Assembly: GCA_018771605.1 (NCBI GenBank)
Contig: CP076324.1
Location: 620,001 to 684,000, forward strand
Direction of reading: 5' to 3'
Source of the DNA: Aquificota bacterium
Lineage (GTDB): Bacteria > Aquificota > Aquificia > Aquificales > Aquificaceae
Length of the DNA stretch: 64,000 nucleotides
In this document: positions 1 through 64,000 of the stretch, one piece after another
How positions within the stretch are numbered: the stretch's first letter is position 1
Layout of the letters: each line of letters begins with the position of its first letter
The notes under the pieces: model-generated
What the model was told of the DNA's origin: nothing
What the model saw: the letters and a program-made list of their open reading frames with translations, nothing else
Databases searched by the model: none
Translations under genes and position numbers: made by a program

Positions 1-309
1 CACCCTTATCTCCATCTTATCCAGGTCATACTCAAAAACGTCCAAAAGCCTTGAGGACTCGGCTATGACTGTAAGCACCTCAAGGGCCTCGTCAAGCCTG
101 TCTGTGTATATGCCATACCTTTCCTTTAGTATCTTTGCACCTTTCCTCCCACCAAGCTCTGTTGCCTTCTTAATAACCCTGTCTATGCCAAGCCTGCTAA
201 GCTTGTAAATATCCTTATATCCATCCACAAGGGCTGCACGATGCACCAAAACCGACTCTCTTTCTATAGCTTCCGCAAGGGCCCTAAACTTATCCTTTAA
301 ATATTCCAT
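1..309 (-). CDS. Unknown protein, cut by window start (N-terminal 103 aa)
   Basis: An ATG at 309 opens a frame that stays open to base 1, so only the N-terminal 103 residues are present. It begins MEYLKDKFRALAEAIERE and is helical and charged. The stretch ending in VLTVIAESSRLLDVFEYD resembles the helix-strand pattern of V4R-type small-ligand binding domains, but this is a weak impression and I do not name a function. It overlaps the end of the SufT-like gene by 13 bp, so it is the last visible member of the minus-strand operon Fe-S oxidoreductase, galE, sufT-like. No start motif competes with 309. Confidence 0.55.
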   Translation of the reverse strand, partial: MEYLKDKFRALAEAIERESVLVHRAALVDGYKDIYKLSRLGIDRVIKKATELGGRKGAKILKERYGIYTDRLDEALEVLTVIAESSRLLDVFEYDLDKMEIRV

Positions 310-608
310 CCCATACTCCTAAGTTTTTGTATGCCTTCTTGGGATATTTTATCCTTGCTCCACGCAGGTTCAAATACAAAGTTTACCACAACATCCTTAA
401 GCTCTGGGAAGTTTTTTAGTATATGGTCCCTTATGTGCTGGGCAAAAAAGCCTTTGGCAGGGCAAGAGGGAACGGTTAGAGTCATGTCTATGTGAGCCAC
501 ACCATCCTTTAAATACACACCATAAACAAGCCCAAGGTTAACAATATCTATGGGTATTTCAGGGTCCCGTATCTCTTTTAACTTTTCTAAAATTTCCAAT
601 TCCTTCAT
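297..608 (-). CDS. MIP18/DUF59 family protein, SufT/PaaD-like Fe-S assembly factor
   Basis: A 103-residue protein starting MKELEILEKLKEIRDPEIP. The pattern DPEIP-x-DIVNLGLVYGV followed by TVPSCPAKGFF is the hallmark of the MIP18 (DUF59) family, including the reactive Cys in the SCPAK loop. Family members help mature Fe-S proteins (SufT) or occur in PaaD complexes. Being alone here, without paa or suf genes, a general Fe-S assembly role is the better guess; the Fe-S oxidoreductase two genes upstream fits that. The frame is open back to 635, but the Met at 608 matches the family N-terminus and overlaps the galE stop by 4 bp (ATGA-type coupling). Confidence 0.85.
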   Translation of the reverse strand: MKELEILEKLKEIRDPEIPIDIVNLGLVYGVYLKDGVAHIDMTLTVPSCPAKGFFAQHIRDHILKNFPELKDVVVNFVFEPAWSKDKISQEGIQKLRSMGWNI

Positions 609-1585
609 TTTGAATAAATATAGGCCTTTTCCCAATCCAATGCAGTTTTTATGATAAATCCCAAGTCATCATACCTTGGTTGCCATTTCAATATCTCTTT
701 GGCCTTTGTGTTATCCGCTATAAGGGCTGGTGGGTCTCCTTCCCTTCTTGGTGCATAGACCACCTTAAAGTCCACACCAGAAACCTCTTTTACTTTTTCT
801 ATCACCTCAAGCACCGAATAGCCTTTGCCGTAGCCTATGTTGAATACATCACTTTCTCCGCCGCTTATAAGATATTCCAAGGCTTTAAGGTGAGCTTCAC
901 ATAGGTCCATAACATGTACAAAGTCCCTTATGCAAGTGCCATCGGGTGTGGGATAGTCTGTGCCAAAGACCTCAAGGTAAGGTATCTGGCCCGTGGCTAC
1001 CTTTACAGCTCTAAGGATAAGATGGGTTGGTTTTTTGCTAACTTGGCCTATCCTTACGTCTGGGTCTGCGCCAGCCACATTAAAGTATCGGAGTATAGCA
1101 TACCTTATACCACTAAGGGGAGCAAAATCCTTTATGGCCCTCTCTGCAAATAGCTTGCTCCAGCCGTAGGAGTTTATAGGTATAGTTGGGTCCTCTTCCT
1201 TTACCGGCACGCTTTTGGGAATGCCGTAAACGGCCGCAGTGGAAGAGAAAATAAGGTATTTAACACTGGCCCTCTCCATGGCTTGTAGAAGGTTCACAGT
1301 TCCCATAAAGTTGTTCTCATAGTATAGTAAGGGCTTTTTTACGCTTTCTGGCACCTTTACCTTTGCGGCAAAGTGAATTACGGCCTGTGGCCTAAAGTCC
1401 AAAAGCACCTCCTCAAGGGCCTTGTAGTTGAGAAGGTCCACAACCTTTAGGTCTCCATACAAAACGGCCCAAGAGTTTCCCTCCGATAGGTTATCCACCG
1501 TGAGAACCTCATAGCCCCTTTCTCCAAGAAGCTTTACCATATGGGAACCTATGTAGCCCGCGCCACCAGTTACAAGTATGCGCAT
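605..1585 (-). CDS. galE: UDP-glucose 4-epimerase
   Basis: 326 residues, normal length for GalE. It interconverts UDP-glucose and UDP-galactose, supplying sugars for lipopolysaccharide or surface glycans. The Rossmann motif TGGAGYIG (residues 6-13) binds NAD; the SDR catalytic set is visible as FSST (Ser114/115) and Tyr140-x3-Lys144 in YGWSK. The C-terminal half has the RYFNVAGADP and RDFVHVMDL stretches of the family. It follows the Fe-S oxidoreductase by 9 bp and overlaps the SufT-like gene by 4 bp, so the three are probably co-transcribed although their functions differ. Confidence 0.95.
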   Translation of the reverse strand: MRILVTGGAGYIGSHMVKLLGERGYEVLTVDNLSEGNSWAVLYGDLKVVDLLNYKALEEVLLDFRPQAVIHFAAKVKVPESVKKPLLYYENNFMGTVNLLQAMERASVKYLIFSSTAAVYGIPKSVPVKEEDPTIPINSYGWSKLFAERAIKDFAPLSGIRYAILRYFNVAGADPDVRIGQVSKKPTHLILRAVKVATGQIPYLEVFGTDYPTPDGTCIRDFVHVMDLCEAHLKALEYLISGGESDVFNIGYGKGYSVLEVIEKVKEVSGVDFKVVYAPRREGDPPALIADNTKAKEILKWQPRYDDLGFIIKTALDWEKAYIYSK

Positions 1586-1594
1586 GGCTATATT

Positions 1595-2791
1595 TTAACC
1601 TTCTTCCAAGCTTTCCGCTAAATAGTCTGCCAAGTGCATGACCTCTTGGCCTGTTTTGTGCTTTTTAACTCCATCCTTTAAGTTCAAAACACAGCCTGGA
1701 CATGTGGTAAGCACCACATTAGCCTTTGTTTTCTTAAGGTCCTCTATCTTTTCCCTTTGTATCTGGTCTGACATTTTAGGGTTTGTTATGGAAAAGAGAC
1801 CTGCAAAGCCACAGCAAGACTTGTCCTTTTCCGCCTTTTTTACCTCATCGCCTTCAATCCTCTCCATTACTCCATAAAAGACCTTATCGCTTACCTTCAT
1901 GGCGCTGTATGAGTGGCAAGGCACATGGAAGGTTAAGCTATTTCCAGAACCTTTAAACTTTAAAGGGCTTTCAAAGACTATCTGGGCAAAGTCATAGACA
2001 GGCTTGGAAAGCTTATAATCCTCTTGTAAGGCTCCACCGCAAGTGGGACAGGCCACCACCACCGCATCAAACTCATACCTTTCCATCTCCCTTAGGTTGT
2101 GTTCTTTTAGCCTTTCAAAGGCCGGCAAGTTTCCAGAGTAATAATGGGGCGCTCCACAGCATCTTATATCCTCCGGCACTATAACTGTGTAGCCAGCCTT
2201 GTTCATAAGCTTTATAACGTTTTCTCCAGTCTTTCCATAAAAGGCGTCAATCATACAGCCTGTAAAGAAGAGAAGTTTTCCCTTCTCCTTTTCCGCCTTG
2301 AAGACCTTTCCTCTTAGGCCAAAGGCTTTTGCTGTAGGCTTTGGCATAAACTTTACAGCTCCTGTGGGAAAGGGTGTTTTTACCTCTGTAAAGGGTAAGG
2401 GTTCTAAGAGCTTCCCAGCAAGCTTTATAACTTTCCTGCCAGCGTTAGATTGCATAAACTCAAGGGCTTTTAGGCCAAGGCCTTTTATGGTGCTTTCTCC
2501 AAGGCTTTCCCTTTGTATATTCCTTGCATGAACCAATATTTCTTTGTATTCCACATTGTTGGGACATATCCATTCACAACGCCTACACATGGCGCAAGCA
2601 TCCCACTGCTTGGAAACCTCTCTTGTGAGGGGCAACTCTCCCTTTACCACCATCTCGGCAAGGGCAAGCCTGCCACGGGCAAAGCCACCTTCTTCCTCTA
2701 TGTAAGGGTATGTGGGACAAACAGATTTACAAAGGCCACACTTGACGCATTTTTGGGCAAGGTCCATAGGAATTTCTATAAACTTCTCCAT
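1595..2791 (-). CDS. (Fe-S)-binding oxidoreductase subunit, GlcF/HdrD-like
   Basis: 398 residues. Two ferredoxin-type 4Fe-4S sites lie at the N-terminus (Cys15/18/21/25 and Cys66/69/72/76), followed by two cysteine-rich CCG domains (CCGAPHYY near the middle, CCGFAGLF near the end, plus FTGCMID). This order is that of glycolate oxidase subunit GlcF and the catalytic subunit HdrD of heterodisulfide reductase. No FAD-linked GlcD partner is adjacent, so the substrate is open: glycolate, lactate or a disulfide are all possible. The gene starts about 70 bp from tRNA-Leu on the opposite strand; a TATATT 10 bp upstream of the ATG may be its -10 box. It leads the galE operon. Confidence 0.85.
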   Translation of the reverse strand: MEKFIEIPMDLAQKCVKCGLCKSVCPTYPYIEEEGGFARGRLALAEMVVKGELPLTREVSKQWDACAMCRRCEWICPNNVEYKEILVHARNIQRESLGESTIKGLGLKALEFMQSNAGRKVIKLAGKLLEPLPFTEVKTPFPTGAVKFMPKPTAKAFGLRGKVFKAEKEKGKLLFFTGCMIDAFYGKTGENVIKLMNKAGYTVIVPEDIRCCGAPHYYSGNLPAFERLKEHNLREMERYEFDAVVVACPTCGGALQEDYKLSKPVYDFAQIVFESPLKFKGSGNSLTFHVPCHSYSAMKVSDKVFYGVMERIEGDEVKKAEKDKSCCGFAGLFSITNPKMSDQIQREKIEDLKKTKANVVLTTCPGCVLNLKDGVKKHKTGQEVMHLADYLAESLEEG

Positions 2792-2845
2792 AGTCTTAGT
2801 AAATATAGGATTGTTTTGTCGTGGTTAAGTTGATAAAAAACAGAT

Positions 2846-2851
2846 TATAAT
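2846..2851 (+). promoter_or_regulatory. -10 box for tRNA-Leu / tig transcription
   Basis: A perfect TATAAT ends 11 bp before the mature tRNA 5' end, so initiation would fall a few bases upstream of the tRNA. No good -35 hexamer is at the standard distance (TTAAGT at 2825-2830 would give 15 bp spacing). Transcription may read on into tig, since the gap between tRNA and tig is only 21 bp. Confidence 0.45.
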
Positions 2852-2862
2852 TTATATCCTTA

Positions 2863-2949
2863 GCGGGTGTGGCGGAACTGGCAGACGCGCAGGACTTAGG
2901 ATCCTGTGGGCATTAGCCCGTGAGGGTTCGACTCCCTCCACCCGCACCA
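2863..2949 (+). tRNA. tRNA-Leu (anticodon UAG), CCA encoded
   Basis: The acceptor stem GCGGGTG (2863-2869) pairs exactly with CACCCGC (2939-2945), followed by discriminator A and an encoded CCA (2947-2949). The anticodon stem CAGGA/TCCTG encloses loop CTTAGGA, giving anticodon TAG (reads CUA/CUG leucine codons). The variable region after TCCTG is long and forms a GGGC..GCCC arm, as expected for a class II tRNA. The T arm reads GAGGG-TTCGACT-CCCTC. It sits 21 bp upstream of the trigger factor start. Confidence 0.97.
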
Positions 2950-2970
2950 AAAAAAGGAGGTTTTTGGTAT

Positions 2971-4260
2971 ATGAAGGTAAGCGTAGAGGATAGGCAAGGA
3001 TTGTTCAAAAGCTTAAGGGTGGAAGTAGAAGGTGATATAGTCAGGTCTGCCCTTGATGAGGTTTATAACTACCTCAAAGAAAACGCAGAGGTGGAAGGTT
3101 TTAGAAGGGGCAAGGCTCCTTTGTGGATAATAAAGGCAAAGTTCAAAGACTATATAAAAGAAGAGGTGGGTAAAAAGGTGGCAAACGCCACCCTCGCCAG
3201 TGCAATACAAGAAAGTGGCCTAAGGCCTGTGGCAGACATATTCCTTGAAGAGGTAGACTTTCAAGAATCCGACCAAAAGGTAAGCTATAGCGTGTCCTTT
3301 GAGGTACCGCCAGAATTTGAGCTGGCAAACCTTGAAGGGCTTGAGGTGGAGATAGAAAAGATAGAGTTTAGTGAAGACTTGGTAAAGAAGAAAATAGAAG
3401 AACTAAGAGAAGAACATGCCCTATGGGAGCCAGTGGAGAGAGAGATAAAGGAAGGCGACCTTGTGGTGGTGGATTACAAGGTGGAAGACATGGAAAGCGG
3501 TGAAGTTACGGAAGGCGAAACATCGGCCATAGTGGGCCTAAGGACCTTTAGAGAGGAGATAGAAAAAGAGCTTGTGGGTAAGAAGGAAGGGGATTCTTTT
3601 GTATTAGAAGACCTTACCCTTTATGATATGGAGGGCAAGCCCGCCGGAAAGGCCAAGGTAGAGATAAGGATAAAAGGGGTAAAGGAGAAGGTACTTCCAG
3701 AAGTAAACGATGACTTTGCCAAAGAATTGGGCTTGGGAGAAACTTGGGCAGAGGCCGAAGAGAAGATAAGGCAAGAAATAAAGGCGCAGATAGAGAAGAT
3801 AAAAGAGGATGTAATAGAGAACGCCGTGGCCAAAAAGCTCTTGGAATTGCATGAGTTTAGCGTGCCTCAAACACTCTTGCAAAGAGAACTTTCCCATCTT
3901 TTGCAGATGAGGGTTTCCTACTTGTCCCAGCTTGGCATAGATACAAGGTACCTTGACTATAGGTCAATGGCTCAGGAGCTTACACCCCAAGCCATCTCAA
4001 ACATAAAGCTAAGGTATATCCTTGACAAGTACGCCCAGCAAAAGGGCATACAGGCGGAGCCTCAGGAGATAGAAAAGAAGATAGAAGAACTGGCCCAACA
4101 GTATGGAAGGTCCCCAGAAGAGATGAAAGAGTTCTTCCAAAGGGAAAATCTTCTTCACGTGCTTGAGGAGGACATAAGGAGGGAAAAGGCTTTAAGGGAT
4201 ATAGTTTCAAAAGCAGTGGTAAGAGAAAAGGAAAAGGAGGAAAAGGATGAAAATACTTGA
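2971..4260 (+). CDS. tig: Trigger factor, ribosome-associated chaperone and prolyl isomerase
   Basis: 429 residues. Trigger factor binds nascent chains at the ribosomal exit tunnel. The N-terminal ribosome-binding domain carries the conserved [10 protein letters not shown] signature (about residues 41-50); a FKBP-like isomerase domain follows ([11 protein letters not shown], mid-protein), then the helical C-terminal chaperone arms. The frame extends upstream into the tRNA, but the ATG at 2971 has an AAGGAGG site 10 bp upstream and matches the family N-terminus. It overlaps clpP by 14 bp; the order tig-clpP-clpX is conserved in many bacteria and couples chaperone and protease supply. Confidence 0.96.
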
Positions 4261-4843
4261 CCAGCTTGTCCCAATAGTTATTGAACAAACTCCAAGGGGC
4301 GAAAGGGCTTACGATATATACTCAAGGCTCTTACAAGACAGGATTGTGCTTCTTGGCTTTCCCATTGACGACCATGTGGCAAACCTTATAGTGGCACAGC
4401 TTCTTTTCTTGGAAGCCCAAGACCCAGACAAAGATATATACATGTACATAAACTCACCGGGAGGCTCTGTTACAGCAGGCATGGCCATATACGATACTAT
4501 GCAGTACATAAAGCCCGATGTGGTTACCATATGCCTTGGTCAGGCAGCTTCCATGGGTGCCGTTCTTCTTTCTGCGGGTGCAAAGGGCAAGAGGTATGCC
4601 TTGCCACATGCAAGGATAATGATCCACCAACCCTTGGGTGGTATATCGGGACAAGCAACGGATATAATCATACATGCGGAGGAGATAAAAAGGATAAAGC
4701 AGATGCTTAATGAGATCCTTGCAAAGCACACCGGCCAACCATTGGAGAAGATTGAAAGGGATGTGGAAAGGGATTACTTTATGTCTGCCTACGAGGCTAT
4801 GGAATACGGAATAGTGGATAAGGTGATAGAAAAGAGGAGCTAA
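4247..4843 (+). CDS. clpP: ATP-dependent Clp protease proteolytic subunit
   Basis: 198 residues, a standard ClpP serine protease that forms the tetradecameric barrel served by ClpX. The catalytic triad is visible: Ser102 in QAASMGAVL, His127 in [10 protein letters not shown] and Asp176 in ERDYFMS, matching the family spacing. The INSPGG oxyanion segment is intact. The start lies inside the tig 3' end (14 bp overlap) with a strong GGAGG in the tig coding sequence, so translation is probably coupled. clpX begins 2 bp after its stop. Confidence 0.98.
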
Positions 4844-4844
4844 G

Positions 4845-6083
4845 ATGGTAAAGAAAAAACAGGAGAATTATTGCTCCTTTTGTGGTAGACCTCAAAGCGA
4901 GGTCTTGGTCCTGATAGCTGGACCCAACGATACCTTTATATGCGACCGATGCGTGGAGGCATGCAACGTAATAATAAAGGAACAGAAAAAACACCTTGTT
5001 CAAAGCTTTTCAAAAGACCTACCCACACCCGAGGAAATAAAAAGGGAGCTTGATCAGTATGTAATAGGCCAGGAAAGGGCAAAGAAGGTGCTTTCTGTGG
5101 CCGTTTACAACCACTATAAGAGAATAAGGGCAAAGGAGCTTGGGCTTAGCCTTGACGATGTGGAGATAGAAAAGAGCAACATACTCCTTATAGGTCCAAC
5201 CGGTTCTGGCAAGACCCTTTTGGCAAAGACCCTTGCAAAGATATTGGATGTGCCTTTTGCCATAGCGGATGCCACCACCCTAACAGAGGCGGGTTATGTG
5301 GGTGAGGATGTGGAAAACGTGCTTGTAAGACTTTTACAAAACTGCGGGTATGATGTAAAGGCTGCCCAAAAGGGCATAGTATATATAGATGAGATAGACA
5401 AGATAGCCAAAAAGTCTGGCATAAACCCATCCATAACCCGTGATGTCTCCGGCGAGGGTGTTCAGCAGGCCCTTTTAAAGATATTGGAAGGCACCATTGC
5501 CAACGTGCCACCACAGGGAGGGAGAAAGCACCCTCACCAAGAGTTTATACAGGTGGATACTACCGATATTCTCTTCATATGCGGTGGAGCCTTTGTGGGC
5601 CTTGAGGAGATAGTAAAGCGTAGGCTTGGTAAATCTGTGGTTGGCTTTGAGGCTGAAATAAAGAAGTTTGAAAGCCATGAAAACCCACTTCATTTTGTAG
5701 AGGTGGATGACCTTGTGCATTTTGGCCTAATCCCAGAGTTTGTAGGAAGGCTTCCCGTTATAGCGGTGCTTGACGAGCTTACAGAAGAAGAGCTTGTAAG
5801 GATTTTAGTAGAACCCAAAAACGCCCTTGTAAAGCAATACAAAAAGCTCTTTGAGATGGAAGGAGTGGAGCTTGAATTTACAGAAGATGCCCTTGTGGAG
5901 ATAGCCAAAGAGTCCATAAGGAGAAAAACCGGTGCCAGAGGCCTAAGGGCCATAATGGAAGAAATTATGCTGGATGTTATGTTTGAAATTCCTTCTCTCA
6001 AAGATATAAGGAAGGTGATTGTAAGCGGAGAGGTGGTAAGGAAAAAGCTAAAGCCCACCTACATAATGAGGGAGGCAGTATAA
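4845..6083 (+). CDS. clpX: ATP-dependent Clp protease ATP-binding subunit
   Basis: 412 residues. ClpX unfolds tagged substrates and feeds them to ClpP. A C4 zinc-binding domain (Cys10, Cys13, Cys33, Cys36) leads, then the AAA+ core with Walker A GPTGSGKT (117-124), Walker B VYIDEIDK, and the sensor region RKTGARGLR. The ClpP-docking loop reads VGF (within KSVVGFEAE) rather than the IGF usual in model species, a conservative change. It lies directly behind clpP. A 34-bp gap to the next gene contains a GGAGG site. Confidence 0.98.
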
Positions 6084-6117
6084 AAGTGTGTTATCATTAT
6101 AGCAGGAGGAATAAATC

Positions 6118-6603
6118 ATGAAAAAATACCTTTTTGCTTTGCTCCTTGCTTCAAGCTTTGGCTTTGCCCAGCAAAAGTTTGTCTGCGTTGACCCTAACAG
6201 GATACTCTCAGAATCCCAGCTTGTAAAGGCAAAAGAAAGCCAACTTAGGGAAAAGGTGCAAGAATACCAAAAACAGCTTGACCAGATAAACAAAAGGCTT
6301 GAGGATTTGAAAAAGCAGATAGAAAGCAAAGGCATAGCCCAAAACGTAAGGGAGCAGAAGATAAAAGAATACCAAAAGGTAGAATCGGAAGGGATGGAAC
6401 TTCAGCAAAAGGCCCAAAAGGAACTTATAGAACTAAAGAATAAACTGGAACAAGAAGTTATAGAAAGAGTTAGGAAAATATCCGAAGACATAGCAAAAAC
6501 GCAAGGATATACCGCCGTTTTGGATTGTGGTGCCTTTGTTTATATAAGCCCAGACATGGATATAACCAAGGAGGTCATCCTAAGGCTTGACCAGCAAAAA
6601 TGA
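6118..6603 (+). CDS. OmpH/Skp-family periplasmic chaperone
   Basis: 161 residues with a clear signal peptide ([17 protein letters not shown]). The body is a long charged coiled coil (about residues 35-125) rich in Lys, Glu and Gln, flanked by short strands, as in Skp/OmpH chaperones that carry outer membrane proteins across the periplasm. Its stop overlaps the lpxD start by 4 bp; skp-lpxD linkage is widespread and ties outer membrane protein delivery to lipid A synthesis. A GGAGG precedes the ATG. Confidence 0.9.
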
Positions 6604-7592
6604 AGCTCAAGGAGCTGGCAGAGCTTATTGAAGGCGAGCTTTATGGTGATGAAGATTTTGAGTTCCTTAGTTTGGCTTCGCCAGAAAGGCCTAAGGATAG
6701 AAGTGTAATCTTCCTTCAAGATTTAAAGGCCTTAGATAGGCTAAAAGGCATGCATGTGGCCTTGGTTCTTTCCGAAGAAGTGGATTTCCCCAATTACATA
6801 AAGGTAAAGAATGTAAGGTTTGCCCTTGCTAAGTTTTTAAGCCATCTTTATCCAGAAAGGCATCCTTCTGGCGTGTCGGAAAAGGCACATATTGAAGAGG
6901 GGGTGTATATAGGTAAGGATGTTTACGTGGGTCCCTTTGTTTATGTGGGAAAAGGTGCGGTTCTGGAGGATGGAGTAAAGATATATCCCTTCTGCTATAT
7001 AGGTGAAGGAGTGAGGATAGGCAAAAACAGCGTGCTTTTTAGCGGAGTTCATGTATATCCGGGATGCCATATAGGTGAAGGTGTAAGAATACATAGCGGC
7101 TCCGTAATAGGAGCCGATGGCTTTGGCTATTATGTGGGAAAAGAGGGCATATTTAAGCTAAACCACATAGGCAAGGTAATAATTGAAGACTTTGTGGAGA
7201 TAGGAGCCAATACATGCATAGATAGGGCGCTCATTGATGAGACAAGGATAGGGAAGAACACAAAGATAGACAACCTTGTGCAAATAGGGCACAATTGCCA
7301 CGTGGGTGAGGAAAATATGATCGTTTCTCAAGTGGGCCTTTCTGGTAGTGTAAAGACTGGCAAAGGCGTTATTTTGGCAGGTCAGGTGGGAGTGGCAGAC
7401 CATGTGGAGATCGGCGATGGAGCCATAGTTTCTGCCAAGGCTGGAGTGTCAAAAGACCTACAAGGTGGAAAGGCCTATGGAGGCGCCATTCCTGCTATGG
7501 AATGGTCCAAATGGAAAAGGATATACGCCTATATTTTAAGACTTCCAGAACTTTTTAAGGAGAGAAGGCATGAGGATAAGGATAGCCCATAG
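6600..7592 (+). CDS. lpxD: UDP-3-O-acylglucosamine N-acyltransferase (lipid A synthesis)
   Basis: 330 residues. It adds the N-linked acyl chain in the third step of lipid A synthesis. An N-terminal uridine-binding domain (1-95) precedes a left-handed parallel beta helix of hexapeptide repeats (about 97-270), seen as the recurring IGxGVxI/VGxGV pattern. The catalytic His lies in the [10 protein letters not shown] stretch. Start overlaps the Skp-like gene (ATGA). It supports a Gram-negative LPS-bearing cell. It overlaps mqnD by 23 bp. Confidence 0.95.
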
Positions 7593-8412
7593 CCCCGATT
7601 CGGACGACGCCTTTATGTTTTATGCCCTAACCACAGGGAAAATAGACACAGAAGGCTTCCAGATAGAGCATGTGCTTGCAGACATTGAAACATTAAACAG
7701 GGAAGCCCTAAGAGGAACTTATGAAATATCTGCCATATCCTTCCACGCCTACCCTTACGTGGCGGACAAATACTGGGTGCTTCCCAGCGGCGGAAGCGTT
7801 GGAGAAGGCTACGGGCCTATAGTGGTATCAAAGCAAGAGCTAAATAGCCTTAAGGGCAAAAGGATAGGGGTGCCTGGAAGGCTAACCACAGCCTTTCTTG
7901 TTCTAAAGCTTTATGAGCCGGACTTTGAGGAGGTAGTAATACCCTTTGACCAGATACTTTCGGCAGTGCAGGAAGGCCAAGTGGATGCAGGGCTTGTGAT
8001 CCATGAGGGACAGCTAAGCTATGTGGATAAGGGACTAAAAAAGATAGTGGACCTTGGCAAGTGGTGGCAAGAGAAGACAGGTTTGCCTTTGCCCTTGGGC
8101 TGTAATGTGGTAAGGAAGGACCTTGGCCTTGAGAACATAAGGAAGATAGAAAGGCTTATGAAAGAAAGCATAAGATATGCCCTTGAACACAGAGAAGAGG
8201 CCCTACAGTTTGCTAAGGAATACGCCAGGGATATAAAGGAAGATATGGAGAGAACCAACAGGTTTGTTGGCATGTATGTAAACCACAGAACCCTTGATTA
8301 TGGTGAGGATGGAAGGGAGGCCGTAAGGCTTTTGTTAAAATTGGGCATAGAAAGAGGTATAATAAAAGCTGATATGCCTCATACAATTTTTAGCGATGAG
8401 GTGGTAAGCTAA
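7570..8412 (+). CDS. mqnD: 1,4-dihydroxy-6-naphthoate synthase, futalosine menaquinone pathway
   Basis: 280 residues. The opening [17 protein letters not shown] matches the MqnD signature (SPCPND-FMF in many homologues), and the fold is a periplasmic-binding-protein type II enzyme of the MqnA/MqnD family ([26 protein letters not shown]). MqnD converts cyclic dehypoxanthine futalosine to dihydroxynaphthoate. MqnA, the chorismate dehydratase, is the close paralogue, but the SPDSDD start favours MqnD. It directly precedes nuoE/nuoF, linking quinone synthesis to complex I, and the prenyltransferase at 24593 could act further down the same pathway. Confidence 0.87.
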
Positions 8413-8882
8413 TGGCTATGCTATCGGAGGAGCTTTTAAAAAAGTTAAAAGAACACGCCGAATACTTTCCAAGGAAAGAACAGGCCATCTTACTGTGCCT
8501 TCATGAGGTTCAAGACTATTATGGACATATACCAGCCTTTGCTCTGGAAGAGGTGGCAAAGATACTTGAAGTGCCGCTAAACCATGTGGAAAACGTGGTG
8601 TCCTTCTATGATATGTTTGATAGGGGTGAGCCTGCAAGGCATAGGATAAGGGTTTGCGTAAGCGTGGTATGCAACCTTATGAACTCACAAAAGGTGCTAA
8701 AGGCAATAAAAGAACTTTTGGGTATATCCTTGGGTGAGACTACAAAGGATGGAAGGTTTAAACTTATAGGAGTGCAGTGTATAGGAGCCTGCTCCGAGGC
8801 TCCCTGTTTTATGATAGATAACGATACCTATAAATTTGAGTCAAAGGAGAAGCTAAATGAGGTCCTATCCCGTTATACCTAA
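8412..8882 (+). CDS. nuoE: NADH-quinone oxidoreductase subunit E
   Basis: 156 residues, thioredoxin-like [2Fe-2S] subunit of complex I. The four cluster ligands are Cys82, Cys87, Cys123 and Cys127 (Cx4C and Cx3C). The ATG overlaps the last base of the mqnD stop. It overlaps nuoF by 26 bp, so stoichiometric translation is likely. No other nuo genes are in the window, so the remaining complex I genes must be elsewhere. Confidence 0.96.
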   Translation: MAMLSEELLKKLKEHAEYFPRKEQAILLCLHEVQDYYGHIPAFALEEVAKILEVPLNHVENVVSFYDMFDRGEPARHRIRVCVSVVCNLMNSQKVLKAIKELLGISLGETTKDGRFKLIGVQCIGACSEAPCFMIDNDTYKFESKEKLNEVLSRYT

Positions 8883-10134
8883 CATATACGCAGAAACTAC
8901 GCTTAATTTGCTTTTGAAGAGGGCCAAAAAGCCAAAAGTGCATACCATAGAAGATTACCTACGGGACGGTGGCTATCAAGCCTTGGAAAAGGCTCTCAAC
9001 ATGGACCCAATGGAGATAATAGAGTGGGTGGACAAAAGCCAGCTAAGAGGTAGAGGTGGTGCGGGCTTTCCAACGGGAAGGAAGTGGAAGTTTGCTGTGC
9101 AAAACCCAGCTCCAAGGTATTTAATATGCAACGCAGACGAGTCTGAGCCTGGAACTTTTAAGGATAGGATACTCATAGAGAGGGACCCACACCTGCTTAT
9201 AGAAGGTATGATAATATCCGCCTACGCCATAGGGGCAAACCAAGCCTTTATATACATAAGGGGAGAATACCCTGCAGGCTATTACATACTAAGGGATGCC
9301 ATAGAGGAGGCAAAGAAGAAGGGCTTTTTGGGTAAAAACATCTTGGGCTCTGGCTTTGACCTTGATATTTATGTAGCAAGGGGTGCAGGTGCCTATATAT
9401 GCGGAGAGGAAAGCGCCCTTATAGAATCCCTTGAAGGCAAGAGGGGCTTCCCAAGGATAAAGCCACCCTTCCCCGTGCAGTATGGCCTCTTTGGCAGGCC
9501 TACAGTGGTAAACAATGTGGAGACCTTATGTAATATACCTATAATAGTTGGCATGGGTTGGGAAGAGTACAGATACATAGGTCCAAGCAACTATCCAGGT
9601 CCCAAGCTCTTCCCTATAAGTGGAAAGGTAAAAAAGCCAGGCGTTTATGAACTTCCTATGAACACTACTTTAAGAGAGGTCATCTTTAAGTATGCAGGCG
9701 GAACCATTGGAAACAAAAAGGTAAAAGCAGTTTTTTCAGGAGCTTTGGATTGCTTCTCTGCCGATGAGCTGGATACGCCAATGGACTATTCACCCTTTGG
9801 TTTTGGTGGAACTGGAACGGTAATAGTACTAACGGAAGAGGATGATGTGGTCCAAGCCTGCCTTTGGGTTGCAGAGTTCTATGCCCACGAGAGCTGTGGC
9901 CAATGCACACCTTGTAGGGTTGGTACCCATGAACAAGCCATACTTCTTGAGAGAATACTCCACCACCAAGCCGATGAAAGGGATTGGGAAGGCTTTAATT
10001 TTGTGAACTCTCACATACAGCCCACTTCCATATGCGGTCTTGGGGCTGTGGCCGGCAGGCTTATAAAACAGACCATGCAAAAGTTTCCAGAAGAGTGGGA
10101 AAAGTATAAGAAAAGTCTTAAGGTAAATGTATGA
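8857..10134 (+). CDS. nuoF: NADH-quinone oxidoreductase subunit F
   Basis: 425 residues. It carries FMN and the N3 4Fe-4S cluster, accepting electrons from NADH. RGRGGAGFPTG (about 64-74) is the NADH-binding glycine loop; GAGAYICGEESAL is the FMN region; the cluster ligands are in ESCGQCTPC (Cys347, 350, 353) and SICGLG (Cys393). The start lies inside nuoE. The N-terminal 30 residues are the least conserved part. Its stop overlaps the next small gene by 4 bp. Confidence 0.97.
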   Translation: MRSYPVIPNIYAETTLNLLLKRAKKPKVHTIEDYLRDGGYQALEKALNMDPMEIIEWVDKSQLRGRGGAGFPTGRKWKFAVQNPAPRYLICNADESEPGTFKDRILIERDPHLLIEGMIISAYAIGANQAFIYIRGEYPAGYYILRDAIEEAKKKGFLGKNILGSGFDLDIYVARGAGAYICGEESALIESLEGKRGFPRIKPPFPVQYGLFGRPTVVNNVETLCNIPIIVGMGWEEYRYIGPSNYPGPKLFPISGKVKKPGVYELPMNTTLREVIFKYAGGTIGNKKVKAVFSGALDCFSADELDTPMDYSPFGFGGTGTVIVLTEEDDVVQACLWVAEFYAHESCGQCTPCRVGTHEQAILLERILHHQADERDWEGFNFVNSHIQPTSICGLGAVAGRLIKQTMQKFPEEWEKYKKSLKVNV

Positions 10135-10370
10135 GGCTTTTGGCCCTTCTTTTCCTTATCGCCTTTGCCTTTTCTCAAGAGCCTTCTGGGCAATGCCAAA
10201 GCAACCCCCTAAAGGATAAAGAATACTGCAGATACTTTTGGGTTTTATGTAAAAATCTCGGCATAAAAAGGCTTGATGCTATTAAATCCTGCCTTGAAAA
10301 GAGCCAATCTTATGATGATGGTGTAAAGTGCTTTGAAAGGTCCTGGATTGAGGACCTATTTTCAAGGTAG
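10131..10370 (+). CDS. Small secreted cysteine-rich protein of unknown function
   Basis: 79 residues with an evident signal peptide (MRLLALLFLIAFAFS, then Q). The mature part of about 63 residues has five cysteines (22, 33, 40, 54, 67) and many charged residues, suggesting a disulfide-stabilised or metal/heme-binding periplasmic protein. No CxxCH heme motif is present. It overlaps nuoF by 4 bp (ATGA), so it is translated with complex I subunits. I do not recognise the family. Confidence 0.7.
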   Translation: MRLLALLFLIAFAFSQEPSGQCQSNPLKDKEYCRYFWVLCKNLGIKRLDAIKSCLEKSQSYDDGVKCFERSWIEDLFSR

Positions 10371-10403
10371 TCGTTGTAGAAAAAAATCCTTGGGACAAAA
10401 TCT

Positions 10404-10961
10404 ATGGAAGAGCTATGCATAAAAAAACTTATAGAGGTGGGGAAGCTCTTGTATGTAGAAGGCCTTGTGGACGCAAGAGCGGGAAATCTATCTTGCAGAT
10501 TAGAAAAGAGTCTTATAATCACAAGGCGTGGTAGCCATTTAGGAAGGTTAAGGGAAGAAGACTTTATAAAAATTCCACTATTTGAAAGGCACATGCTAGA
10601 AGATAGAGCTTCTTCCGAGCTTTTAGTGCATAGGGAGGTTTATATGAATACTAACCATGTTTGCGTGGTACACGCACATCCCATAAGCGCCGTTATACTT
10701 TCCTTTACTCACGATGTTATAGAGCCCGTTGATTCGGAGGGCAAGGACCTTTTGGGCAGTGTTAAAGTTTTACCTCCTTATCCCTCTGGAAGTGAAGAGC
10801 TGGCAAGGTCTGTATCGGAAACCCTAAAGGATTCTAAGCTTGTAATAGTTAGGTCCCACGGTGTATTTTCTGCAAACAAGGACCCTTTTTATGCTTATGC
10901 TCATATTTCTGTATTGGAGCGTTCCTGTAAAATACTTCTCCATGGAAGAGGTAAGCTATAA
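10404..10961 (+). CDS. Class II aldolase/adducin family protein
   Basis: 185 residues. The zinc-binding HAHP motif (VVHAHPIS), the later His in VRSHGVFS and the N-terminal GNLSCR phosphate-loop pattern identify the class II aldolase fold seen in fuculose-phosphate aldolase, ribulose-phosphate 4-epimerase and methylthioribulose-phosphate dehydratase. The substrate cannot be told from sequence alone; salvage of 5-deoxy sugars or methylthioribose is possible, especially with speD nearby. It overlaps the lipoyl-carrier gene by 20 bp. An in-frame ATG at 10404 is the first plausible start. Confidence 0.82.
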   Translation: MEELCIKKLIEVGKLLYVEGLVDARAGNLSCRLEKSLIITRRGSHLGRLREEDFIKIPLFERHMLEDRASSELLVHREVYMNTNHVCVVHAHPISAVILSFTHDVIEPVDSEGKDLLGSVKVLPPYPSGSEELARSVSETLKDSKLVIVRSHGVFSANKDPFYAYAHISVLERSCKILLHGRGKL

Positions 10962-11391
10962 AGGCTGTAAGATACCAAAGGACCTATACTACGATATAGA
11001 AAATCAGGTTTGGTATAGGCTTGAACAAGACGGAACTGTGGTGGTGGGAGCTACCGATATAGGTCAGACAAGGGCAGGAAGGATGGTAAATGTTAGAATA
11101 AAGGCCGTTGGAAAACATGTGCCAAAGGGCAAGCCTATTGCTAGCTTGGAAAGCGGAAAATGGACTGGACCAGTACCTGCGGTAATAGAGGGTGAGGTGT
11201 TAGAAAGGAACGAAGAACTCTTTGACATGCCAGACCTAATAAATGACTACCCATATACAAGAGGATGGATAGCCAAGCTAAAGCCCACAAACTTGGAAAG
11301 AGACCTAAAAGATCTTGTTACAGGCGAAGAGGCTGTGCAAAGGATGAAAGAATATATAGATAGGGAAGGAGTGGAGTGTAAAGGGCAATAA
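10942..11391 (+). CDS. GcvH-like lipoyl carrier protein (LbpA-type candidate)
   Basis: 149 residues starting MEEVSYKGCKIPKDLYYD. The barrel-sandwich fold and C-terminal LINDYPYTRGWIAKL segment match glycine-cleavage H proteins. The lipoyl Lys is probably Lys73 in LESGKWTGPVPA, where classical H proteins have ESVKAA. No gcvP or gcvT is near. Variant H-like proteins act as lipoate carriers (LbpA) for sulfur-oxidising heterodisulfide-reductase-like complexes; the altered site and the lipoate ligase at 52161 make that the favoured inference. The frame is open from 10861, but the Met at 10942 fits the family start. Confidence 0.82.
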   Translation: MEEVSYKGCKIPKDLYYDIENQVWYRLEQDGTVVVGATDIGQTRAGRMVNVRIKAVGKHVPKGKPIASLESGKWTGPVPAVIEGEVLERNEELFDMPDLINDYPYTRGWIAKLKPTNLERDLKDLVTGEEAVQRMKEYIDREGVECKGQ

Positions 11392-11392
11392 A

Positions 11393-11872
11393 CTATTTAC
11401 ATCCGAACTTCTCTTTTAGCTTTTTTTCCACATAGGGGTGTACCAAGCCTTTTAGACAGCCACAGTAAGAAGCAATATCCCTAACTATGGTGGAGCTTAT
11501 GTGTATATGGTCTTGGGAAGGCATAAGGAAAACTGTTTCCACCTTGGCCAGTTTATAGTTGTTTAAGGCTATTTGAAGCTCATACTCAAAATCGGTAAAG
11601 AGCCTCACCCCACGCACCACTATTTCAACCCTTTCCTTTTTCATGAAATCCACAAGTAGGCCATCAAAGCTTTTCACCTCAACCTTTTTAAGATCCTTCA
11701 CCATTTGACTAAACATATCCACACGCTCTTCTGCGTCAAAAAGCAGGCTTTTCCTTGGATTTTTGGCTATAGCCACTATTACATGGTCAAAGAGCTTTAG
11801 GGCTCTATTGACTATATCTAAATGCCCCAAGTGCGGTGGATCAAAAGTACCTGGGTATACAGCTCTTTTCAT
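11393..11872 (-). CDS. coaD: Pantetheine-phosphate adenylyltransferase
   Basis: 159 residues. It catalyses the penultimate step of coenzyme A synthesis. The nucleotidyltransferase motif GTFDPPHLGH gives the HxGH ATP site, and ISSTIVRDIA is the C-terminal conserved segment. A second in-frame Met at 11887 would add five residues, but MKRAVYPGTFDP is the usual start and overlaps the rsmD stop by 4 bp. rsmD-coaD pairing is common. It converges on the lipoyl-carrier gene with a one-base gap, leaving no room for a separate terminator. Confidence 0.95.
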   Translation of the reverse strand: MKRAVYPGTFDPPHLGHLDIVNRALKLFDHVIVAIAKNPRKSLLFDAEERVDMFSQMVKDLKKVEVKSFDGLLVDFMKKERVEIVVRGVRLFTDFEYELQIALNNYKLAKVETVFLMPSQDHIHISSTIVRDIASYCGCLKGLVHPYVEKKLKEKFGCK

Positions 11873-12327
11873 TCTCTTTTCCTCCATATAGATAGGGCGG
11901 TATCACCGTAAATCTTTTTCTTTTCTGCAGAGAAGTCAAGTTTTTTGGAATGTTCAAGGATAAAAATGCCCCCTTCTTGTAAATTTTTAATAGCAAGTTC
12001 AATAAGTTTATCATAAAATTCATAGTCATATGGAGGATCGGCAAATATCACGTCGGCTTTATGTTCTGTATGTTCTAAAAATTTTAGTACATCGTCTATT
12101 ATCACCTTACCCTTGCTTTTCTGCCTTATCTTTCCTGCAATCTTAGGATTTTTTTCCACAAAGATAACCTCCGCACCCCTTTCTTCTGCAGCTATACCCA
12201 TCTGACCTGTGCCGGCAAAGAGGTCAAAAAATATAAGACCTTCTATATCTCCCAATATGTTAAATACTGCCTGTTTTACAAGGTCAGAAGTTGGTCTAAT
12301 TTTTTGTTTTCTTCTTGCTTTTTTCAC
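11869..12327 (-). CDS. rsmD: 16S rRNA (guanine-966-N2)-methyltransferase
   Basis: 152 residues, shorter than the roughly 180-200 usual for RsmD. SAM-binding FDLFAGTGQMGIAA and the catalytic DPPY (IFADPPYDYE) are intact; N-terminal RPTSDLVKQAVFNIL is the RsmD signature. The start is GTG at 12327. A TATAAT sits 7 bp upstream of the GTG, so the transcript is probably leaderless. The same AT run also provides the -10 for speD on the other strand. Confidence 0.9.
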   Translation of the reverse strand: MKKARRKQKIRPTSDLVKQAVFNILGDIEGLIFFDLFAGTGQMGIAAEERGAEVIFVEKNPKIAGKIRQKSKGKVIIDDVLKFLEHTEHKADVIFADPPYDYEFYDKLIELAIKNLQEGGIFILEHSKKLDFSAEKKKIYGDTALSIWRKRE

Positions 12328-12342
12328 AAAAAGTATTATAAT
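12315..12342. promoter_or_regulatory. Divergent promoter pair for rsmD (-) and speD leader (+)
   Basis: Plus strand: TTGCTT (12315-12320), 16 bp, TATAAT (12337-12342), predicting a start near 12349. Minus strand: TATAAT (complement of 12335-12340) 7 bp from the rsmD GTG. The two -10 boxes overlap, so the two promoters probably exclude each other. Confidence 0.6.
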
Positions 12343-12373
12343 TTATTTTTCTGTGTTTAAGGAGGTCTTTGCT

Positions 12374-12451
12374 ATGAAGCAGTTAAAACTGCTACAAAAA
12401 CTTGACAAGGAGGAGTGCAAATGGTCAAAGCCCTCGGACTGCATATCCTAG
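12374..12451 (+). CDS. Candidate 25-aa leader peptide upstream of speD
   Basis: An ATG at 12374, 8 bp after a strong AAGGAGG, opens a 25-codon frame (MKQLKLLQKLDKEECKW...) that runs 31 bp into speD in another frame. Its own coding sequence carries the speD ribosome site (AAGGAGG, 12407-12413). Translation of the leader would therefore pass over the speD initiation region, which suits coupling or attenuation control of polyamine synthesis. Nothing in the peptide identifies a family; it may simply be a fortuitous ORF. Confidence 0.45.
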   Translation: MKQLKLLQKLDKEECKWSKPSDCIS

Positions 12452-12816
12452 CAGACCTTTATGGGGTCCACCCTGACCTTATTGACAGGGTGGAGGATGT
12501 GCGCCAGCTCCTTGAGAGCGCCGTCAAGGTAGCAGACCTAACCAAGATATCTTCTCACTACTACCAATTTCAACCCCATGGTGCCACAGGCGTGGTGCTT
12601 CTTGCAGAATCTCACATATCCATCCACACGTGGCCAGAGCATGGCCTTGCTACCGTTGACGTTTACACCTGCGGAGACCCCACAAAGGCTTACAAGGCTA
12701 TGGACTACATCATAGCCACACTTGAGCCCACAAGGGTTGACAAGCAGGTGCATGAAAGAGGTTTAATCGGCCAGTCCGAGGCTGACCATTTACGAAGTAT
12801 TTTGTTAAAAATATAA
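12421..12816 (+). CDS. speD: S-adenosylmethionine decarboxylase proenzyme, prokaryotic type
   Basis: 131 residues. It makes decarboxylated SAM, the aminopropyl donor for spermidine and longer polyamines. Self-cleavage at Glu63-Ser64 in LLAESHISIHTWPEH yields the pyruvoyl group on Ser64; His69 and Cys84 (VYTCGDP) are the processing and proton-donor residues, matching small bacterial SpeD. GTG at 12415 is also in frame but lies 1 bp from AAGGAGG; the ATG at 12421 has correct spacing. A hairpin terminator follows. Confidence 0.95.
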   Translation: MVKALGLHILADLYGVHPDLIDRVEDVRQLLESAVKVADLTKISSHYYQFQPHGATGVVLLAESHISIHTWPEHGLATVDVYTCGDPTKAYKAMDYIIATLEPTRVDKQVHERGLIGQSEADHLRSILLKI

Positions 12817-12823
12817 ATTGAAC

Positions 12824-12845
12824 GGGCGACCCCAAAGGGTCGCCC
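12824..12845. terminator. Hairpin between convergent speD and porin genes
   Basis: GGGCGACCC (12824-12832) and GGGTCGCCC (12837-12845) form a perfect 9-bp stem with loop CAAA. It lies between two convergent gene ends and could act on both strands. No long T run follows on either side, so its termination strength is uncertain. Confidence 0.65.
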
Positions 12846-12851
12846 AAGGGT

Positions 12852-13913
12852 TCAAAAGAGAAAGCCTACTTCCACACCAACCCTCATTTGATCCTTTTTG
12901 TTGTTTACAGTAAAGGGTTTGTCCGCTTTTACGTATGATAGCTCTCCTCTAACAAGGAAAGGACCCTTTGTATAGGCTGGTGTTATGGTAAAGGTCCACC
13001 CCTTGTTTCCATCTCCCAAGCCCACCAAGTCTATACCACCTGCATCTGAGTTATCTTTAACGTACTCAACCCTTCCAGATATGGTTATTGGTTGTAGATG
13101 GTAGTGTATATGAATACAGCCTGCCGACGCCTTTGCCTTTTCTGACACTTGAGCCTCTACATCCTTTGGAGCCTCCACATACATAAGGTCTGTACCAAAG
13201 GACAAGGATCCAAAGCTGTATGTGGCTATAAGATTATATTCTCTCTTGTTTGCAGGTACAGCTGTGCTGTTTGGTCTTGAGCTCTTGTCAGGAAGTATAA
13301 AGTTAAAGGATATGGATGAATCCTTTGTGGGTGTAAGGCCTAAAGAACCTTCTAGAGCAGGCTTGGGGTGTGTGGTGCTAAGTGTATAAAAGCCATCATT
13401 TATACCTACCTTTACGTTAAAGAGGTCTGTGCTGTAGGTTAGCCTTACGCCGTTGTTTATAACAGGTTGCATATTCCAGATAAGGCCTCTCTGTATGTAC
13501 TTGTTGAGGTATGTAAAGGCGGACTCGTAACCAAATATGGTGGGAAGCTTACCAGCTTGGATGGATAGACCCTTTACTGGCGCAAATTCCAAGTAGGCCA
13601 TAGGTAGCGGGCTAAAAAGGTCTGTGGTTGTAGATGTCTTTGGAATACTGACCCCAACCACAGGTATGGCGTAGGCACCACCAATGAAGGTAAAACCTAC
13701 TGGCTCTGCCGTCTTTGATATGCTTATCATGGCAGAGCCCACATCATAGCGCGTCTTTTTGTCTGCGCCAGCTTTGTTGTTGGTATAGATAGTATAGCCT
13801 GTGAGGGCACCGCCTATGTTGAGAGTCCCTATGGGCTCCAGCTTTAGCTCAAGGGCCTGGCTCTGACTGAGCCCACCAAGAACTAATAAAGATAGTGCTG
13901 TTTTCTTTATCAT
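12852..13913 (-). CDS. Outer membrane beta-barrel porin, nitrogen operon
   Basis: 353 residues with signal peptide MIKKTALSLLVLGGLSQSQA and a terminal Phe (GVEVGFLF), the outer-membrane sorting signature. The body alternates hydrophobic and polar residues in strand-length stretches, as in 16-18-strand porins. It is the last gene of the run glnB-glnA-amtB-amidotransferase-porin (13 bp from the amidotransferase), so it may admit ammonium, nitrate or small amides. The specificity is inferred from context only. Two Cys-His residues (GCIHIHYHL) near residue 260 are unusual for a porin strand. Confidence 0.8.
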   Translation of the reverse strand: MIKKTALSLLVLGGLSQSQALELKLEPIGTLNIGGALTGYTIYTNNKAGADKKTRYDVGSAMISISKTAEPVGFTFIGGAYAIPVVGVSIPKTSTTTDLFSPLPMAYLEFAPVKGLSIQAGKLPTIFGYESAFTYLNKYIQRGLIWNMQPVINNGVRLTYSTDLFNVKVGINDGFYTLSTTHPKPALEGSLGLTPTKDSSISFNFILPDKSSRPNSTAVPANKREYNLIATYSFGSLSFGTDLMYVEAPKDVEAQVSEKAKASAGCIHIHYHLQPITISGRVEYVKDNSDAGGIDLVGLGDGNKGWTFTITPAYTKGPFLVRGELSYVKADKPFTVNNKKDQMRVGVEVGFLF

Positions 13914-13926
13914 GGCTCACCTCCTT

Positions 13927-14598
13927 TTAGTTTTTAAAAAAGGACCTATAAAACAGGTCCGCCTTGGACCTGTAGCTTGGATAAAGCTCCTTTGCCTTTT
14001 CAAGCATAAGGTTTAGGTCCCCACTTTCGGAGAACCAATCCCTTATCATATCCATGGTTACCTCCATATGAAACTGCAAGGCAAAGGAATCTTCATACCT
14101 AAAGGCTTGCTCTTGGAAAAGGCCTGAAGAGGCCAGCCTTACGGCTCCAGAGGGAAGGTCGTAGGTGTCTCCATGCCATTGGAAAACCATGGCCTTTCCC
14201 GATGGGTCAAGGAGAGTTTTAAAGACCTCATCCTTTATGCCTTCGGGCGTTGCCTTAATTTCACACCACCCTATTTCCTTCGCATTTCCCGGATATACTC
14301 TACAACCAAGCACATGGGCAAAAAGCTGGGCTCCAAGGCATATGCCAAGGACCTTAAGACCTCTTTTTAGGGCATCCTCCATGGCCAAGGCCACCTTTTT
14401 AAGGAAGGGATATTTGTCCATTTCATAAACACCCATGGGCCCTCCAAGAACTACCAAGTAGTCATAGCCCTCAAGGGATGGTATCTCTTCTCCAAGGCCA
14501 GCCTCCACTATTTTGTAGCTTGCCTTGTTTTCTTTCAAAAACTCCTCTATGGTGCCGGGTCCTTCAAGGGGTGTGTTTTTTATGATTAGGGCCCTCAT
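13927..14598 (-). CDS. Class I glutamine amidotransferase, GMP synthase-like, stand-alone
   Basis: 223 residues. The catalytic triad is visible: Cys in LGICLGAQL, His and Glu in ALQFHMEV. VVLGGPMGVYE and FQWHGDTYDLP are typical of free-standing GuaA-like amidotransferases that hydrolyse glutamine or gamma-glutamyl compounds. There is no attached synthetase domain. It sits between amtB and a porin in the nitrogen operon, suggesting use of glutamyl amides as nitrogen source or control of glutamine level; this is inference. The frame extends into amtB, but the ATG at 14598 gives the family N-terminus and an 10-bp gap from amtB. Confidence 0.85.
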   Translation of the reverse strand: MRALIIKNTPLEGPGTIEEFLKENKASYKIVEAGLGEEIPSLEGYDYLVVLGGPMGVYEMDKYPFLKKVALAMEDALKRGLKVLGICLGAQLFAHVLGCRVYPGNAKEIGWCEIKATPEGIKDEVFKTLLDPSGKAMVFQWHGDTYDLPSGAVRLASSGLFQEQAFRYEDSFALQFHMEVTMDMIRDWFSESGDLNLMLEKAKELYPSYRSKADLFYRSFFKN

Positions 14599-14608
14599 GG
14601 CTTTCTCC

Positions 14609-15883
14609 TTACAGGTTGTAAGCCTTTTCTCCGTGCTGGCTTTCATCAAGGCCAAACACTTCGCTCTCTTGGTCAACCCTCAGACCTACTAAGGCCTTTA
14701 TGATGAAAAGGATGACGGCCGTGGCTATGGCCACATAGACAATGGTTACGCCCACCGCTATGAGCTGTATGAATAGCTGGGAGGGATTGCCGTAGAGAAG
14801 GCCCTTTCCAGCCTCATTTATGGCTGGGTTGGCAAAAATACCTGTGAGTATGGCTCCAAGGATTCCTGCCACACCATGAATACCAAAGGCGTCAAGAGCA
14901 TCATCATAGCCGAGCTTTGGCTTAAGGTATGCCACTGCAAAGAAGGGTATTATGCCAGCAAGAAGGCCTATTATAAGGCTTCCCTTTATGTCTACAAAGC
15001 CAGCCGCTGGTGTGATGGCCACAAGGCCTGCAACGGCGCCAGAGGCAAGCCCCAAAAGGGTAGGCTTCTTTGAGTGTATCCACTCTGTAAACATCCAAGA
15101 GAGGGCTGCCATGGCCGTGGCTGTGTTGGTGTTTATAAAAGCTGCAGAGGCAAGCCCATTGGCACCCAAGGCGGAACCCGCATTAAAGCCAAACCATCCA
15201 AACCACAAAAGGCCTGCACCTATTACCACAAGGGGCAGGTTGCTTGGCACAAGGGTTGCCTCTTTTCGCCTGCCCAAGAACAAGGCACCCACAAGGCCAG
15301 CAATACCAGCGTTTATATGCACCACCGTTCCACCTGCAAAGTCAAGGGCTCCAAGCTTCATAAGAAATCCACCACCCCATACCCAGTGGGCTATGGGAAC
15401 ATAGACCAAGCTCATCCACAGAACAGCAAAGAGGACCCATGCGGAAAACTTCATCCTCTCTATGTAAGAGCCGCTCACAAGGGCAACGGTTATGGCTGCA
15501 AAGGTAAGCTGGAAAGCTACAAAGATAAACTCCGGTATGGTTCCCTGAAGGCTTTTGACCTCCACACCGTTTAAAAAGATCTTAGATGGACTTCCTATAA
15601 TACCACCTATGTCTGTGTTAAAAGCCAGAGTATAGCCGTAGATGATCCAAAGCACAGAGGCTATGCAATATGCCACAAAGGACATGGCTATGGTGTTTAA
15701 AGTGTCCTTCCTTTTTGCCATGCCACCGTAGAACATGGCAAGGCCCGGAAGGGTCATGAGCATAACAAGGGCTGTGGCCACTATCATCCAGGCCGTATCA
15801 CCCGTATCAAGCTTTGGAGCCTGGTCTTGGGCAAAGGACAAGCTAACCAAAAGTAGTGGTATAATACTCCCTACACGGCGCAT
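14609..15883 (-). CDS. amtB: Ammonium transporter
   Basis: 424 residues. A cleavable signal peptide (ending near SLSFAQ) precedes about 11 membrane segments. Family markers are [30 protein letters not shown] (twin-His region) and [10 protein letters not shown]. AmtB conducts ammonia/ammonium and is gated by the PII protein, here encoded three genes upstream as glnB. A GGAGGAG ribosome site lies just downstream of a 7-bp GC-rich hairpin in the glnA-amtB gap. Confidence 0.96.
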
Positions 15884-15898
15884 TCTATCTCCTCCTTT

Positions 15899-15922
15899 GC
15901 CCGGCTACCAAGTGTGCCGGGC
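15899..15922. other. GC-rich hairpin in the glnA-amtB gap
   Basis: GCCCGGC (15899-15905) and GCCGGGC (15916-15922) form a 7-bp stem with a 10-base loop. In the minus (operon) direction it is followed by AAAGGAGG, so it lacks the T run of a terminator and instead abuts the amtB ribosome site. On the plus strand a run of seven T follows, but no gene there needs terminating. It may stabilise the glnBA message or tune amtB expression. Confidence 0.5.
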
Positions 15923-15939
15923 GCATTTTTTTAAACTAC

Positions 15940-17349
15940 TTAAATATCAAAGTAAAGTTCAAACTCTTTGGGATGTGGTATAAACCTTATCTCATCCATT
16001 TCTTTGCGCTTGGATTCTATCCATACTTGGATCAACTCCTCGGTAAACACTCCACCCTTTAGAAGGAACTCATAGTCGTTCTCCAAGGCCTTGAGGGACT
16101 CTTCCAAGGAGCCGGGCAATTGAGGTATATCCTTTAGCTCTTCTGGTGGTAGGGAGTAAATGTCCTTATCAAAGGGTTCTCCGGGATGGATGCGGTTTTC
16201 TATACCATCTATGGCGGCCATAAGTATGGCGGCGAAGGCAAGGTATGGGTTGCAGGTGGGGTCTGGGAACCTTATCTCTATCCTCTTAGCCTTTGGAGAG
16301 GCTGAGTACATGGGTATACGGATGGCGGTAGACCTGTTTCTTGCAGAGTAAGCAAGCCTTACTGGTGCCTCAAAGCCAGGTACAAGCCTGTGGTAGGAGT
16401 TTATAGTTGGGTTTGTAAAGGCTGTAAGGGCTGGACCATGCTTTAGAATGCCACCTATGGCGTATAGGCATGTTTCGGATACTCCAGCATATTCAGAACC
16501 TGCAAAGAGATTTTGGCCCTCTTTCCATATGGAGAAGTGGGTATGCATACCAGAACCGTTATCGTTTGGAAGCACCTTTGGCATAAAGGTGGCAAACTTT
16601 CCATACTTGTGAGCCACCATACGTACTATGTATTTGTATAGGAAAAGCTTGTCTGCCTGGTTTAGCAAAGAATCGTACCTTATATCTATCTCACCTTGGC
16701 CTGCGCTGGCCACCTCGTGGTGATGAAGCTCTACCACAATACCAAGCTGGGACATTATGGAAACCATCTCACTTCTAAGATGATGTACTTTGTCTAGTGG
16801 TGGTACGGGGAAGTATCCTCTTTTGTGAGGTATTTTATATCCAGAGGATGTTATCTCTCTATTCCACCAACCCTCTTCAGAGTCAACTCTCCAAAAGGCA
16901 TAGTTGGCGCTTGTTCCAAACTCTACAGAATCAAATATAAAGAACTCTGCCTCTGGACCATAATAGGCTGTATCTCCTATGCCAGTTTGTTTTAGGTACT
17001 GTTCAGCCTTCTGGGCTATGTAACGCGTGTCCCTACCATACCTTTCCCTGGTAACAGGGTCATAAATATCACATATCATCACAAGGGTTTTGGGCTCCAT
17101 AAAGGGGTCTATAAAGGCAGTGGCTGGGTCTGGAATGGCTATCATGTCCGATTCGTTTATGGACTGCCATCCTCTTATGGAAGATCCGTCAAAACCTCTA
17201 CCTTCTTCAAAGGTATCAAGAGACAGCTCATAGGCTGGGATGGTCAGGTGTTGCCATTGACCAAACAGGTCAGAAAACCTTAGGTCCACATACTGGACCC
17301 CTTCCTGCTCAATAAGGCTTAGGACCTCTGCTGGTGAATACTTAGGCAT
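15940..17349 (-). CDS. glnA: Glutamine synthetase, type I
   Basis: 469 residues, standard GSI length. It makes glutamine from glutamate, ammonia and ATP. Visible markers are DGSSIRGW, NGSGMHTHFS (glutamate/ATP site), NPTINSYHRLVPG (ammonia-binding loop region) and the adenylylation Tyr in KDIYSLPPEE, implying possible GlnE control. The frame reaches 17376, but the Met at 17349 (MPKYSPAEVL) has a GGAGGT site 5 bp upstream. glnB ends 23 bp upstream; both are probably read from the sigma-54 promoter at 17736-17751. Confidence 0.97.
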   Translation of the reverse strand: MPKYSPAEVLSLIEQEGVQYVDLRFSDLFGQWQHLTIPAYELSLDTFEEGRGFDGSSIRGWQSINESDMIAIPDPATAFIDPFMEPKTLVMICDIYDPVTRERYGRDTRYIAQKAEQYLKQTGIGDTAYYGPEAEFFIFDSVEFGTSANYAFWRVDSEEGWWNREITSSGYKIPHKRGYFPVPPLDKVHHLRSEMVSIMSQLGIVVELHHHEVASAGQGEIDIRYDSLLNQADKLFLYKYIVRMVAHKYGKFATFMPKVLPNDNGSGMHTHFSIWKEGQNLFAGSEYAGVSETCLYAIGGILKHGPALTAFTNPTINSYHRLVPGFEAPVRLAYSARNRSTAIRIPMYSASPKAKRIEIRFPDPTCNPYLAFAAILMAAIDGIENRIHPGEPFDKDIYSLPPEELKDIPQLPGSLEESLKALENDYEFLLKGGVFTEELIQVWIESKRKEMDEIRFIPHPKEFELYFDI

Positions 17350-17372
17350 CTTATACCTCCTTTTATAAGATT

Positions 17373-17846
<474 letters not shown>

Positions 17847-18773
17847 TCACCTTTGTTTGGAACAAAGTCGCAACTCAAGCGTAGCATGGGCTATGTTCTC
17901 AAAATTTGAGATGATACTTTCATAATACTCTATGCTTAAGTCTTCCTCCGTTTCTATACCCACTATGCAAGCATATCTGTTCCTGCCAACTCTCAAAAGG
18001 TGTATATCATAAACCCTACCTTTACCGTCCTTCTCTATAGCCTCTATGATCTGCTCCACAAGGGGATTTTTGCCTTCCCTATCAAGAAGTATGGGCGCTG
18101 TTTCTTTCATAAGTCCGATGGACCACCTAACTATTAGGAAAAAGCCTACAAGACCCATTATAGGGTCCATAAACCAAAGGCCCCAAAACTTACCAGAAAG
18201 AAGGCCTCCAATGGCCAATATGGAAGTAAGTGCATCAGCAAGCACATGAAGGTAAGCCCCACGCAGGTTAAGGTCATGGTGATGGTGGTGAGAATGATCA
18301 GGGTGAGAATGATCATGATGTGGATGATCATGGTGATGAGCATCGTGTAAAAGATAGGCGCTTAAAAGATTCACCCCCAAACCCAAAAGGGCTACAAGAA
18401 GAGCCTCATCGTACTTTGTTTCCCCGCCTCTTATTAACTTTGAAAGGGCCTCTTGCAAAACCAAAAAGGAAACAAAGAAAAGCAAAATACCGCTTGTGTA
18501 GGCTCCTAATACTTCAATCTTCCATGTTCCAAAGGTAAAACTCCTTTCCTTCGACCATCTTTTGGCAAAATAATAGGCCATGTAGGCTATGCCAAAGGCC
18601 AAAGCATGGGTAGCCATATGTATGCCATCGGCCAAAAGGGCAACGGAGTTGAAAATGTACCCTGCAACTATCTCCAAAAGCATGGTTATAAGGGTTATGA
18701 GAAGAACTATTAAAACCCTTCTTTGTGCTTTACCCTCAGGCGTATAAAAATCGTGTTCATGCTTGCAAACCAT
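17847..18773 (-). CDS. Cation diffusion facilitator, zinc-type exporter (CzcD-like)
   Basis: 308 residues. Six membrane helices with the metal-site Asp/His pairs: ALLADGIHMATHA in helix II and HVLADALTSI in helix V. A His-rich loop (HDAHHHDHPHHDHSH and following, about residues 145-165) and an N-terminal HEHDF bind metal in the cytosol. These features mark a CDF exporter for zinc or a similar divalent ion. It lies alone behind the nitrogen operon on the same strand, upstream of glnB, and has its own -10 box 6 bp from the ATG. Confidence 0.92.
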   Translation of the reverse strand: MVCKHEHDFYTPEGKAQRRVLIVLLITLITMLLEIVAGYIFNSVALLADGIHMATHALAFGIAYMAYYFAKRWSKERSFTFGTWKIEVLGAYTSGILLFFVSFLVLQEALSKLIRGGETKYDEALLVALLGLGVNLLSAYLLHDAHHHDHPHHDHSHPDHSHHHHHDLNLRGAYLHVLADALTSILAIGGLLSGKFWGLWFMDPIMGLVGFFLIVRWSIGLMKETAPILLDREGKNPLVEQIIEAIEKDGKGRVYDIHLLRVGRNRYACIVGIETEEDLSIEYYESIISNFENIAHATLELRLCSKQR

Positions 18774-18779
18774 AGAAAA

Positions 18780-18785
18780 ATTATA
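18780..18785 (-). promoter_or_regulatory. -10 box of the CDF exporter gene, leaderless start
   Basis: Minus-strand TATAAT ends 6 bp before the ATG at 18773, so the mRNA would begin at or within a base or two of the start codon. No Shine-Dalgarno sequence is present between them. Confidence 0.6.
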
Positions 18786-18895
18786 GTTTTTAAACCCTCA
18801 AAGGTACATGAGAGAACTCATTTTATAATCTGGGTATATAGGAAAAGGCTCTCAACCCTCCAGTCATTGTGTGCGCGCTTCAAGAGTACTCCTAC

Positions 18896-18933
18896 GTTTA
18901 ATTGTCTCATTTATTTTAATTACAAAATTAAAT
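18896..18933. repeat. 38-bp direct repeat left of insertion sequence copy 1
   Basis: These 38 bases are repeated exactly at 19900-19937, immediately outside both ends of the 966-bp insertion sequence. The simplest reading is an exceptionally long target-site duplication. The sequence is very AT-rich (GTTTAATTGTCTCATTTA at its start). Confidence 0.9.
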
Positions 18934-19899
18934 ACGCCGAGTGAGAAATTCCCTTTAAGCTAAACCTTCCATATCAATAAAAAGACAGCAGGGCTACTAT
19001 AATAGTAGCTCTAAAAACCATCGGAGGTTTTTACCATGGAAATTATACCACCTTACCTACGCATCTACCAACAAATCCTAAAAGACCTTGAAAATGCCTT
19101 GCCATTCCTTAATGTGCCAAAAGCTAAAGCAGGCAGAAAGCCTAAACTCACAGACATCCATATAGCAGCCATCTTTATACTCTCCTACATAACCAATACA
19201 AAAGTCCTCACCTTAGCTAAACTACTTATTGACCCATCCATACAATCATGGCATATCTTCAGAAGATACAGACTCAAGAGAGTATACAGGATATTGAGAG
19301 AATACAAGCTTCACAAGCTGAGGCTTATGATTTTAGCAAGGCTTTTGTATGGTAAGAAGATAGAACTTGTAATAGATGGAACCATAGTGGACATAGCCAA
19401 TGTAAACAGGGCGAGGACACAGAAGATAAGGAGGGTAAGAGGGAAGGTATGGTGGGCAAAGAGGAGAAGGAAGATAGTTCGGAGAGACAATGGGAAGGTA
19501 GTGGAGTTTGAGGAGGTCAGGTATGGCATGTTGATGATGGTGTTATGTGATAGGTGGGGAAGAGTTTATGATGTGTGGATAAGCTTTGGAAGTGTGCATG
19601 AGGTTAGGGCATTTAGGGAAAGGAAGAGAAGGAGTTTATGGTTTAGGGGGCTTGTGGAGAATTGTGTGGTGTATGGAGATAGGGGTTATAGGGGCTGTGA
19701 AGGTGTTATTGTGTGTGATAGTAGGGAGATGAGGGCAAAAAGGCAGGTGGTGGAAGGTGTTATAAGTCAGATAAAGCTTTTCAATGCTGGTAGTGGGTGG
19801 AGGACTTTAACTTGTGTGCTTGTGTATGTATATGCTTATGCTATTGGATATAGCTATTATAGGAGGGGTGAACTTGAGGTCTAATTTCTCACCCGGCGT
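18934..19899 (+). mobile_element. 966-bp DDE insertion sequence, copy 1
   Basis: The ends are ACGCCGAGTGAGAAATT (18934-18950) and the complement of ACGCCGGGTGAGAAATT (19883-19899), 17-bp inverted repeats with one mismatch. One transposase gene fills the element. Upstream of it a near-palindrome (GCTACTAT-A-ATAGTAGC, 18993-19009) contains a TATAAT, and a second hairpin (AAAAACC/GGTTTTT, 19013-19032) places the ribosome site in its loop and stem just before the ATG, a usual guard against read-through expression. Copy 2 at 60371-61336 has the same length and ends. Confidence 0.95.
19036..19884 (+). CDS. DDE transposase of the 966-bp insertion sequence, copy 1
   Basis: 282 residues. An N-terminal helical DNA-binding part (AGRKPKLTDIHIAAIFIL) leads into an RNase-H-like core with a probable triad Asp114 (LVIDGTIVD), Asp215 (VYGDRGYRG) and Glu240 (RQVVEGVISQIK). 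The GDRGY and R-x3-E-x6-K patterns place it in the broad IS4/IS5/IS982-like DDE superfamily; I do not assign a narrower family. The product is strongly basic. It differs from copy 2 at three residues I could see (near residues 206, 210 and 226), so the copies are recent relatives. The frame is intact. Confidence 0.93.
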   Translation: MEIIPPYLRIYQQILKDLENALPFLNVPKAKAGRKPKLTDIHIAAIFILSYITNTKVLTLAKLLIDPSIQSWHIFRRYRLKRVYRILREYKLHKLRLMILARLLYGKKIELVIDGTIVDIANVNRARTQKIRRVRGKVWWAKRRRKIVRRDNGKVVEFEEVRYGMLMMVLCDRWGRVYDVWISFGSVHEVRAFRERKRRSLWFRGLVENCVVYGDRGYRGCEGVIVCDSREMRAKRQVVEGVISQIKLFNAGSGWRTLTCVLVYVYAYAIGYSYYRRGELEV

Positions 19900-19937
19900 G
19901 TTTAATTGTCTCATTTATTTTAATTACAAAATTAAAT
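19900..19937. repeat. 38-bp direct repeat right of insertion sequence copy 1
   Basis: Exact copy of 18896-18933, abutting the right end of the element. Confidence 0.9.
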
Positions 19938-20059
19938 GAAGCAGTATTTACGTATAGTAAGAAATCCACCTTTTGTAGATGCGCCCCTTGTGACACAAAG
20001 TCCTGCCCTAACTAATTTTTTACCCGATTTGCCTGCTTTATGACATACATTTTATCCTT

Positions 20060-20562
20060 ATGAGAACCATAAGCAAAGAGGAACTAAAAGAACTTTATCA
20101 TAAGGACTTTACCCTTTGGGCGAAGATTAACTTGGATCTTCTCAAAGAAAAGGCTTATGATCTGGCGGATTGGGAGAACCTCTTGGAGGAGATAGAGGAT
20201 ACGGCAAGGTCCGATTTAAAGCCTGTATTAGCTATTTAGCGGTTATCTTGGAACACCTTTACAAATGGGACAATTTTAGAGAGCTAACCACTGGCGGAGA
20301 AGAGGCATGTGGTACGGTATGGATAAAAAGTATTAGGAATGCAAGGACATAAATTGAAATTCTATTGGACTTATACACAAGCCTTAAAAATAAACTTCCC
20401 GCGGAAGTGCAAAGGGCATGGAATATGGCTATGAAGAGAATAGTAAATTGGGCAGAGGATAATAATATAAACCTCTCCAAAAGAGACCTACCTAAGAAAT
20501 GTCCCTATACTTATGAAGAAGCCATGACAAGAGATTTAAGAAAGGAGATTAATGATAAATAA
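20060..20562 (+). pseudogene. DUF29-family protein, broken by a frameshift and a nonsense codon
   Basis: The start codes for MRTISKEELKELYHKDFTLW and ...DWENLLEEIEDTARSDLKP, the N-terminal half of a DUF29 protein (D-F-x-x-W ... ENLxEEIED). It stops at 20237 after a frameshift near 20215. The next part, ISYLAVILEHLYKWDNF to IKSIRNART, continues the family in another frame and ends at TAA (20350-20352), where a Gln codon is expected before IEILLDLYTSLKNKLP. The C-terminal part then runs to 20562. DUF29 genes are abundant in cyanobacteria and some thermophiles and often decay; the function is unknown. It lies 122 bp from insertion sequence copy 1. Confidence 0.85.
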
Positions 20563-20577
20563 AACATCAACTATCTC

Positions 20578-20892
20578 TCACCCGACAGAATCATCTATCC
20601 ATCTAAGGTAATCCTCGTTGCCAGCCACTATGGGCAAAGCTATTATCTCGGAAACGGTGTATGGATGGACAGATTTTACACCTTTTAAAAGCTCTTCAAA
20701 CTTTTTGGCGGAGGTCTTGACTATAAGTAGGGATTCCTTGTCCCTTTCTATGTTGCCCTTCCACCAATATATGGAATTGACTTCTGGCACCACGTTTGCA
20801 CAAGCACCAAGCTTGTTTTGGATTATAAATTCTGCCAGCTCTTGGGCCTTTTCCACCGGAACAGTGATCAAAACCACATAGTAGCCAAGCAT
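20578..20892 (-). CDS. cutA: CutA divalent-ion tolerance protein
   Basis: 104 residues. Signature parts are YYVVLITVPVEKAQELA, LGACANVVPEVNSIYWWKG and HPYTVSEIIALPI. CutA forms a PII-like trimer; its tie to metal tolerance is genetic and its molecular role is unsettled. The frame is open from 20919 inside mnmG; the Met at 20892 is the family start and leaves a 10-bp gap behind mnmG. It is the last gene of the gdpD-lipoprotein-mnmG-cutA run. Confidence 0.94.
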   Translation of the reverse strand: MLGYYVVLITVPVEKAQELAEFIIQNKLGACANVVPEVNSIYWWKGNIERDKESLLIVKTSAKKFEELLKGVKSVHPYTVSEIIALPIVAGNEDYLRWIDDSVG

Positions 20893-20902
20893 ATTTCTTA
20901 TT

Positions 20903-22747
20903 TTAATCCAGCTTTCCAAGGTAGGCCAAGATGGCCGTTATGGTGGCCGGTGTAATGCCGTCAATCCTTGCTGTCTGTCCTACTGTAAGGGGCCTAAACT
21001 TCTTTAACTTTTCCTTTGCCTCATTGGTGAGCCCAGGGATCTTATCATAGTCCAGGTTTGGGTCCAGAAGTATGTCTTCAAGCTTTTTTAGCCTCTCGTT
21101 TAGCTTTTTCTCCCTTTCTATGTAAGGCTCGTATTTTAGCTGTATCTCCACCTCTTCCTTTACATAGGAGTGTTCTGGCACCTCAAAGCCAAAGCCCTTT
21201 AAATCTTCTATGGAATACTCTGCGGTAAGAAGCTGGGAAGGTGTATAACTTTTTATGTCTGATCCTATGGCTACGGAGACCTTTTGATTTTTATAAAACT
21301 CTATCCAACCCTCTATTTCTTTCTCCAATTCTTTTACCAGTTTATACTGGTCATGGTTCAAAAGGCCAAGGTTGTATCCAAGCTCCGCAAGCCTTAAGAT
21401 AGCATTATCTTGTCTGAGTTGCAGTCTGTATTCGGACCTTGAGGTAAAGAGCCTGTAAGGCTCCATCACACCTTTGGTAACAAGGTCATCCACCATTATG
21501 CCTATGTAGCTCTCATCCCTTCTTAAATATATAGGCTCCTTTCCAAAGGCCCTTAGGGCTGCATTTATGCCTGCCAGTATGCCTTGGCCTGCAGCCTCCT
21601 CGTAGCCAGTGGTTCCGTTTATATTTCCCGCATGGAAAAGGCCTCTTATCTTTTTTGTCTCAAGGGTTGGGTATAGCTCGGTGGGTGGCACCACATGGTA
21701 TTCTATGGCATAGGCTGGCCTTATGAGTTCTACCTTTTCCAAGCCTGGTATGCTTCTGTACATCTCCCATTGGATTTCTTCCGGCAGAGAAGTGGAAAGG
21801 CCGTTGGGATATATCTCTATGGTGTCCCAGCCTTCTGGCTCCAAAAAGACTGTGTGCCTGTCCTTGTCCGCAAACTTTACCACCTTGTCCTCTATGGAAG
21901 GGCAATACCTTGGGCCTATGCCCTTTATAAGGCCACCGTAGAGGGCAGTCCTGTGAAGGTTCTTCCTTATGATCTCATGGGTCTTTGGCGTGGTATAAGT
22001 TATCCAACAGAGGGCCTGTTTTTTGCCCTTTTCAAACCAATAGGTGCCAACGGGCTCTGTCCAGAAGGAAAACTTGGGTGGTGGGTCATCGCCGGGAGCT
22101 GGCTCAAGTACAGAAAAGTCTATGGTTCTTTTGTCAAGCCTTGCTGGCGTGCCTGTCTTAAACCGGACAAGGGGAAAACCATGCCTTTTGTAGAATTCTT
22201 CCAAGCCTGTAGAAGGTGGCTCCCAAGCCCTGCCCGCCGGGAAGGTTTTATCACCTATGTATATAAGCCCGTTTAAAAAGGTCCCTGTGGCAACCACCAC
22301 AGCCTTTACCCTGTATTCAAGTCCCAACTTTGTTTTGACAGCCACCACACGATTGTCTTCTACGATTATATCCACCACCTCATCCTGTTTTATGTAAAGG
22401 TTTTCCTGGTTTTCGCAGACTCTTTTCATGTATTCTCTGTAGAGCTTTTTATCCGCCTGGGCTCTGGGAGACCATACGGCCTTGCCCTTTCTTGTGTTTA
22501 GCATTTTGAACTGTATGCCCGTATGGTCTATGGCTCTTCCCATCTCTCCCCCAAGGGCATCTATCTCCCTTACCACTATACCCTTTGCTATACCTCCTAT
22601 GGCAGGGTTGCAAGACATTTGGCCTATGGTGTCTGCGTTCAAAAGGAACATTACAGTCTTTGCACCCATACGGGCAGCAGCCAAAGCAGCCTCTATGCCC
22701 GCATGCCCACCACCTATAACTGCCACATCAAACTCTTCAACCAGCAT
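20903..22747 (-). CDS. mnmG: tRNA uridine-34 carboxymethylaminomethyl modification enzyme
   Basis: 614 residues, full length. FAD site GGGHAGIEAALAAARMG at the N-terminus; MSCNPAIGGIAKGI and NGTTGYEEAAGQG are family markers. With MnmE it installs the cmnm5 group on wobble U34 of certain tRNAs. mnmE is not in the window. It follows the small lipoprotein gene by 18 bp. Confidence 0.97.
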   Translation of the reverse strand: MLVEEFDVAVIGGGHAGIEAALAAARMGAKTVMFLLNADTIGQMSCNPAIGGIAKGIVVREIDALGGEMGRAIDHTGIQFKMLNTRKGKAVWSPRAQADKKLYREYMKRVCENQENLYIKQDEVVDIIVEDNRVVAVKTKLGLEYRVKAVVVATGTFLNGLIYIGDKTFPAGRAWEPPSTGLEEFYKRHGFPLVRFKTGTPARLDKRTIDFSVLEPAPGDDPPPKFSFWTEPVGTYWFEKGKKQALCWITYTTPKTHEIIRKNLHRTALYGGLIKGIGPRYCPSIEDKVVKFADKDRHTVFLEPEGWDTIEIYPNGLSTSLPEEIQWEMYRSIPGLEKVELIRPAYAIEYHVVPPTELYPTLETKKIRGLFHAGNINGTTGYEEAAGQGILAGINAALRAFGKEPIYLRRDESYIGIMVDDLVTKGVMEPYRLFTSRSEYRLQLRQDNAILRLAELGYNLGLLNHDQYKLVKELEKEIEGWIEFYKNQKVSVAIGSDIKSYTPSQLLTAEYSIEDLKGFGFEVPEHSYVKEEVEIQLKYEPYIEREKKLNERLKKLEDILLDPNLDYDKIPGLTNEAKEKLKKFRPLTVGQTARIDGITPATITAILAYLGKLD

Positions 22748-22765
22748 AGGAATAAAATATAAGAC

Positions 22766-23125
22766 CTAAAAGCGTTCCTTTGTGGATACCTCTTCCACCA
22801 AATTCCCGTTAGTATCATAAAGCTTAAGGGTAGCCTTTGTATGACCTATCCTTACCTCAGTTCGCTTTTTACCCTCTTTGTATTGGCTTATAAGCTCCCT
22901 TGTGCCGTCTTGGGTGTAAAGGATTTCGTAAGTGGAGTTGGCGGTGGTTATAACCATCTTACACCAGTTTATGTTCTCATAGTCCACTATGCCCTCCACA
23001 TAGACATAGCCATTCAGCTTTAAGCCTTTTGGACACCAATTGGTGGTTTGAGTAGCCTCGGGCTTTTGACCTTGACAGGAGATAAGAAACAGAAAGGGTA
23101 GTAAAGTTATACCAAGCCTTCTCAT
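22766..23125 (-). CDS. Small lipoprotein of unknown function
   Basis: 119 residues. The signal peptide ends in the lipobox LISC (Cys17), so the mature protein is lipid-anchored. Beta-strand-rich body with two more Cys (31 and 55) that could form a disulfide; the repeated pattern YVEGIVDYENINWCKM and TEVRIGHTKATLKLYD suggests a small sheet domain. Sits between gdpD and mnmG in the same direction. I do not recognise the family. Confidence 0.75.
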   Translation of the reverse strand: MRRLGITLLPFLFLISCQGQKPEATQTTNWCPKGLKLNGYVYVEGIVDYENINWCKMVITTANSTYEILYTQDGTRELISQYKEGKKRTEVRIGHTKATLKLYDTNGNLVEEVSTKERF

Positions 23126-23137
23126 AATAACGCAATT

Positions 23138-23827
23138 TTAAACCACAGCCTGCCTTAGGGCAAGCACATCATCGGTGGCTATGGCATCCACTCCCCTCTC
23201 AAAAAGTTCCTTTGCCTTATTTATATCGTTTACAGTCCAGGCAACAACCTTAAGCTTTAACTTGTGGGCAAAATCCACAGCCTTCTGGGTGGCAAGGGGG
23301 TATTTTGGCAATACAAGAGAACATCCAAGCTTTTTAGCCTCTGGTATCATGCCCGGCGGCTTTGCATAGACAAGGCCTGTGGCCACCTTACCTTTGGCTA
23401 TCTCAAGGGCCTCAGGATAAAAGCTTATAAGGGCCGTCCAATCTGTGGCCTTTTTCTCTTCCAAAAGCCTTAGCACATCTTTTGTGTCCTCTGGATGTTT
23501 TATCTCCAAAAACATACCAACCCTACCATTTACAAGGTCAAGGGCTTCATCAAGCTTTGCAAGGCGATAGCCATCTTTATGCACCCCTTTTAAATCCTCC
23601 CACAGACTTTCCCTTATGTTTTTGCGTACACCGTAGGTCTTTTCTAAGCTTTCATCATGGCTAAGTACAAGCACTCCGTCCTTTGTTTTTTGAATGTCTA
23701 CCTCCACAATATCCGCACCATGCTTTATGGCACTTTCTATGGAATTAAGAGTGTTCTCAAGCTCCCTCACAGGATGCCCCCTGTGCCCCACAAGCACCTT
23801 TTTTGAAAAAAGTTCTAAAAGCTTCAT
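23138..23827 (-). CDS. Glycerophosphodiester phosphodiesterase
   Basis: 229 residues. The GDPD signature is intact: VGHRGHPVRELENTLNS, DIVEVDIQKTKDGVLVLSHDESL (metal-binding Glu/Asp and catalytic His), then FLEIKHPE and VVAWTVNDI. It hydrolyses glycerophosphodiesters to glycerol-3-phosphate and an alcohol; no signal peptide, so cytosolic (UgpQ-like). It diverges from yebC across only 16 bp. Confidence 0.92.
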   Translation of the reverse strand: MKLLELFSKKVLVGHRGHPVRELENTLNSIESAIKHGADIVEVDIQKTKDGVLVLSHDESLEKTYGVRKNIRESLWEDLKGVHKDGYRLAKLDEALDLVNGRVGMFLEIKHPEDTKDVLRLLEEKKATDWTALISFYPEALEIAKGKVATGLVYAKPPGMIPEAKKLGCSLVLPKYPLATQKAVDFAHKLKLKVVAWTVNDINKAKELFERGVDAIATDDVLALRQAVV

Positions 23828-23830
23828 GTG

Positions 23831-23837
23831 TATAATA
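23831..23837. promoter_or_regulatory. Shared -10 region of gdpD (-) and yebC (+)
   Basis: TATAAT on the plus strand ends 7 bp before the yebC ATG; on the minus strand TATTAT (complement of 23832-23837) ends 4 bp before the gdpD ATG. Both mRNAs should lack a leader. No convincing -35 box is seen for either gene. Confidence 0.5.
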
Positions 23838-23843
23838 TTTTAC

Positions 23844-24596
23844 ATGGCAGGACATAGTCATTGGGCGCAAATAAAACATAAGAAGGCAAAAGCTGATGCA
23901 CAAAGGGGTAAGATATTTACAAAGATAATACGTGAAATAACTGTGGCCGTCAGAGAAGGTGGACCAAACCCAGAAACAAATCCAAGGCTTAGGACTGCCA
24001 TAGAGAATGCAAGAAGGGTAAACATGCCATCAGACACCATAGAAAGGGCTATAAAGAAGGGAACGGGTGAGCTGGGTGGAGAAAACTACGAAGAGGTCTT
24101 ATACGAAGGCTACGCTCCTAACGGTGTGGCCCTTATGATACTTACCTACACGGACAATAGGAACAGGACCACCTCCGAAATTAGGCACATACTATCCAAG
24201 CACGGTGGAAATCTTGGGTCTTCTGGTTGTGTATCCTTCCTGTTTGATAGGGTGGGTATTATTGAAGTGCCAAAGGAAGGTGTAAGCGAGGAAGAAATAT
24301 ACGAAAAGGCCATAGAGGCTGGCGCAGAGGATGTGGAGGTGGGAGAACTAAACTATATCCTATACACAAAGCCAGAAGACCTATACCCTGTAAAGGAAGC
24401 CCTTAGCTCAATGGGCCTGCAGATAGAAAGGGCAGAAATAGCTTATAAGCCCAACAGCCTTGTGCAAGTTAATGATGTGGAAACAGCAAAGAAGATATTA
24501 AAGCTTATGGATGCCCTTGAAGACTTGGACGATGTGAAAGAGGTTATAGCCAACTTTGATATACCAAAGGATATAATAGACCAAGTTGGGCTCTAA
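23844..24596 (+). CDS. YebC/PmpR family protein
   Basis: 250 residues. Starts MAGHSHWAQIKHKKAKADAQ, the invariant YebC opening, and includes NPRLRTAIENARRVNMPSDTIERAIKKGTGE and the GSSGCVSFLFDR stretch. YebC proteins were described as transcriptional regulators and more recently as translation factors for difficult peptide bonds. The frame extends to 23694 inside gdpD, but the Met at 23844 is the conserved start. It converges on the prenyltransferase gene with a 4-bp overlap. Confidence 0.96.
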   Translation: MAGHSHWAQIKHKKAKADAQRGKIFTKIIREITVAVREGGPNPETNPRLRTAIENARRVNMPSDTIERAIKKGTGELGGENYEEVLYEGYAPNGVALMILTYTDNRNRTTSEIRHILSKHGGNLGSSGCVSFLFDRVGIIEVPKEGVSEEEIYEKAIEAGAEDVEVGELNYILYTKPEDLYPVKEALSSMGLQIERAEIAYKPNSLVQVNDVETAKKILKLMDALEDLDDVKEVIANFDIPKDIIDQVGL

Positions 24597-25438
24597 AGTA
24601 GCCTGTCCAAAAGCACAACAAGGAAAAAGACTATGCTTATATATCCGTTCACTGTGAAAAAGGCCTTGTTTATCTTTGAAAGGTCATAGGGCTTGATAAG
24701 CGAATGTTCATAGTAGAGAAAGCCAGCTATGGCCAAAAGGCCCAAAAGGTATAAGGGACCCAAAAACTCCACCATAAAGACTAAAAGGAAAAGGAATAAA
24801 AAGGTCAAAAGGTGCAACCCTCTTGAGATAAACAAGGCTCCATCTATGCCAAACTTTACAGGTATAGATTTTAAGCCGTGGCTTTTATCAAAATCGTAAT
24901 CCTGAAGAGCATACAGAATATCAAAGCCCGCAACCCAAGAACCCATGGCAAGACCAAGAATTAAGGCGTTTAAAGAAAAACGCTCGTTAAAGGACACATC
25001 AATGGCCAATGGTATGAGAAGATAGACCATACCAAGAACAAAGTGGGGATAGTAGGTGATCCTTTTGGCATAGGGATAGAGCCAAAGAAGGAAAAGCACC
25101 ACAGGAGAGAGCAAAAAGGCATAGAGGTTTATCATAAGGGAAGAAAAGATAAAAAGGCCAGAGGAAAGGATGATGAGCCTTTTTATCTCTTCCTTTGAGA
25201 CCTCGCCCCTTGCATGGACCCAGTTTTTTGTGCGAGGGTTTAGCTCATCTATGGGCAGGTCTATAAGCCTGTTTAGCGCCATGCCCGCAGTCCTTGCGCT
25301 TATAAAAGCAAGGATAACCCAAAAGAGCTTCCAAAGAGAAGGCATATCTTGGTAGAGGAGGACAAGGCTGGCAAGAGCAAAGGGCAGGGCAAATATGGTA
25401 TGTTCAAATTTTGTTAATTCAAGGTATTTTTTCATCAT
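24593..25438 (-). CDS. UbiA-type prenyltransferase, probable menaquinone-route (MqnP-like)
   Basis: 281 residues, eight or nine membrane helices. The two Asp-rich motifs of UbiA enzymes are seen as NRLIDLPIDELNPRT and DILYALQDYDFD. Such enzymes prenylate an aromatic acid; since mqnD is encoded in this window, the likely acceptor is dihydroxynaphthoate (MqnP) rather than 4-hydroxybenzoate, but sequence alone does not decide. Last gene of the run 26890-dapB-archease, with ATGA overlap to archease. Confidence 0.87.
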   Translation of the reverse strand: MMKKYLELTKFEHTIFALPFALASLVLLYQDMPSLWKLFWVILAFISARTAGMALNRLIDLPIDELNPRTKNWVHARGEVSKEEIKRLIILSSGLFIFSSLMINLYAFLLSPVVLFLLWLYPYAKRITYYPHFVLGMVYLLIPLAIDVSFNERFSLNALILGLAMGSWVAGFDILYALQDYDFDKSHGLKSIPVKFGIDGALFISRGLHLLTFLFLFLLVFMVEFLGPLYLLGLLAIAGFLYYEHSLIKPYDLSKINKAFFTVNGYISIVFFLVVLLDRLL

Positions 25439-25851
25439 ATGTCAAATATAACCTCCGCCACCCATAAGTCTCCTTCCTTTTCTACCTTAAGGTCGTGATA
25501 TGTGGCAGCCTTTATAACAAGCCTTGGCTCGTGCTTTTGTGGGTCAAACCTACTACCCAAAAGCTTTACCTTTGCATAGTTTTCCTTTAGGTCAAGCACC
25601 TCACAGGCGGAAGCCACAAACATCTCCGTCTCATGCAACACTATAGCCATGTTTATAAGGTCTGCAAGGAGAAAGGGAAGCTCGGAGCTAACTTCTATAA
25701 CCCTTTCCTCCTCCGCCTTTACCGTGTCTATGGGCGTTATCTCATTAAAGGTGGCCAATAGGCTTTTGCAGATGAGGTCCTCAAGGCTTTTGGCACGCAC
25801 CCTTATACCAGCATCTGCAGTAATACGGTCTATGGTCTCGTAAAAACTCAT
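25435..25851 (-). CDS. Archease, RtcB RNA-ligase activator
   Basis: 138 residues. ITADAGIRVRAKSLEDLICKS (DRI-TAD motif), the acidic central region and the C-terminal KAATYHDLKVEKE-WVAEVIFDI match archease. The protein activates the tRNA/RNA ligase RtcB. rtcB is not in the window. It overlaps dapB and the prenyltransferase by 4 bp each. Confidence 0.92.
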   Translation of the reverse strand: MSFYETIDRITADAGIRVRAKSLEDLICKSLLATFNEITPIDTVKAEEERVIEVSSELPFLLADLINMAIVLHETEMFVASACEVLDLKENYAKVKLLGSRFDPQKHEPRLVIKAATYHDLKVEKEGDLWVAEVIFDI

Positions 25852-26642
25852 AGCCCAAGCACGTCAAACATAGAATAAAAGCCCGGTGCTTTACCCTTTA
25901 TCCACCTGCCTGCCTCTATTGCACCCCTTGCGAATATGTCCCTTGAGGTGGCCCTGTGAGTAAGCTCAAGCCTCTCACCAAAGCCAAAAAAGTAGACCGT
26001 GTGTTCTCCTACCACATCTCCACCCCTCAAGGCCATAACACCTATTTCTTTGGCTTCCCTTTCTGAAAGACCATCCCTTCCATGAACTCTCTTTTCAAGA
26101 CCCATAGTTTGGCAGAGTATCTCTTCAAGCTTTAGAGCAGTGCCACTGGGAGCATCCTTTTTAAAACGGTGATGTATTTCCATAACTTCCACATCAACGC
26201 CCTTATCTCTTAGGACCCTTCCAGCGATCTCTACAAGCTTAAATAGTAGATTTACTCCAAGGCTCATGTTGGGAGAAAGGAGTATGGGTGCATAGGAAGA
26301 GTGGGACCTTATTTCTTCTATCTCTTGTTGGCTAAAGCCCGTAGTGCCTATAACCACGCCTTTGCCAGCAAGGGCGGAAAGCTTAGCATGGGAGACTGCA
26401 GCGGTAGGATTTCCAGAGAACTCTATAACCACATCGCACAAAGGCAATACCTCTTCAAGCCTTGGAGTGAGTGGAAGGCCCTTTAGTTCTTGAATGCCAG
26501 AGGCCTCTCCAAGGTCTTGGGACCTTATACAGTCGGGGTGTTCCACACCAGCAACCACTTGAAAGTCTGAATATTCAAGGGAAAGCCTAAGGATGCTTTT
26601 GCCCATTCTCCCAAGGGCGCCACAAACTACGGCCTTTGTCAT
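25848..26642 (-). CDS. dapB: 4-hydroxy-tetrahydrodipicolinate reductase
   Basis: 264 residues. NAD(P) site GALGRMGKSI at the N-terminus, SPNMSLGVNLLF, and the catalytic His-His-Lys stretch EIHHRFKKDAPSGTA. It acts in lysine and diaminopimelate (peptidoglycan) synthesis. Overlaps the small acidic gene upstream by 4 bp and archease downstream by 4 bp. Confidence 0.96.
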   Translation of the reverse strand: MTKAVVCGALGRMGKSILRLSLEYSDFQVVAGVEHPDCIRSQDLGEASGIQELKGLPLTPRLEEVLPLCDVVIEFSGNPTAAVSHAKLSALAGKGVVIGTTGFSQQEIEEIRSHSSYAPILLSPNMSLGVNLLFKLVEIAGRVLRDKGVDVEVMEIHHRFKKDAPSGTALKLEEILCQTMGLEKRVHGRDGLSEREAKEIGVMALRGGDVVGEHTVYFFGFGERLELTHRATSRDIFARGAIEAGRWIKGKAPGFYSMFDVLGL

Positions 26643-26890
26643 TCTTCCTCCTCTTCACCAAAGATCATATCCTCAAGCTCTTCAACGGCGTCCTCCGCCT
26701 GGTCTGGTGGCACCACGGAAGGGTATAGAGCCACTTGGATGCCTTCTGTGAAGAGGAACTTGCTTAGTATCTCTTGGAGCTTTTCCAGTTCTTCGGGAGT
26801 AAGGTCTCCCCTTATGCTCTCTTCCACAGGCTTGTTGGTAAAGAAGAAGCCTACCAAGCTAAAGGGGACTGCATAAAGTTGTTCTTCCAT
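26639..26890 (-). CDS. Small acidic protein of unknown function
   Basis: 83 residues, strongly acidic with a run of Glu at the C-terminus (MIFGEEEEE). N-terminal half has a short hydrophobic strand pattern (YAVPFSLVGFFFTN). No signal peptide. It leads the dapB-archease-prenyltransferase run and is coupled to dapB (ATGA). It has an AGGAGA ribosome site. I do not recognise the family. Confidence 0.7.
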   Translation of the reverse strand: MEEQLYAVPFSLVGFFFTNKPVEESIRGDLTPEELEKLQEILSKFLFTEGIQVALYPSVVPPDQAEDAVEELEDMIFGEEEEE

Positions 26891-26908
26891 GATACTCTCC
26901 TTTTAAGT

Positions 26909-26936
26909 TTTACAGAAATTATACTACGTATATAAT
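26909..26936 (+). promoter_or_regulatory. Sigma-70-type promoter of ppx/gppA
   Basis: TTTACA (26909-26914), 16 bp, TATAAT (26931-26936). Initiation near 26943 would leave about five leader bases before the ATG at 26948 and no Shine-Dalgarno site. A minus-strand TATAAT (complement of 26918-26923) lies inside the spacer and could serve the divergent small acidic gene. Confidence 0.7.
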
Positions 26937-26947
26937 ATCCTTTCACT

Positions 26948-27850
26948 ATGAAGCTTGCAAGTATTGACGTAGGTTCCTATTCCATAAGATTAAGCGTGGC
27001 AGACTTGGATGGTGGTCTAAGGCTTATCCACGAAGAGGGAGTTATAACCGCCTTGGCTACAGACCTAAAGGAAAGTGGCCTTCTTAGAGAAGACAGGATG
27101 GAAGAAAGCTTGCAGGTTATAAAAAGCTTTGTTGAAAAGGCAAAAAGCTTGGGTGCAGAGCGCATAAAAATAGTGGGCACAGAGACCCTAAGAAGGGCAA
27201 AAAACTCTTCAGAGTTTATAAAAAGGCTAAAAGAGCTTACAGGCATTGAGCTAAAGGTTATAGCACCAGAAGAGGAAGGAAGGTATGCCTTTTTATCGGT
27301 AGCTTATTCCCTTAGGCCTCAAGGGAGGTTTTGTATAATAGACCAGGGTGGGGGGTCCACAGAGTTTGTTTGCGGAAGGGGCTTTCAGGTGGAGTCTCTT
27401 AGGTCCTTGCCCTTTGGCATAGTAAACCTCACAGAGGAGTTTATACATAGCGACCCACCAAAGCTTTATGAATTGGAATCTCTCAAAAACTTCCTTGACG
27501 AGCAGATAAAGGAAGTGGTAGAGCCTTGCGACCAGCTTATAGGCCTTGGGGGAACGATAACCACCATTGCTGCCATAGAGTATGGCATATACCCATATAA
27601 GGGCGAGGAAGTGCATGGGAAAGAACTAAGCATAGACAAAATCATGTTTTGGATTGAGACTTTGAGCTCTATGAGAGAAAAAGACAGGATTGCCAACTTT
27701 CCACATATAGAGCCAAAGAGGGCAAAGGTAATAATCCCAGGGCTTTTGATCTTTTATAGGAGCATGCTACTCTTTGGAAAGGACAAAATAAAAGTGAGCG
27801 ACTGGGGCCTAAAGGAAGGTCTTTTGGTGGAGGAGGTCATAAAAAAGTAA
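26948..27850 (+). CDS. Ppx/GppA-family phosphatase (exopolyphosphatase)
   Basis: 300 residues, the single-core form without a C-terminal HD domain. ASIDVGSYSIRLSVAD and IIDQGGGSTEFVCG are the two phosphate-binding loops of the ASKHA fold, and LGGTITTIAAIEYG is the third. It removes phosphate from polyphosphate or from pppGpp. Isolated plus-strand gene, convergent with the large porin gene. Confidence 0.93.
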   Translation: MKLASIDVGSYSIRLSVADLDGGLRLIHEEGVITALATDLKESGLLREDRMEESLQVIKSFVEKAKSLGAERIKIVGTETLRRAKNSSEFIKRLKELTGIELKVIAPEEEGRYAFLSVAYSLRPQGRFCIIDQGGGSTEFVCGRGFQVESLRSLPFGIVNLTEEFIHSDPPKLYELESLKNFLDEQIKEVVEPCDQLIGLGGTITTIAAIEYGIYPYKGEEVHGKELSIDKIMFWIETLSSMREKDRIANFPHIEPKRAKVIIPGLLIFYRSMLLFGKDKIKVSDWGLKEGLLVEEVIKK

Positions 27851-27912
27851 AAAAAAGGGAGGAAAGGCGGGGGGAGCAGGGGCAAACGCCCGCAAAAAGC
27901 TGGAACAGTCCT

Positions 27913-29493
27913 TCAAAAGATCCATTGGAACTGTAAAGTAATTGCATCGTTCTTTATTTTGACGTTTCCTTCATCAAGCTTTGTATACTCCAAGGTCCAA
28001 CGGAAGTTTTCGTTTATATAGTAGTAGTTTATACCCACGCCCAACTGTTTTATCTTGCCCAGATAGCTGGTAGGGCTGTTATTTTGACCCACAAAGTTTG
28101 TAGCATCTCCATAGAACCTCGTATCATTACCACTTCCAACTTTAACTATCTGTGGCTTGTACTCCGAATAGCTTATGTACGGCTCAAACTTATGCTTGGA
28201 CTGTGGATTTATCATATATCCCGCCTTTACAAGCCAAAAATCGTTTTTTATGCTTTTGTTAGGATATACGTTGTTAGCACCGTCAGTAAGAACAAGCTTG
28301 TCAAACTTTACTTGACCTAATTCTGCCACAAAGGATATGGGCCCATGGTGCCAAGCAAAGTCCACACCATAGAATTTCATATCAACCTTGTTGTCAAGGA
28401 GAGTATTAGCCAAAGTAGTATTTGCTGCAGACAAAGGATTGGGTAGCAATAAGTAGGGTATTCTTATATTAACAGTGCCAGCTCCGTTTTGGAGAGAACC
28501 ATTACCAGCAACACCTGGAGATATACCCTGCGTATCTGTAATAATGTGCTGGTCTATCTTGTTCTGAAAGGCGTAAGAGACTCCAACTGTTATACCTTTT
28601 CTCTTGCCAAGATAGGTATCTCTGTAAAGCCAGTTGTATATGGCAGGCCTTCCCTCTGGGTCTCCAAAGCTAAGAGTGCCTCTAAACGTTATAAGCGGGC
28701 TGTTGGAAGAATTTCCCCTTGCCTTTGAAAGGCAGGTAGCCACACCTGCGTTGGGTGCTGTATAACCACAAAGAGGTGTTGTAGCAGAAGGTTGTGCAAC
28801 CACAGTCTCATCCCACGGGTTTTTAACATTTTTAAACCCACCAAACAATCCCAAAAAGCCATCTACAGTTATCTTAGAGTAGCCCTGCCCTTTGTTGGAA
28901 CCTCTTATATGTGCATATCCTCCAAAGGCCCTTCCTGTTACATCACCTGTGGCCAAATGCGTCCATCTTAGTGTTGCATTGGTCCTATCTAAGTCAAGGT
29001 TATCATAAGCCCTCTGGAACTGTTCTCTACCCAGTGGCACCCTTGGGTATCCAAGGTGTAGGTCAAGGGTTATGCCCTTCATATCGGTCATGGCGCTGGG
29101 TACAAGCACTGCATCCAATTCATGTATTACACCTGTGTTTCTGTTGCTTTGTCTTTTGGCATGTGTTGGCTGTCCACCAAAGGGTGCATCATAAGGATCT
29201 CTTCCAAAGTCGTTATCTCTCAAAACAAAGTTGAACTTAAACCAAGGGTTAACACTTCCTCCAAATCTCAACCTTACCCTTCTAAAGAAAATATCACTCC
29301 TATCGCTTGCATTTACAAAGTTTGGCCTGTTTTGACTGCTTATATCCTGTTGTCTAAACCATATCTGCATAAGAAGGTTTATATCCATGTATTGTTCTTC
29401 TGAAGCTCCAGAAAGTCTGATGGCGTGAGAGAGGTCGGGTGTAAATAAAGCAGCAGTAAGTAAAAAGGCACCTATCACCTTTTTGTTTTTCAT
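27913..29493 (-). CDS. Outer membrane porin, OprP/OprO-like
   Basis: 526 residues with signal peptide (ending DLSHA) and terminal Phe (LQFQWIF). The N-terminal mature part YMDINLLMQIWFRQQD and FFRRVRLRFGGSVNPWFKFNFVLRDND resembles phosphate-selective porin O/P proteins, and many GVDFAWHHG-type strands follow. It lies 11 bp behind the DsrE-like gene and is under the sigma-54 promoter at 30049. Substrate is unknown; an oxyanion is a reasonable guess from the family. Confidence 0.82.
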   Translation of the reverse strand: MKNKKVIGAFLLTAALFTPDLSHAIRLSGASEEQYMDINLLMQIWFRQQDISSQNRPNFVNASDRSDIFFRRVRLRFGGSVNPWFKFNFVLRDNDFGRDPYDAPFGGQPTHAKRQSNRNTGVIHELDAVLVPSAMTDMKGITLDLHLGYPRVPLGREQFQRAYDNLDLDRTNATLRWTHLATGDVTGRAFGGYAHIRGSNKGQGYSKITVDGFLGLFGGFKNVKNPWDETVVAQPSATTPLCGYTAPNAGVATCLSKARGNSSNSPLITFRGTLSFGDPEGRPAIYNWLYRDTYLGKRKGITVGVSYAFQNKIDQHIITDTQGISPGVAGNGSLQNGAGTVNIRIPYLLLPNPLSAANTTLANTLLDNKVDMKFYGVDFAWHHGPISFVAELGQVKFDKLVLTDGANNVYPNKSIKNDFWLVKAGYMINPQSKHKFEPYISYSEYKPQIVKVGSGNDTRFYGDATNFVGQNNSPTSYLGKIKQLGVGINYYYINENFRWTLEYTKLDEGNVKIKNDAITLQFQWIF

Positions 29494-29504
29494 AGTTCAC
29501 CTCC

Positions 29505-30011
29505 TTATTGAACTTTTATGTAAGCAAAGCCTTGAGATTGCAGATGTCCTATTGCGCCAACGCCAGAAGGCACGATCTTCGTAAATTCATGAAGCTTATT
29601 TGGATCCAACTTAAGCCTTTGCAGTGTTATGTTGCATATATAGAACTCCACGCCATAGGCAAGCAGGTCCTTCTCCATTTGATAAAGCTCGCCTATCTTT
29701 ACAGCTTCTGTCTCCCAAGGACTACCAGATAGGTCCTTCATGAAGAACTTAACGCCAGGGCCATGGGCAACAACCACTATCTTTATCTTGAGTGGGTCAT
29801 TATCATAAACAGACATATGGTTCCTTATGTTTCCAAGCATAGCCTTAAACCTTGCTTCTTGTGGGAAATCACAGTGATAAACCACTCCCAGCTGTGCTTC
29901 CTTCTTCAAGTCCTCCATCTTTACTTTGGGTGGTGCAGCTACCGCAAGCCTATTTATAAAAGGCACAGAGGCTAAAAGGGTAGCCCATTTAAAAAAACCT
30001 CTCCTGTCCAT
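29505..30011 (-). CDS. Tat-exported DsrE-family protein
   Basis: 168 residues. A twin-arginine signal (MDRRGFFKWATLLASVPF ... AVAAPP) predicts export as a folded protein, as in several periplasmic DsrE-like proteins. The mature part LGVVYHCDFPQEARF, KIKIVVVAHGPGVKFFM and YGVEFYICNITLQRL is the DsrE/DsrF fold, with a single Cys (in YICNIT) near the position used for persulfide carriage. The frame is open to 30086, but the Met at 30011 follows an AGGAGG and gives the signal peptide. First gene of the sigma-54-driven dsrE-porin operon. Confidence 0.85.
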   Translation of the reverse strand: MDRRGFFKWATLLASVPFINRLAVAAPPKVKMEDLKKEAQLGVVYHCDFPQEARFKAMLGNIRNHMSVYDNDPLKIKIVVVAHGPGVKFFMKDLSGSPWETEAVKIGELYQMEKDLLAYGVEFYICNITLQRLKLDPNKLHEFTKIVPSGVGAIGHLQSQGFAYIKVQ

Positions 30012-30048
30012 AGTTATACCTCCTTTTTCTTTTCTGGTTTTATGATTT

Positions 30049-30064
30049 AGCAAAAAACATGCCA
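30049..30064 (-). promoter_or_regulatory. Sigma-54 promoter of the dsrE-porin operon
   Basis: Minus strand: TGGCAT-GTTTT-TTGCT, with the invariant GG and GC at the right spacing. Initiation near 30038 leaves a short leader with AGGAGG before the ATG at 30011. Tandem 14-bp repeats lie 64-97 bp further upstream. Confidence 0.8.
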
Positions 30065-30127
30065 AGATGTCACAGGGCTTATACATAGATAAATCAAGGC
30101 TTTTAAATAAGGTAAGATTTAATCCTT

Positions 30128-30161
30128 ATTGCCACTTTGACCATTTAATTGCCAATTTGAC
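30128..30161 (-). promoter_or_regulatory. Tandem 14-bp repeats, probable NtrC-type enhancer site
   Basis: ATTGCCACTTTGAC (30128-30141) and ATTGCCAATTTGAC (30148-30161) match at 13 of 14 positions with a 20-bp period, close to two helical turns. On the operon strand each reads GTCAAA-TGGCAAT. Position and periodicity suit dimer sites for a sigma-54 activator; the regulator gene starting at 33020 is the obvious candidate. Confidence 0.7.
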
Positions 30162-30171
30162 AATCACATAA

Positions 30172-31714
30172 GAAGGTGTGTCAAAAATCCACTCTACCTA
30201 CAATTATGTTAAAATAACAAAGAGATGATAACCATAAGCACTAAGCTTTTATTCTCAAACTATCAAGACAAAGAGAAGGTCTTAAACCTAATGAGAATAT
30301 GGTCTTCTGCTATGAGATATGCCTACAAAAGACTTTCAGAAAGCATGGATATCAACACTTTAAGAAAGTTAATTCAAAATGTGTTTGGACTAAACGCAAG
30401 ATATTCACACTCAGCCATTGTTAAAGCACAAGCCTTGATGAAAGTAAGAAAAGAGAAAGGAGAAAGCTTAAAAAAGGTTATATTTGGCGGAAGAGATAAT
30501 TTTAGAAAATTGCAAAAAAGACATATAAACGGGAAAGACTACCAAAAGTTAAAAATACAATTCCAAGAGAGGAGAAAAGGCAATCTATACTCCATAGGAC
30601 AAGCAAATTGTAAAGGAAACCAAAACACAAGGATAGAAGTAAAAGAGGATAGGACCTATCTTAGAATAAACACAGGAGAAAGGCAATATGTATATGCCTT
30701 GATAAGTGCAGGGGATAGGATAGACAAGATTAAAGAGATAGCTTTTTCTGGAAGAGCATATACGGTAGAGCTAAAGCTAAGAGATGGCAATGTGTATGCT
30801 TACTTCACCATAGAGGAAGAATATCCACAGATAGAGATAACCAAAGCTTATGGAGTAATAGGCATAGACCTAAACGCCTATCCAAACCACATAGCTTGGG
30901 CTGAGACAGATGAATATGGAAACCTTTTAAGCTATGGTGAAATAGCTATGCCAGAACTGGGAAGTGGGAATGGCAATAAAAGAGACTATTACATCTGGAT
31001 ATACGCACATAGAGTTGTAAGCTTAGTTAAAGAGAAAGGAAAGGCAATAGTTATAGAGAAGTTAAGGATAAAAGACAAAGGAAAAAAAGGAGATTATTCT
31101 GGGAGGCTTTCAAGAAGGATAAGGCATAACTTTGCTTACAGAAAGCTATTAGAAAGGATAAAGCTACTTGCAAAAAGGAATGGCATAGAAGTGATAGAAG
31201 TAAATCCAGCCTACACATCCATCATAGGCATGTTAAAGTATGCACCGCAATACATGGTAAGCAAGGATGTAGCAAGTGCCTATGTGATAGCAAGAAAAGG
31301 CTTAGGACTAAAGGAAAAAGTGCCAAAGAATTATGTGGAGCTTCTTAGAAAGTTAAGCATAGAGGAGTTAAAGGAATTAAAAGAGTATGTGAGAGAAAAG
31401 GTAAAGAACGCTTATTTAAAAGCCAAGCATATGAAAGAGATAAGCTATTTAATAAAAAGCCTTGAGAGTGAGCCAAGGAGAGTATCTGAGCCTCTGGAAG
31501 GAACAAGCTTAGGTACTCAATTTAATCCATGGCGAGTTCTCAAGGTAGTGGTGCTAACCGCACTCTCCCCTGAGAGGGTCATAAGGGACCTCTCTGTCCT
31601 GAAAGATATTCTCTTTCGGGGCTTGTGGGGAGACCCGAAAAGGGCACGAGCTCCTACTGCAGGGGGTAGGGGCGTAGTCTGTGTGAAAACGCAGGCTATT
31701 TTTGAAACACCCTG
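30172..31714 (+). mobile_element. TnpB-only element copy 1, with inverted-repeat ends and target duplication
   Basis: Left end GAAGGTGTGTCAAAAAT (30172-30188); right end ATTTTTGAAACACCCTG (31698-31714), which is its inverted repeat at 14 of 17 positions. ATCACATAA flanks both sides (30163-30171, 31715-31723), a 9-bp target duplication (10 bp if the next G is counted). The cargo is a single tnpB-like gene with no tnpA. The insertion lies exactly at the stop codon of the NtrC-type regulator gene and 2 bp from the enhancer repeats, so it separates regulator from target operon without breaking either. Confidence 0.88.
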
Positions 31715-31715
31715 A
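30225..31715 (+). CDS. TnpB-like RuvC nuclease, zinc-ribbon-less type, copy 1
   Basis: 496 residues, longer than typical TnpB. Probable RuvC residues are Asp215 (GVIGIDLNAYP), Glu278 (AIVIEKLRI) and Asp348 (SKDVASAYVIARKGLG). The CxxC zinc ribbon normally between the last two motifs is absent; instead NPAYTSIIGMLKYAPQY is present, as in the TnpB-related branch of the IS200/IS605 accessory proteins. The last ~72 residues are encoded by the structured 3' region and may be a by-product of read-through or a real extension. The TGA stop uses the first base of the flanking target sequence. About 93 percent identical to copy 2 by eye. Confidence 0.9.
   Translation: MITISTKLLFSNYQDKEKVLNLMRIWSSAMRYAYKRLSESMDINTLRKLIQNVFGLNARYSHSAIVKAQALMKVRKEKGESLKKVIFGGRDNFRKLQKRHINGKDYQKLKIQFQERRKGNLYSIGQANCKGNQNTRIEVKEDRTYLRINTGERQYVYALISAGDRIDKIKEIAFSGRAYTVELKLRDGNVYAYFTIEEEYPQIEITKAYGVIGIDLNAYPNHIAWAETDEYGNLLSYGEIAMPELGSGNGNKRDYYIWIYAHRVVSLVKEKGKAIVIEKLRIKDKGKKGDYSGRLSRRIRHNFAYRKLLERIKLLAKRNGIEVIEVNPAYTSIIGMLKYAPQYMVSKDVASAYVIARKGLGLKEKVPKNYVELLRKLSIEELKELKEYVREKVKNAYLKAKHMKEISYLIKSLESEPRRVSEPLEGTSLGTQFNPWRVLKVVVLTALSPERVIRDLSVLKDILFRGLWGDPKRARAPTAGGRGVVCVKTQAIFETP
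31500..31714 (+). ncRNA. Putative omega (guide) RNA region of TnpB element copy 1
   Basis: The last 215 bp are almost identical to copy 2 and, where they differ, pairing is kept. Stem CCTAC (31653-31657)/GTAGG (31666-31670) becomes CCCGC/GCGGG in copy 2, two compensatory changes. Stem CTGTGT/ACGCAG (31679-31694, loop GAAA) becomes CTGTGT/GCACAG. Further GC-rich complementary segments (CTCTCCCCTGAGAG, GGGACC) lie upstream. In IS200/IS605 systems the reRNA/omega RNA ends at the element right end and takes its guide from the flank, here starting ATCACATAAGG. Confidence 0.65.
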
Positions 31716-33020
31716 TCACATAAGGTTGTACTTTTTCAATTTTCTGTAGAAGGTCCTTAGTGGAATGTCCAAAAGCTCTGCAGCCTTCTTTTTATTAAAA
31801 TTCACCTTTTTTAACACCTCTTCAATCTTTACCTTCTCCATCTCTTTAAGGCTTTCTGGCTTTTTGTTAAAAGGCATGCTAATATGCTCCTCGTCAATTA
31901 GATTACCACTGCACAAAAGCACCGCCCTCTCTATTATGTTTTTTAGCTCTCTCACATTGCCAGGATAGTCATAAGAAAGAAGCAACTTTTTTGCTCTTTC
32001 TGTAATCCCTTCTATCTTTTTGTTATATTTCCTCTTGAACTTCTCAAGGAAATGCTCTGTCAAAGGTATTATATCTTCCTTCCTTTCCCTTAAAGGTGGA
32101 ATCCTAATCTCAACGGTGTTTAGCCTATAGTATAAATCATCTCTAAATAACCCGTCTTCCACAAGCTTTTGTATATCCCTGTTGGTTGCAGATATAATAC
32201 GCACATCAGCCTCTATCTCCTTCCTTCCACCTACCCTATAGAATTTCTTTTCTTCTATGGCTCTCAAAAGCTTGGCTTGTAATGCCAAGTCAAGTTCTGC
32301 TATTTCATCCAAAAATAGAGTTCCATTCCTGGCAAGCTCCAAAAAGCCCTCCTTTGGTTGGTTTGCCCCCGTAAAGGCCCCCCTTTCATGCCCAAAAAGC
32401 TCCACCTCCAAAAGGTCCGTAGGTATGGCGGATACATTTATAGCTATAAAGGCCTTGTCCTTTCTATCGCTAAGTTTATGTATAAGCTTGGCTACAAGCT
32501 CCTTTCCAACTCCACTTTCACCTTGAATGAGAACATTACAATCACTACAGGCTATTTTTTCAACTGTCTCAATTACCTTTTTCATAGCAGGGCTTGCCAC
32601 AATCATCTCCTCTTCCATCAATCTCTTTTCTTGCTTTAAAAGCCTGTTTTCCCTCTTAAGGTTTAGCATACTCTCAATCTTTTTAACAACCAGCTCAACC
32701 TCCTCCAAGCTACAGGGCTTGGTCAGAAAATCAAAGGCTCCAAGCTTTGTAGCCTCAACGGCCGTCTTTATGGTTCCATGCCCCGTTATAACAACAACCT
32801 CTTGGTTAGTGTTAGTCTCTTTTATCCTTTTTAATAGTTCCATACCGTTCATATCTGGTAAAAACAGGTCAAGTAGTATAAGGTCATAGTGCTGGCTTTC
32901 TAAGTGTTCTATGGCGCTTTTTCCGCTTGCCACATGCTCGGTTAAATAGCCCTTTTCCCTCAAGAACTTTGCCAAAAGCCACCCATATTCAACTTCATCC
33001 TCAACTATTAGTATTTTCAT
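31716..33020 (-). CDS. NtrC-family sigma-54-dependent response regulator
   Basis: 434 residues. Receiver domain with phospho-acceptor Asp51 (ILLDLFLPD) and Lys in TKPCS; AAA+ domain with Walker A GESGVGKE, the sigma-54 contact loop GAFTGA and Walker B FLDEI; C-terminal Fis-type helix-turn-helix (NKKKAAELLDIPLRTFYRKLKK). The ATG at 33020 (MKILIVEDE) overlaps the kinase gene by 20 bp. The stop lies at the right edge of the TnpB element. It most likely binds the repeats at 30128-30161 to drive dsrE-porin. Confidence 0.95.
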   Translation of the reverse strand: MKILIVEDEVEYGWLLAKFLREKGYLTEHVASGKSAIEHLESQHYDLILLDLFLPDMNGMELLKRIKETNTNQEVVVITGHGTIKTAVEATKLGAFDFLTKPCSLEEVELVVKKIESMLNLKRENRLLKQEKRLMEEEMIVASPAMKKVIETVEKIACSDCNVLIQGESGVGKELVAKLIHKLSDRKDKAFIAINVSAIPTDLLEVELFGHERGAFTGANQPKEGFLELARNGTLFLDEIAELDLALQAKLLRAIEEKKFYRVGGRKEIEADVRIISATNRDIQKLVEDGLFRDDLYYRLNTVEIRIPPLRERKEDIIPLTEHFLEKFKRKYNKKIEGITERAKKLLLSYDYPGNVRELKNIIERAVLLCSGNLIDEEHISMPFNKKPESLKEMEKVKIEEVLKKVNFNKKKAAELLDIPLRTFYRKLKKYNLM

Positions 33021-34923
33021 AGCTCCCATCTCCTTTTTTAATATATACACGGACCTCGCACCCTTTATGTAGATTCTCATACTCTATTTTCCCTCCCATC
33101 TCTTCCACAAACCTTTTTGCGATAGCTAAACCAAGGCCAAAGCCGTTTTCCTTTGATGTATAAAAAGGTGAAAAGACCTCTTCGGAAGGTATTCCTGGTC
33201 CCTCATCCCTTATCCTCCATACCAAGAAAGAATTCATTTCCTCTATGTTTATATAAACTTTGCCTTGCATAGGTGAAGCATCTATGGCGTTATCTATGAT
33301 GTTTAAAAGTATCTGTTCAAGCTTCCAAGGATAGGTAAAAATTCTCTTGTTATTCACATTTGCACTTAGCTCTATAACCACACCTTTTTTCCTAGCTTTA
33401 AAGTTAATTATATCCAAAAGGTCCTTTGTAAAGTTAAAAGGATCAATCTCTTCTGGTGAACCATCGCAGTTTTTTGCTATGTAAAGCAACCTTTTAACCG
33501 TGTTTTTTACCCTTTCGGCATTCTTCAACACCACATCAGCCATATCTTTGAGTTCCTTTTCATCGGCTACACTTTTTATATACTCCGTATACCCCATAAT
33601 AGAAGCCAGAGGATTATTCAATTGATGTGCCAAAGAGCAAGCTATCTCACCAACAATAGCCAATCTTGAATACCTATTGATAAGAAACTCAAGGTTCTTT
33701 TTGTCGGTAATATCCTTTATATGGAAGAGAGTATAGCTTTTTTCTTCCATATCAATAGGTATGGATGCTATAGAAGCATACCTGCTTTTGCCCTTTATCT
33801 CCAAAAGGCTTTCTGGTATAAAGGTAAAAGAGCCAAGGCTAAGCTTTGGACTTATCTCTTTTACATACAAACCTAAAATCTCTTCTGGCTTTATACCAAA
33901 CATATCTAAAAATTTGTTGTTTGCCATTTCTATAACACCTTTTTCATTTTCCACCAAAAGCAAAGCATCTCCAAGGTTGTTAAAAAGGTTCATATAAACC
34001 CTTTTTTCTTTTTCAAGGCTATCAAGCAAGTTTTGAAAAGCCCTTGCCAATATATAAACCTCACCATAGCCTTTTACTTCAATGTTTTTCTTCTCAGCCC
34101 AGTTAATAACAGATAACTTTAGGTCCTCAAGTGGTTTGAATATTCTCCTAACGGTAAAAAAGCCAATTAGGAATAGCCCTCCACACAAAGCAAAGCTCAA
34201 TAAAAGGGATAATTTTAAGAAATCATAGGCATTCTTATATACATAATCTTCTGGCTCTCTAAGTTCAATACTCATATTAGCATTTTTAATATTTGTTTTA
34301 AGGCTAAGCTGTTTTTTATTGCTTCCTTGGTTTAGCACAAGCACAGGCACCCCTTGAGAGTCTAAAAGTCTTATAGTGGCCTTTTGAATACCATAAGCAT
34401 GTGTATATTCCTTGAGTAGGTCCCTTATGTTTAAGGAACAAACTATAAACCCCAGAGGAATATTGCTGTTCATATCAAAAACCTTCAAGTTAAGGTAGCT
34501 CTCCCCATTAGCATTTGAATATACATTTAGCACTTCATCCTCCCAGTTTAACCTATCTATACTTTTGGGAATACTTTCTAAGGTGGGAAGCCTTGCCTCT
34601 TGAAAGATAAGCCTTCCTTTTGTGTCATAATAACCACAGGCCGTTATATGTTCCATATCTCCCGTTATTCTCCATAGTATTTCTCTTGTATCAATGTCAA
34701 GGCTTCTATACCTTGCAACGAGAGATCTTATTTTTGATTGTGTTAGGTTAATCTCTTCACTTAGCCTATCTGCAAGTATCTTTAAAATTATTGTTTTATC
34801 CCTTTCCCATGATGTTTTTAGCTGGTCCTTCAACACCTGAAAATATGCAAAAACAAAGAAAAACTGAGCAAAAACCATAAAAAAGATAACTATTACTATG
34901 CTTTTCTTTATGCTTTGCCTCAT
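33001..34923 (-). CDS. Membrane sensor histidine kinase with PAS domain
   Basis: 640 residues. Membrane helix at 10-32, a periplasmic sensor of about 200 residues, a second helix near 230-255, a HAMP-like linker, a PAS domain (LLVENEKGVIEMANNKFLDMFG), then HisKA with phospho-His in CSLAHQLNNPLASIMGY and a HATPase domain (NIIDNAIDAS, DEGPGIP, GFGLGLAIAKRFVEE). Coupled to the binding protein upstream (4-bp overlap) and the regulator downstream. The periplasmic part probably reads the state of the neighbouring binding protein. Confidence 0.93.
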   Translation of the reverse strand: MRQSIKKSIVIVIFFMVFAQFFFVFAYFQVLKDQLKTSWERDKTIILKILADRLSEEINLTQSKIRSLVARYRSLDIDTREILWRITGDMEHITACGYYDTKGRLIFQEARLPTLESIPKSIDRLNWEDEVLNVYSNANGESYLNLKVFDMNSNIPLGFIVCSLNIRDLLKEYTHAYGIQKATIRLLDSQGVPVLVLNQGSNKKQLSLKTNIKNANMSIELREPEDYVYKNAYDFLKLSLLLSFALCGGLFLIGFFTVRRIFKPLEDLKLSVINWAEKKNIEVKGYGEVYILARAFQNLLDSLEKEKRVYMNLFNNLGDALLLVENEKGVIEMANNKFLDMFGIKPEEILGLYVKEISPKLSLGSFTFIPESLLEIKGKSRYASIASIPIDMEEKSYTLFHIKDITDKKNLEFLINRYSRLAIVGEIACSLAHQLNNPLASIMGYTEYIKSVADEKELKDMADVVLKNAERVKNTVKRLLYIAKNCDGSPEEIDPFNFTKDLLDIINFKARKKGVVIELSANVNNKRIFTYPWKLEQILLNIIDNAIDASPMQGKVYINIEEMNSFLVWRIRDEGPGIPSEEVFSPFYTSKENGFGLGLAIAKRFVEEMGGKIEYENLHKGCEVRVYIKKGDGSYENTNS

Positions 34924-35882
34924 TTTACAACTTGGTCTATAAGGGCAAGTTTATTCTTATCCAAGGTATAACCAAGCTCTCTCAAAGCACCTTGATTTAC
35001 AAAAAGTTTTACTTTATTTACCTTTTCAAAAGGTATATTCTCCACTCTTTCGCCTTTTATTATTCTGTATGCAATATAAGAAGCTTGATAACCTTGGTCA
35101 TAATTAGAACTGCCGTAGGCTATAGTGCAACCTTTTGTGGCTTGTTCAGGAGATAAACACAAGACTGGTACTTGGTAGAAGCGTGCATAATGCAATATAT
35201 AACTTGTAAGGAAGTTTTCCGTATAAAAACAAGGCGTTATTATAATAGCTCCAAAGCCATCTTCTTTCATATGGCTTATTACATATTCAAGGTCTCTTAC
35301 ATCATTAACACTTATGGGAACAACCTTTAAATCATGCTTTTCTCCAGCTTGTATAGTTAATCTGGTGGCAAGCTTTGAAGCTTCAAAACGTGGTGTACAA
35401 AAAACTACAGCTTTTTTTATATCTGGGAAAAATCTTTTAAATATCTCTACCCTCTTCTCCATAAGCTCCGTATTAAGGTTGTCAATGCCAGTTATACCTC
35501 TTATTGGCCTATTCTTCTCATCTACAAAGCCCCATGTTTTAATAGCTGTCCCTCCCATTATGACTACTGGAGCCTTCAAATCCTCTTTAATCTTTTTGAG
35601 ATAATAGGCTTCAAGGCTTCCACCAGCTACTATAATATGAAACTTATCTTCATCCTTTACAATCTCTATGGCTTTTTCTTCAATACCTTTAAGACTGTTC
35701 TCACCGTTATACACTAAAAATTCAACATTCTTTATTCCTAAGTTCTTAAGACCATCTTTAAACCCATCTAACTTTGTCAATCTCCCCTCACCAGATATAA
35801 GCACACCTATTACCACTTTTTTATCCCTATCCCCACAAGACACAAGAAAAAGCAGGAATAGAATAAATACAAATACCCCCAT
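34920..35882 (-). CDS. Substrate-binding lipoprotein (ABC_sub_bind type) of a signalling module
   Basis: 320 residues. Lipobox LVSC (about Cys16) anchors it to a membrane. The fold is a type I periplasmic binding protein: VVIGVLISGEGRLTKLDGFKDGL, VAGGSLEAYYL, VVIMGGTAIKTWG, and a C-terminal YDQGYQASYIAYRIIKGE segment, close to the family of amino-acid-like TrpX/YtsP binding proteins. No ABC permease or ATPase is adjacent; instead a kinase and a regulator follow, so it is probably a sensor subunit. Ligand unknown. A TATTAT 5 bp from the ATG suggests a leaderless transcript. Confidence 0.87.
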   Translation of the reverse strand: MGVFVFILFLLFLVSCGDRDKKVVIGVLISGEGRLTKLDGFKDGLKNLGIKNVEFLVYNGENSLKGIEEKAIEIVKDEDKFHIIVAGGSLEAYYLKKIKEDLKAPVVIMGGTAIKTWGFVDEKNRPIRGITGIDNLNTELMEKRVEIFKRFFPDIKKAVVFCTPRFEASKLATRLTIQAGEKHDLKVVPISVNDVRDLEYVISHMKEDGFGAIIITPCFYTENFLTSYILHYARFYQVPVLCLSPEQATKGCTIAYGSSNYDQGYQASYIAYRIIKGERVENIPFEKVNKVKLFVNQGALRELGYTLDKNKLALIDQVVK

Positions 35883-35887
35883 GCTTT

Positions 35888-35920
35888 ATAATATATCACC
35901 TGAATATGAGTTATCATAAT
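35888..35920. promoter_or_regulatory. Back-to-back -10 boxes of the binding-protein operon (-) and plsY (+)
   Basis: Minus strand TATTAT (complement of 35888-35893) ends 5 bp before the ATG at 35882. Plus strand TATCAT (35912-35917) ends 7 bp before the plsY ATG, with CATAAT three bases further on as an alternative. The whole gap is 42 bp. Confidence 0.45.
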
Positions 35921-35924
35921 TTCT

Positions 35925-36506
35925 ATGGATAGTCTGCTCTTAGTAATCTTTGCCTACCTCTATGGGTCTGTGCTTTTTGGCGAGCATATTGCTAAGTATA
36001 AGGGCGTGGATATAAGGGCCGTGGGAAGTGGAAATGTGGGTGCTACCAATGTGGGAAGGGCCCTTGGCAAAAAGTATGCCCTCTTGGTATTCCTTTTGGA
36101 CCTCTCAAAAGGCCTTATCCCTATGCTTTTGGCAAGGCTATACTACGGCCTTGATAGTTGGACTGCCTTCTTTGTAGGTATTGCAAGCCTTTTGGGGCAT
36201 ATGTATCCTATCTTTCATGGTTTTAAAGGTGGCAAGGGTGTGGCCACAGGCTTTGGCGTTCTCATTGCCATATCTCCCCTAATATCCATCCTTTCCATAG
36301 CCCTTTGGGGCCTTGTATTCAAATGGAAGGGTATAGTTTCCATAGCTTCCTTGAGTGCTTCCGCCTTTGCCATAGTGCTTTTATTGCTTTCCTATCCCTT
36401 CAAAATCTTCCTTATGGCCCTTATTATGTTCCTTCTTATCCTTTACAGACACAAAGAAAACATCTATAGGCTTATGGAGGGCAAAGAGTACAAGTTTAAA
36501 ACATGA
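35925..36506 (+). CDS. plsY: Acyl-phosphate glycerol-3-phosphate acyltransferase
   Basis: 193 residues, five predicted membrane helices. The three PlsY motifs are present: SGNVGATNVGRALG, HMYPIFHGFKGGKGVATGFG and the C-terminal RHKENIYRLMEGKE. It makes lysophosphatidic acid from acyl-phosphate, the first step of membrane lipid synthesis. Overlaps the next gene by 4 bp (ATGA). Confidence 0.96.
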   Translation: MDSLLLVIFAYLYGSVLFGEHIAKYKGVDIRAVGSGNVGATNVGRALGKKYALLVFLLDLSKGLIPMLLARLYYGLDSWTAFFVGIASLLGHMYPIFHGFKGGKGVATGFGVLIAISPLISILSIALWGLVFKWKGIVSIASLSASAFAIVLLLLSYPFKIFLMALIMFLLILYRHKENIYRLMEGKEYKFKT

Positions 36507-37921
36507 TATATGTGCTTCTTTTTAACCTTTTTCTGCTGACCTTTAGAATCCTTTATGTGCTTTTTTATCCCCTTGACCTAACGCCAGAGGAGGCCCAATA
36601 CTGGGACTGGTCAAGAAGGCTGGACCTTAGCTACTATTCCAAGCCACCTATGGTGGCTTACTTAAACTTTTTTACAAGACAACTCCTTGGAGTCTCCGAG
36701 CTTGCGGTAAGGATCACACCCATTTTGCTTTCCTTTCTCCTCTCCATCCTAACATACCTTTTTGTCAAAAAGATCTTTGACAAGAGAACGGCACTTATCG
36801 CCTCCACCCTTCCCCAGCTTACCATAGGCTTTGCCATAAACTCCCTTCTTATGACAACAGACGCACCCTTTGTTTTCTTTTGGTCCCTCTCTGTTATGGC
36901 CTTATTTTTCGCCTTTGAAAAAAACTCCCTTTTCCTTTGGCTTTTGGTAGGACTTTTGGCAGGCCTTGCCTTTTTGAGCAAATATCCAGCGGTCTTTTTA
37001 CTCCTTTGTGCCCTGTTGTATAGCCTTATATATAAAAGGGATGTGCTTAAAAGTCCAAAGCCTTATGTTAGCCTAATACCTGCCATACTTTTGAGCCTTC
37101 CTGTCCTATACTGGAATTACAAACATAACTTTGTATCCTTCAAACATGTCTCCACCCTTGCCAGCAAGTCAGCAAGCCTTTTAAACATAGACAGCCTTCT
37201 TGAGTTTTTGGGCGGACAAGTCCTTCTACTTTCCCTTATTCCCTTCCTTTTGCTTCCTTATGTTTGGCTAAAGTGGTTAAAGGATTCTAAAAGGGCCTTC
37301 TTTGTTTCCTTTTCCTTGCCCATCTTCCTATTTTTTATGGTCCTTTCTATTTTTAAAAAGGTGGAGGCCAACTGGCCAGGCTTTGGCTACTTTGGAGCCT
37401 TTATACTTGTTAGCCTCTTTCTTTCAAGAAGTTTTTTACTTATCCCTACCTACCTTTTTAGCCTATTTCTTTTTATCCTTTTACACTTTACTCCACTTCT
37501 TGACCATATGGGCCTTGGAAGGCTTTTGCCACCGCAGAGGGACCCCACAAAGATAGGTATTGGGTGGTCGGAGCTTGGCAAGGTAGTAAGCCAGATAAGA
37601 AAAGGAGAGGAAAAGGTCATAAGCCCCCATTATCAGATAAGTGCAGAACTTGCCTTTTATGTGAAAGGAAATCCAAAAACGTATTGTATAAACCTTGGAA
37701 GGAGGATGAACCAATATGACCTGTGGGAGAAGGATTACCAAGGCGATGCCATCTTTGTAGACTATGAGCCCATAAACCCAAAGGTGCTGTCCGCCAGTGA
37801 TGGTATAATGGAAAAGGTAGAACTTCCTATATATTGGAGAGGAGAGGAAGTAAGAAGGTTTTACATATATAGATTGAAAAATTTGAAGAAAGTGGAGGAA
37901 GAAATGCCTGGGAGTTATTAG
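36503..37921 (+). CDS. GT39-family membrane glycosyltransferase (ArnT/PMT-like)
   Basis: 472 residues with about 10-12 membrane helices. The N-terminal loop DLTPEEAQYWDWSRRLDLSYYSKPPMVAY has the catalytic acidic pair of ArnT and protein-mannosyl transferases. It transfers a sugar from a polyprenyl-phosphate carrier to lipid A or a protein. The substrate is not determined by sequence. Coupled to plsY by ATGA overlap and followed closely by a membrane-anchored protein of unknown function. Confidence 0.88.
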   Translation: MIYVLLFNLFLLTFRILYVLFYPLDLTPEEAQYWDWSRRLDLSYYSKPPMVAYLNFFTRQLLGVSELAVRITPILLSFLLSILTYLFVKKIFDKRTALIASTLPQLTIGFAINSLLMTTDAPFVFFWSLSVMALFFAFEKNSLFLWLLVGLLAGLAFLSKYPAVFLLLCALLYSLIYKRDVLKSPKPYVSLIPAILLSLPVLYWNYKHNFVSFKHVSTLASKSASLLNIDSLLEFLGGQVLLLSLIPFLLLPYVWLKWLKDSKRAFFVSFSLPIFLFFMVLSIFKKVEANWPGFGYFGAFILVSLFLSRSFLLIPTYLFSLFLFILLHFTPLLDHMGLGRLLPPQRDPTKIGIGWSELGKVVSQIRKGEEKVISPHYQISAELAFYVKGNPKTYCINLGRRMNQYDLWEKDYQGDAIFVDYEPINPKVLSASDGIMEKVELPIYWRGEEVRRFYIYRLKNLKKVEEEMPGSY

Positions 37922-37943
37922 GTTTTTTGTAAGCCTTTATCTT

Positions 37944-38717
37944 GTGGGTTTTTTACTCTATTACTCTCTGCCTTTTACCTTTGTAAGATACATAAACTAC
38001 TCCATACCAAACCCTGCACCCACGCCTACCCAAAAAGAGTGCGCTTATGTGATAAACCCAAAAACTGTTTATAACAGCCCTTTGGGCAACCCCAGAAAAC
38101 TTGAGAAAATACTAAAGGATAAGAGCCTTTATGTTTATGAAAGCAAGGAACATGTAAAAGGTTATAAGGACCTTGGGCTTTTAAAGTGGTTTACATATAT
38201 GTCCTTTGAATACATACCAAAGACCTTGGTCTTTGAAAAGCCCAAAGATCCATACACGCTTATGGACCAAAGAGCTTGCACGCCTATGGCTTCCGATATG
38301 CCCATTGTCTTTTCACTTTGGGACATAGACTTCCCAAGCTACTCCTTTATATTGGGAGACAGGAAAAACCTTTTGTATGAAGACTCTTGTCAAGAACCAA
38401 AAAGGTCCACCTTTGTACCCTATGTTGGTAGTGGCAGGTTAAGGGCCTATGCTTATTCTAGTAGAGGCTTTAGCTTTCCTGGTGAGAACTTTAAAACTCC
38501 CGCTGTGCTTTCTATAGATTTCTTTGAAAAAAAGGCCTTGGTTTTCTTGCTAAAAGATGGAAAGGTATATAAGGTTTACAATCAAAGTTCTATAAGGGAA
38601 GCCATATTAGAGAAGGGTGTTTATCAGGTTTATGCCTATACATATCAGTACAACCTTTGGAGGTTTTACTTTGGTTTGAGATTTCTCTTCTGCACTCCCG
38701 CCTTTCAGGCTATATAG
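37944..38717 (+). CDS. Membrane-anchored protein of unknown function
   Basis: 257 residues if GTG at 37944 is the start; the frame is open further upstream but offers no ATG, GTG or TTG there. One N-terminal hydrophobic segment (GFLLYYSLPFTFVRYI), then a soluble, probably periplasmic domain with several Tyr-rich strands and five Cys (CAYV, RACTP, DSCQE, LFCTP). It follows the GT39 gene by 22 bp, so a role in the same glycosylation system is possible. It converges on recG with a 13-bp overlap. No family recognised and the start is uncertain. Confidence 0.6.
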   Translation: MGFLLYYSLPFTFVRYINYSIPNPAPTPTQKECAYVINPKTVYNSPLGNPRKLEKILKDKSLYVYESKEHVKGYKDLGLLKWFTYMSFEYIPKTLVFEKPKDPYTLMDQRACTPMASDMPIVFSLWDIDFPSYSFILGDRKNLLYEDSCQEPKRSTFVPYVGSGRLRAYAYSSRGFSFPGENFKTPAVLSIDFFEKKALVFLLKDGKVYKVYNQSSIREAILEKGVYQVYAYTYQYNLWRFYFGLRFLFCTPAFQAI

Positions 38718-41065
38718 GATAGGTCCATTTTGTCTCCATATCTGTATAACAATAGCCTTTTTAGGTCCCTGTAATTTTGCAAGCTTGCATCCTCTTTTAT
38801 GAGTTCCACAGAGTCTTCCTTTGCTTGCTCAAGGATAAACCTATCTTGGGCCCTTGCTAAGTTGGCCACCCAAAAGCCAAAATAACCCGATTGGGAAACA
38901 CCCAAAAGCTCACCAGGTCCCCTTATCCTTAAGTCCTCTTCAGCTATCTCAAAACCATCGTTGGACTTTACCAAAACCCTAAGCCTTTTTATTGCTTCCG
39001 AGTCTGCCTTAATCTCCTCTGGCACTACAAGATAGCAGTAGCTTTGCAGGTGAGACCTTCCTACCCTTCCTCTAAGTTGGTGGAGCTGTGATAGGCCAAA
39101 GCGGTGGGCAGATTCTATTACCATTAGGGTGGCATCTGGCACATCCACACCCACTTCCACCACTGTGGTAGACACCAAAAGGTGGCCCTCCTTTTTGAAC
39201 TTCTCCATAACTTCTCTCTTTTCTTCCTCCTTTAGCCTTCCGTGCAAAAGAAGCACCTGCTTTCCTGGTAGTAGCTCCTTCCACTTGTTATACTCTTGCA
39301 TGGCGGACTTTAGTTGTAGCTTTTCCGACTCTTCTATAAGGGGGTATATGACATAAACCTTATGACCTTTTGAAATTTCGGACCTCACAGCCTCTAATAC
39401 CTTTTCAAACTCCGATTCAAAGACGAGCATGGTTTTAACTGGCTTTCTTCCTTGGGGCATCTGGTCCAGTATGGATAGGTCAAGGTCTCCATAGAGGGAG
39501 AGGGCAAGGGTCCTTGGTATGGGCGTAGCGCTCATCACAAGACAATGGGGATAAAGACCGCCACCCTTTTCTAAGAGCAACTTCCTTTGCATCACACCAA
39601 AACGGTGTTGTTCGTCTATTACCACAAAGGCAAGCCTTTTGAACTCCACACCCTCTTGCAGAAGGGCATGGGTGCCAACAAGCACATGAATATTTCCATG
39701 CTTTGTATGGTATAGCACACTCTTCCTTAGACTTCCCTTTACAGAACTGGTAAGAAGGCCGACCTTAATACCCAGAGGCTCAAGGAATTTTTTGAAGTTC
39801 TCATAGTGCTGTTGGGCCAAGATCTCCGTAGGCACCATGATGGCGCTTTGGTATCCCTCCTTGGCAAAGGCGTAGGCTATGGCCATGGCAACCACCGTTT
39901 TACCGCTTCCCACATCTCCCTGCAAAAGCCTGTTCATAGGCCTTTGACTTTTAATGTCTTCCACTATCTCCCCTATCACTTTTCTTTGGGCCTGTGTCAA
40001 ACTAAAGGGTAGGCTTTTTACAAACTCTTCTATGTTTTTTTCCGGATTTTGCAAGGCTTGAGCTGGTAAGCCTTTTATCTGAGACTTAATAACCTGCAAG
40101 GCAAGCTGGAAGAGGAAGAGGTCCTCATACACAAGCCTTCTTTGAAAGGGTGTGGAAAAGTTGTTTAACTCTTCTTCCGAGAAGTTTGTAGGCCTATGCA
40201 CAAAATATAGACTCTCCGCAATTCTTGGCAACTTTCTTTTTTCAAGAAGCTTTGATGGCAAATACTCCGGCATATACTTGGCATATTCGGAGAGCTTTGT
40301 AAGGGTTTTCCTTAAGATCTCATGCCTCCTTTTGGCAGATATGCTCTTTAGCTCTCCGTCGGTCCTAATGTAATAAAAGGGTACTATCTTGCCAGCCTCT
40401 GTATCTTTTAAGAGTTCTGGATGGACCATATACTTTTCTCCCTTATACTCCTTGAGCTTCCCGTAGACTATTATCTCTTGACCCTTTCTAAAGCCATAAA
40501 GGGCCCTTTTATCCTTGTACTTAAACCTCAAAAAGAGCTTACCTGTGCCGTCTTCACACTCCACCCATGCAGGGTACTTCTCCTGAGGGTCAAAGCCTGT
40601 GTCAATTACTCTTACCTTTAAAGCCACCTTTTGGCCAGACCTTGTGGTTTTTATGGAATTGGAAAGCCTCCTGTCTTCATACCTCAAAGGCACAAAGTAT
40701 AGGGCGGAGTAAAGGTCCTTTATGCCAAAGGCTTTTAGTATCTTCTTTTCTTTCTCTTCCAACACTTTTAGTTCTTCCACAGGCTTAAAAAAGGCCGTAA
40801 GAGGCTTTTTTTCAACATTGGAAAAGTCTATTTCAAAGGAAGGCGTTGGTGCTTTTAGTCTTTCTTCAAGTATCTTTAATATGCCAATACGCTTTTCAAT
40901 GGGAAGGCGGTCAAAGTCTTTTAGAAGGTCAAGGTAGGAGGTTTCCACGCTGTCCTTTAAAAGATTAAAAAGGTATATACCTACACCAAGGCTCCTTTTT
41001 AGCTTGGCATAGTTATTTTCAGAAAGGTCCCTTATAACCTTTTTCGCCTTTTCAAGCTTATCCAT
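38705..41065 (-). CDS. recG: ATP-dependent DNA helicase RecG
   Basis: 786 residues. An N-terminal extension of roughly 100 residues precedes the wedge domain (FVPLRYEDRR), then superfamily 2 motifs: Walker A GDVGSGKT, DEQH box (VIDEQHRFG), SATPIPRTLAL, and the RecG-specific LRGRVGRS region. It regresses stalled forks and processes Holliday junctions. Extended RecG proteins of near 790 residues are usual in this lineage by my recollection. Its upstream side holds insertion debris. Confidence 0.96.
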   Translation of the reverse strand: MDKLEKAKKVIRDLSENNYAKLKRSLGVGIYLFNLLKDSVETSYLDLLKDFDRLPIEKRIGILKILEERLKAPTPSFEIDFSNVEKKPLTAFFKPVEELKVLEEKEKKILKAFGIKDLYSALYFVPLRYEDRRLSNSIKTTRSGQKVALKVRVIDTGFDPQEKYPAWVECEDGTGKLFLRFKYKDKRALYGFRKGQEIIVYGKLKEYKGEKYMVHPELLKDTEAGKIVPFYYIRTDGELKSISAKRRHEILRKTLTKLSEYAKYMPEYLPSKLLEKRKLPRIAESLYFVHRPTNFSEEELNNFSTPFQRRLVYEDLFLFQLALQVIKSQIKGLPAQALQNPEKNIEEFVKSLPFSLTQAQRKVIGEIVEDIKSQRPMNRLLQGDVGSGKTVVAMAIAYAFAKEGYQSAIMVPTEILAQQHYENFKKFLEPLGIKVGLLTSSVKGSLRKSVLYHTKHGNIHVLVGTHALLQEGVEFKRLAFVVIDEQHRFGVMQRKLLLEKGGGLYPHCLVMSATPIPRTLALSLYGDLDLSILDQMPQGRKPVKTMLVFESEFEKVLEAVRSEISKGHKVYVIYPLIEESEKLQLKSAMQEYNKWKELLPGKQVLLLHGRLKEEEKREVMEKFKKEGHLLVSTTVVEVGVDVPDATLMVIESAHRFGLSQLHQLRGRVGRSHLQSYCYLVVPEEIKADSEAIKRLRVLVKSNDGFEIAEEDLRIRGPGELLGVSQSGYFGFWVANLARAQDRFILEQAKEDSVELIKEDASLQNYRDLKRLLLYRYGDKMDLSYIA

Positions 41066-41221
41066 GTAATAATTAATTTTAGGGTAAGCCGAGTGAGAAA
41101 TTAATCAAGCAACGGAGATACCATTATACCTTTTTGCTAAAAATAAATGAGACAAAAATAATATAGTGGCACGCTAACACGTGCCAATATCTGGCAGGCT
41201 TAAAACATGCCCTACAAAGGA
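41066..41221. other. Intergenic debris upstream of recG: lone insertion-sequence end and hairpins
   Basis: No gene is seen. AAGCCGAGTGAGAAATT (41086-41102) matches 16 of 17 bases of the 966-bp element's terminal repeat, but the adjoining sequence is not that element. At 41140-41155 a 16-mer AAAATAAATGAGACAA is the exact complement of part of the 38-bp repeat beside copy 1. A 6-bp hairpin GGCACG/CGTGCC lies near 41170. This looks like remains of one or more past insertions. Confidence 0.5.
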
Positions 41222-41369
41222 TGAATTTCTCATCTCTACCACTCCCCAACTTTAGCATTGGCACCTCGTCATAGCTTAAGCGGTAAAGTAAGCATACGCA
41301 TTGCTTTTCCTTGTCTTGATAGCTTGAAAATAAAAGCTTGGTGCTTATGGTGGATTTTTGAAACAGCCT
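41222..41369 (-). pseudogene. Decayed TnpB element: left end fused to three tnpB fragments
   Basis: Read on the minus strand from 41369: left-end sequence (AGGCTGTTTCAAAAATCCAC), then a piece like the tnpB start (CCATAAGCACCAAGC to GACAAGG, coding STKLLFSSYQDK), then a piece like internal tnpB (AATGCGTATGCTTACTTTAC, YAYFT), then one further on (TTAAGCTATGACGAGG to GGGGAGTGG, LSY-E-PM--LGSG). The fragments keep their order but most of the gene is deleted. It abuts intact copy 2 and has the same orientation. Confidence 0.8.
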
Positions 41370-41378
41370 CCTACCTTC

Positions 41379-42869
41379 TCAGGGTGTTTCAAAAATAGCC
41401 TGTGCTTTAACACAGACTACGCCCCCGCCCCCTGCAGCGGGAACTCGTGCCCATATAGGGTCTCCCCACAAGCCCCGAAAGAGAATATCTTTCAGGACAG
41501 AGAGGTCCCTTATGACCCTCTCAGGGGAGAGTGCGGTTAGCACCACTACCTTGAGAACTCGCCATGGATTAAATTGAGTACCTAAGCTTGTTCCTTCCAG
41601 AGGCTCAGATACTCTCCTTGGCTCACTCTCAAGGCTTTTTATTAAATAGCTTATCTCTTTCATATGCTTGGCTTTTAAATAAGCGTTCTTTACCTTTTCT
41701 CTCACATACTCTTTTAATTCCTTTAACTCCTCTATGCTTAACTTTCTAAGAAGCTCCACATAATTCTTTGGCACTTTTTCCTTTAGTCCTAAGCCTTTTC
41801 TTGCTATCACATAGGCAGAAGCTATATCCTTGCTTACCATGTGTTGTGGTGCATACTTTAGCATGCCTATGATGGATGTATAGGCTGGATTGACTTCTAT
41901 CACCTCTATGCTGTTCCTTTTTGCCAATAGCTTTATCCTTTCTAACAATTTCCTATAAGCAAAGTTATGTCTTATCCTTCTTGAAAGCCTTCCCGAATAA
42001 TCCCCCCTTTTCCCTTTGTCTTTTATCCTTAACTTCTCTATCACTATTGCCTTTCCTTTCTCTTTTGCTAAGTCCATAACCTTGTGTGCATATATCCAAG
42101 TGTAATAGTCTCTCTTATTGCCATTTCCACTTCCCAGTTCTGGCATAGCTATTTCACCATAGCTTAAAAGGTTTCCATATTCATCTGTTTCAGCCCAAGC
42201 TATATGGTTTGGATAGGCATTTAGGTCTATGCCTATTACTCCATAAGCTTTGGTTATCTCTATCTGTGGATATTCTTCTTCTGCAGTAAAGTAAGCATAT
42301 ACATTACCATCTCTTAGCTTAAGTTCCACAGAGTAAGCCCTTCCAGAAAAGGCTATCTCTTTAATCTTCTCTATCCTATCCCCGGCACTTATCAAGGCAT
42401 ATACATACTGCCTTTCTCCTGTGTTTATCCTAAGATATGTCCTATCTTCTTTTACCTCTATCCTTGTGTTTTGGTTTCCTTTTGAGTGTTTTTGTCCTAT
42501 GGAATAGAGATTACCTTTTCTCCTCTCTTGGAATTGGATTTTTAATCTTTGATAGTCTTTTCCGTTTATATGTCTTTTTTGCAATTTTCTAAAAATGTCC
42601 CTTCCACCAAAGATGACCTTTTTTAAGCTTTGTCCTTTTTCTTTTCTTACTTTCATCAAAGCTTGAGCTTTAACAATGGCTGAGTGTGAATATCTTGAGT
42701 TTAGTCCAAACGTGCTTTGAATTAGCTTTCTTAAAGTGTTTATTTCCATGCCTTCTAAGAGTCTTTTGTAAGCATATCTCATAGCCGAGGACCATCTTCT
42801 CATTAGGTTTAAGACCTTCTCTTTGTCTTGATAGCTTGAGAATAAAAGCTTAGTGCTTATTGTTATCAT
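41379..42869 (-). CDS. TnpB-like RuvC nuclease, zinc-ribbon-less type, copy 2
   Basis: 496 residues, the same length as copy 1, with the same GIDLNAYP, VIEKL and SKDIASAYVIARKGLG motifs and no CxxC ribbon. About 35 substitutions separate the two, spread over the protein (for example LEGME for SESMD near residue 40, and YYTWIYAHKVMDLAKE for YYIWIYAHRVVSLVKE). The frame is intact, so both copies could be active. The TGA stop again takes its last base from the flanking target sequence. Confidence 0.9.
   Translation of the reverse strand: MITISTKLLFSSYQDKEKVLNLMRRWSSAMRYAYKRLLEGMEINTLRKLIQSTFGLNSRYSHSAIVKAQALMKVRKEKGQSLKKVIFGGRDIFRKLQKRHINGKDYQRLKIQFQERRKGNLYSIGQKHSKGNQNTRIEVKEDRTYLRINTGERQYVYALISAGDRIEKIKEIAFSGRAYSVELKLRDGNVYAYFTAEEEYPQIEITKAYGVIGIDLNAYPNHIAWAETDEYGNLLSYGEIAMPELGSGNGNKRDYYTWIYAHKVMDLAKEKGKAIVIEKLRIKDKGKRGDYSGRLSRRIRHNFAYRKLLERIKLLAKRNSIEVIEVNPAYTSIIGMLKYAPQHMVSKDIASAYVIARKGLGLKEKVPKNYVELLRKLSIEELKELKEYVREKVKNAYLKAKHMKEISYLIKSLESEPRRVSEPLEGTSLGTQFNPWRVLKVVVLTALSPERVIRDLSVLKDILFRGLWGDPIWARVPAAGGGGVVCVKAQAIFETP
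41380..41594 (-). ncRNA. Putative omega (guide) RNA region of TnpB element copy 2
   Basis: 215 bp homologous to 31500-31714. The first ~135 bases (element orientation) are identical to copy 1; the differences after that preserve stems (CCCGC 41437-41441 with GCGGG 41424-41428; CTGTGT with GCACAG, 41400-41415). Amino-acid sequence in the same stretch changes at several positions, so RNA shape is better kept than the protein. The guide would start AGAAGGTAGG, reading into the neighbouring decayed element. Confidence 0.62.
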
Positions 42870-42922
42870 CTCTTGTTATTTTAACATAACTTGTAAGTAA
42901 AGTGGATTTTTGACACACCCTC
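41380..42922 (-). mobile_element. TnpB-only element copy 2
   Basis: Right end CAGGGTGTTTCAAAAAT (41380-41396) and left end GAGGGTGTGTCAAAAAT (complement of 42906-42922), matching at 15 of 17 positions as inverted repeats. CCTACCTTCT flanks both sides (41370-41379, 42923-42932), a 10-bp target duplication. It has the same gene content as copy 1. The duplicated sequence includes the first base of a TTGACA -35 box for the gene at 42999, so that promoter stays intact. Confidence 0.87.
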
Positions 42923-42931
42923 CCTACCTTC

Positions 42932-42961
42932 TTGACAACTTCCAAGTTTTTAGGTTATAGT
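42932..42961 (+). promoter_or_regulatory. Promoter of the small Lys-rich secreted protein operon
   Basis: TTGACA (42932-42937) with TATAGT (42956-42961) at 18-bp spacing, or TTATAG at 17 bp. The -35 begins within the target duplication of TnpB element copy 2. It probably drives 42999 through sbcC. Confidence 0.65.
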
Positions 42962-42968
42962 TTCCCTG

Positions 42969-42992
42969 CCTCCTTGGAGGAGGTAAAGGAGG
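42969..42992 (+). promoter_or_regulatory. Leader hairpin that could mask the ribosome site of 42999
   Basis: CCTCCTT (42969-42975) is exactly complementary to AAGGAGG (42986-42992), the ribosome site 6 bp before the ATG. A competing GGAGGAGG lies between. Initiation is predicted close to 42968, so the pairing segment would be at the very 5' end of the mRNA. Confidence 0.4.
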
Positions 42993-42998
42993 ACTGAC

Positions 42999-43244
42999 AT
43001 GAAGAAACTTGCTCTTTTGGGCTTGATGGTGGGATTGCTCGGACTTTCCTTACCATCCGAAATATCCTTTGCCAAAAGCCACAGCAAAAAGCACGTGGTT
43101 CATGTAAAAGACAAAAAGGCTAAGAAAAAAGTAAAGAAGAAGGTTGCATACAAAAGACCACGTTATGCTACAAACATAAATAAGCCCCAAGAGGGTGATA
43201 TCTTAAAACTGGAGGGTATGGTAAAGGACTTAAATGAACAGTGA
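42999..43244 (+). CDS. Small lysine-rich secreted protein of unknown function
   Basis: 81 residues. Signal peptide MKKLALLGLMVGLLGLS, cleavage probably after EISFA. The mature part is extremely basic (KKAKKKVKKKV) with a short neutral tail. Such basic periplasmic peptides may bind nucleic acid or anionic envelope polymers; no family is recognised. First gene of a run with the LOG protein, sbcD and sbcC; it overlaps the LOG gene by 11 bp. Confidence 0.7.
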   Translation: MKKLALLGLMVGLLGLSLPSEISFAKSHSKKHVVHVKDKKAKKKVKKKVAYKRPRYATNINKPQEGDILKLEGMVKDLNEQ

Positions 43245-43983
43245 GGACCTTAGCCTAATAGAAGAGCTTAAGATAAAGCAGGGCGATACTTGGCGTGTGT
43301 TAAAGATTATGAGCGAGTTTGTCCGTGGCTTTGATGCCCTTTCTTCTGTAGGCCCAGCCATCACCTTCTTTGGAAGCTCAAGGCTAAAGGAAGATGACCA
43401 CTACTATAAGATGGCTTACAGAACTGCCTTTATGTTGGGTAGCCTTGGTTTTCATATCATAACTGGCGGTGGCCCTGGCATAATGGAGGCGGCCAACAGG
43501 GGAGGAAAGGACGCAGGCACCCTTTCGGTAGGTCTAAACATACAAATACCCACAGAACAGATACCTAATCCTTACCAAAACCTTTCTTTAAACTTTGACT
43601 ACTTTTTTGTTAGGAAGGTTATGCTCCTTAGGTATTCCACGGCCTATATCATATTTCCCGGTGGCTTTGGCACACTTGATGAGCTTTTTGAAGCCCTAAC
43701 CCTTATACAAACGGGCAAAAGCCCACCCTTTCCTATCATACTCTTTGGCTATGAATATTGGAAAAAGCTCTTAGACTTTATGCAAGACACAATGGCAAAC
43801 TATGGCACCATAAGCAAGGAAGACCTAAGTTTAATATCCTTGTGCAACAGCCCTGAGGAGGCTGTAAAGCTTGTTTTGGAAGAGATGAAAAGTCTTCATA
43901 AAAAGTTAAAGGAGGAGGAAGGCTATAGCCACTTTTTCAAAAGATTGGAGGATATACTTATAAGGGCTGGGGTTTTGCTATGA
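43234..43983 (+). CDS. LOG-family Rossmann protein (TIGR00730-type)
   Basis: 249 residues. The diagnostic PGGFGTLDELFEALT motif and FGSSRLKEDD and TGGGPGIMEAANRG place it with LOG-type phosphoribohydrolases that release free bases from nucleoside monophosphates (cytokinin-activating enzymes in plants). Often mis-annotated as lysine decarboxylase. Overlaps sbcD by 4 bp. Confidence 0.9.
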   Translation: MNSEDLSLIEELKIKQGDTWRVLKIMSEFVRGFDALSSVGPAITFFGSSRLKEDDHYYKMAYRTAFMLGSLGFHIITGGGPGIMEAANRGGKDAGTLSVGLNIQIPTEQIPNPYQNLSLNFDYFFVRKVMLLRYSTAYIIFPGGFGTLDELFEALTLIQTGKSPPFPIILFGYEYWKKLLDFMQDTMANYGTISKEDLSLISLCNSPEEAVKLVLEEMKSLHKKLKEEEGYSHFFKRLEDILIRAGVLL

Positions 43984-45131
43984 GGTTGCTTCATGTGGCA
44001 GATTTGCATGCTGGAAAGAGGCTATACGATAGAATAAGCAGGAATGAGGACTTGCTTTATGCCTTTGAGCAGATAAAAAGGATATGCAAAGAGGAAAAGG
44101 TAGAGGTGCTTTTGATAGCTGGTGATGTTTTTGATAAAAGAAATCCAGATTTTGAATCTCATGGAATTATTTTTGAATTTCTTACAGAGATAAACTCCCT
44201 TGGGCTTCATATACTTCTTATAGCTGGCAATCATGACAGCTATGACTTTATGAAAATACACAAACCACTTAAAAAGCTTGCCAACATACATGTTTTTGAT
44301 AGACCATCAAAGGATATAAAGGAAATGGTCTTTGAGTATGGGGATTTAAAGGTAGCCTGTATACCTTATCCCGATGAAAGAGTAATTACACACCTGCATG
44401 AAGATAAGGAAAGAAGCTATGCGGAAAAGGTGGCCCTTTATATGAAGGCCTTGGCGAATGAGGTGAGGGATGCACGGTATAAGGTGCTTATGGCCCATCT
44501 TATGCTGGATAGGGCCAAGGTAGCGGGTAGTGAGATAGAATACACGGTAAGCCCTGCCTTTGCAGTCAGAACAGACTCCATACCAGAAGATTTTGATTAT
44601 GTGGCCCTTGGCCATGTGCATAGGAACCAGAGAGTAGAAGGAGCAGTGCCAAAGGTCTATTATGCTGGAAGCCCATACCAGATAGACTTTTCGGAAAAGG
44701 GTATGGATAAGTTTGTAAACCTTTTGGTGCTTGAAGATGGCCTTGTAAAGGTCAATCCAATAAGGCTTGACCTAAAAAGACAGCTAATAGAGGTAAGCCT
44801 TAAAGAAGAGGACAATATTTCTCAAGCCTTGGAGCCATTTGCCCATATGGATGTTTTGGTAAAAGTGTTTCTAAGCGTAAGAATGGGCGATCCCTTTTAT
44901 AACTACAAGAGGGACCTTGTGAAAAAAATATTGGGTGAAAAGCTTGCCAAGCTTGAAATAGAGCCAATAGGGACTTCAAAGCCAACGGAGCTAAAAGGAA
45001 ATAATCTCAACCTTATAGACCTTTATGTTAATTTTTATAAACATAGATATGAAGCTGAGCCATCGGATAGTTTAAAAAAGCTTTTACAAGACCTAATAAA
45101 CAGAGCAAGCCATGAGGCCCATACGCCTTGA
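43980..45131 (+). CDS. sbcD: DNA double-strand-break nuclease subunit SbcD (Mre11-like)
   Basis: 383 residues. Metallophosphoesterase motifs run in order: DLHAGKRLY, GDVFDKRNP, GNHDSYD, later MAHLML and GHVHRNQ. With SbcC it removes hairpins and protein-blocked DNA ends. Coupled at both ends: ATGA with the LOG gene, 20-bp overlap with sbcC. Confidence 0.94.
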   Translation: MRLLHVADLHAGKRLYDRISRNEDLLYAFEQIKRICKEEKVEVLLIAGDVFDKRNPDFESHGIIFEFLTEINSLGLHILLIAGNHDSYDFMKIHKPLKKLANIHVFDRPSKDIKEMVFEYGDLKVACIPYPDERVITHLHEDKERSYAEKVALYMKALANEVRDARYKVLMAHLMLDRAKVAGSEIEYTVSPAFAVRTDSIPEDFDYVALGHVHRNQRVEGAVPKVYYAGSPYQIDFSEKGMDKFVNLLVLEDGLVKVNPIRLDLKRQLIEVSLKEEDNISQALEPFAHMDVLVKVFLSVRMGDPFYNYKRDLVKKILGEKLAKLEIEPIGTSKPTELKGNNLNLIDLYVNFYKHRYEAEPSDSLKKLLQDLINRASHEAHTP

Positions 45132-48100
45132 ACTTAAAAACTTTACCGTTTATAGGGGAAGGCATAGCATTGATTTTTCACCTTTGAACTTTTTTGTGAT
45201 AAAAGGTAGGACTGGTGCTGGCAAGTCAAGCATTATAGACGCCATATGCTATGCCTTGTATGGTAGGGTGCCACGGTATAGGGGGGAAAGAGAAGCCCAC
45301 CACAAATATCTCCTTTCAAAAGGCGAAAGCTCTATGTATGTATCCTTTGAGTTTTCTGTGGGAGGCAACTATTATAGGATTGATAGGGCATACACTCAAA
45401 GTAAAAGCGGTGGTCAGCCTGCCTATAGGTTTTATGAAAATGGAAAACCTATGTCCTTAAAGGCGGAGGAGTTAAACAGACGCATTAAGGAAATATTAAG
45501 GCTTGATTATGAAACCTTTATAAAGGTTATAGTTTTACCACAGAACCAGTTTGATAGGTTTTTGAAGCCACAGGTTCCTAAGGAAAGAAGAGAAATTTTA
45601 AACTCTCTTTTGGGATATTCTGGTTTGTTTGATACTATTAGAAAGTATATAAATGATGAATATAAAAGCTTGAAACACAGCATAAGTGCCAAAAATGAAA
45701 GGCTTGTGCAACTTTCACAAGCGGATGAGAATGCAATAACCAGACTGGAAGGCGAAATAATAAATCTTGAAAGGCAGTATGAAGAATTAAAGAATAAGAA
45801 GGCGGAGCTTCAAAAGCTTTTGGAAATTTGCAAAAGAAGGGATGACTTGGAAAAAGAAAGGCTTGAGATTGAGGAAAAGCTAAAAGCTTTTTCAGAAGCG
45901 CAGAAGGAGATAGAAGAAAAGAAGAAAAGGTTAAAGCTTGCCATTGAGCTATTGCCATATAAACCAAGGATTGAGGAGTATGAAAGGATAAAAAGGCAAG
46001 AGGAGGGTTATATAAGGGAAAGGCAAAGAAAGGAAAGAGATTTAAGCGTATATTTGGATGAATTAAAATCAGTTGAAGAAGAATTTAAAAAGATAGAAGA
46101 GGAGTTTAAAAGACTTGAAGAATACAATAAAAAGATTTTAAAACTAAACAATGTGCTTCAGATAATAGAAAGCTATAAGGAGGTGGAAAGAGAAAGGGAG
46201 GAGCTTAAAGGAAGATTGGAGAAGATTGAAGAAGAATTGGTGAAAGTAAAAAAGGAAGAAGAGGATTGTAAGGAAAGGCTTAGTAAGGGCGAAAGCCTTA
46301 CAAAAGAAGTGCAGGAGAAAATAAAAGACTATGAAGAGAAGGGTGTGGAGGAGAAGATAAAAAGCATAGGTGAGTTAAAAGAAAAGCTAAAAAGGCTTGA
46401 AGACTTGGAGAGAGAGGAAAAAAGGGTTTTGGAAGAGATAAACAAAGAAAGGAAAGAGCTTGAGGTCAAGGAGAGGGCTTTGGAAGAAAAGGGTAAAGAA
46501 AGGCAAGGGCTTGAAGAAAGGATAAGGGAGCTTCAGGAAGATTTGGAAAACCTTAGGCTTTCCTTGCAGGAAGAAGTAAGCCTTGTAAGTCAAAGGACGG
46601 ATATGGAAAGTATGCTAAGGAAGGCTGTTGAACTTGAGGGGCTAAGGGGGGAAATAAGGGAGTTGGAAGATAAGTTGAGGGATGTTGAAGAGGTATTAAA
46701 AGGGTTGGAAGAGGAACTGTTTGAGCTTGAAAATAGAAGGCTTGAGATATACGCAATGGAGCTAAGGGCTTCTTTAAAGGAGGGGGATGTGTGTCCTGTG
46801 TGTGGTGGTGTGGTGGGCCATGTGCATGAGGTAAGCCTTAAGGAAGATTTGCAAAGCCTTTTAAATAAATTGAAAGAACTCCAGGATAAGAAGTCTTACT
46901 ATGAGAGGGAGAGAGCAAGCCTTGAGGCACAGCTTAATCTCTTGAAAGAAAAGGAAAGAACTCTTATAGAGGAGCTAAAAGGGCATGACAGGCAAAGCAT
47001 GGAATTTGAGCTTTCAAGATTAAAGGAAAGGCTTGAGGAGATTGAAAAGGAAAAGGCTTTGGTGCAAGAAAGGGAAAGAGAAATAAAGGAGCTAAAGGAA
47101 AGGGAGGAGAAGGTTTTAAAGGATGTGGAGGGCCTGAGGATAGAACTGGAGAGGATAAAAGAAGGCCTAAAGTATAAAGAATCTCGCTTAGAACAGGCAA
47201 GAGAAGAAAAAGAAGGCCTTATCTCCAGACTGCCAGATGAGCCAAGCAAGGTGGAGCAGTATATAAAAGAGGTAGAAAGGGATTACGAAGAGTTAAAGGA
47301 CTTGAGGGATAAGGAAAGGAGGTATTTGAAAAGGTTAAATGATCTAAGGGAAGAGCTGTCTCAAAAAGAAAAGAGTAGGGTTGAGTTGGAAAAGGAAAGG
47401 GAAGGCCTTATAGAACAGATAAAGGAAAAGGGAGAGAGGTTGAAAAGGCTTGAAGGGGATATAAAGGCGCAGATTGGAGAAGCTTATTCTCACCTTTTGG
47501 AGCAAAGGGTAAAAAGGGCTGTGGAAGACCTAACAGGGAAGATAAAACAGATACAAGAGGACTATCAGAGGGTAAGCAAGTATAAACAGGATATAGAACT
47601 AAAGGTGGAAGGTCTAAGGTCTGATATAAGAAATATAGAAAATAACCTTTTAAACCTTAAAAGGCAAAAGGAAGAAGTGGCAAAAGAGCTTTATGAACTC
47701 TATGAAAGGTTTGGAAGTCTTGAAGAGGCAGAGAAGTATATGCTTGACCAAGAGGGTATAGAAGGGTTGGAGCAAGAGGTAAAACAGTATGAGAGAGAAA
47801 AGGACAAGTTAATTGAAAGAAAGAGGGAGATAGAAAAAAGCCTACGGGGGCTTGAGGGTCTGCCAAAGACGGAGAAGGTAGAAGAGGAATTAAGTAAGGT
47901 GGAAAAGAGCATTCATGATAATAGAGAGGCCTATGGCCATCTCCAGAGGTCCTTGGAAGAGCTAAAAAAGCTGGTAGAAGAAAGGAAGGGCATTGAAAAG
48001 GAGTTGCAAGAGCTAAAGCAAATGGAAAGCCTTTATGAGAGACTAAAGAAAGATTTTGAAGACAATCAATTTCCAGAATATGTTAGTCAAATAATGTTGA

Positions 48101-48513
48101 GCAATATAGCGGAAAGGGGAAGCTATTACCTTTTTAAGTTCACATCTGGGCAGTTTACCTTTGAGATAGTGGATGGAGACCTGTATGTGATGGACCATCA
48201 TACGGGCCACATTAGGCCAGTCTCCAGCCTTAGTGGTGGTGAGACATTTCTTGCAAGCCTTTCCTTAGCCTTTGCAGTGGCAGACATCCTCTCTCAAAAT
48301 GCACCCCTTGAGAGCCTTTTTATAGATGAGGGCTTTGGTTCTTTGGACAGGGAAACAAGGGAATCTTTGGGAGAGTTCTTTGAAATAATAAAACAGTCCA
48401 CAAACAGGATGGTGGGCATAATAACTCATGTGGAGGACATTGCGGATAAGTTTAGCCAGCGCATTGAGGTGGAGAAAAAGGGCGCATCTGCCACAATAAA
48501 GGTTATATATTAA
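45112..48513 (+). CDS. sbcC: DNA repair ATPase SbcC (Rad50-like)
   Basis: 1133 residues. Walker A GRTGAGKSSIID near residue 31, two long coiled-coil arms, a zinc hook CPVCGG near residue 562 at the apex, signature SLSGGETFLAS and Walker B SLFIDEGFGSLD near the C-terminus. The hook dimerises the arms that hold DNA ends. The coiled-coil arms are very Glu/Lys/Arg-rich, as expected of a thermophile. It follows sbcD with a 20-bp overlap. Confidence 0.95.
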   Translation: MRPIRLELKNFTVYRGRHSIDFSPLNFFVIKGRTGAGKSSIIDAICYALYGRVPRYRGEREAHHKYLLSKGESSMYVSFEFSVGGNYYRIDRAYTQSKSGGQPAYRFYENGKPMSLKAEELNRRIKEILRLDYETFIKVIVLPQNQFDRFLKPQVPKERREILNSLLGYSGLFDTIRKYINDEYKSLKHSISAKNERLVQLSQADENAITRLEGEIINLERQYEELKNKKAELQKLLEICKRRDDLEKERLEIEEKLKAFSEAQKEIEEKKKRLKLAIELLPYKPRIEEYERIKRQEEGYIRERQRKERDLSVYLDELKSVEEEFKKIEEEFKRLEEYNKKILKLNNVLQIIESYKEVEREREELKGRLEKIEEELVKVKKEEEDCKERLSKGESLTKEVQEKIKDYEEKGVEEKIKSIGELKEKLKRLEDLEREEKRVLEEINKERKELEVKERALEEKGKERQGLEERIRELQEDLENLRLSLQEEVSLVSQRTDMESMLRKAVELEGLRGEIRELEDKLRDVEEVLKGLEEELFELENRRLEIYAMELRASLKEGDVCPVCGGVVGHVHEVSLKEDLQSLLNKLKELQDKKSYYERERASLEAQLNLLKEKERTLIEELKGHDRQSMEFELSRLKERLEEIEKEKALVQEREREIKELKEREEKVLKDVEGLRIELERIKEGLKYKESRLEQAREEKEGLISRLPDEPSKVEQYIKEVERDYEELKDLRDKERRYLKRLNDLREELSQKEKSRVELEKEREGLIEQIKEKGERLKRLEGDIKAQIGEAYSHLLEQRVKRAVEDLTGKIKQIQEDYQRVSKYKQDIELKVEGLRSDIRNIENNLLNLKRQKEEVAKELYELYERFGSLEEAEKYMLDQEGIEGLEQEVKQYEREKDKLIERKREIEKSLRGLEGLPKTEKVEEELSKVEKSIHDNREAYGHLQRSLEELKKLVEERKGIEKELQELKQMESLYERLKKDFEDNQFPEYVSQIMLSNIAERGSYYLFKFTSGQFTFEIVDGDLYVMDHHTGHIRPVSSLSGGETFLASLSLAFAVADILSQNAPLESLFIDEGFGSLDRETRESLGEFFEIIKQSTNRMVGIITHVEDIADKFSQRIEVEKKGASATIKVIY

Positions 48514-48533
48514 AAGCCTTAGGAGGTTTTAAA

Positions 48534-48641
48534 GTGGCAAGGTTTTTTGTGCTTATGCTTATGCTTTTGACCTTTGCCTTTCCAAGGGAGGTGCCTACAG
48601 CCATATCTCTTGTGCAGAAAAAGGTTATTTTTAAGCCATGA
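48534..48641 (+). CDS. Candidate 35-aa membrane or secreted peptide before the M16 pair
   Basis: GTG at 48534 follows AGGAGG by 7 bp and opens a 35-codon frame (VARFFVLMLMLLTFAFP, then EVPTAISLVQKKVIFKP). The N-terminus is a hydrophobic helix. Its stop overlaps the ATG of the first M16 gene (ATGA), which points to translational coupling, a pattern repeated all along this operon. No family recognised. Confidence 0.5.
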   Translation: MARFFVLMLMLLTFAFPREVPTAISLVQKKVIFKP

Positions 48642-49927
48642 GACTATCTTTAATAATCTTGGAGGTGCTTATTATGGTGGCAGTTGCCCTTTCTGGAGAG
48701 CTAAGGACTTACAAGCTTCCCAACGGAGCCAAGCTTGTGATAAATAAAAGGGAAGATACTCAGGCTGTGGCTCTTCATGTTTGGTTTAAGGTGGGGTCCA
48801 TATACGAGGACTATCACCAAAAGGGTATGGCGCACTTTTTGGAGCATATGCTTTTCAACGGTTCGGAAAAGTATGCCTACGGCCAGATAGACTACATAGT
48901 GGAAAGCCTTGGTGGAAATATAAATGCTGGCACTTCTAAGGAATACACCTTTTATCACATCACCATAGCCAAGCCTTATTGGAAGCAGGCCTTTGAGGTT
49001 CTATACCAGCTAACGCAAAAGCCCTTACTCCTTGAAGATATGATAGAGAAGGAAAAGCCCATAGTTATAGAGGAGCTAAGGCGTGGAAAGGACAATCCTA
49101 CCACCGTGCTTTGGGAGGAGTTTGAAAAGCTAATATACAAGGTCTCTCCATACCGCTATCCTATAATAGGCTACGAGGAGACAATCCAGAAGTTCAATAG
49201 AGCCATGCTCCTTGAATTCTACAAAAACTTCTACCAGCCAAAGAACATGTTTATAGTGGTGGTGGGTGATGTGGACCCTGAAGAGGTCTATCAAGAGGCC
49301 CTTGGCACCTTTGGAAAGGAAGAGGGAAGGCCAGTGCAAAGGCCAAGTATACTTCCAGAGCCAGAGCAGTTGGAAAACAGAAGCAAGCTCATAAAGGACC
49401 CAAGGGTAGAAAAGACCTATTGGCTTATAGGCTGGAGAGTGCCTGCCATAGGCACAAAGGAATACTACGCCCTTGTGGTCCTTGACCAGATACTGGGCAG
49501 CGGAAAAACTTCCCTTTTCTATAGAGAACTAAAGGAAAAGGGGCTTGTGTATGGCATATACACAGGAGACTTTGGAAGGCCAATGGATAATGTCTTCTTC
49601 CTTTCTGCCACCCTTGATAAGGAGAGGCTTGAGGAGGTAAAGGAAAGGGCCTTTAAGCTTATGGAAGGCTTAAAAGAGAACCTTACAGAAGAGGAAGTGC
49701 AAAAGGCAAAGGAGAGGGTGATAAACTCGGAGGTCTTTGCCCTTGAAAAGGTGGAAAATGATGCCTTTTATATAGGCTATTCTCTCACCGTTGTGGGCCT
49801 TTTGGACTACTATAAATACTTTGAGAACAACATAAGGAGCGTAAGAAGGGAGGATGTTTTAAGGGTGCTTGAGAAGTATATTCTTGGCAGGCCATACAGC
49901 GAGGTTATTATGGTGCCAGAAAAATGA
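48638..49927 (+). CDS. M16-family zinc peptidase, catalytic partner
   Basis: 429 residues with an N-terminal signal or anchor (LSLIILEVLIMVAVALS). The inverted zinc motif HFLEH (GMAHFLEHMLFNG, near residue 65) and the downstream Glu region mark an active pitrilysin/insulinase-family peptidase. Substrates are short peptides, here probably in the periplasm. Overlaps the second M16 gene by 4 bp. Confidence 0.92.
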   Translation: MRLSLIILEVLIMVAVALSGELRTYKLPNGAKLVINKREDTQAVALHVWFKVGSIYEDYHQKGMAHFLEHMLFNGSEKYAYGQIDYIVESLGGNINAGTSKEYTFYHITIAKPYWKQAFEVLYQLTQKPLLLEDMIEKEKPIVIEELRRGKDNPTTVLWEEFEKLIYKVSPYRYPIIGYEETIQKFNRAMLLEFYKNFYQPKNMFIVVVGDVDPEEVYQEALGTFGKEEGRPVQRPSILPEPEQLENRSKLIKDPRVEKTYWLIGWRVPAIGTKEYYALVVLDQILGSGKTSLFYRELKEKGLVYGIYTGDFGRPMDNVFFLSATLDKERLEEVKERAFKLMEGLKENLTEEEVQKAKERVINSEVFALEKVENDAFYIGYSLTVVGLLDYYKYFENNIRSVRREDVLRVLEKYILGRPYSEVIMVPEK

Positions 49928-51177
49928 GCTATATAATACTTCTGTTTTTTCTCCTTAGTCTTTCCTTTGGAGGTGTGAAGGTGCAAGAATACAGCTTGCA
50001 AAACGGCGTAAAGCTTATATTGAAAGAGACGCAAGGCAAGGGTATAGTTTCTGGTGTGGTCTTTATAAAGTCTGGCACCTATGGAGAGGAGAAGAGGGGT
50101 CTTACAAACCTTATGGCCACTCTCCTCACAAAGGGGACAAAAACATACAACTCTTATGAGATAGCCAGCGCCTTTGAGGATTACGGAGGAAATATATACA
50201 CTTCTACGGCCGATGACTATGTGGAGATAGGCTTCTCCACCAAGGTGGAGGGCCTAAAAAAGGGTCTGGAGGTTATAAAAAGCCTCTTGACAGAGCCTAC
50301 CTTTTCTCAAGAGGATATAGAGAGGGAAAAGAAGAATGTGCTTCAGGCCATAAGGTCAAGGAGGGAAAGGGGCCATGAGCTTGCAAGCGATGCCTTAAGG
50401 AGGATAACCTACAAGGGTTCCAACTATGAAGTAGGCCCATTGGGCCAAGAAGAAGATGTAAAGGCCATAAATAGGGAGGACATTGTCAAAAGATGGGAGG
50501 AGGTTTTGAAGTCAAGGAATGTGGTGGTAAGTCTTGTGGGAGACTTCAAATCAGAAGAGGTTTTGCCTTTACTTAAGGAGGTTTTTTCAGCCTTGCCAGA
50601 GGGGGAGTACAAGGTAGAGCCAAAGAATGTGCCTATGGTGGAAAGCCTTGTGGAAAGGGTCAAAAGGCCCGGATCTCAAGCCACTGTGCTTTGTGCCTTT
50701 GATGCTCCAGACTTCAAAACAGAGGAATACTTTGCTTTTAAGGTGCTTGACAGCGTGCTTGGTGATGGCATGACCTCAAAGCTCTTTAAAGAATTAAGGG
50801 AAAGAAAAGGCTATGCCTATGCGGTCTACTCTACCTATCCTACTCGCCTCTCTTCTCCAAGGCTTATGGCCTACATTGGCACATCTCCGGAAAAGAAGGA
50901 AGATGCCCTAAGGGATATGGTGGAAGTGGTGCAAAAGGCCGAGATAACTCCAGAGGATGTGGAGCTTGCCAAGAATAAGATAATAGGTGATTTTCTGTTG
51001 GCTCATCAGACAAGGGCAAGGCAGGCTTGGTATTTGGGCTTTTTTGAGGTTATGGGCTTTGGATGGAGGATGGACCAAGAGTATCCGGATAAGATAAGGG
51101 CTGTGAGCTTTGAAGATGTGAAAAGACTAAGGGAGAATTATCTTAAAATACATCATTGCGTAGTGGTGGAGCCATAA
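49924..51177 (+). CDS. M16-family peptidase, non-catalytic partner
   Basis: 417 residues with signal peptide (SYIILLFFLLSLSFG). The fold matches M16 (GSGTYG-like opening, RRERGHELASDALRRITY, LREKGYAYAVYSTY-like segment), but at the zinc site it reads RGLTNLMATLLTKGT, so HxxEH is missing. Heterodimers of one active and one inactive M16 subunit are known. The preceding gene supplies the active half. Confidence 0.9.
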   Translation: MSYIILLFFLLSLSFGGVKVQEYSLQNGVKLILKETQGKGIVSGVVFIKSGTYGEEKRGLTNLMATLLTKGTKTYNSYEIASAFEDYGGNIYTSTADDYVEIGFSTKVEGLKKGLEVIKSLLTEPTFSQEDIEREKKNVLQAIRSRRERGHELASDALRRITYKGSNYEVGPLGQEEDVKAINREDIVKRWEEVLKSRNVVVSLVGDFKSEEVLPLLKEVFSALPEGEYKVEPKNVPMVESLVERVKRPGSQATVLCAFDAPDFKTEEYFAFKVLDSVLGDGMTSKLFKELRERKGYAYAVYSTYPTRLSSPRLMAYIGTSPEKKEDALRDMVEVVQKAEITPEDVELAKNKIIGDFLLAHQTRARQAWYLGFFEVMGFGWRMDQEYPDKIRAVSFEDVKRLRENYLKIHHCVVVEP

Positions 51178-51476
51178 TGGGAGACTTTACAAAGGCAGGA
51201 CTGGATAAGGGAGACATTGAGAAGGAGTTGGAGCATGTGCTTATATCCGCCAAGATGCTATACAGAAGCTATTTAGCCACCATAGAGGACCTAACGGCGG
51301 AAGAGCTAAGGTATGACCTTGAGGAATACAGGGACCAATTGAAGAAAAACATCATGCCCTTGGTAGGCAGGGCAGAGGCCACAAGGAACAAAAAGTTCAT
51401 AAACATGGCCTACGAAATAAGATACCTTTATGAGAAGATCATAGAGTCTATAGAGCAGAGGCTAAATAGCTTTTGA
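51177..51476 (+). CDS. Helical protein of unknown function
   Basis: 99 residues from the ATG at 51177, which shares its first base with the upstream stop. Almost wholly helical and charged (GDIEKELEHVLISAKMLYRSYLA...), no signal peptide and no Cys. The frame is also open to 51156, but the later start fits the coupled pattern. It converges on the flagellar sigma gene with a 29-bp overlap. No family recognised. Confidence 0.7.
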   Translation: MGDFTKAGLDKGDIEKELEHVLISAKMLYRSYLATIEDLTAEELRYDLEEYRDQLKKNIMPLVGRAEATRNKKFINMAYEIRYLYEKIIESIEQRLNSF

Positions 51477-52134
51477 GCTTTTCTATGGCAGAGCTTTTTA
51501 TCTGAGAGATTCTTGCCATAGATACACCTAAAAGCTTTGCTACCTCTTTGAGGGGTAGCTCCTCATAGTATAGTAGCTGGAGAACAAGTTTTTCTTTCTC
51601 CTCAAGCCTTTCTATGGCCTTTAAAAGCTTCTCTCTTAGGTCCTTTTTTATTACAACCTCTTCTGGGCCCTCCTCTTTGCTTTCAAATAGCTCCTCATAG
51701 CTTCTTCCCTCAAAAAATATCTCCTCAAGGCTCATAAGGTATGAAAAGCTTATGGCTTGAAGGTCCTCTTTTAGCCTTTCTGGGTCCTCTCCGAGAAACT
51801 GAGCCAATTCTTCATCGCTTACCTCCTTTCCCTTTTCCATGCTTAGCTTTTCTAAGGCCTGCCTTATGGCCTTTTCCTTAGACCTTACATTCCTGCTTGC
51901 AAAGTCAATGCTTCTCAAATAGTCATACATGGCTCCCTTTATGCGTAGCTTTAAGTAGGCTGTGGGGTTCCTATTTTTGTCAAGCTTTGGAAGGGCTTCC
52001 ACAACTGCAAGCACACCGTAGCCTATTAGGTCCCTAACATCTACGGACCTTGGCAAGTGCCTGTAAAGCCTATAGGCTATCTGCTCAACCAAAGGAAGGT
52101 AAGATAGAACAAGCTCCTTTTCTTCTGCTGTCAT
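51448..52134 (-). CDS. fliA: Flagellar-type RNA polymerase sigma factor (FliA/sigma-28)
   Basis: 228 residues. Sigma-70 region 2 (LVEQIAYRLYRHLPRSVDVRDLIGYG, GAMYDYLRSIDFASRNVR) and region 4 (LVLQLLYYEELPLKEVAKLLGVSMARISQI) with the short region 3 of the FliA/WhiG class. The RGAMYDYLR-type stretch is typical of FliA. flgK and flgL follow 0.9 kb away on the other strand, supporting the flagellar assignment. Confidence 0.9.
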   Translation of the reverse strand: MTAEEKELVLSYLPLVEQIAYRLYRHLPRSVDVRDLIGYGVLAVVEALPKLDKNRNPTAYLKLRIKGAMYDYLRSIDFASRNVRSKEKAIRQALEKLSMEKGKEVSDEELAQFLGEDPERLKEDLQAISFSYLMSLEEIFFEGRSYEELFESKEEGPEEVVIKKDLREKLLKAIERLEEKEKLVLQLLYYEELPLKEVAKLLGVSMARISQIKSSAIEKLKSYLASAL

Positions 52135-52160
52135 TGAAAATATTTTAAAATCTTTGGAAG

Positions 52161-52952
52161 ATGAAGATATACAGGCTTGGAAAACTTTCCAACATGTTCT
52201 CCACTACCCTCTTCCATGCCATGGCAGAGTTTGGCTATGAAGGTTTAATCCTGTGCGAGCCGGAGGATACTTACGTAAGCCTTGGCTACTTTGATAAGGC
52301 AGAGGAGCTTATAGACCTTAAAAGATGTAAGGAGCTTGACATAGGTGTTATACGGAGGCAAACGGGCGGTGGTGCGGTGCTTTTGGCACCGGGTCAGGTT
52401 TTCTATCAGCTTTTATTGTCTAAAAGTAAAGTGCCTTTCAAAGTGGAAGATGCCTACAGGAAACTATCTCAGCCAGTCATAAGGGCTTACAGAAGGCTTG
52501 GTGTAGAGGTAGAATATAAGCCCATAAACGACCTTGTGGTAAAGGAAAGTCAAAGGAAGATAAGCGGTCAAGGTTCTGCCGATATAGGAAAGCTCTTTGT
52601 CTTTGTTGGAAACATTTTAATACGCTTTGACCCAGACCTTATGGCAGAGCTTTTTGCTCTAAAAGATAAAAATCAAAGAGAGTTGGTAAGAAAAAGCCTT
52701 TGGGACAATATAAGCTGGCTGGAGAGAGAACTAAGAAGGGAAGTAAAATCTGAAGAGGTGGTGGAAGTGCTTGTTGAGGAGTTTTCAAAGGATTTTGAAT
52801 TTGAAGGCTATGGTAGTGTGCCACAGGAGGCATTTGAGCTTGCGGAAAGGCTAAGGGAAGAGATGACCTCGGAGGAGACCATTCTTGAAGATACGGGAAG
52901 AAGGCACAAAGCCATAAAGATTAGGGAAGGTGTTTATGTGGAAATTAAATAA
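52161..52952 (+). CDS. Lipoate-protein ligase / lipoyl transferase family protein
   Basis: 263 residues. IRRQTGGGAVLLAPGQVFYQLL corresponds to the RRxSGGGAV motif and KISGQGSADIGKLFVFVGNILI carries the catalytic Lys of LplA/LipM enzymes. It would attach lipoate or octanoate to a carrier such as the GcvH-like protein at 10942. Sulfur oxidisers use dedicated ligases (sLpl) for LbpA; whether this is one cannot be decided here. Diverges from fliA across 26 bp. Confidence 0.83.
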   Translation: MKIYRLGKLSNMFSTTLFHAMAEFGYEGLILCEPEDTYVSLGYFDKAEELIDLKRCKELDIGVIRRQTGGGAVLLAPGQVFYQLLLSKSKVPFKVEDAYRKLSQPVIRAYRRLGVEVEYKPINDLVVKESQRKISGQGSADIGKLFVFVGNILIRFDPDLMAELFALKDKNQRELVRKSLWDNISWLERELRREVKSEEVVEVLVEEFSKDFEFEGYGSVPQEAFELAERLREEMTSEETILEDTGRRHKAIKIREGVYVEIK

Positions 52953-52971
52953 AACAGGTTTTTGGCGATAT
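52946..52971 (+). promoter_or_regulatory. Possible sigma-28 promoter of flgKL
   Basis: TAAATAAA (52946-52953), 10 bp, GGCGATAT (52964-52971), compared with the flagellar consensus TAAAGTTT-N11-GCCGATAA. It lies 20 bp upstream of the flgK ATG, with GGGAGG in between. The match is good in the -10 part and fair in the -35 part. Confidence 0.5.
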
Positions 52972-52991
52972 TATTATTAAGGGAGGAAATT

Positions 52992-54566
52992 ATGTTTGGT
53001 GCTACCTTTGGCATAGTGGCTCAGGGCCTTGAAATATTTAGAAAGTCTGCGGATATAAGAAATAGAAATATTCTAAACGCCAACAACCCAGACTATGCCC
53101 AAGAAGACCCACTTGTAAAAAGCTTTGCGCCCGTTGGTATAAGCTTGGAAGATATACTAAGAACACAGAATTTTTATTATGTAGGTGTTAGAAATCAAAA
53201 GCTTTCTGTAGTCTCTTCCCTGGATACCACCATAAAGGGTGGCTCTCAGGTGGAGGACCTCTTTCAGGAGTTTACACAAGGGCTTGGAGGAAGCGAGTAT
53301 ATAAACAGGTTCTTTACAGCTTACCAGAACCTTATGAAAGAGCCTACCAACGAGGGAGCAAGGAGTGAGCTTATCAACTCAGCCCAAAGCCTTGTCTCTT
53401 ATCTCAAGGATAGAAGAAGAGACATGGACAGAATAATGGCTGGAACCGATTACGATATGAGGCAGTATATAAACAAGATAAACACGCTCACCAAAAAGAT
53501 AGCTCAAATAAATCAGGAGATATTGGTGGGCTATGCCCAGACTTACGCAAGAGGGAGGGATTACAAAAACCTACTGGACGAAAGGGATAGATATCTTAGA
53601 GAGCTTTCCGAGCTTATAAATATAAGGGTTCAAGAGGATGAGATAGGAAGGGTTAGAGTGGAAACAGATAAGGGCTTTGTTTTGGTGGAAGACAGATACA
53701 ACTGGGAGCTAAGGTATGACAGTGCCAACAAAAGGGTTTTGTGGAAGTCAAAAGACGGATCAGAAGTGGATATAAGCTCTCTTATAAGCGGTGGAAGGGT
53801 GAGGGGACTCCTTGACTTTCAATCAGACCTAAGCGGGTACATGAACCAGCTTGAAACTTTGGCAAAAAGGCTCATAAGCGATATAAAGCTTCCTTTGAAC
53901 TCACAGGCCACTTCAAATTGGTATTGGTTTAAAAATGTAAGCGACCCAAACGCACCCTTGGGATTCTCCGGAAGCATAACCTTTTCCGGCTTTCCCGGAG
54001 GGCCCATAACACTCAGCTACTCTGGTACAGACAGCCTAAACGATCTCATAAACGCCATAAACACAGACCCAACCCTTAGCGCTAACTTTACCGCAAGCCT
54101 CATAACAAACCCAGACGGCACCTATACCATGAGTATAACAGCCAACGACCCTTCTTATACCATAGAGGACTCCAACAACCTTATACACCGGTCGGAGCCT
54201 CTTTTCGTAGGCAACGGCATTTCCGATATGGCTATAAACCCTAATATAAACCTCTACATTCAGAACCTTGATTATGAAAAGGTGGATGAGTTTATGGACT
54301 TTTCAAGGGGTTGGTGGGAAGGCTCAAAGAGCATTTACAACGGTCTTGTAGATAATATAGCCTCAAGACAGAAGGACCTAAAGACAAAGTATGATATAGA
54401 AAGTGCTCTTCTTAGCTCAATAAACGCCAAGCTTCAAGAGATGCAAGGAGTTTCCGTAGACAATGAGTTTATAGAACTTATGAAGCTTCAAAGAAGCTAT
54501 GAAGCCTTGGCAAGGGCTTTGAATACAATGGATGAGATGTTGCAGTCTACTTTAAATATGGTGTGA
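52992..54566 (+). CDS. flgK: Flagellar hook-associated protein 1
   Basis: 524 residues. Begins MFGATFGIVAQGLEIFRKS, with a conserved N-terminal helical D0 region and NILNANNPDYAQ (the A-N-x-x-Y motif of hook/rod axial proteins); the C-terminal NEFIELMKLQRSYEALARALN is the matching helix. The frame extends to 52962, but the Met at 52992 has GGGAGG upstream. FlgK joins hook to filament. Confidence 0.93.
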   Translation: MFGATFGIVAQGLEIFRKSADIRNRNILNANNPDYAQEDPLVKSFAPVGISLEDILRTQNFYYVGVRNQKLSVVSSLDTTIKGGSQVEDLFQEFTQGLGGSEYINRFFTAYQNLMKEPTNEGARSELINSAQSLVSYLKDRRRDMDRIMAGTDYDMRQYINKINTLTKKIAQINQEILVGYAQTYARGRDYKNLLDERDRYLRELSELINIRVQEDEIGRVRVETDKGFVLVEDRYNWELRYDSANKRVLWKSKDGSEVDISSLISGGRVRGLLDFQSDLSGYMNQLETLAKRLISDIKLPLNSQATSNWYWFKNVSDPNAPLGFSGSITFSGFPGGPITLSYSGTDSLNDLINAINTDPTLSANFTASLITNPDGTYTMSITANDPSYTIEDSNNLIHRSEPLFVGNGISDMAINPNINLYIQNLDYEKVDEFMDFSRGWWEGSKSIYNGLVDNIASRQKDLKTKYDIESALLSSINAKLQEMQGVSVDNEFIELMKLQRSYEALARALNTMDEMLQSTLNMV

Positions 54567-54577
54567 GGTGAAAAGCT

Positions 54578-55741
54578 ATGAAGGTACCAGATAATCTTCT
54601 CTTTTCAATATTTCAGGAACAGGATGCAAGGATAAGAAAAAACCTGTCCGATAAGACCTTGGAGATATCCACGGGAAGGAAATACCAAGGCATATCCGAA
54701 GACCCGCCCGCAACCTACAACGTGCTTGATTTAAAAAAGGAAATAGCTCAACTGTCCCAATATTCAAAAAACAGGCTCTTTGCAGACACAAGCCTCAGCT
54801 ATATAGACCTAAACCTTGGGAAGGTTGTAGACAGCTTGAATTTGCTTTATGCAAAAACCATACAGGCAAAGAACCAAACCTTGCAGCCAAACCAGCTTGT
54901 ATCCATTGGAGAACTCTTTTCTTCCACTTTAAGGTCTTTGCTTGACAGGGTTAACGACCAGCTTGGTGGAAACTACATCTTTGGCGGTGCAAGCCTTACA
55001 CAAAAGCCCTTTGATGAGAACACCCTTAACTATATGGCCTCTAAGGAATCTTTTAAGGTGTGGCTCTCTGACAATTACAAGGTGGATGCTCTTTTGAGAG
55101 GGGATGAGACCTTTAGCATTAACGTTGCCATATCCAATGCCAAGTTTTCAAACCCAGATACGAATTTCACTGTGGGTGGCACGCTCAACATAAACGTGGG
55201 CTCAACCAACATAAGCGTTAGCTACGGAACACCGAGCACAAGCACGCTCAAGGACCTTGTGGATTTTATAAACTCCAACTACTCCAACCTGCTTTCTGCA
55301 AAGGTAAGCCAAAACCCCGATGGAACCTACTCCCTCATGCTTGTGCCTGTGGATGTAAGCAAGGACATATCAGTTTCAGGCACGGGAGACTTCTCAACAG
55401 GTTTTTATTCTCCAAACGTTCTACAAGCGGTAAAGAGGGTAGGAGATAAGCTCTCTGGAGCCATGTATCCAGATGACTCAGACCTTATGCTCTTACAGAG
55501 GGCCTTTGAAAGGGTAAGCTTTAGAAGGTCTCAGGTGGGAAGCCTTTTGTCGCATGTAAAAAACATACAACCTGTGCAAGAAAGCTTAGAAGACACACTA
55601 AACAAGCAAAAGTCGGACATTGAAGATGCAGACCTATCCCAAAGCATCATGGACTACACAAGGTATAAGCTCGCTTACGAGGCCCTTATGCGCATAATAG
55701 CGGACCAAAAGGACATGAGCATACTTAGGTATTTAAAGTAG
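54578..55741 (+). CDS. flgL: Flagellar hook-associated protein 3
   Basis: 387 residues. N-terminal flagellin-like helix (ISTGRKYQGISEDPPATYNVL) and C-terminal QSIMDYTRYKLAYEALMRI. Middle domain variable. It begins 11 bp after flgK. FlgL is the second junction protein between hook and filament. No fliC in the window. Confidence 0.92.
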   Translation: MKVPDNLLFSIFQEQDARIRKNLSDKTLEISTGRKYQGISEDPPATYNVLDLKKEIAQLSQYSKNRLFADTSLSYIDLNLGKVVDSLNLLYAKTIQAKNQTLQPNQLVSIGELFSSTLRSLLDRVNDQLGGNYIFGGASLTQKPFDENTLNYMASKESFKVWLSDNYKVDALLRGDETFSINVAISNAKFSNPDTNFTVGGTLNINVGSTNISVSYGTPSTSTLKDLVDFINSNYSNLLSAKVSQNPDGTYSLMLVPVDVSKDISVSGTGDFSTGFYSPNVLQAVKRVGDKLSGAMYPDDSDLMLLQRAFERVSFRRSQVGSLLSHVKNIQPVQESLEDTLNKQKSDIEDADLSQSIMDYTRYKLAYEALMRIIADQKDMSILRYLK

Positions 55742-55753
55742 AGCTAAAATGGC

Positions 55754-55782
55754 TTGAATTTTTGTATGATCTGTGATATAAT
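55754..55782 (+). promoter_or_regulatory. Sigma-70-type promoter of the diguanylate cyclase gene
   Basis: TTGAAT (55754-55759), 17 bp, TATAAT (55777-55782). Initiation near 55789 leaves about 12 leader bases without a clear ribosome site before the ATG at 55801. It suggests the cyclase gene is expressed separately from flgKL. Confidence 0.75.
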
Positions 55783-55800
55783 TACACCTTACCCTGCGGA

Positions 55801-57378
55801 ATGGACTACTCAGCCTTTGACCTTATTCCAGAGCCGGTTTTTGTGGTAGATAAAGAACACAAAGTAATTTTTGCCAATAAGAAAGCTAAGGAGGTTTATG
55901 GAAGGTGGGAAGGGACATGCTACGAAATCTCCCATGGCTTTTTAAAGCCCTGCTATGAATATGAAGGGCACCCATGTCCTGTAAAGAATATGCAGGATCT
56001 TGGCCTTGAAAAAAGCGGCGTTGTTCATATTCACAAAACTCCAGAGGGAGAAAGGTATTTTTATGTTATAGCAAGCTACGACCCAGATAGGGAAGTTTAT
56101 ATAGAGTTTCACATTGACCTTTTTGAGCTGTATGAAAACCTTAGATCTTTTGCACAAAAACCTCTTAGCCTCTTCTTTGAAGGGCCTTTGGTGCTATTCC
56201 ACTGGAGGAGGGAAGAGGGCTGGCCTGTGGAGTTTGTATCTCCAAACGTAAAAGACCTACTTGGTTATACTGCGGAGGATTTTACCTCCGGTAGGATAAA
56301 ATATGCGGAGCTAATACATCCAGAGGACATAGAGAGGGTTGCTGAGGAGGTGGAGTATCACACAAGGAATAAGTCCCCCTCCTGGACCCATCAGGACTAT
56401 AGGTTAAAAAGGAAAGATGGTAGTTATATTTGGGTGCTTGACCATACTATGCCTTTGCTTGATTCAAATGGTGAAATCGTTGGATACTACGGTTATGTTA
56501 TGGATATAACGGAAAGGCATGAAAAGGAAGAACTTTTCCGTCTTTTGGTTGAGACAAACCCAAACGCTGTATTAATTTACGACTTTCATCAAAACAAGAT
56601 TCTTTATGCCAATACAAACACCGCCAAGCTAACGGGCTACAGCTTAGAAGAACTTTTGAATATGGAAAATCCCTTAGAGCTTATACATCCTGAGGATAGA
56701 TATAGGGCTATAGAAAACATAAACAAAAGAAAACAAGGCTATAAAAAGCCTATAAGCTATTATGTGCGTATACTTAGGAAGGATGGTAGATTGAGGTATG
56801 TAAAACTGACTTCCATAGTTACAAGCTATAAAGGTAAAGATGTATCTTTTCTTACCTTGAACGATCTTACAAAGGAGATAAGAAGAGAGAGGAAGCTTAG
56901 AAAGCTTGCTACGATAGACACACTAACAAAGATATACAACAGGTATGTGCTTTTTAGCACGCTTGAGCATCTTATAGAGTATGCGGAAAGATATGGGGAA
57001 ACATTTTCTGTAATCATTTTTGATATTGACAACTTTAAGCTTTTGAACGACACTTACGGGCATCTGGCAGGGGATAGGGTGCTTAGGGAGATAGCAAAAG
57101 AAGTAAAAAAGATTATAAGAAGGAGCGACATCTTTGGGAGGTATGGAGGAGAAGAGTTTTTAATAATATTGCCAAAAACAAAGGATCCATATCCTGTTGC
57201 CGAAAAGATAAGGAAGGCTGTAGAGTCCATAGATTTTGAAAAGGGCATAAGAGTTACCATATCCTTAGGTGGAACCGTTTATAGAAAAGGGGACACGGTG
57301 GATAGCATAATAAACAGGGCCGACGAGGCTCTATACCTTGCAAAGCAATCCGGTAAGAATCAAACGGTAATACTATAG
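55801..57378 (+). CDS. PAS-PAS-PAS diguanylate cyclase (GGDEF)
   Basis: 525 residues, no membrane helix. Three sensor modules: N-terminal PAS-like domain ([24 protein letters not shown]) containing Cys pairs ([19 protein letters not shown]) that could bind heme or metal; then PAS domains near 130-240 ([15 protein letters not shown]) and 250-360 ([16 protein letters not shown]). The GGDEF domain has an active-site GGEEF ([10 protein letters not shown]) and the [12 protein letters not shown] stretch, so cyclic-di-GMP synthesis is likely. I see no RxxD inhibitory site immediately upstream. Its place behind flgKL suggests motility control. Confidence 0.92.
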
Positions 57379-57867
57379 TTCTTCCTCCAGTTTTTTGTTC
57401 ATCTCCTTTACTTTTTCCCTTAATTTTTCTTGGTATTCATCCAGCCTTTTGGCAAGCTCTGGGTACTTTATGGATAGTATTCTTACAGCCAAAAGGCCTG
57501 CGTTGGTACCGTTGCCTATGCCTACGGTTGCCACAGGCACTCCTGCTGGCATCTGCACTATGGAATAGAGAGAATCCACACCGGAAAGATGCTTGGAAGG
57601 CACTGGCACGCCTATAACAGGCAATGTGGTCATGCTGGCAGTCATGCCCGGAAGGTGGGCAGAGCCTCCCGCGCCGGCTATTATAACCTCTATGCCCCTC
57701 TCCCTTGCACTCTTTGCATACTCATACATAAGCTCTGGAGTCCTATGGGCCGATACTACCTTTACCTCACAGGGAACGCCAAATTCCTTTAAAACCTCGT
57801 AGGCTGGCTTTAGCCACTCCCAGTCGGAGAGGCTCCCCATGATTATCCCCACCAAAGGCCTTTCCAT
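57373..57867 (-). CDS. purE: N5-carboxyaminoimidazole ribonucleotide mutase
   Basis: 164 residues, class I Pur[30 protein letters not shown], and [25 protein letters not shown] are the family motifs, with the catalytic His in SAHRT and GGSAHLPG. It acts in purine synthesis. It overlaps the cyclase 3' end by 6 bp (convergent). TAAAAT 7 bp from the ATG is its likely -10. Confidence 0.96.
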
Positions 57868-57870
57868 GCA

Positions 57871-57880
57871 TATAATTTTA
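57871..57880. promoter_or_regulatory. Overlapping -10 boxes of purE (-) and ferredoxin (+)
   Basis: TATAAT (57871-57876) ends 8 bp before the ferredoxin ATG; TAAAAT on the minus strand (complement of 57875-57880) ends 7 bp before the purE ATG. The gap between the genes is 17 bp. Confidence 0.5.
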
Positions 57881-57884
57881 AGTC

Positions 57885-58424
57885 ATGAAAAGACCTGTTA
57901 TGCTTATAGACCTTGATAGATGTATAGGCTGTCTTTCCTGCGAGGTTGCCTGCAAGCAAGAGAAAGGCATTGAAAACTTTGACATAAGACCGATGAAAGT
58001 CTTCAGAGTTGGTGGCATAGGAGAGAAGCCTGACGCCTTCTTTTTGCCTATGAACTGCTTTCACTGTGATCCTGCTCCTTGTGTTTATGCCTGTCCTACC
58101 TCCGCCATGAGAAAGAGAGAGGATGGCATAGTCTATGTGGAAGAGCTAAGGTGTATTGGATGTAAGGCTTGTATAATTGCCTGTCCCTATGGAGCTATAA
58201 GCTTCAATCCAAGCACCATGAAGGTGGAAAAGTGCGATTATTGCTATAAAAGGGTAGAAAAGGGTCTTTTGCCCTCCTGCGTATCAAAATGCGTGACCAA
58301 CTGCCTCTATTTTGTAGAGCTGGAAGACATTCCAAAGGAAAGGCATATAGCCAAAAGGATAGACTCGGAGCTATATAGAGAGCTTTTTAGTTGGAAGTCA
58401 AAAGAAGAAGTCTTTAAGGTTTAG
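57885..58424 (+). CDS. Four-cluster ferredoxin subunit, DmsB/HycB/CooF-like
   Basis: 179 residues. Cys clusters: CIGCLSCEVAC, CFHCDPAPCVYAC, CIGCKACIIAC and CDYCYKR..CVSKC, i.e. four 4Fe-4S sites in the order of electron-transfer subunits of molybdopterin enzymes, hydrogenases and CO dehydrogenase. The catalytic partner is not adjacent, so its role is open. Overlaps the prepilin peptidase 3' end (convergent). Confidence 0.9.
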   Translation: MKRPVMLIDLDRCIGCLSCEVACKQEKGIENFDIRPMKVFRVGGIGEKPDAFFLPMNCFHCDPAPCVYACPTSAMRKREDGIVYVEELRCIGCKACIIACPYGAISFNPSTMKVEKCDYCYKRVEKGLLPSCVSKCVTNCLYFVELEDIPKERHIAKRIDSELYRELFSWKSKEEVFKV

Positions 58425-59156
58425 CATAGTTCCCACAAAGACACCAAGGGACAAAAAGGGCCCGTAGGGCAGTGCAAACTGCATGCTTTTGTTTTTGACA
58501 ATTATGGGAAGGGCATACAAAAGGCCCAAAAGAGATCCCAGAAAGACGGCGTATATTACACCCCATACACCAAAGGCAGAGCCTATAAAGGCCATAAGCT
58601 TTACATCGCCAAAGCCAAGCCCTTCTATTTTTCTTAGCTTTTTGTAGTAGAGGTATATAAGGAAAAAGGAAATAAAGCCCAAAAAGGCCCCCAAAAGGCT
58701 CTCCTTTATGCCAAGGTCCTGTCTAAAGAGAGACGTCAAAAGGCCCAAGGCCAAACCGCCAAGGGTAAGACTGTCGGGAAGGGTAAAGGTGTCCCAGTCT
58801 ATAAGGCTTGCCACCAAAAGTATGGAGAAGAAAAGGAAAAAAAGAGAGGACATAAAAAGGTCTTCAAACTTTATTTTGCAAAGGAGGGCAAGAAGGCCAG
58901 TAAAGAGTTCCACCAAAGGGTACCTTATGGATATCTTTTCTTTGCAGTGTCTACACCTTCCTTTTAGAAGAAGATAGGATAGAACTGGTATGTTGTCATA
59001 CCATCTTATCCTTTTTTGACAGTGAGGGCAATGAGATGGTGGTGAAAGGATGGATATGTTCCTGGGTAGCCTGTAGATGATTACGTTATAAAAACTACCA
59101 AGGGCCAGGCCAATGGCAAAGATAAACACATACTCTAATACTTGAACTGGCTCCAC
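58398..59156 (-). CDS. Prepilin peptidase / N-methyltransferase (A24)
   Basis: 252 residues from a GTG start. The N-terminal methylase part has two Cys pairs (CPHCQKRIRWYDNIPVLSY and CRHCKEKISIRYP); the peptidase Asp residues are in DWDTFTLPD and GFGDVKLMA. Eight membrane helices. It processes type IV pilins or type II secretion pseudopilins. The start lies 22 bp from the divergent thioredoxin-like gene. Confidence 0.93.
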   Translation of the reverse strand: MEPVQVLEYVFIFAIGLALGSFYNVIIYRLPRNISILSPPSHCPHCQKRIRWYDNIPVLSYLLLKGRCRHCKEKISIRYPLVELFTGLLALLCKIKFEDLFMSSLFFLFFSILLVASLIDWDTFTLPDSLTLGGLALGLLTSLFRQDLGIKESLLGAFLGFISFFLIYLYYKKLRKIEGLGFGDVKLMAFIGSAFGVWGVIYAVFLGSLLGLLYALPIIVKNKSMQFALPYGPFLSLGVFVGTMLNLKDFFF

Positions 59157-59177
59157 CTTGGGCTAAAATTATAAAAC

Positions 59178-59657
59178 ATGAAAAGGCTTCTAATATTTTT
59201 GCTTGCAATAGCATTTATAGCTTCCTGTGATAAAGGAACAAAGGCTACAACTTCTGAGATAAAGGACATAATTCCCAAAAGCCCTTATGCCATGCTCATA
59301 GTGGAGAGTGAGAGCTGTATATACTGTAAACAATTAAGAAAGGACCTTCAAAAGCCAGAGCTCTCCGCAGAGCTACAAGGCATAGATGTCTACAGCATCC
59401 TCTACGAGAGCAACGCAAAGGTGAAATACATACTAAACGGACAGGAAAAGGTAAGCACGGAGGAAGAGCTTGCCAAGGCCTTGGGTGTCAATTCCTTTCC
59501 TCAAATCTTTTTCTACGATAAAAAGGGCAACATAATACTGCACATACCGGGCTACCAGCCCCCAAGGACCTTGGCTTGCACCATAAGGTTTGTAAAGGAG
59601 GAAAAGTATAAACAAGCCAACTTTATGGAGTATATAAAATCCAAGCAATGCATATAA
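59178..59657 (+). CDS. Thioredoxin-fold lipoprotein, SoxW-like
   Basis: 159 residues. Lipobox AIASC-like (IASC, Cys17) and a thioredoxin active site CIYC (ESESCIYCKQLRKDL, near residue 50). NSFPQIFFYDKKGNIILHIPGYQ is the cis-Pro and C-terminal part. Membrane-anchored periplasmic thiol protein, related to SoxW and similar thioredoxins of sulfur oxidisers or cytochrome maturation. It overlaps the HAD gene by 10 bp. Confidence 0.85.
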   Translation: MKRLLIFLLAIAFIASCDKGTKATTSEIKDIIPKSPYAMLIVESESCIYCKQLRKDLQKPELSAELQGIDVYSILYESNAKVKYILNGQEKVSTEEELAKALGVNSFPQIFFYDKKGNIILHIPGYQPPRTLACTIRFVKEEKYKQANFMEYIKSKQCI

Positions 59658-60292
59658 GGGCCATACTCTTTGACCTTGATGGCACTCTCATAGACTCCTA
59701 CAGGGATATAGGCCTTCATCTTAACAGAACGCTTAGGGATTTTGGCATGCCAGAGGTGGATATAGAAAGGGTGAGGTTTATGGTGGGGGGCGGTGCAAGG
59801 GAGCTTCTAAAGAGGTTTTTCTCCGATGGCCTTTTGGAGCATGCCCTGCAAGTCTTTAGAAGCTATTACTACAAGGAGCCGGTCATTCATACAAAGCCCT
59901 TTGAGGGCATTGTGGACCTTTTGGAATATGCAAAAAGTAAAGGCCTGAGGCTTGCTGTGATAACCAACAAGATGGAGGAGCTATCAAAGCTTATCTTAAA
60001 AGACCTTGGGCTTTGGGAATACTTTTCTCTTGTGGTTGGTGGTGATACCTATCCGGAAAAGAAGCCTTCACCTTTGCCTGTTTTGGAAACTCTTAAGGCC
60101 CTTGGCCTCTCTAAGGAAGAGGTCATTATAGTGGGGGACACGGAGGCAGACATGAAGGCTGGAAGGCTTGCAGGAATAAAAAGGGGGCTTGCCAATTGGG
60201 GCTATGTAAGGCTTGAAGAGGAAAGGCCAGACTATATTTTTGAAAGGCCTGAGAATATAAAAGAGTTGATAGAAATATTTAAAATAGCTTGA
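59648..60292 (+). CDS. HAD-family hydrolase, phosphoglycolate phosphatase-like
   Basis: 214 residues. HAD motifs: FDLDGTLIDSY, VITNKME, KKPSPLPVLE and VGDTEADMKAG. The four-helix cap follows the first motif. Phosphoglycolate is the commonest substrate for this subgroup, which would fit an autotroph, but it is not proven by sequence. Confidence 0.87.
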   Translation: MHIRAILFDLDGTLIDSYRDIGLHLNRTLRDFGMPEVDIERVRFMVGGGARELLKRFFSDGLLEHALQVFRSYYYKEPVIHTKPFEGIVDLLEYAKSKGLRLAVITNKMEELSKLILKDLGLWEYFSLVVGGDTYPEKKPSPLPVLETLKALGLSKEEVIIVGDTEADMKAGRLAGIKRGLANWGYVRLEEERPDYIFERPENIKELIEIFKIA

Positions 60293-60342
60293 ACTTGGGC
60301 TAACCATATTAAAGAGTTCCCCTTTGGATACTATAAGTCAAC

Positions 60343-60370
60343 ATTATCAAAAGAATAAGTATTTATTATT
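60343..60370. repeat. 28-bp direct repeat left of insertion sequence copy 2
   Basis: Exact match to 61337-61364, abutting both ends of the element; AT-rich (starts ATTATCAAAAGAATAAG). A target-site duplication of a different length from the 38 bp at copy 1. Confidence 0.9.
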
Positions 60371-61336
60371 ACGCCGGGTGAGAAATTAGACCTCAAGTTC
60401 ACCCCTCCTATAATAGCTATATCCAATAGCATAAGCATATACATACACAAGCACACAAGTTAAAGTCCTCCACCCACTACCAGCATTAAAAAGCTTTATC
60501 TGACTTATAACACCTTCCACTACCTGCCTTTTTGCCCTCATCTCCCTACTACCACACACAATCACACCTTCACAACCCCTATAACCCCTATCTCCATACA
60601 CCACACAACTCTCCACAAGCTTCCTAAACCATAAACTCCTTCTCTTCCTTTCCCTAAATGCCCTAACCTCATGCACACTTCCAAAGCTTATCCACACATC
60701 ATAAACTCTTCCCCACCTATCACATAACACCATCATCAACATGCCATACCTGACCTCCTCAAACTCCACTACCTTCCCATTGTCTCTCCGAACTATCTTC
60801 CTTCTCCTCTTTGCCCACCATACCTTCCCTCTTACCCTCCTTATCTTCTGTGTCCTCGCCCTGTTTACATTGGCTATGTCCACTATGGTTCCATCTATTA
60901 CAAGTTCTATCTTCTTACCATACAAAAGCCTTGCTAAAATCATAAGCCTCAGCTTGTGAAGCTTGTATTCTCTCAATATCCTGTATACTCTCTTGAGTCT
61001 GTATCTTCTGAAGATATGCCATGATTGTATGGATGGGTCAATAAGTAGTTTAGCTAAGGTGAGGACTTTTGTATTGGTTATGTAGGAGAGTATAAAGATG
61101 GCTGCTATATGGATGTCTGTGAGTTTAGGCTTTCTGCCTGCTTTAGCTTTTGGCACATTAAGGAATGGCAAGGCATTTTCAAGGTCTTTTAGGATTTGTT
61201 GGTAGATGCGTAGGTAAGGTGGTATAATTTCCATGGTAAAAACCTCCGATGGTTTTTAGGGCTACTATTATAGTAGCCCTGCTGTCTTTTTATTGATATG
61301 GAAAGTTTGGCTTAAAGGGAATTTCTCACTCGGCGT
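60371..61336 (-). mobile_element. 966-bp DDE insertion sequence, copy 2
   Basis: Same length and terminal repeats as copy 1, in reverse orientation: ACGCCGGGTGAGAAATT at 60371-60387 and the complement of ACGCCGAGTGAGAAATT at 61320-61336. It has landed about 90 bp upstream of sorA, separating that gene from any farther control sites. It contains one transposase gene and the same leader hairpins. Confidence 0.95.
60386..61234 (-). CDS. DDE transposase of the 966-bp insertion sequence, copy 2
   Basis: 282 residues, the same as copy 1 except for three positions seen (Gly to Lys and Asn to Ser near residues 206-210, Asp to Gly near 226). Triad LVIDGT, GDRGY and VVEGVIS intact. The substitution near 226 lies between the second Asp and the Glu and does not touch the triad. 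Confidence 0.93.
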   Translation of the reverse strand: MEIIPPYLRIYQQILKDLENALPFLNVPKAKAGRKPKLTDIHIAAIFILSYITNTKVLTLAKLLIDPSIQSWHIFRRYRLKRVYRILREYKLHKLRLMILARLLYGKKIELVIDGTIVDIANVNRARTQKIRRVRGKVWWAKRRRKIVRRDNGKVVEFEEVRYGMLMMVLCDRWGRVYDVWISFGSVHEVRAFRERKRRSLWFRKLVESCVVYGDRGYRGCEGVIVCGSREMRAKRQVVEGVISQIKLFNAGSGWRTLTCVLVYVYAYAIGYSYYRRGELEV

Positions 61337-61364
61337 ATTATCAAAAGAATAAGTATTTATTATT
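61337..61364. repeat. 28-bp direct repeat right of insertion sequence copy 2
   Basis: Exact copy of 60343-60370. Confidence 0.9.
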
Positions 61365-61425
61365 GCAAGGCGCTTAAATTGGAGTTTAAATAAAGCCTGA
61401 GGATAAAAATTAAAGGAGGCGAAGG

Positions 61426-62673
61426 ATGCTTAGCAGAAGAGACCTTATCAAAGGCGGTTTTGGTGGTTTTGTGGCCGTAGGCAGTGGCATACTATTGCCA
61501 AAGCTTGCCTTAGCAACGGTGGATCCTGAACTTTTAAGCACTGCAGTAAAAGAGTTGCCAGAAGGTATTTTGGAATCACAGGTTCTTGAGGCCCTTCCCG
61601 GAAAAAAGCCTCTTATAAAGAAGACTTATAGGCCACCAAACTACGAAACACCGGTCAAATACTTTAACGAAGTATTTACTCCAAACGATGTTTTCTTTGT
61701 TAGGTACCACCTTTCCAACATACCAGAAATTGATCCCAAGGAGTGGAGACTAAAGGTTGGTGGTGATTCCGTAGAGAGGCCCCTTGAACTCACCCTTGAT
61801 GACCTAAAGACCAAGTTTGAGCAAGTAGAAATAGTAGCACTATGTCAATGTTCTGGAAATAGAAGAGGACTTATGAAGCCCCATGTGCCTGGTATACAGT
61901 GGGGTTATGGAGCTATGGGTAATGCAAGATGGAAAGGTGTAAGGCTAAAGGATATTCTCAATAAGGCGGGATTGAAGGCTGGCGCCTTGGAGGTAGTCGT
62001 AGATGGGGCAGATACGGGCGTAGCTGCTGGCACTCCAGACTTTATAAAGAGCATACCACTATGGAAGGCTCTTGATGAAAACGTGATAATAGCTTATGAG
62101 ATGAACGGAGAGCCACTACCTCATTGGAACGGCTTTCCAGCAAGGCTTGTGGTACCAGGATGGACTGCCACCTATTGGATCAAACATATAACATCCATAA
62201 ATGTGGTTTCAAAGCCTTTTGATGGCTTTTGGATGAAGACAGCTTATAGAGTACCACTTGGCAAGTTTCCAATGGTTGAAAGGTTTACATCCCAAGAAAC
62301 TGCTGTAAACACACCAATAACGGAGATGGTGGTTAATTCTCTTATTACTAACCTGAAGGATGGACAGGCCTTTAGACTTGGCCAAGTGGTGGAAGTAAAG
62401 GGCATGGCTTGGGATGGAGGATATGGAATTAAGATGGTTGAGGTTTCAACGGATGGAGGCAAGACCTGGCAAGAAGCTGAGCTTGGTAAAGATTATGGTA
62501 GGTTTTCATGGAGGCCATGGACCTACAGGTTTAAACCCACAAAGAAAGGGACCTATACGATAATGGCAAAGGCTACAAACCGTATAGGTCAAACTCAAAC
62601 CTTTGAACTCATATGGAACCCAGCGGGCTATCACCACAATGTGGTGCAAAAGATAAGCATAAAAGTCCTTTAA
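61426..62673 (+). CDS. Sulfite dehydrogenase molybdopterin subunit, SorA/SoxC-like
   Basis: 415 residues. Twin-arginine signal (LSRRDLIKGGFGGF) exports the folded cofactor enzyme. Sulfite-oxidase fold: molybdenum ligand Cys142 in CSGNRRG, the PHWNGFPARLVVPGW stretch, and a C-terminal dimerisation domain with VEVSTDGGKTW. The next gene is a small cytochrome c, the SorAB arrangement, so sulfite oxidation with electrons passed to cytochrome c is the best call. SoxC is close in sequence, but no soxD is present. An AAAGGAGG precedes the ATG. Confidence 0.9.
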   Translation: MLSRRDLIKGGFGGFVAVGSGILLPKLALATVDPELLSTAVKELPEGILESQVLEALPGKKPLIKKTYRPPNYETPVKYFNEVFTPNDVFFVRYHLSNIPEIDPKEWRLKVGGDSVERPLELTLDDLKTKFEQVEIVALCQCSGNRRGLMKPHVPGIQWGYGAMGNARWKGVRLKDILNKAGLKAGALEVVVDGADTGVAAGTPDFIKSIPLWKALDENVIIAYEMNGEPLPHWNGFPARLVVPGWTATYWIKHITSINVVSKPFDGFWMKTAYRVPLGKFPMVERFTSQETAVNTPITEMVVNSLITNLKDGQAFRLGQVVEVKGMAWDGGYGIKMVEVSTDGGKTWQEAELGKDYGRFSWRPWTYRFKPTKKGTYTIMAKATNRIGQTQTFELIWNPAGYHHNVVQKISIKVL

Positions 62674-62684
62674 GGAGGTTTAAG

Positions 62685-62969
62685 ATGAAAAAGTTTGTTG
62701 TGCTTGCAGTGGTGGGAGTGTTTGCCCTTGCCTTTGCGGGAGAAGAAAATATAAAGCTAAAAGATGGCAAAGGTAAAGAACTGGTAGAAGCCAACTGTTC
62801 TGTATGCCACAGCCTTGATTACATCCAGATGAACTCTCCTTTCCTTGACAAGAAGGGATGGGAAGCGAGCGTAAATAAGATGATAAAGGTTTTTGGAGCC
62901 CCCATAAAACAGGAAGATGTAGGGCCCATTGTGGAGTACCTTTACAAGTATTACGGTAAGAAGGAGTGA
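62685..62969 (+). CDS. Small c-type cytochrome, SorB-like
   Basis: 94 residues from the ATG at 62685. Signal peptide MKKFVVLAVVGVFALAFA, heme site CSVCH (Cys38, Cys41, His42), and WEASVNKMIKVFGAP holding a probable Met66 axial ligand. It accepts electrons from the upstream dehydrogenase. The frame is open to 62613 inside sorA, but the signal peptide and GGAGG fix the start. Stop overlaps the next GTG start. Confidence 0.92.
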   Translation: MKKFVVLAVVGVFALAFAGEENIKLKDGKGKELVEANCSVCHSLDYIQMNSPFLDKKGWEASVNKMIKVFGAPIKQEDVGPIVEYLYKYYGKKE

Positions 62970-64000
62970 AGTTAGGCTTCTCCCTTTTGGAAGGCCTTTT
63001 TGACGGTGTTTTGGTTATAGACAAGGACCTTAGAGTAGTCTATGCCAATAGGTCAGCAAAAGAGTTTTTTGGAGAGAGCCTTGAAGGGAAAAGCTGTAGA
63101 GGCCTATTTTCCATATGCGAGCATTGTCCCTTTGAGTATGTAAAAGAGGAAGGGGAGGGAGTTCAAGTTTATGATACCACATCAAAAAGCTCAAAGCACC
63201 TATGCTGGAGCATGTCCCCCCTTTATGAAGGTGATGAGTTTATAGGTGTAATAGAAATTTTTAAAGATGTTAGCAATGTGGTCCATTGTATTGTGGAGGC
63301 CGAGCGCCAAAGGACCTACAAGGAGACCATACTAAACTCCATTGTGGAAGCCATACTGGTGCTTGACCCAGAAGGGAAAGTGGTGGAACATAACAAGGTG
63401 GCAAGCAGGATGCTTTGCAGGGAAGAGGATGAAAGCTTGGTAGGTAGGCATATAAAGGACCTTATAAACCTCTCCTTGGAAGAACTCCCTCCGGAGGGAG
63501 AAAGGTCAGACATCTTTGTGGAAACTCCCTGCGGAAAACAAAAGGCATCCCTCTTAATGTCTCCCATGTCCTCTGGCTTTGGATATGTGGTCTCTTTGTA
63601 TGTGCTAAAGGACATGGTTCTGTGTGAGTTGGAAGAGGAAAGTATTATCACCAGAAGCCCAGCCTTTCAAAAGGTGCTTGACACGGCAAAGACTGTATCT
63701 GAATACGATGTGAACATACTTATAGAGGGGGAAACGGGCACAGGGAAAAGCCTCCTTGCCAAGTATATACATTACCTTTCTCCGAGGAGGGATGGGCCTT
63801 TTATAAAAGTGAACTGCGCAGCCATACCAGAAAGCTTGCTTGAGGCAGAGCTTTTTGGCTATGTTAAAGGAGCCTTTACGGGCGCCATGAGGGACAAACC
63901 GGGAAAGGTGGAACTGGCCGAAGGAGGAACGCTTTTTTTGGACGAGATAGGGGATATGCCTTTGCACTTGCAGGCCAAAATATTGCATTTAGTACAAGAA
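62966..64000 (+). CDS. PAS-domain sigma-54 activator, cut by window end
   Basis: 345 residues are visible from GTG at 62966, which overlaps the sorB stop. Two PAS-like sensor domains come first (LLEGLFDGVLVIDKDLRVVYANRSA; ETILNSIVEAILVLDPEG), with a Cys group CRGLFSICEHCPFEYV in the first that could bind heme, metal or sulfur. Then AAA+ with Walker A GETGTGKS, GAFTGA loop and Walker B FLDEIGDM. No receiver domain, so it senses directly. Likely to control sorAB or another sulfur gene. The DNA-binding end is outside the window. Confidence 0.9.
   Translation, partial: MKLGFSLLEGLFDGVLVIDKDLRVVYANRSAKEFFGESLEGKSCRGLFSICEHCPFEYVKEEGEGVQVYDTTSKSSKHLCWSMSPLYEGDEFIGVIEIFKDVSNVVHCIVEAERQRTYKETILNSIVEAILVLDPEGKVVEHNKVASRMLCREEDESLVGRHIKDLINLSLEELPPEGERSDIFVETPCGKQKASLLMSPMSSGFGYVVSLYVLKDMVLCELEEESIITRSPAFQKVLDTAKTVSEYDVNILIEGETGTGKSLLAKYIHYLSPRRDGPFIKVNCAAIPESLLEAELFGYVKGAFTGAMRDKPGKVELAEGGTLFLDEIGDMPLHLQAKILHLVQE

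Follow-up and report, generated by a model that had tools for sequence, protein, structure and literature searches.

Near-start -10 hexamers point to leaderless first genes and shared promoters of divergent genes in the Aquificaceae

TATAAT-like hexamers stand directly before the start codons of many divergently oriented genes in a heat-loving bacterium taken as a member of the family Aquificaceae, the label of most of its closest yebC relatives in a named collection. They are very probably sigma-70-type -10 elements that give leaderless or nearly leaderless first-gene mRNAs and that are shared by closely packed divergent pairs, a reading that rests on sequence comparison. The -10 element would be placed so that transcription starts at, or a few bases from, the start codon, and about one third of the divergent first genes would be transcribed as leaderless or nearly leaderless mRNAs. 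Judging from other organisms, 70S ribosomes most likely initiate on the 5'-terminal AUG of such messages. A second class of first genes would carry the same -10 about 26-40 nt upstream, with a short leader that contains a Shine-Dalgarno (SD) site. The near symmetry of TATAAT would let closely packed pairs share overlapping -10 elements, and where both transcription starts fall on start codons, the 18-bp distance between starts that bidirectional promoters prefer would become the intergenic gap. The stretch of DNA analysed, hereafter the window, is the 64 kb at 620001-684000 of a genome that consists of one contig (1,722,082 bases).

The original prediction named a set of starts in the window as leaderless, preceded by a near -10 and by no SD site. 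With the near -10 taken as a TATAAT-like hexamer (TA...T core, no more than one mismatch) whose end lies 4-11 nt before the start, this stands for nine of the 11 starts, which have no credible SD site; the exceptions are speD and a small acidic gene, which are SD-led and leadered. The gene names proposed from the translations (purE, ferredoxin, gdpD, yebC, rsmD, speD, CDF exporter, ppx, substrate-binding protein, plsY) each agree with matching Pfam families, and the small acidic protein matched no Pfam family. The intergenic region between gdpD and yebC consists of positions 23828-23843. On the plus strand, TATAAT at 23831-23836 lies 7 nt before the ATG (23844) of yebC (TACO1/YebC; 23844-24596; PF01709, PF20772), which is predicted to be leaderless and whose start is fixed by the conserved MAGHS N-terminus. 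On the minus strand, TAAAAT at 23837-23842 lies 9 nt before the ATG (23827) of gdpD (GDPD; 23138-23827; PF03009), predicted to be leaderless or nearly so, and an alternative, TATTAT at 23832-23837, lies 4 nt before the same codon. The gdpD element falls off the 6-8 nt mode of the spacing and is the weaker half of this pair.

Similar arrangements recur at the other sites. The ferredoxin gene has TATAAT at 57871-57876 on the plus strand, 8 nt before its ATG at 57885; it overlaps by 2 bp the TAAAAT of purE (57875-57880, minus strand), which lies 7 nt before the ATG at 57867. TATAAT precedes the GTG of rsmD (12327) by 7 nt (12335-12340, minus strand), and the overlapping plus-strand TATAAT at 12337-12342 faces speD, where it would give a leadered transcript with an SD site and an upstream ORF; speD is preceded by AAGGAGGT, a 25-codon upstream ORF (ATG 12374) and AAGGAGGAG (ATG 12422). 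The CDF exporter gene (PF01545) has TATAAT at 18780-18785 on the minus strand, 6 nt before ATG 18773. The element of ppx/gppA (PF02541), TATAAT at 26931-26936 on the plus strand, is 11 nt from ATG 26948, a spacing that makes a leader of a few nucleotides likelier than none. For both off-mode genes, gdpD (9 or 4 nt) and ppx (11 nt), the spacing probably reflects a weaker promoter or a leader of a few nucleotides. Opposite ppx, the small acidic gene has its TATAAT at 26918-26923 on the minus strand, 27 nt before ATG 26890, and the SD site AAAGGAGAG in the leader. The substrate-binding protein gene (ABC-type; PF04392) has TATATT at 35890-35895 on the minus strand, 7 nt (or 5) before ATG 35882, and plsY (PF02660) has TATCAT at 35912-35917 on the plus strand, 7 nt before ATG 35925. 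An SD-like match at the 35882 start is 13 nt away and abuts the upstream side of the hexamer, and it was treated as chance.

Further examples lie beyond the sites first named, all in genes with Pfam matches. A sigma-70-family gene has TAAAAT at 52142-52147 (minus strand), 7 nt before ATG 52134, and a lipoate-ligase-like gene has TAAAAT at 52146-52151 (plus strand), 9 nt before ATG 52161. A thioredoxin-like gene (TAAAAT, 59164-59169, plus strand, 8 nt before ATG 59178) faces a prepilin-peptidase gene (TATAAT, 59168-59173, minus strand, 11 nt before GTG 59156), and their elements overlap by 2 bp. Altogether a near hexamer (at most one mismatch, 4-11 nt) was found in 15 of the 24 divergently oriented genes of the window. 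It may be added that the sigma-70-family factor gene (51448-52134, minus strand) is itself predicted to be leaderless, and that it has a 26-bp spacer in common with the lipoate-ligase-like gene (52161-52952, plus strand).

Wider counts were made in a sample of this genome consisting of the window and 20 stretches of 20 kb (464 kb). Genes were called by a dicodon model, and starts were selected on coding score and start codon without reference to either the hexamer or the SD site; all starts are computational calls. A gene is divergent when its upstream neighbour lies on the opposite strand; genes open at the 5' end, with no upstream neighbour in the stretch or starting less than 100 nt from its end were left out. 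The motif and its spacing can be read directly: among divergent genes the spacing peaks at 6-8 nt, with 8 nt the commonest value in this genome and in genome G016. A -10 with the TA..T core about 12 bp upstream and no SD site before the same start, the combination that characterizes TA-led leaderless genes, was found. A near -10 occurs in only 1 of 40 SD-led divergent genes of this genome against 58 of 122 non-SD ones, an exclusion that is partly forced because both elements compete for the same bases. With a hexamer of at most two mismatches, the excess over control puts the predicted-leaderless share of divergent genes at 32-39%; many first genes show neither a near -10 nor an SD site.

The base before the start codon agrees with transcription starting close to it. 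A pyrimidine is expected at -1 before a purine transcription start site, and it occurs at -1 of the ATG in 317 of 385 genes with a near -10, against 435 of 772 SD-led genes (P 2.5e-19). By spacing, the fraction is 0.90, 0.74, 0.86 and 0.79 at 6, 7, 8 and 9 nt, and 0.73 and 0.77 at 10 and 11 nt; at 3-4 nt the pyrimidine is almost as common as at 6-9 nt, and in genes with neither signal the fraction is 0.57. Since it is still frequent at 10-11 nt, the pyrimidine supports a start near the ATG and does not fix the start base. These data bear on the possible, if rather unlikely, case that the transcripts have very short leaders (1-5 nt) rather than being strictly leaderless, which would be functionally similar and overlaps the preferred explanation. 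The commonest spacing of 8 nt puts the canonical start 2 nt before the ATG, leaders of 1-5 nt are compatible with spacings of 8-11 nt (as for ppx and the gene starting at 59156, both at 11 nt), and the pyrimidine shows no sharp drop beyond 9 nt; its fraction of 0.74-0.90 at spacings 6-9 nevertheless favours a start on the A of the ATG.

The divergent pairs provide the most characteristic geometry. In the family, 325 pairs were sampled with two sets of starts, one by coding score ('best') and one that prefers short gaps ('joint'); 24 and 4 pairs, respectively, were set aside for negative gaps, and 13 and 12 for gaps above 400 bp. Against a flat null taken from 24-80 bp, which is crude, gaps of 16-19 bp are in excess with 'best' starts (23 seen, 8.1 expected, P 1.5e-5), and gaps of 3-12 bp are nearly absent (2 seen, 20.4 expected). 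With 'joint' starts, 34 pairs have gaps of 16-19 bp (9.0 expected) and 6 have gaps of 3-12 bp. The commonest gap is 17 bp, so that the start codons are 18 bp apart. In the sister-family genome G036 only 1 of 38 pairs has a gap of 0-29 bp. Hexamers with up to two mismatches were then counted on each side at 4-11 nt; with 'best' starts, this count covered 301 of the 325 pairs. At gaps of 13-22 bp with 'best' starts, they stand on both sides in 29 of 40 pairs and on one side in 10, and SD sites on none of the 80 sides; with 'joint' starts, on both sides in 40 of 62 pairs, with SD sites on 5 of 124 sides. At gaps above 120 bp ('best' starts), hexamers stand on both sides in 7 of 84 pairs, and 67 of 168 sides have an SD site. 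That -10 elements overlap on opposite strands, as had been proposed, was borne out: among 'joint' pairs with gaps of 13-24 bp, 40 of 70 have hexamers on both sides, and in 35 of those they overlap by 2-5 bp.

Bidirectional promoters, in which one symmetric -10 drives divergent transcription from starts 7-25 bp apart, most often 18 bp, have been described in Escherichia coli and Salmonella, where the divergent RNA is often non-coding (PMC10268837; PMC12825309); in the present pairs, each transcript appears to begin at a start codon. The word 'leaderless' is absent from the main texts of these two articles. In sequence geometry, the Aquificaceae pairs have the corresponding features, overlapping -10 elements on both strands and a commonest distance of 18 bp. 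The agreement of the 17-bp gap with this 18-bp spacing is the main new point, and from geometry we infer that back-to-back pairs often seem to share one promoter within a spacer of about 17 bp. A study by Warman et al. in 2021 reportedly also dealt with bidirectional promoters. It is doubtful, though far from negligible, that overlapping hexamers have merely been packed by genome compaction, with only one direction of each pair strongly active. Matches to the -35 element are weak, and both-side hexamers occur in just the 40 of 70 pairs with gaps of 13-24 bp, in varied registers; yet in the shortest gaps there is no SD site on either gene, and the near spacing is retained on the two sides of most pairs. 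The possibility of a -35 element lying within the neighbouring gene on the other strand was considered as well. TTGACA matches (at least 4) at 16-18 bp occur in 91 of 432 genes with a near -10, against 58, 66 and 55 of 432 at three control spacings, and for gaps of 13-24 bp in 10 of 54 against 5, 5 and 8, so that only a weak excess over control spacings is seen and no such element is claimed.

The hexamer also precedes genes that have no start codon. Searches in the samples of three genomes and the window found 29 tRNA genes, of which five located downstream in clusters were left out. The hexamer lies 9-14 nt upstream in 17 of the remaining 24, as compared with 0, 1 and 1 of 24 in equal windows at 28-33, 35-40 and 42-47 nt, and within 25 nt in 19 of 24, where base shuffles give a mean of 5.7 and a maximum of 11. 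Among divergent genes of six family genomes, it lies 26-40 nt upstream in 73 of 161 SD-led genes against 59 of 539 non-SD ones. These positions make it improbable that the hexamer is a translation signal, such as an A/U-rich standby site for ribosomal protein S1, on transcripts that start further upstream. S1 sites have been raised as an alternative for the A/T bias near the -10 position (Nakagawa 2017, PMC5397173), and a long S1 match is present in the family. Still, the hexamer keeps its TA..T core, precedes tRNA genes and stands 26-40 nt before SD-led genes; it also pairs on opposite strands in gaps of 16-21 bp, where any other promoters would enter the neighbouring gene. Among the phylum's families, an S1 model gave near full-length matches in all tested members of f1 (the family of the window), f2 and f3, matched with its first 340 positions only in three f4 genomes, and matched weakly in the single f5 genome. 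In this genome, the only one in which it was read, the anti-SD of the 16S rRNA is intact; IF3 and S21 were found in 21 of 21 genomes. No translation-machinery correlate of the family emerged, because IF3 and S21 are universal and S1 does not separate f1 from f2 and f3.

The hexamer set as a whole was also compared with random expectation. In the 464-kb sample, the hexamer lies at 6-9 nt in 56 of 162 divergent genes, whereas 200 dinucleotide shuffles gave a mean of 7.9 and a maximum of 19. At 5-9 nt it is found in 59 of 162, and nine control windows of equal width gave 3-24, the highest (24) being that at 29-33 nt, which itself corresponds to a second class of genes. In five other family genomes the counts at 6-9 nt are 32 of 109, 36 of 100, 28 of 117, 43 of 145 and 27 of 67 divergent genes, against shuffle means of 3.6-6.1, and each exceeds all 200 shuffles. 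No excess was found at 6-9 nt in G036, which belongs to a sister family of the same order and is more A+T-rich (31% GC): 2 of 78, with a shuffle mean of 4.4. Although intergenic regions are A+T-rich and single sites could be chance, the notion that such DNA yields TATAAT-like words everywhere is refuted for the whole set by the shuffles, the positional controls and G036, and is very unlikely indeed. The prediction that many first genes have leaderless or nearly leaderless starts is well supported by the spacing, the shuffles, the relatives, the negative sister-family genome and the pyrimidine at -1.

A scan of 121 genomes of the phylum, in which the frequency of TATAAT-N6-8-ATG was divided by that of the same pattern read backwards, places the signal within the phylum; because pattern and control are not alike in word content, these ratios are approximate. 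The family of the window has a ratio of 3.10, with at least 1.5 in 51 of 56 genomes and five members below 1.5. The ratio is 0.98 in f3 (0 of 36 genomes at 1.5 or above), 0.49 in f2 (1 of 7), 1.21 in f4 (4 of 21) and 0.92 in the single f5 genome; the exceptions in f2 and f4 come from small counts. The TATAAT-near-ATG signal therefore appears largely confined to the family of the window. This contrast within one phylum, between a leaderless-rich family and sister families nearly without the signal, may be useful for asking what lets leaderless initiation evolve, a question to which IF3, S21 and the anti-SD offer no ready answer.

The division into leaderless first genes and SD-led internal genes had been proposed as a two-mode system; it persists as a trend and breaks down as a strict rule, with exceptions in both directions. 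In six family genomes, an SD match of at least 5 nt precedes 161 of 700 divergent genes (46 in the same scan further upstream), and a near -10 precedes 136 of 1395 close same-strand genes (positional control 25.0). SD matches are found in 548 of the 1395 (control 199). Strong AGGAGG sites inside operons, another element of the proposal, are common and not general, as 109 of 253 genes of this genome whose same-strand neighbour ends within 15 bp have an SD match of at least 5 nt. The mode of initiation is set gene by gene and not strictly by operon position. Initiation is most likely mixed, with about one third of divergent genes predicted to be leaderless or nearly so, others SD-led from a -10 placed further upstream, and internal genes SD-led or devoid of either signal. 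In the 136 same-strand cases (gap at most 15 bp), the near -10 lies inside the preceding gene, suggesting intra-operon leaderless promoters.

Conservation of the elements was followed at two loci. At yebC, 13 same-genus genomes gave a match; in 12 of them TATAAT stands 7-10 nt before the start, despite a differing upstream neighbour, and in the remaining one (G007) the distance is 18 nt. Among more distant members of the family, some loci show the near hexamer and others an SD site, a few having neither; of the sister-family loci read, most have an SD site. Starts of purE were taken from tblastn comparison, as the start-extension rule overshoots in some loci. Beside this start, TATAATTTTA is retained in 11 of 13 same-genus loci, and TAAAAT lies exactly 7 nt from the ATG in 10 of 13. 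The gene opposite purE varies: in 10 of 13 a small gene precedes ferredoxin, in 2 of 13 (this genome and L261) ferredoxin takes the slot, and in L252 no gene was seen between purE and ferredoxin, which has its own TATAAT. In the three genomes of the 13 with no preceding gene, TATAAT ends 6-8 nt before the ferredoxin start, which lacks an SD match. In the other 10 this gene has no near TATAAT, and an SD match of at least 5 in four, of just 4 in four and none in two; its start is uncertain in L251 and L260. By eye, L256 and L257 seem to have an SD-led right-hand neighbour of purE, at about 29-31 bp, so the slot beside purE is not always leaderless. The small gene (L250, L251, L253-L260; missing in the window) has about 87-136 codons and a W..RM...QY-like stretch.

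Taken to its simplest form, the Aquificaceae arrangement would have as its minimal pair unit one symmetric -10 of 16-19 bp that serves as promoter and entire spacer of two leaderless divergent operons. The orientation of the polymerase alone would pick the operon, start codons would double as transcription starts, the trait would have been gained or kept essentially in one family, and genes would swap between leaderless and SD-led initiation on entering or leaving the slot; for this full proposal the balance of judgement is even. The mode of the ribosome, the 5' ends and activity in both directions enter it by inference; overlap on opposite strands, conservation and family distribution are observed. 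If the reading is correct, gene spacing by itself could be used to predict transcription starts, as well as coupled expression, for many divergent operons. In these genomes, gene callers that rely on SD sites may set starts wrongly.

Leaderless genes have already been predicted in Aquificae, including Aquifex aeolicus, from TAtaaT about 12 bp upstream of the start; the signal was reported in two of five genomes, at 20.7-32.4%, with operon-distal genes usually needing an SD site (Zheng et al. 2011, PMC3160421). The hexamer is of the same kind here, and the present work adds another genus, controls and orthologue switches. The word 'divergent' is absent from the text of that article, and the passages of it consulted hold no family-level map. 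The family-level map, the spacing of shared -10 elements in divergent pairs and the orthologue switch are new. In Deinococcus, -10 motifs adjoining ORFs were proven by experiment to be promoters of leaderless genes (PMC12340547, 2025). The Deinococcus-Thermus system resembles the present one in a -10 a few bp upstream, a leaderless product, a spacing requirement and a -35 acting as an optional enhancer; it differs in phylum and in being experimental where the present one is predicted from sequence. Its main text does not contain 'divergent', 'bidirectional' or 'Aquific'. In Sulfolobus, proximal genes are leaderless and distal genes use SD sites, as cited by Zheng et al. (PMC3160421), the same division of labour with an archaeal promoter and ribosome, whereas the Aquificaceae show exceptions in both directions. 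An unpublished start of A. aeolicus 6S/pRNA obtained by deep sequencing is mentioned in PMC4227106; in those parts of the literature covered by the search, neither a genome-wide 5'-end map for a member of the Aquificaceae nor leaderless pairs on a shared -10 were reported.

Several minor features of the window were also observed. A short repeat, AATTTCTCACTCGGCGTA (no more than one mismatch in the core), is dispersed over four places near gene starts, at 18933, 41085, 60370 and 61325, and inspection by eye showed similar strings before yebC in some relatives. Two pairs of equal-length ORFs have look-alike upstream regions, 19036-19884 and 60386-61234 (282 codons) and 30225-31715 and 41379-42869 (496 codons). 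Both pairs lack a Pfam match above the cut-off, with one weak Cas12f1-like_TNB hit; they are perhaps insertion-sequence genes. The upstream ORF of speD (12374-12451, plus strand) has a strong SD site and precedes and overlaps speD, an overlap that constrains its 3' part. The only two other speD loci found among the loci sampled (L129, L230) have a similar layout, with 25 codons in the same-genus locus and 28 in the other, which suggests a conserved leader peptide or coupling at speD.

Follow-up and report, generated by a model that had tools for sequence, protein, structure and literature searches.

Paired dyads and a sigma-54 promoter predict an NtrC1 switch for a DsrE-porin operon in the Aquificaceae

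What does an NtrC-type response regulator control when its gene is followed, on the same strand, by a pair of repeats, a sigma-54 promoter and genes for a DsrE-family protein and a porin? The question is raised by a window of 64,000 nucleotides, meaning the whole stretch of DNA analysed, in the complete 1.72-Mb genome of a member of the Aquificaceae (G000:C1:620001-684000). A preliminary description of this DNA had proposed that enhancer-like tandem repeats and the promoter link the neighbouring two-component system to the two genes, and had offered this as a regulon prediction. We follow the proposal here through the regulatory DNA, the genes on either side of it and the related genomes, and find that a two-dyad UAS together with a sigma-54 promoter very probably constitutes a switch through which the orthologue of NtrC1 would control the DsrE-porin operon.

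Reading along the minus strand toward the DsrE gene, TGTGATTGTCAAATTGGCAATTAAATGGTCAAAGTGGCAAT is followed after about 60 bp by TTGGCATGTTTTTTGCTAA and, 36 bp further on, by the ATG at 30011. Within this stretch TTGGCATGTTTTTTGC, at 30050-30065 of the minus strand, matches TTGGCAN5TTTGC exactly, which bears out the TGGCAT-N5-TTGCT promoter of the preliminary description. The promoter as a whole, TTGGCATGTTTTTTGCT (30049..30065, minus strand), has its -24 GG at 30062-30063 and its -12 GC at 30050-30051, with the 10-bp separation and the TTGGCAYN4TTGCW context of sigma-54 promoters, and is exact at all 10 specified bases. The two 14-bp repeats, GTCAAAGTGGCAAT (30128-30141) and GTCAAATTGGCAAT (30148-30161), again on the minus strand, are identical at 13 of 14 positions, and both their period of 20 bp and their distance of 64-97 bp upstream of the promoter are as had been described; they are the only exact matches to GTCAAANTGGCAAT in the 1.72-Mb genome. 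Each is also an imperfect palindrome. The distal UAS dyad, TGTCAAATTGGCA (30150..30162, minus strand), is an exact TGYCA-N3-TGRCA and is kept at all 28 DsrE-porin loci of the family, while the proximal dyad, gGTCAAAGTGGCA (30130..30142, minus strand), has one mismatch (gGTCA) to this pattern, the two centres lying 20 bp apart. Judged by comparison with relatives, the conserved unit is a 13-bp dyad, TGYCA-N3-TGRCA, present twice, and since the unit is a dyad in two similar copies the direct repeat of 14-mers is a consequence of it. The enhancer-like repeats of the preliminary description are therefore real and conserved, but they are not simple direct repeats.

The first gene behind the promoter (29505..30011, minus strand) encodes a DsrE-family protein of 168 aa (Pfam PF02635, E 1.6e-11) with a Tat signal (MDRRGFF), in which Cys126 is invariant among the 27 copies compared and Cys47 is conserved only in part. 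The second (27913..29493, minus strand) encodes an outer-membrane porin-like protein of 526 aa with a weak match to Porin_O_P (E 0.0048) and a match to NCBIfam ExtI (E 2.2e-11) that falls below the cut-off of that model. A porin gene always follows the UAS-bearing DsrE gene, and where a DsrE paralogue has no porin, the UAS and sigma-54 promoter are missing as well. For Campylobacterota, a part of OprD-type porins in taking up sulfur has been proposed (PMC10045233); given that proposal, the features of the DsrE protein and the weak relation of the porin to ExtI, our best guess from gene content is that the pair imports or handles a sulfur compound. Two relatives, G016 (L057 6352-7702) and G014 (L060 6357-7943), have an interrupted porin reading frame, the latter with one in-frame TAG, which reflects either decay or sequencing error.

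On the other side of the repeats, just upstream and on the same strand as had been noted, lies the gene of an NtrC-family response regulator (31716..33020, minus strand) with receiver, sigma-54 AAA+ and HTH_8 domains. Its best PDB matches, 4l4u and 1ny5, are both NtrC1 of Aquifex aeolicus (PDB 1NY5, 1NY6, 3M0E, 4L4U), with which it shares 60% identity and the same gene order, and we regard it as the NtrC1 orthologue; a search of named genomes with the window regulator returned distant relatives only. Over the 1ny5 chain the G016 orthologue and NtrC1 are identical, aligning essentially unchanged, and an exact dyad pair, the promoter and the DsrE gene stand behind the G016 gene. The sensor histidine kinase of the same two-component system (33001..34923, minus strand; HisKA, HATPase_c and PAS) is syntenic in relatives, where it is adjoined by the gene of a putative lipoprotein of the ABC_sub_bind family (34920..35882, minus strand; PF04392, E 2.9e-74), a probable ligand-sensing partner of the kinase. 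The nearest named model for this protein, below its cut-off, is the tryptophan-binding TrpX, so that a ligand other than a sulfur compound is possible. Autoregulation of the sensor operon was considered and rejected, as the region ahead of the ABC_sub_bind gene, inspected by eye in eight genomes, showed neither a UAS nor a sigma-54 site.

In the window a TnpB-coding element now sits between the regulator stop codon and the UAS. The element proper (30173-31714, plus strand) is flanked by a 10-bp duplication, ATCACATAAG, with copies at 30163-30172 and 31715-31724, the whole spanning 30163..31724. The duplication restores the last codons and the stop of the regulator, from which it follows that the stop codon originally lay 2 bp from the GTCAAA repeat; this is the distance that the preliminary description had reconstructed, and the very same arrangement is seen in relatives that lack the element. 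The insertion left the UAS and promoter untouched and should not have disabled the circuit, the regulator being trans-acting, although we infer that read-through from the sensor operon into the DsrE gene has been lost. The encoded TnpB-related protein matches TIGR01766 (E 3e-17), as in IS200/IS605 elements, which have neither terminal inverted repeats nor a target duplication, whereas five of seven full-length copies of this element, the window copy included, have inverted ends (about AGGGTGTTTCAAAAAT) and duplications of 9-10 bp. Such ends and duplications are features of the DDE type and not of IS200/605 or IS607, and TnpB is possibly a passenger of an element that a different transposase mobilises; further copies are found at L161-L166, along with short derivatives carrying internal deletions.

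If the dyads and promoter serve the DsrE-porin operon, they should follow it through the family. The porin gene is present in 29 Aquificaceae genomes and in one genome of another family; leaving aside G064, which has a porin fragment only, 28 family genomes enter the operon count. In every one of the 28 the dyad pair precedes DsrE or follows the regulator; the scan showed this for 26, and the right contigs of G057 and G059 showed it for the other two. The sigma-54 promoter is found in each of the 27 genomes whose assembly covers the promoter region, the contig of G059 ending before it. The promoter count comprises G057 and 26 of 26 scanned upstream regions, 16 of them exact, in a scan that allowed 2 mismatches among the 10 bases and held the GG fixed. 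Relatives that keep the operon and lack the repeats or the promoter, named in the preliminary description as evidence against its proposal, were not found among these genomes. Over the 52 sites at 26 loci, dyad positions 2, 4, 10, 12 and 13 are invariant, positions 1 and 9 are kept in 51 and position 5 in 47, and the three central bases vary; the centre-to-centre distance is 19-21 bp throughout. That the repeats are similar by chance or through low complexity, the intergenic region being AT-rich, could be argued from the single-dyad pattern, which recurs elsewhere in the window genome at a rate near background (8 matches, against 5 for a reversed control), with no link to sigma-54 sites among the matches listed. 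The paired arrangement, in contrast, is unique and is kept in 28 genomes from seven genera, and although simple genome counts of this kind are inflated by phylogenetic dependence, we consider the probability of a chance origin negligible.

In most relatives the first dyad adjoins the regulator stop codon, and the dyad of G057 includes that codon, so the repeats do persist where the TnpB insertion is absent, a comparison that the preliminary description had proposed. That position would also suit RNA hairpins that serve the two-component operon as a terminator or an mRNA 3'-end element, given that each dyad could fold right behind the stop codon into a stem of 5 bp closed by a loop of 3 nt. Dyad positions 3 and 11 do not covary, however, being pairable in 30 of 52 sites where 29.5 are expected, and the dyads are without a T-run. 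In genera g7 and g9, moreover, the sensor genes, the regulator and the DsrE-porin genes stand at separate places, and the dyads and promoter are found with the DsrE-porin genes, far from the regulator. On the lack of covariation and the unlinked loci we rejected the hairpin or terminator, which is very improbable. The same attachment to the target is seen in G019, G063, G065, G066 and G021, where the regulator is elsewhere and the UAS stays with DsrE-porin; in G066 the sensor pair lies 3 kb from the regulator.

The sole DsrE-porin operon found outside the Aquificaceae, that of G038 in another family (L156, about 6058-6320), is without NtrC1 dyads. It has a sigma-54-like TTGGCATATTTTTTGA and three 16-bp dyads, TGTTCCGTATAGGACA, TGTTCCATTTAGGACA and TGTTCAGATTTGGACA, which resemble the site of the regulator TspR, and a regulator exchange on the same operon is possible.

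The identity of the protein that reads the dyads is addressed by co-occurrence. With a strong orthologue defined by an E below 1e-125, NtrC1 is present in 26 of the 28 operon genomes and in none of the 35 without the operon, among 64 family genomes; conversely, all 26 genomes with a strong orthologue have the operon, and 35 of the 64 have neither. An orthologue was not detected in three operon or remnant genomes, namely G049 and G079, which are 78% and 96% complete and both carry the UAS, and G064 (L200), which retains a porin remnant of 95 residues and has apparently lost regulator and target together. The presence of the UAS in G049 and G079, together with 13 matches to the sigma-54 activator query in the window genome (which also imply the presence of rpoN), leaves some room for a different regulator, whether another NtrC-type activator or a repressor, with NtrC1 as a bystander. 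Against this stand the near-perfect match in presence and absence between UAS and NtrC1 orthologues, the fact that genomes without NtrC1 keep other activators and have no exact double dyads, and the contiguity or overlap of the UAS with the NtrC1 stop codon in most genomes; we judge a different regulator improbable. NtrC1 is thus the favoured reader of a UAS that lies upstream of the promoter, is conserved and is linked to one activator, and the connection of the regulator to DsrE-porin drawn in the preliminary description gains support from dyad and promoter conservation and from co-occurrence, the binding itself being predicted.

The spacing between UAS and promoter adds a further regularity. 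Measured between the -24 GG and the centre of the proximal dyad, the distance is 49-52 bp at five loci, 62-64 at four, 72-77 at 16, 87 at one and 97 at one, so that across 27 genomes the values cluster at about 50, 63, 74, 87 and 97 bp in steps of ~12 bp. For the 12 values remaining after a crude reduction by genus, the best period is 11.8 bp, with an R of 0.85 that 0.025% of uniform draws attain; put at 11.8-12.1 bp, the period exceeds the usual 10.5 bp. Such clustering suggests that the activator has to be on the same helix face as the promoter, and hence a helix-face dependence of enhancer-promoter contact in hyperthermophiles.

How far the control extends was assessed by a double-dyad scan with a 7-bp spacing in 34 genomes and a 6-bp spacing in 41. 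Exact matches occur in eight genomes, one in each, all at the DsrE-porin locus; the double dyad of the window and the DsrE site of G019 have one mismatch each. G009 has one additional one-mismatch match, which looks like chance, and the reversed-pattern control gave only a handful of matches at <=2 mismatches. At this threshold the window genome holds no additional double-dyad site, and a multi-operon regulon was rejected on that ground. The regulon prediction of the preliminary description is supported; the genome search for more pairs that it proposed yielded none, and the NtrC1 regulon probably consists of one operon.

Taking the dyads, promoter, orthology, conservation, co-occurrence and spacing rule together, we infer a course of events from signal through phosphorylation to binding and looping. 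The signal, as gene content would have it, is probably a reduced sulfur compound or a related oxyanion, perceived by way of the ABC_sub_bind lipoprotein and the kinase, and the neighbouring kinase would then phosphorylate the NtrC1 orthologue. An NtrC1 dimer would bind each TGYCA-N3-TGRCA dyad through its Fis-type (HTH_8) domain, and the two dimers, two helical turns apart, would seed an AAA+ hexamer that loops over about 50-97 bp and remodels the RNA polymerase-sigma-54 complex at the promoter. The DsrE-porin operon, probably the sole target of NtrC1, would thereby be switched on. A wider reading is plausible rather than likely: NtrC1 could be a dedicated single-operon switch that, once the ABC_sub_bind lipoprotein and the kinase sense an extracellular sulfur compound, turns on an outer-membrane channel and an exported DsrE persulfide carrier, forming a sulfur import route of the Aquificaceae that works through a short, helix-phased enhancer-promoter loop.

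Circuits of this kind are known, the arrangement being standard for bacterial enhancer-binding proteins. The structural literature consulted states no target gene for NtrC1, and against it the target assignment appears new; two papers beyond it, Vidangos 2013 and 2014, concern DNA-binding domains of Aquifex activators. One paper mentions in passing a nanomolar binding of NtrC1 to cognate sites and credits the 2014 paper. NtrC1 itself is of a proven sigma-54 AAA+ activator type. The work credited for that binding reportedly concerns NtrC4. The predicted circuit provides a model AAA+ transcription activator with a concrete DNA site, promoter and target operon. It also draws attention to a conserved, regulated DsrE-porin system that likely takes up or handles a sulfur compound, in hyperthermophiles whose gene regulation has seen hardly any genetic work.

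Two characterized systems invite comparison. The rhodanese/porin pair ExtH-ExtI of Geobacter, in which loss of extI lowers selenite and tellurite conversion (PMC5877670), likewise sets a sulfurtransferase-like protein beside a Porin_O_P/ExtI-like porin. The window differs in having a DsrE protein in place of a rhodanese, no cytochromes and a porin score far below the ExtI cut-off, and sigma-54 control goes unmentioned in PMC5877670. The closest functional analogue is TspS/TspR of Acidithiobacillus (PMC6335251), a two-component system that exerts sigma-54 control over the sox-II cluster. TspR acts on a sox target through a UAS of other sequence and spacing, TGTCCC-N4-GGGACA as against the TGYCA-N3-TGRCA upstream of DsrE-porin, and the likeness is one of analogy and not of established orthology; in both cases, all the same, an NtrC-type regulator gene of a sulfur oxidiser lies just upstream of a sigma-54 target with a palindromic UAS, in TspR TGTCCCAAATGGGACA.
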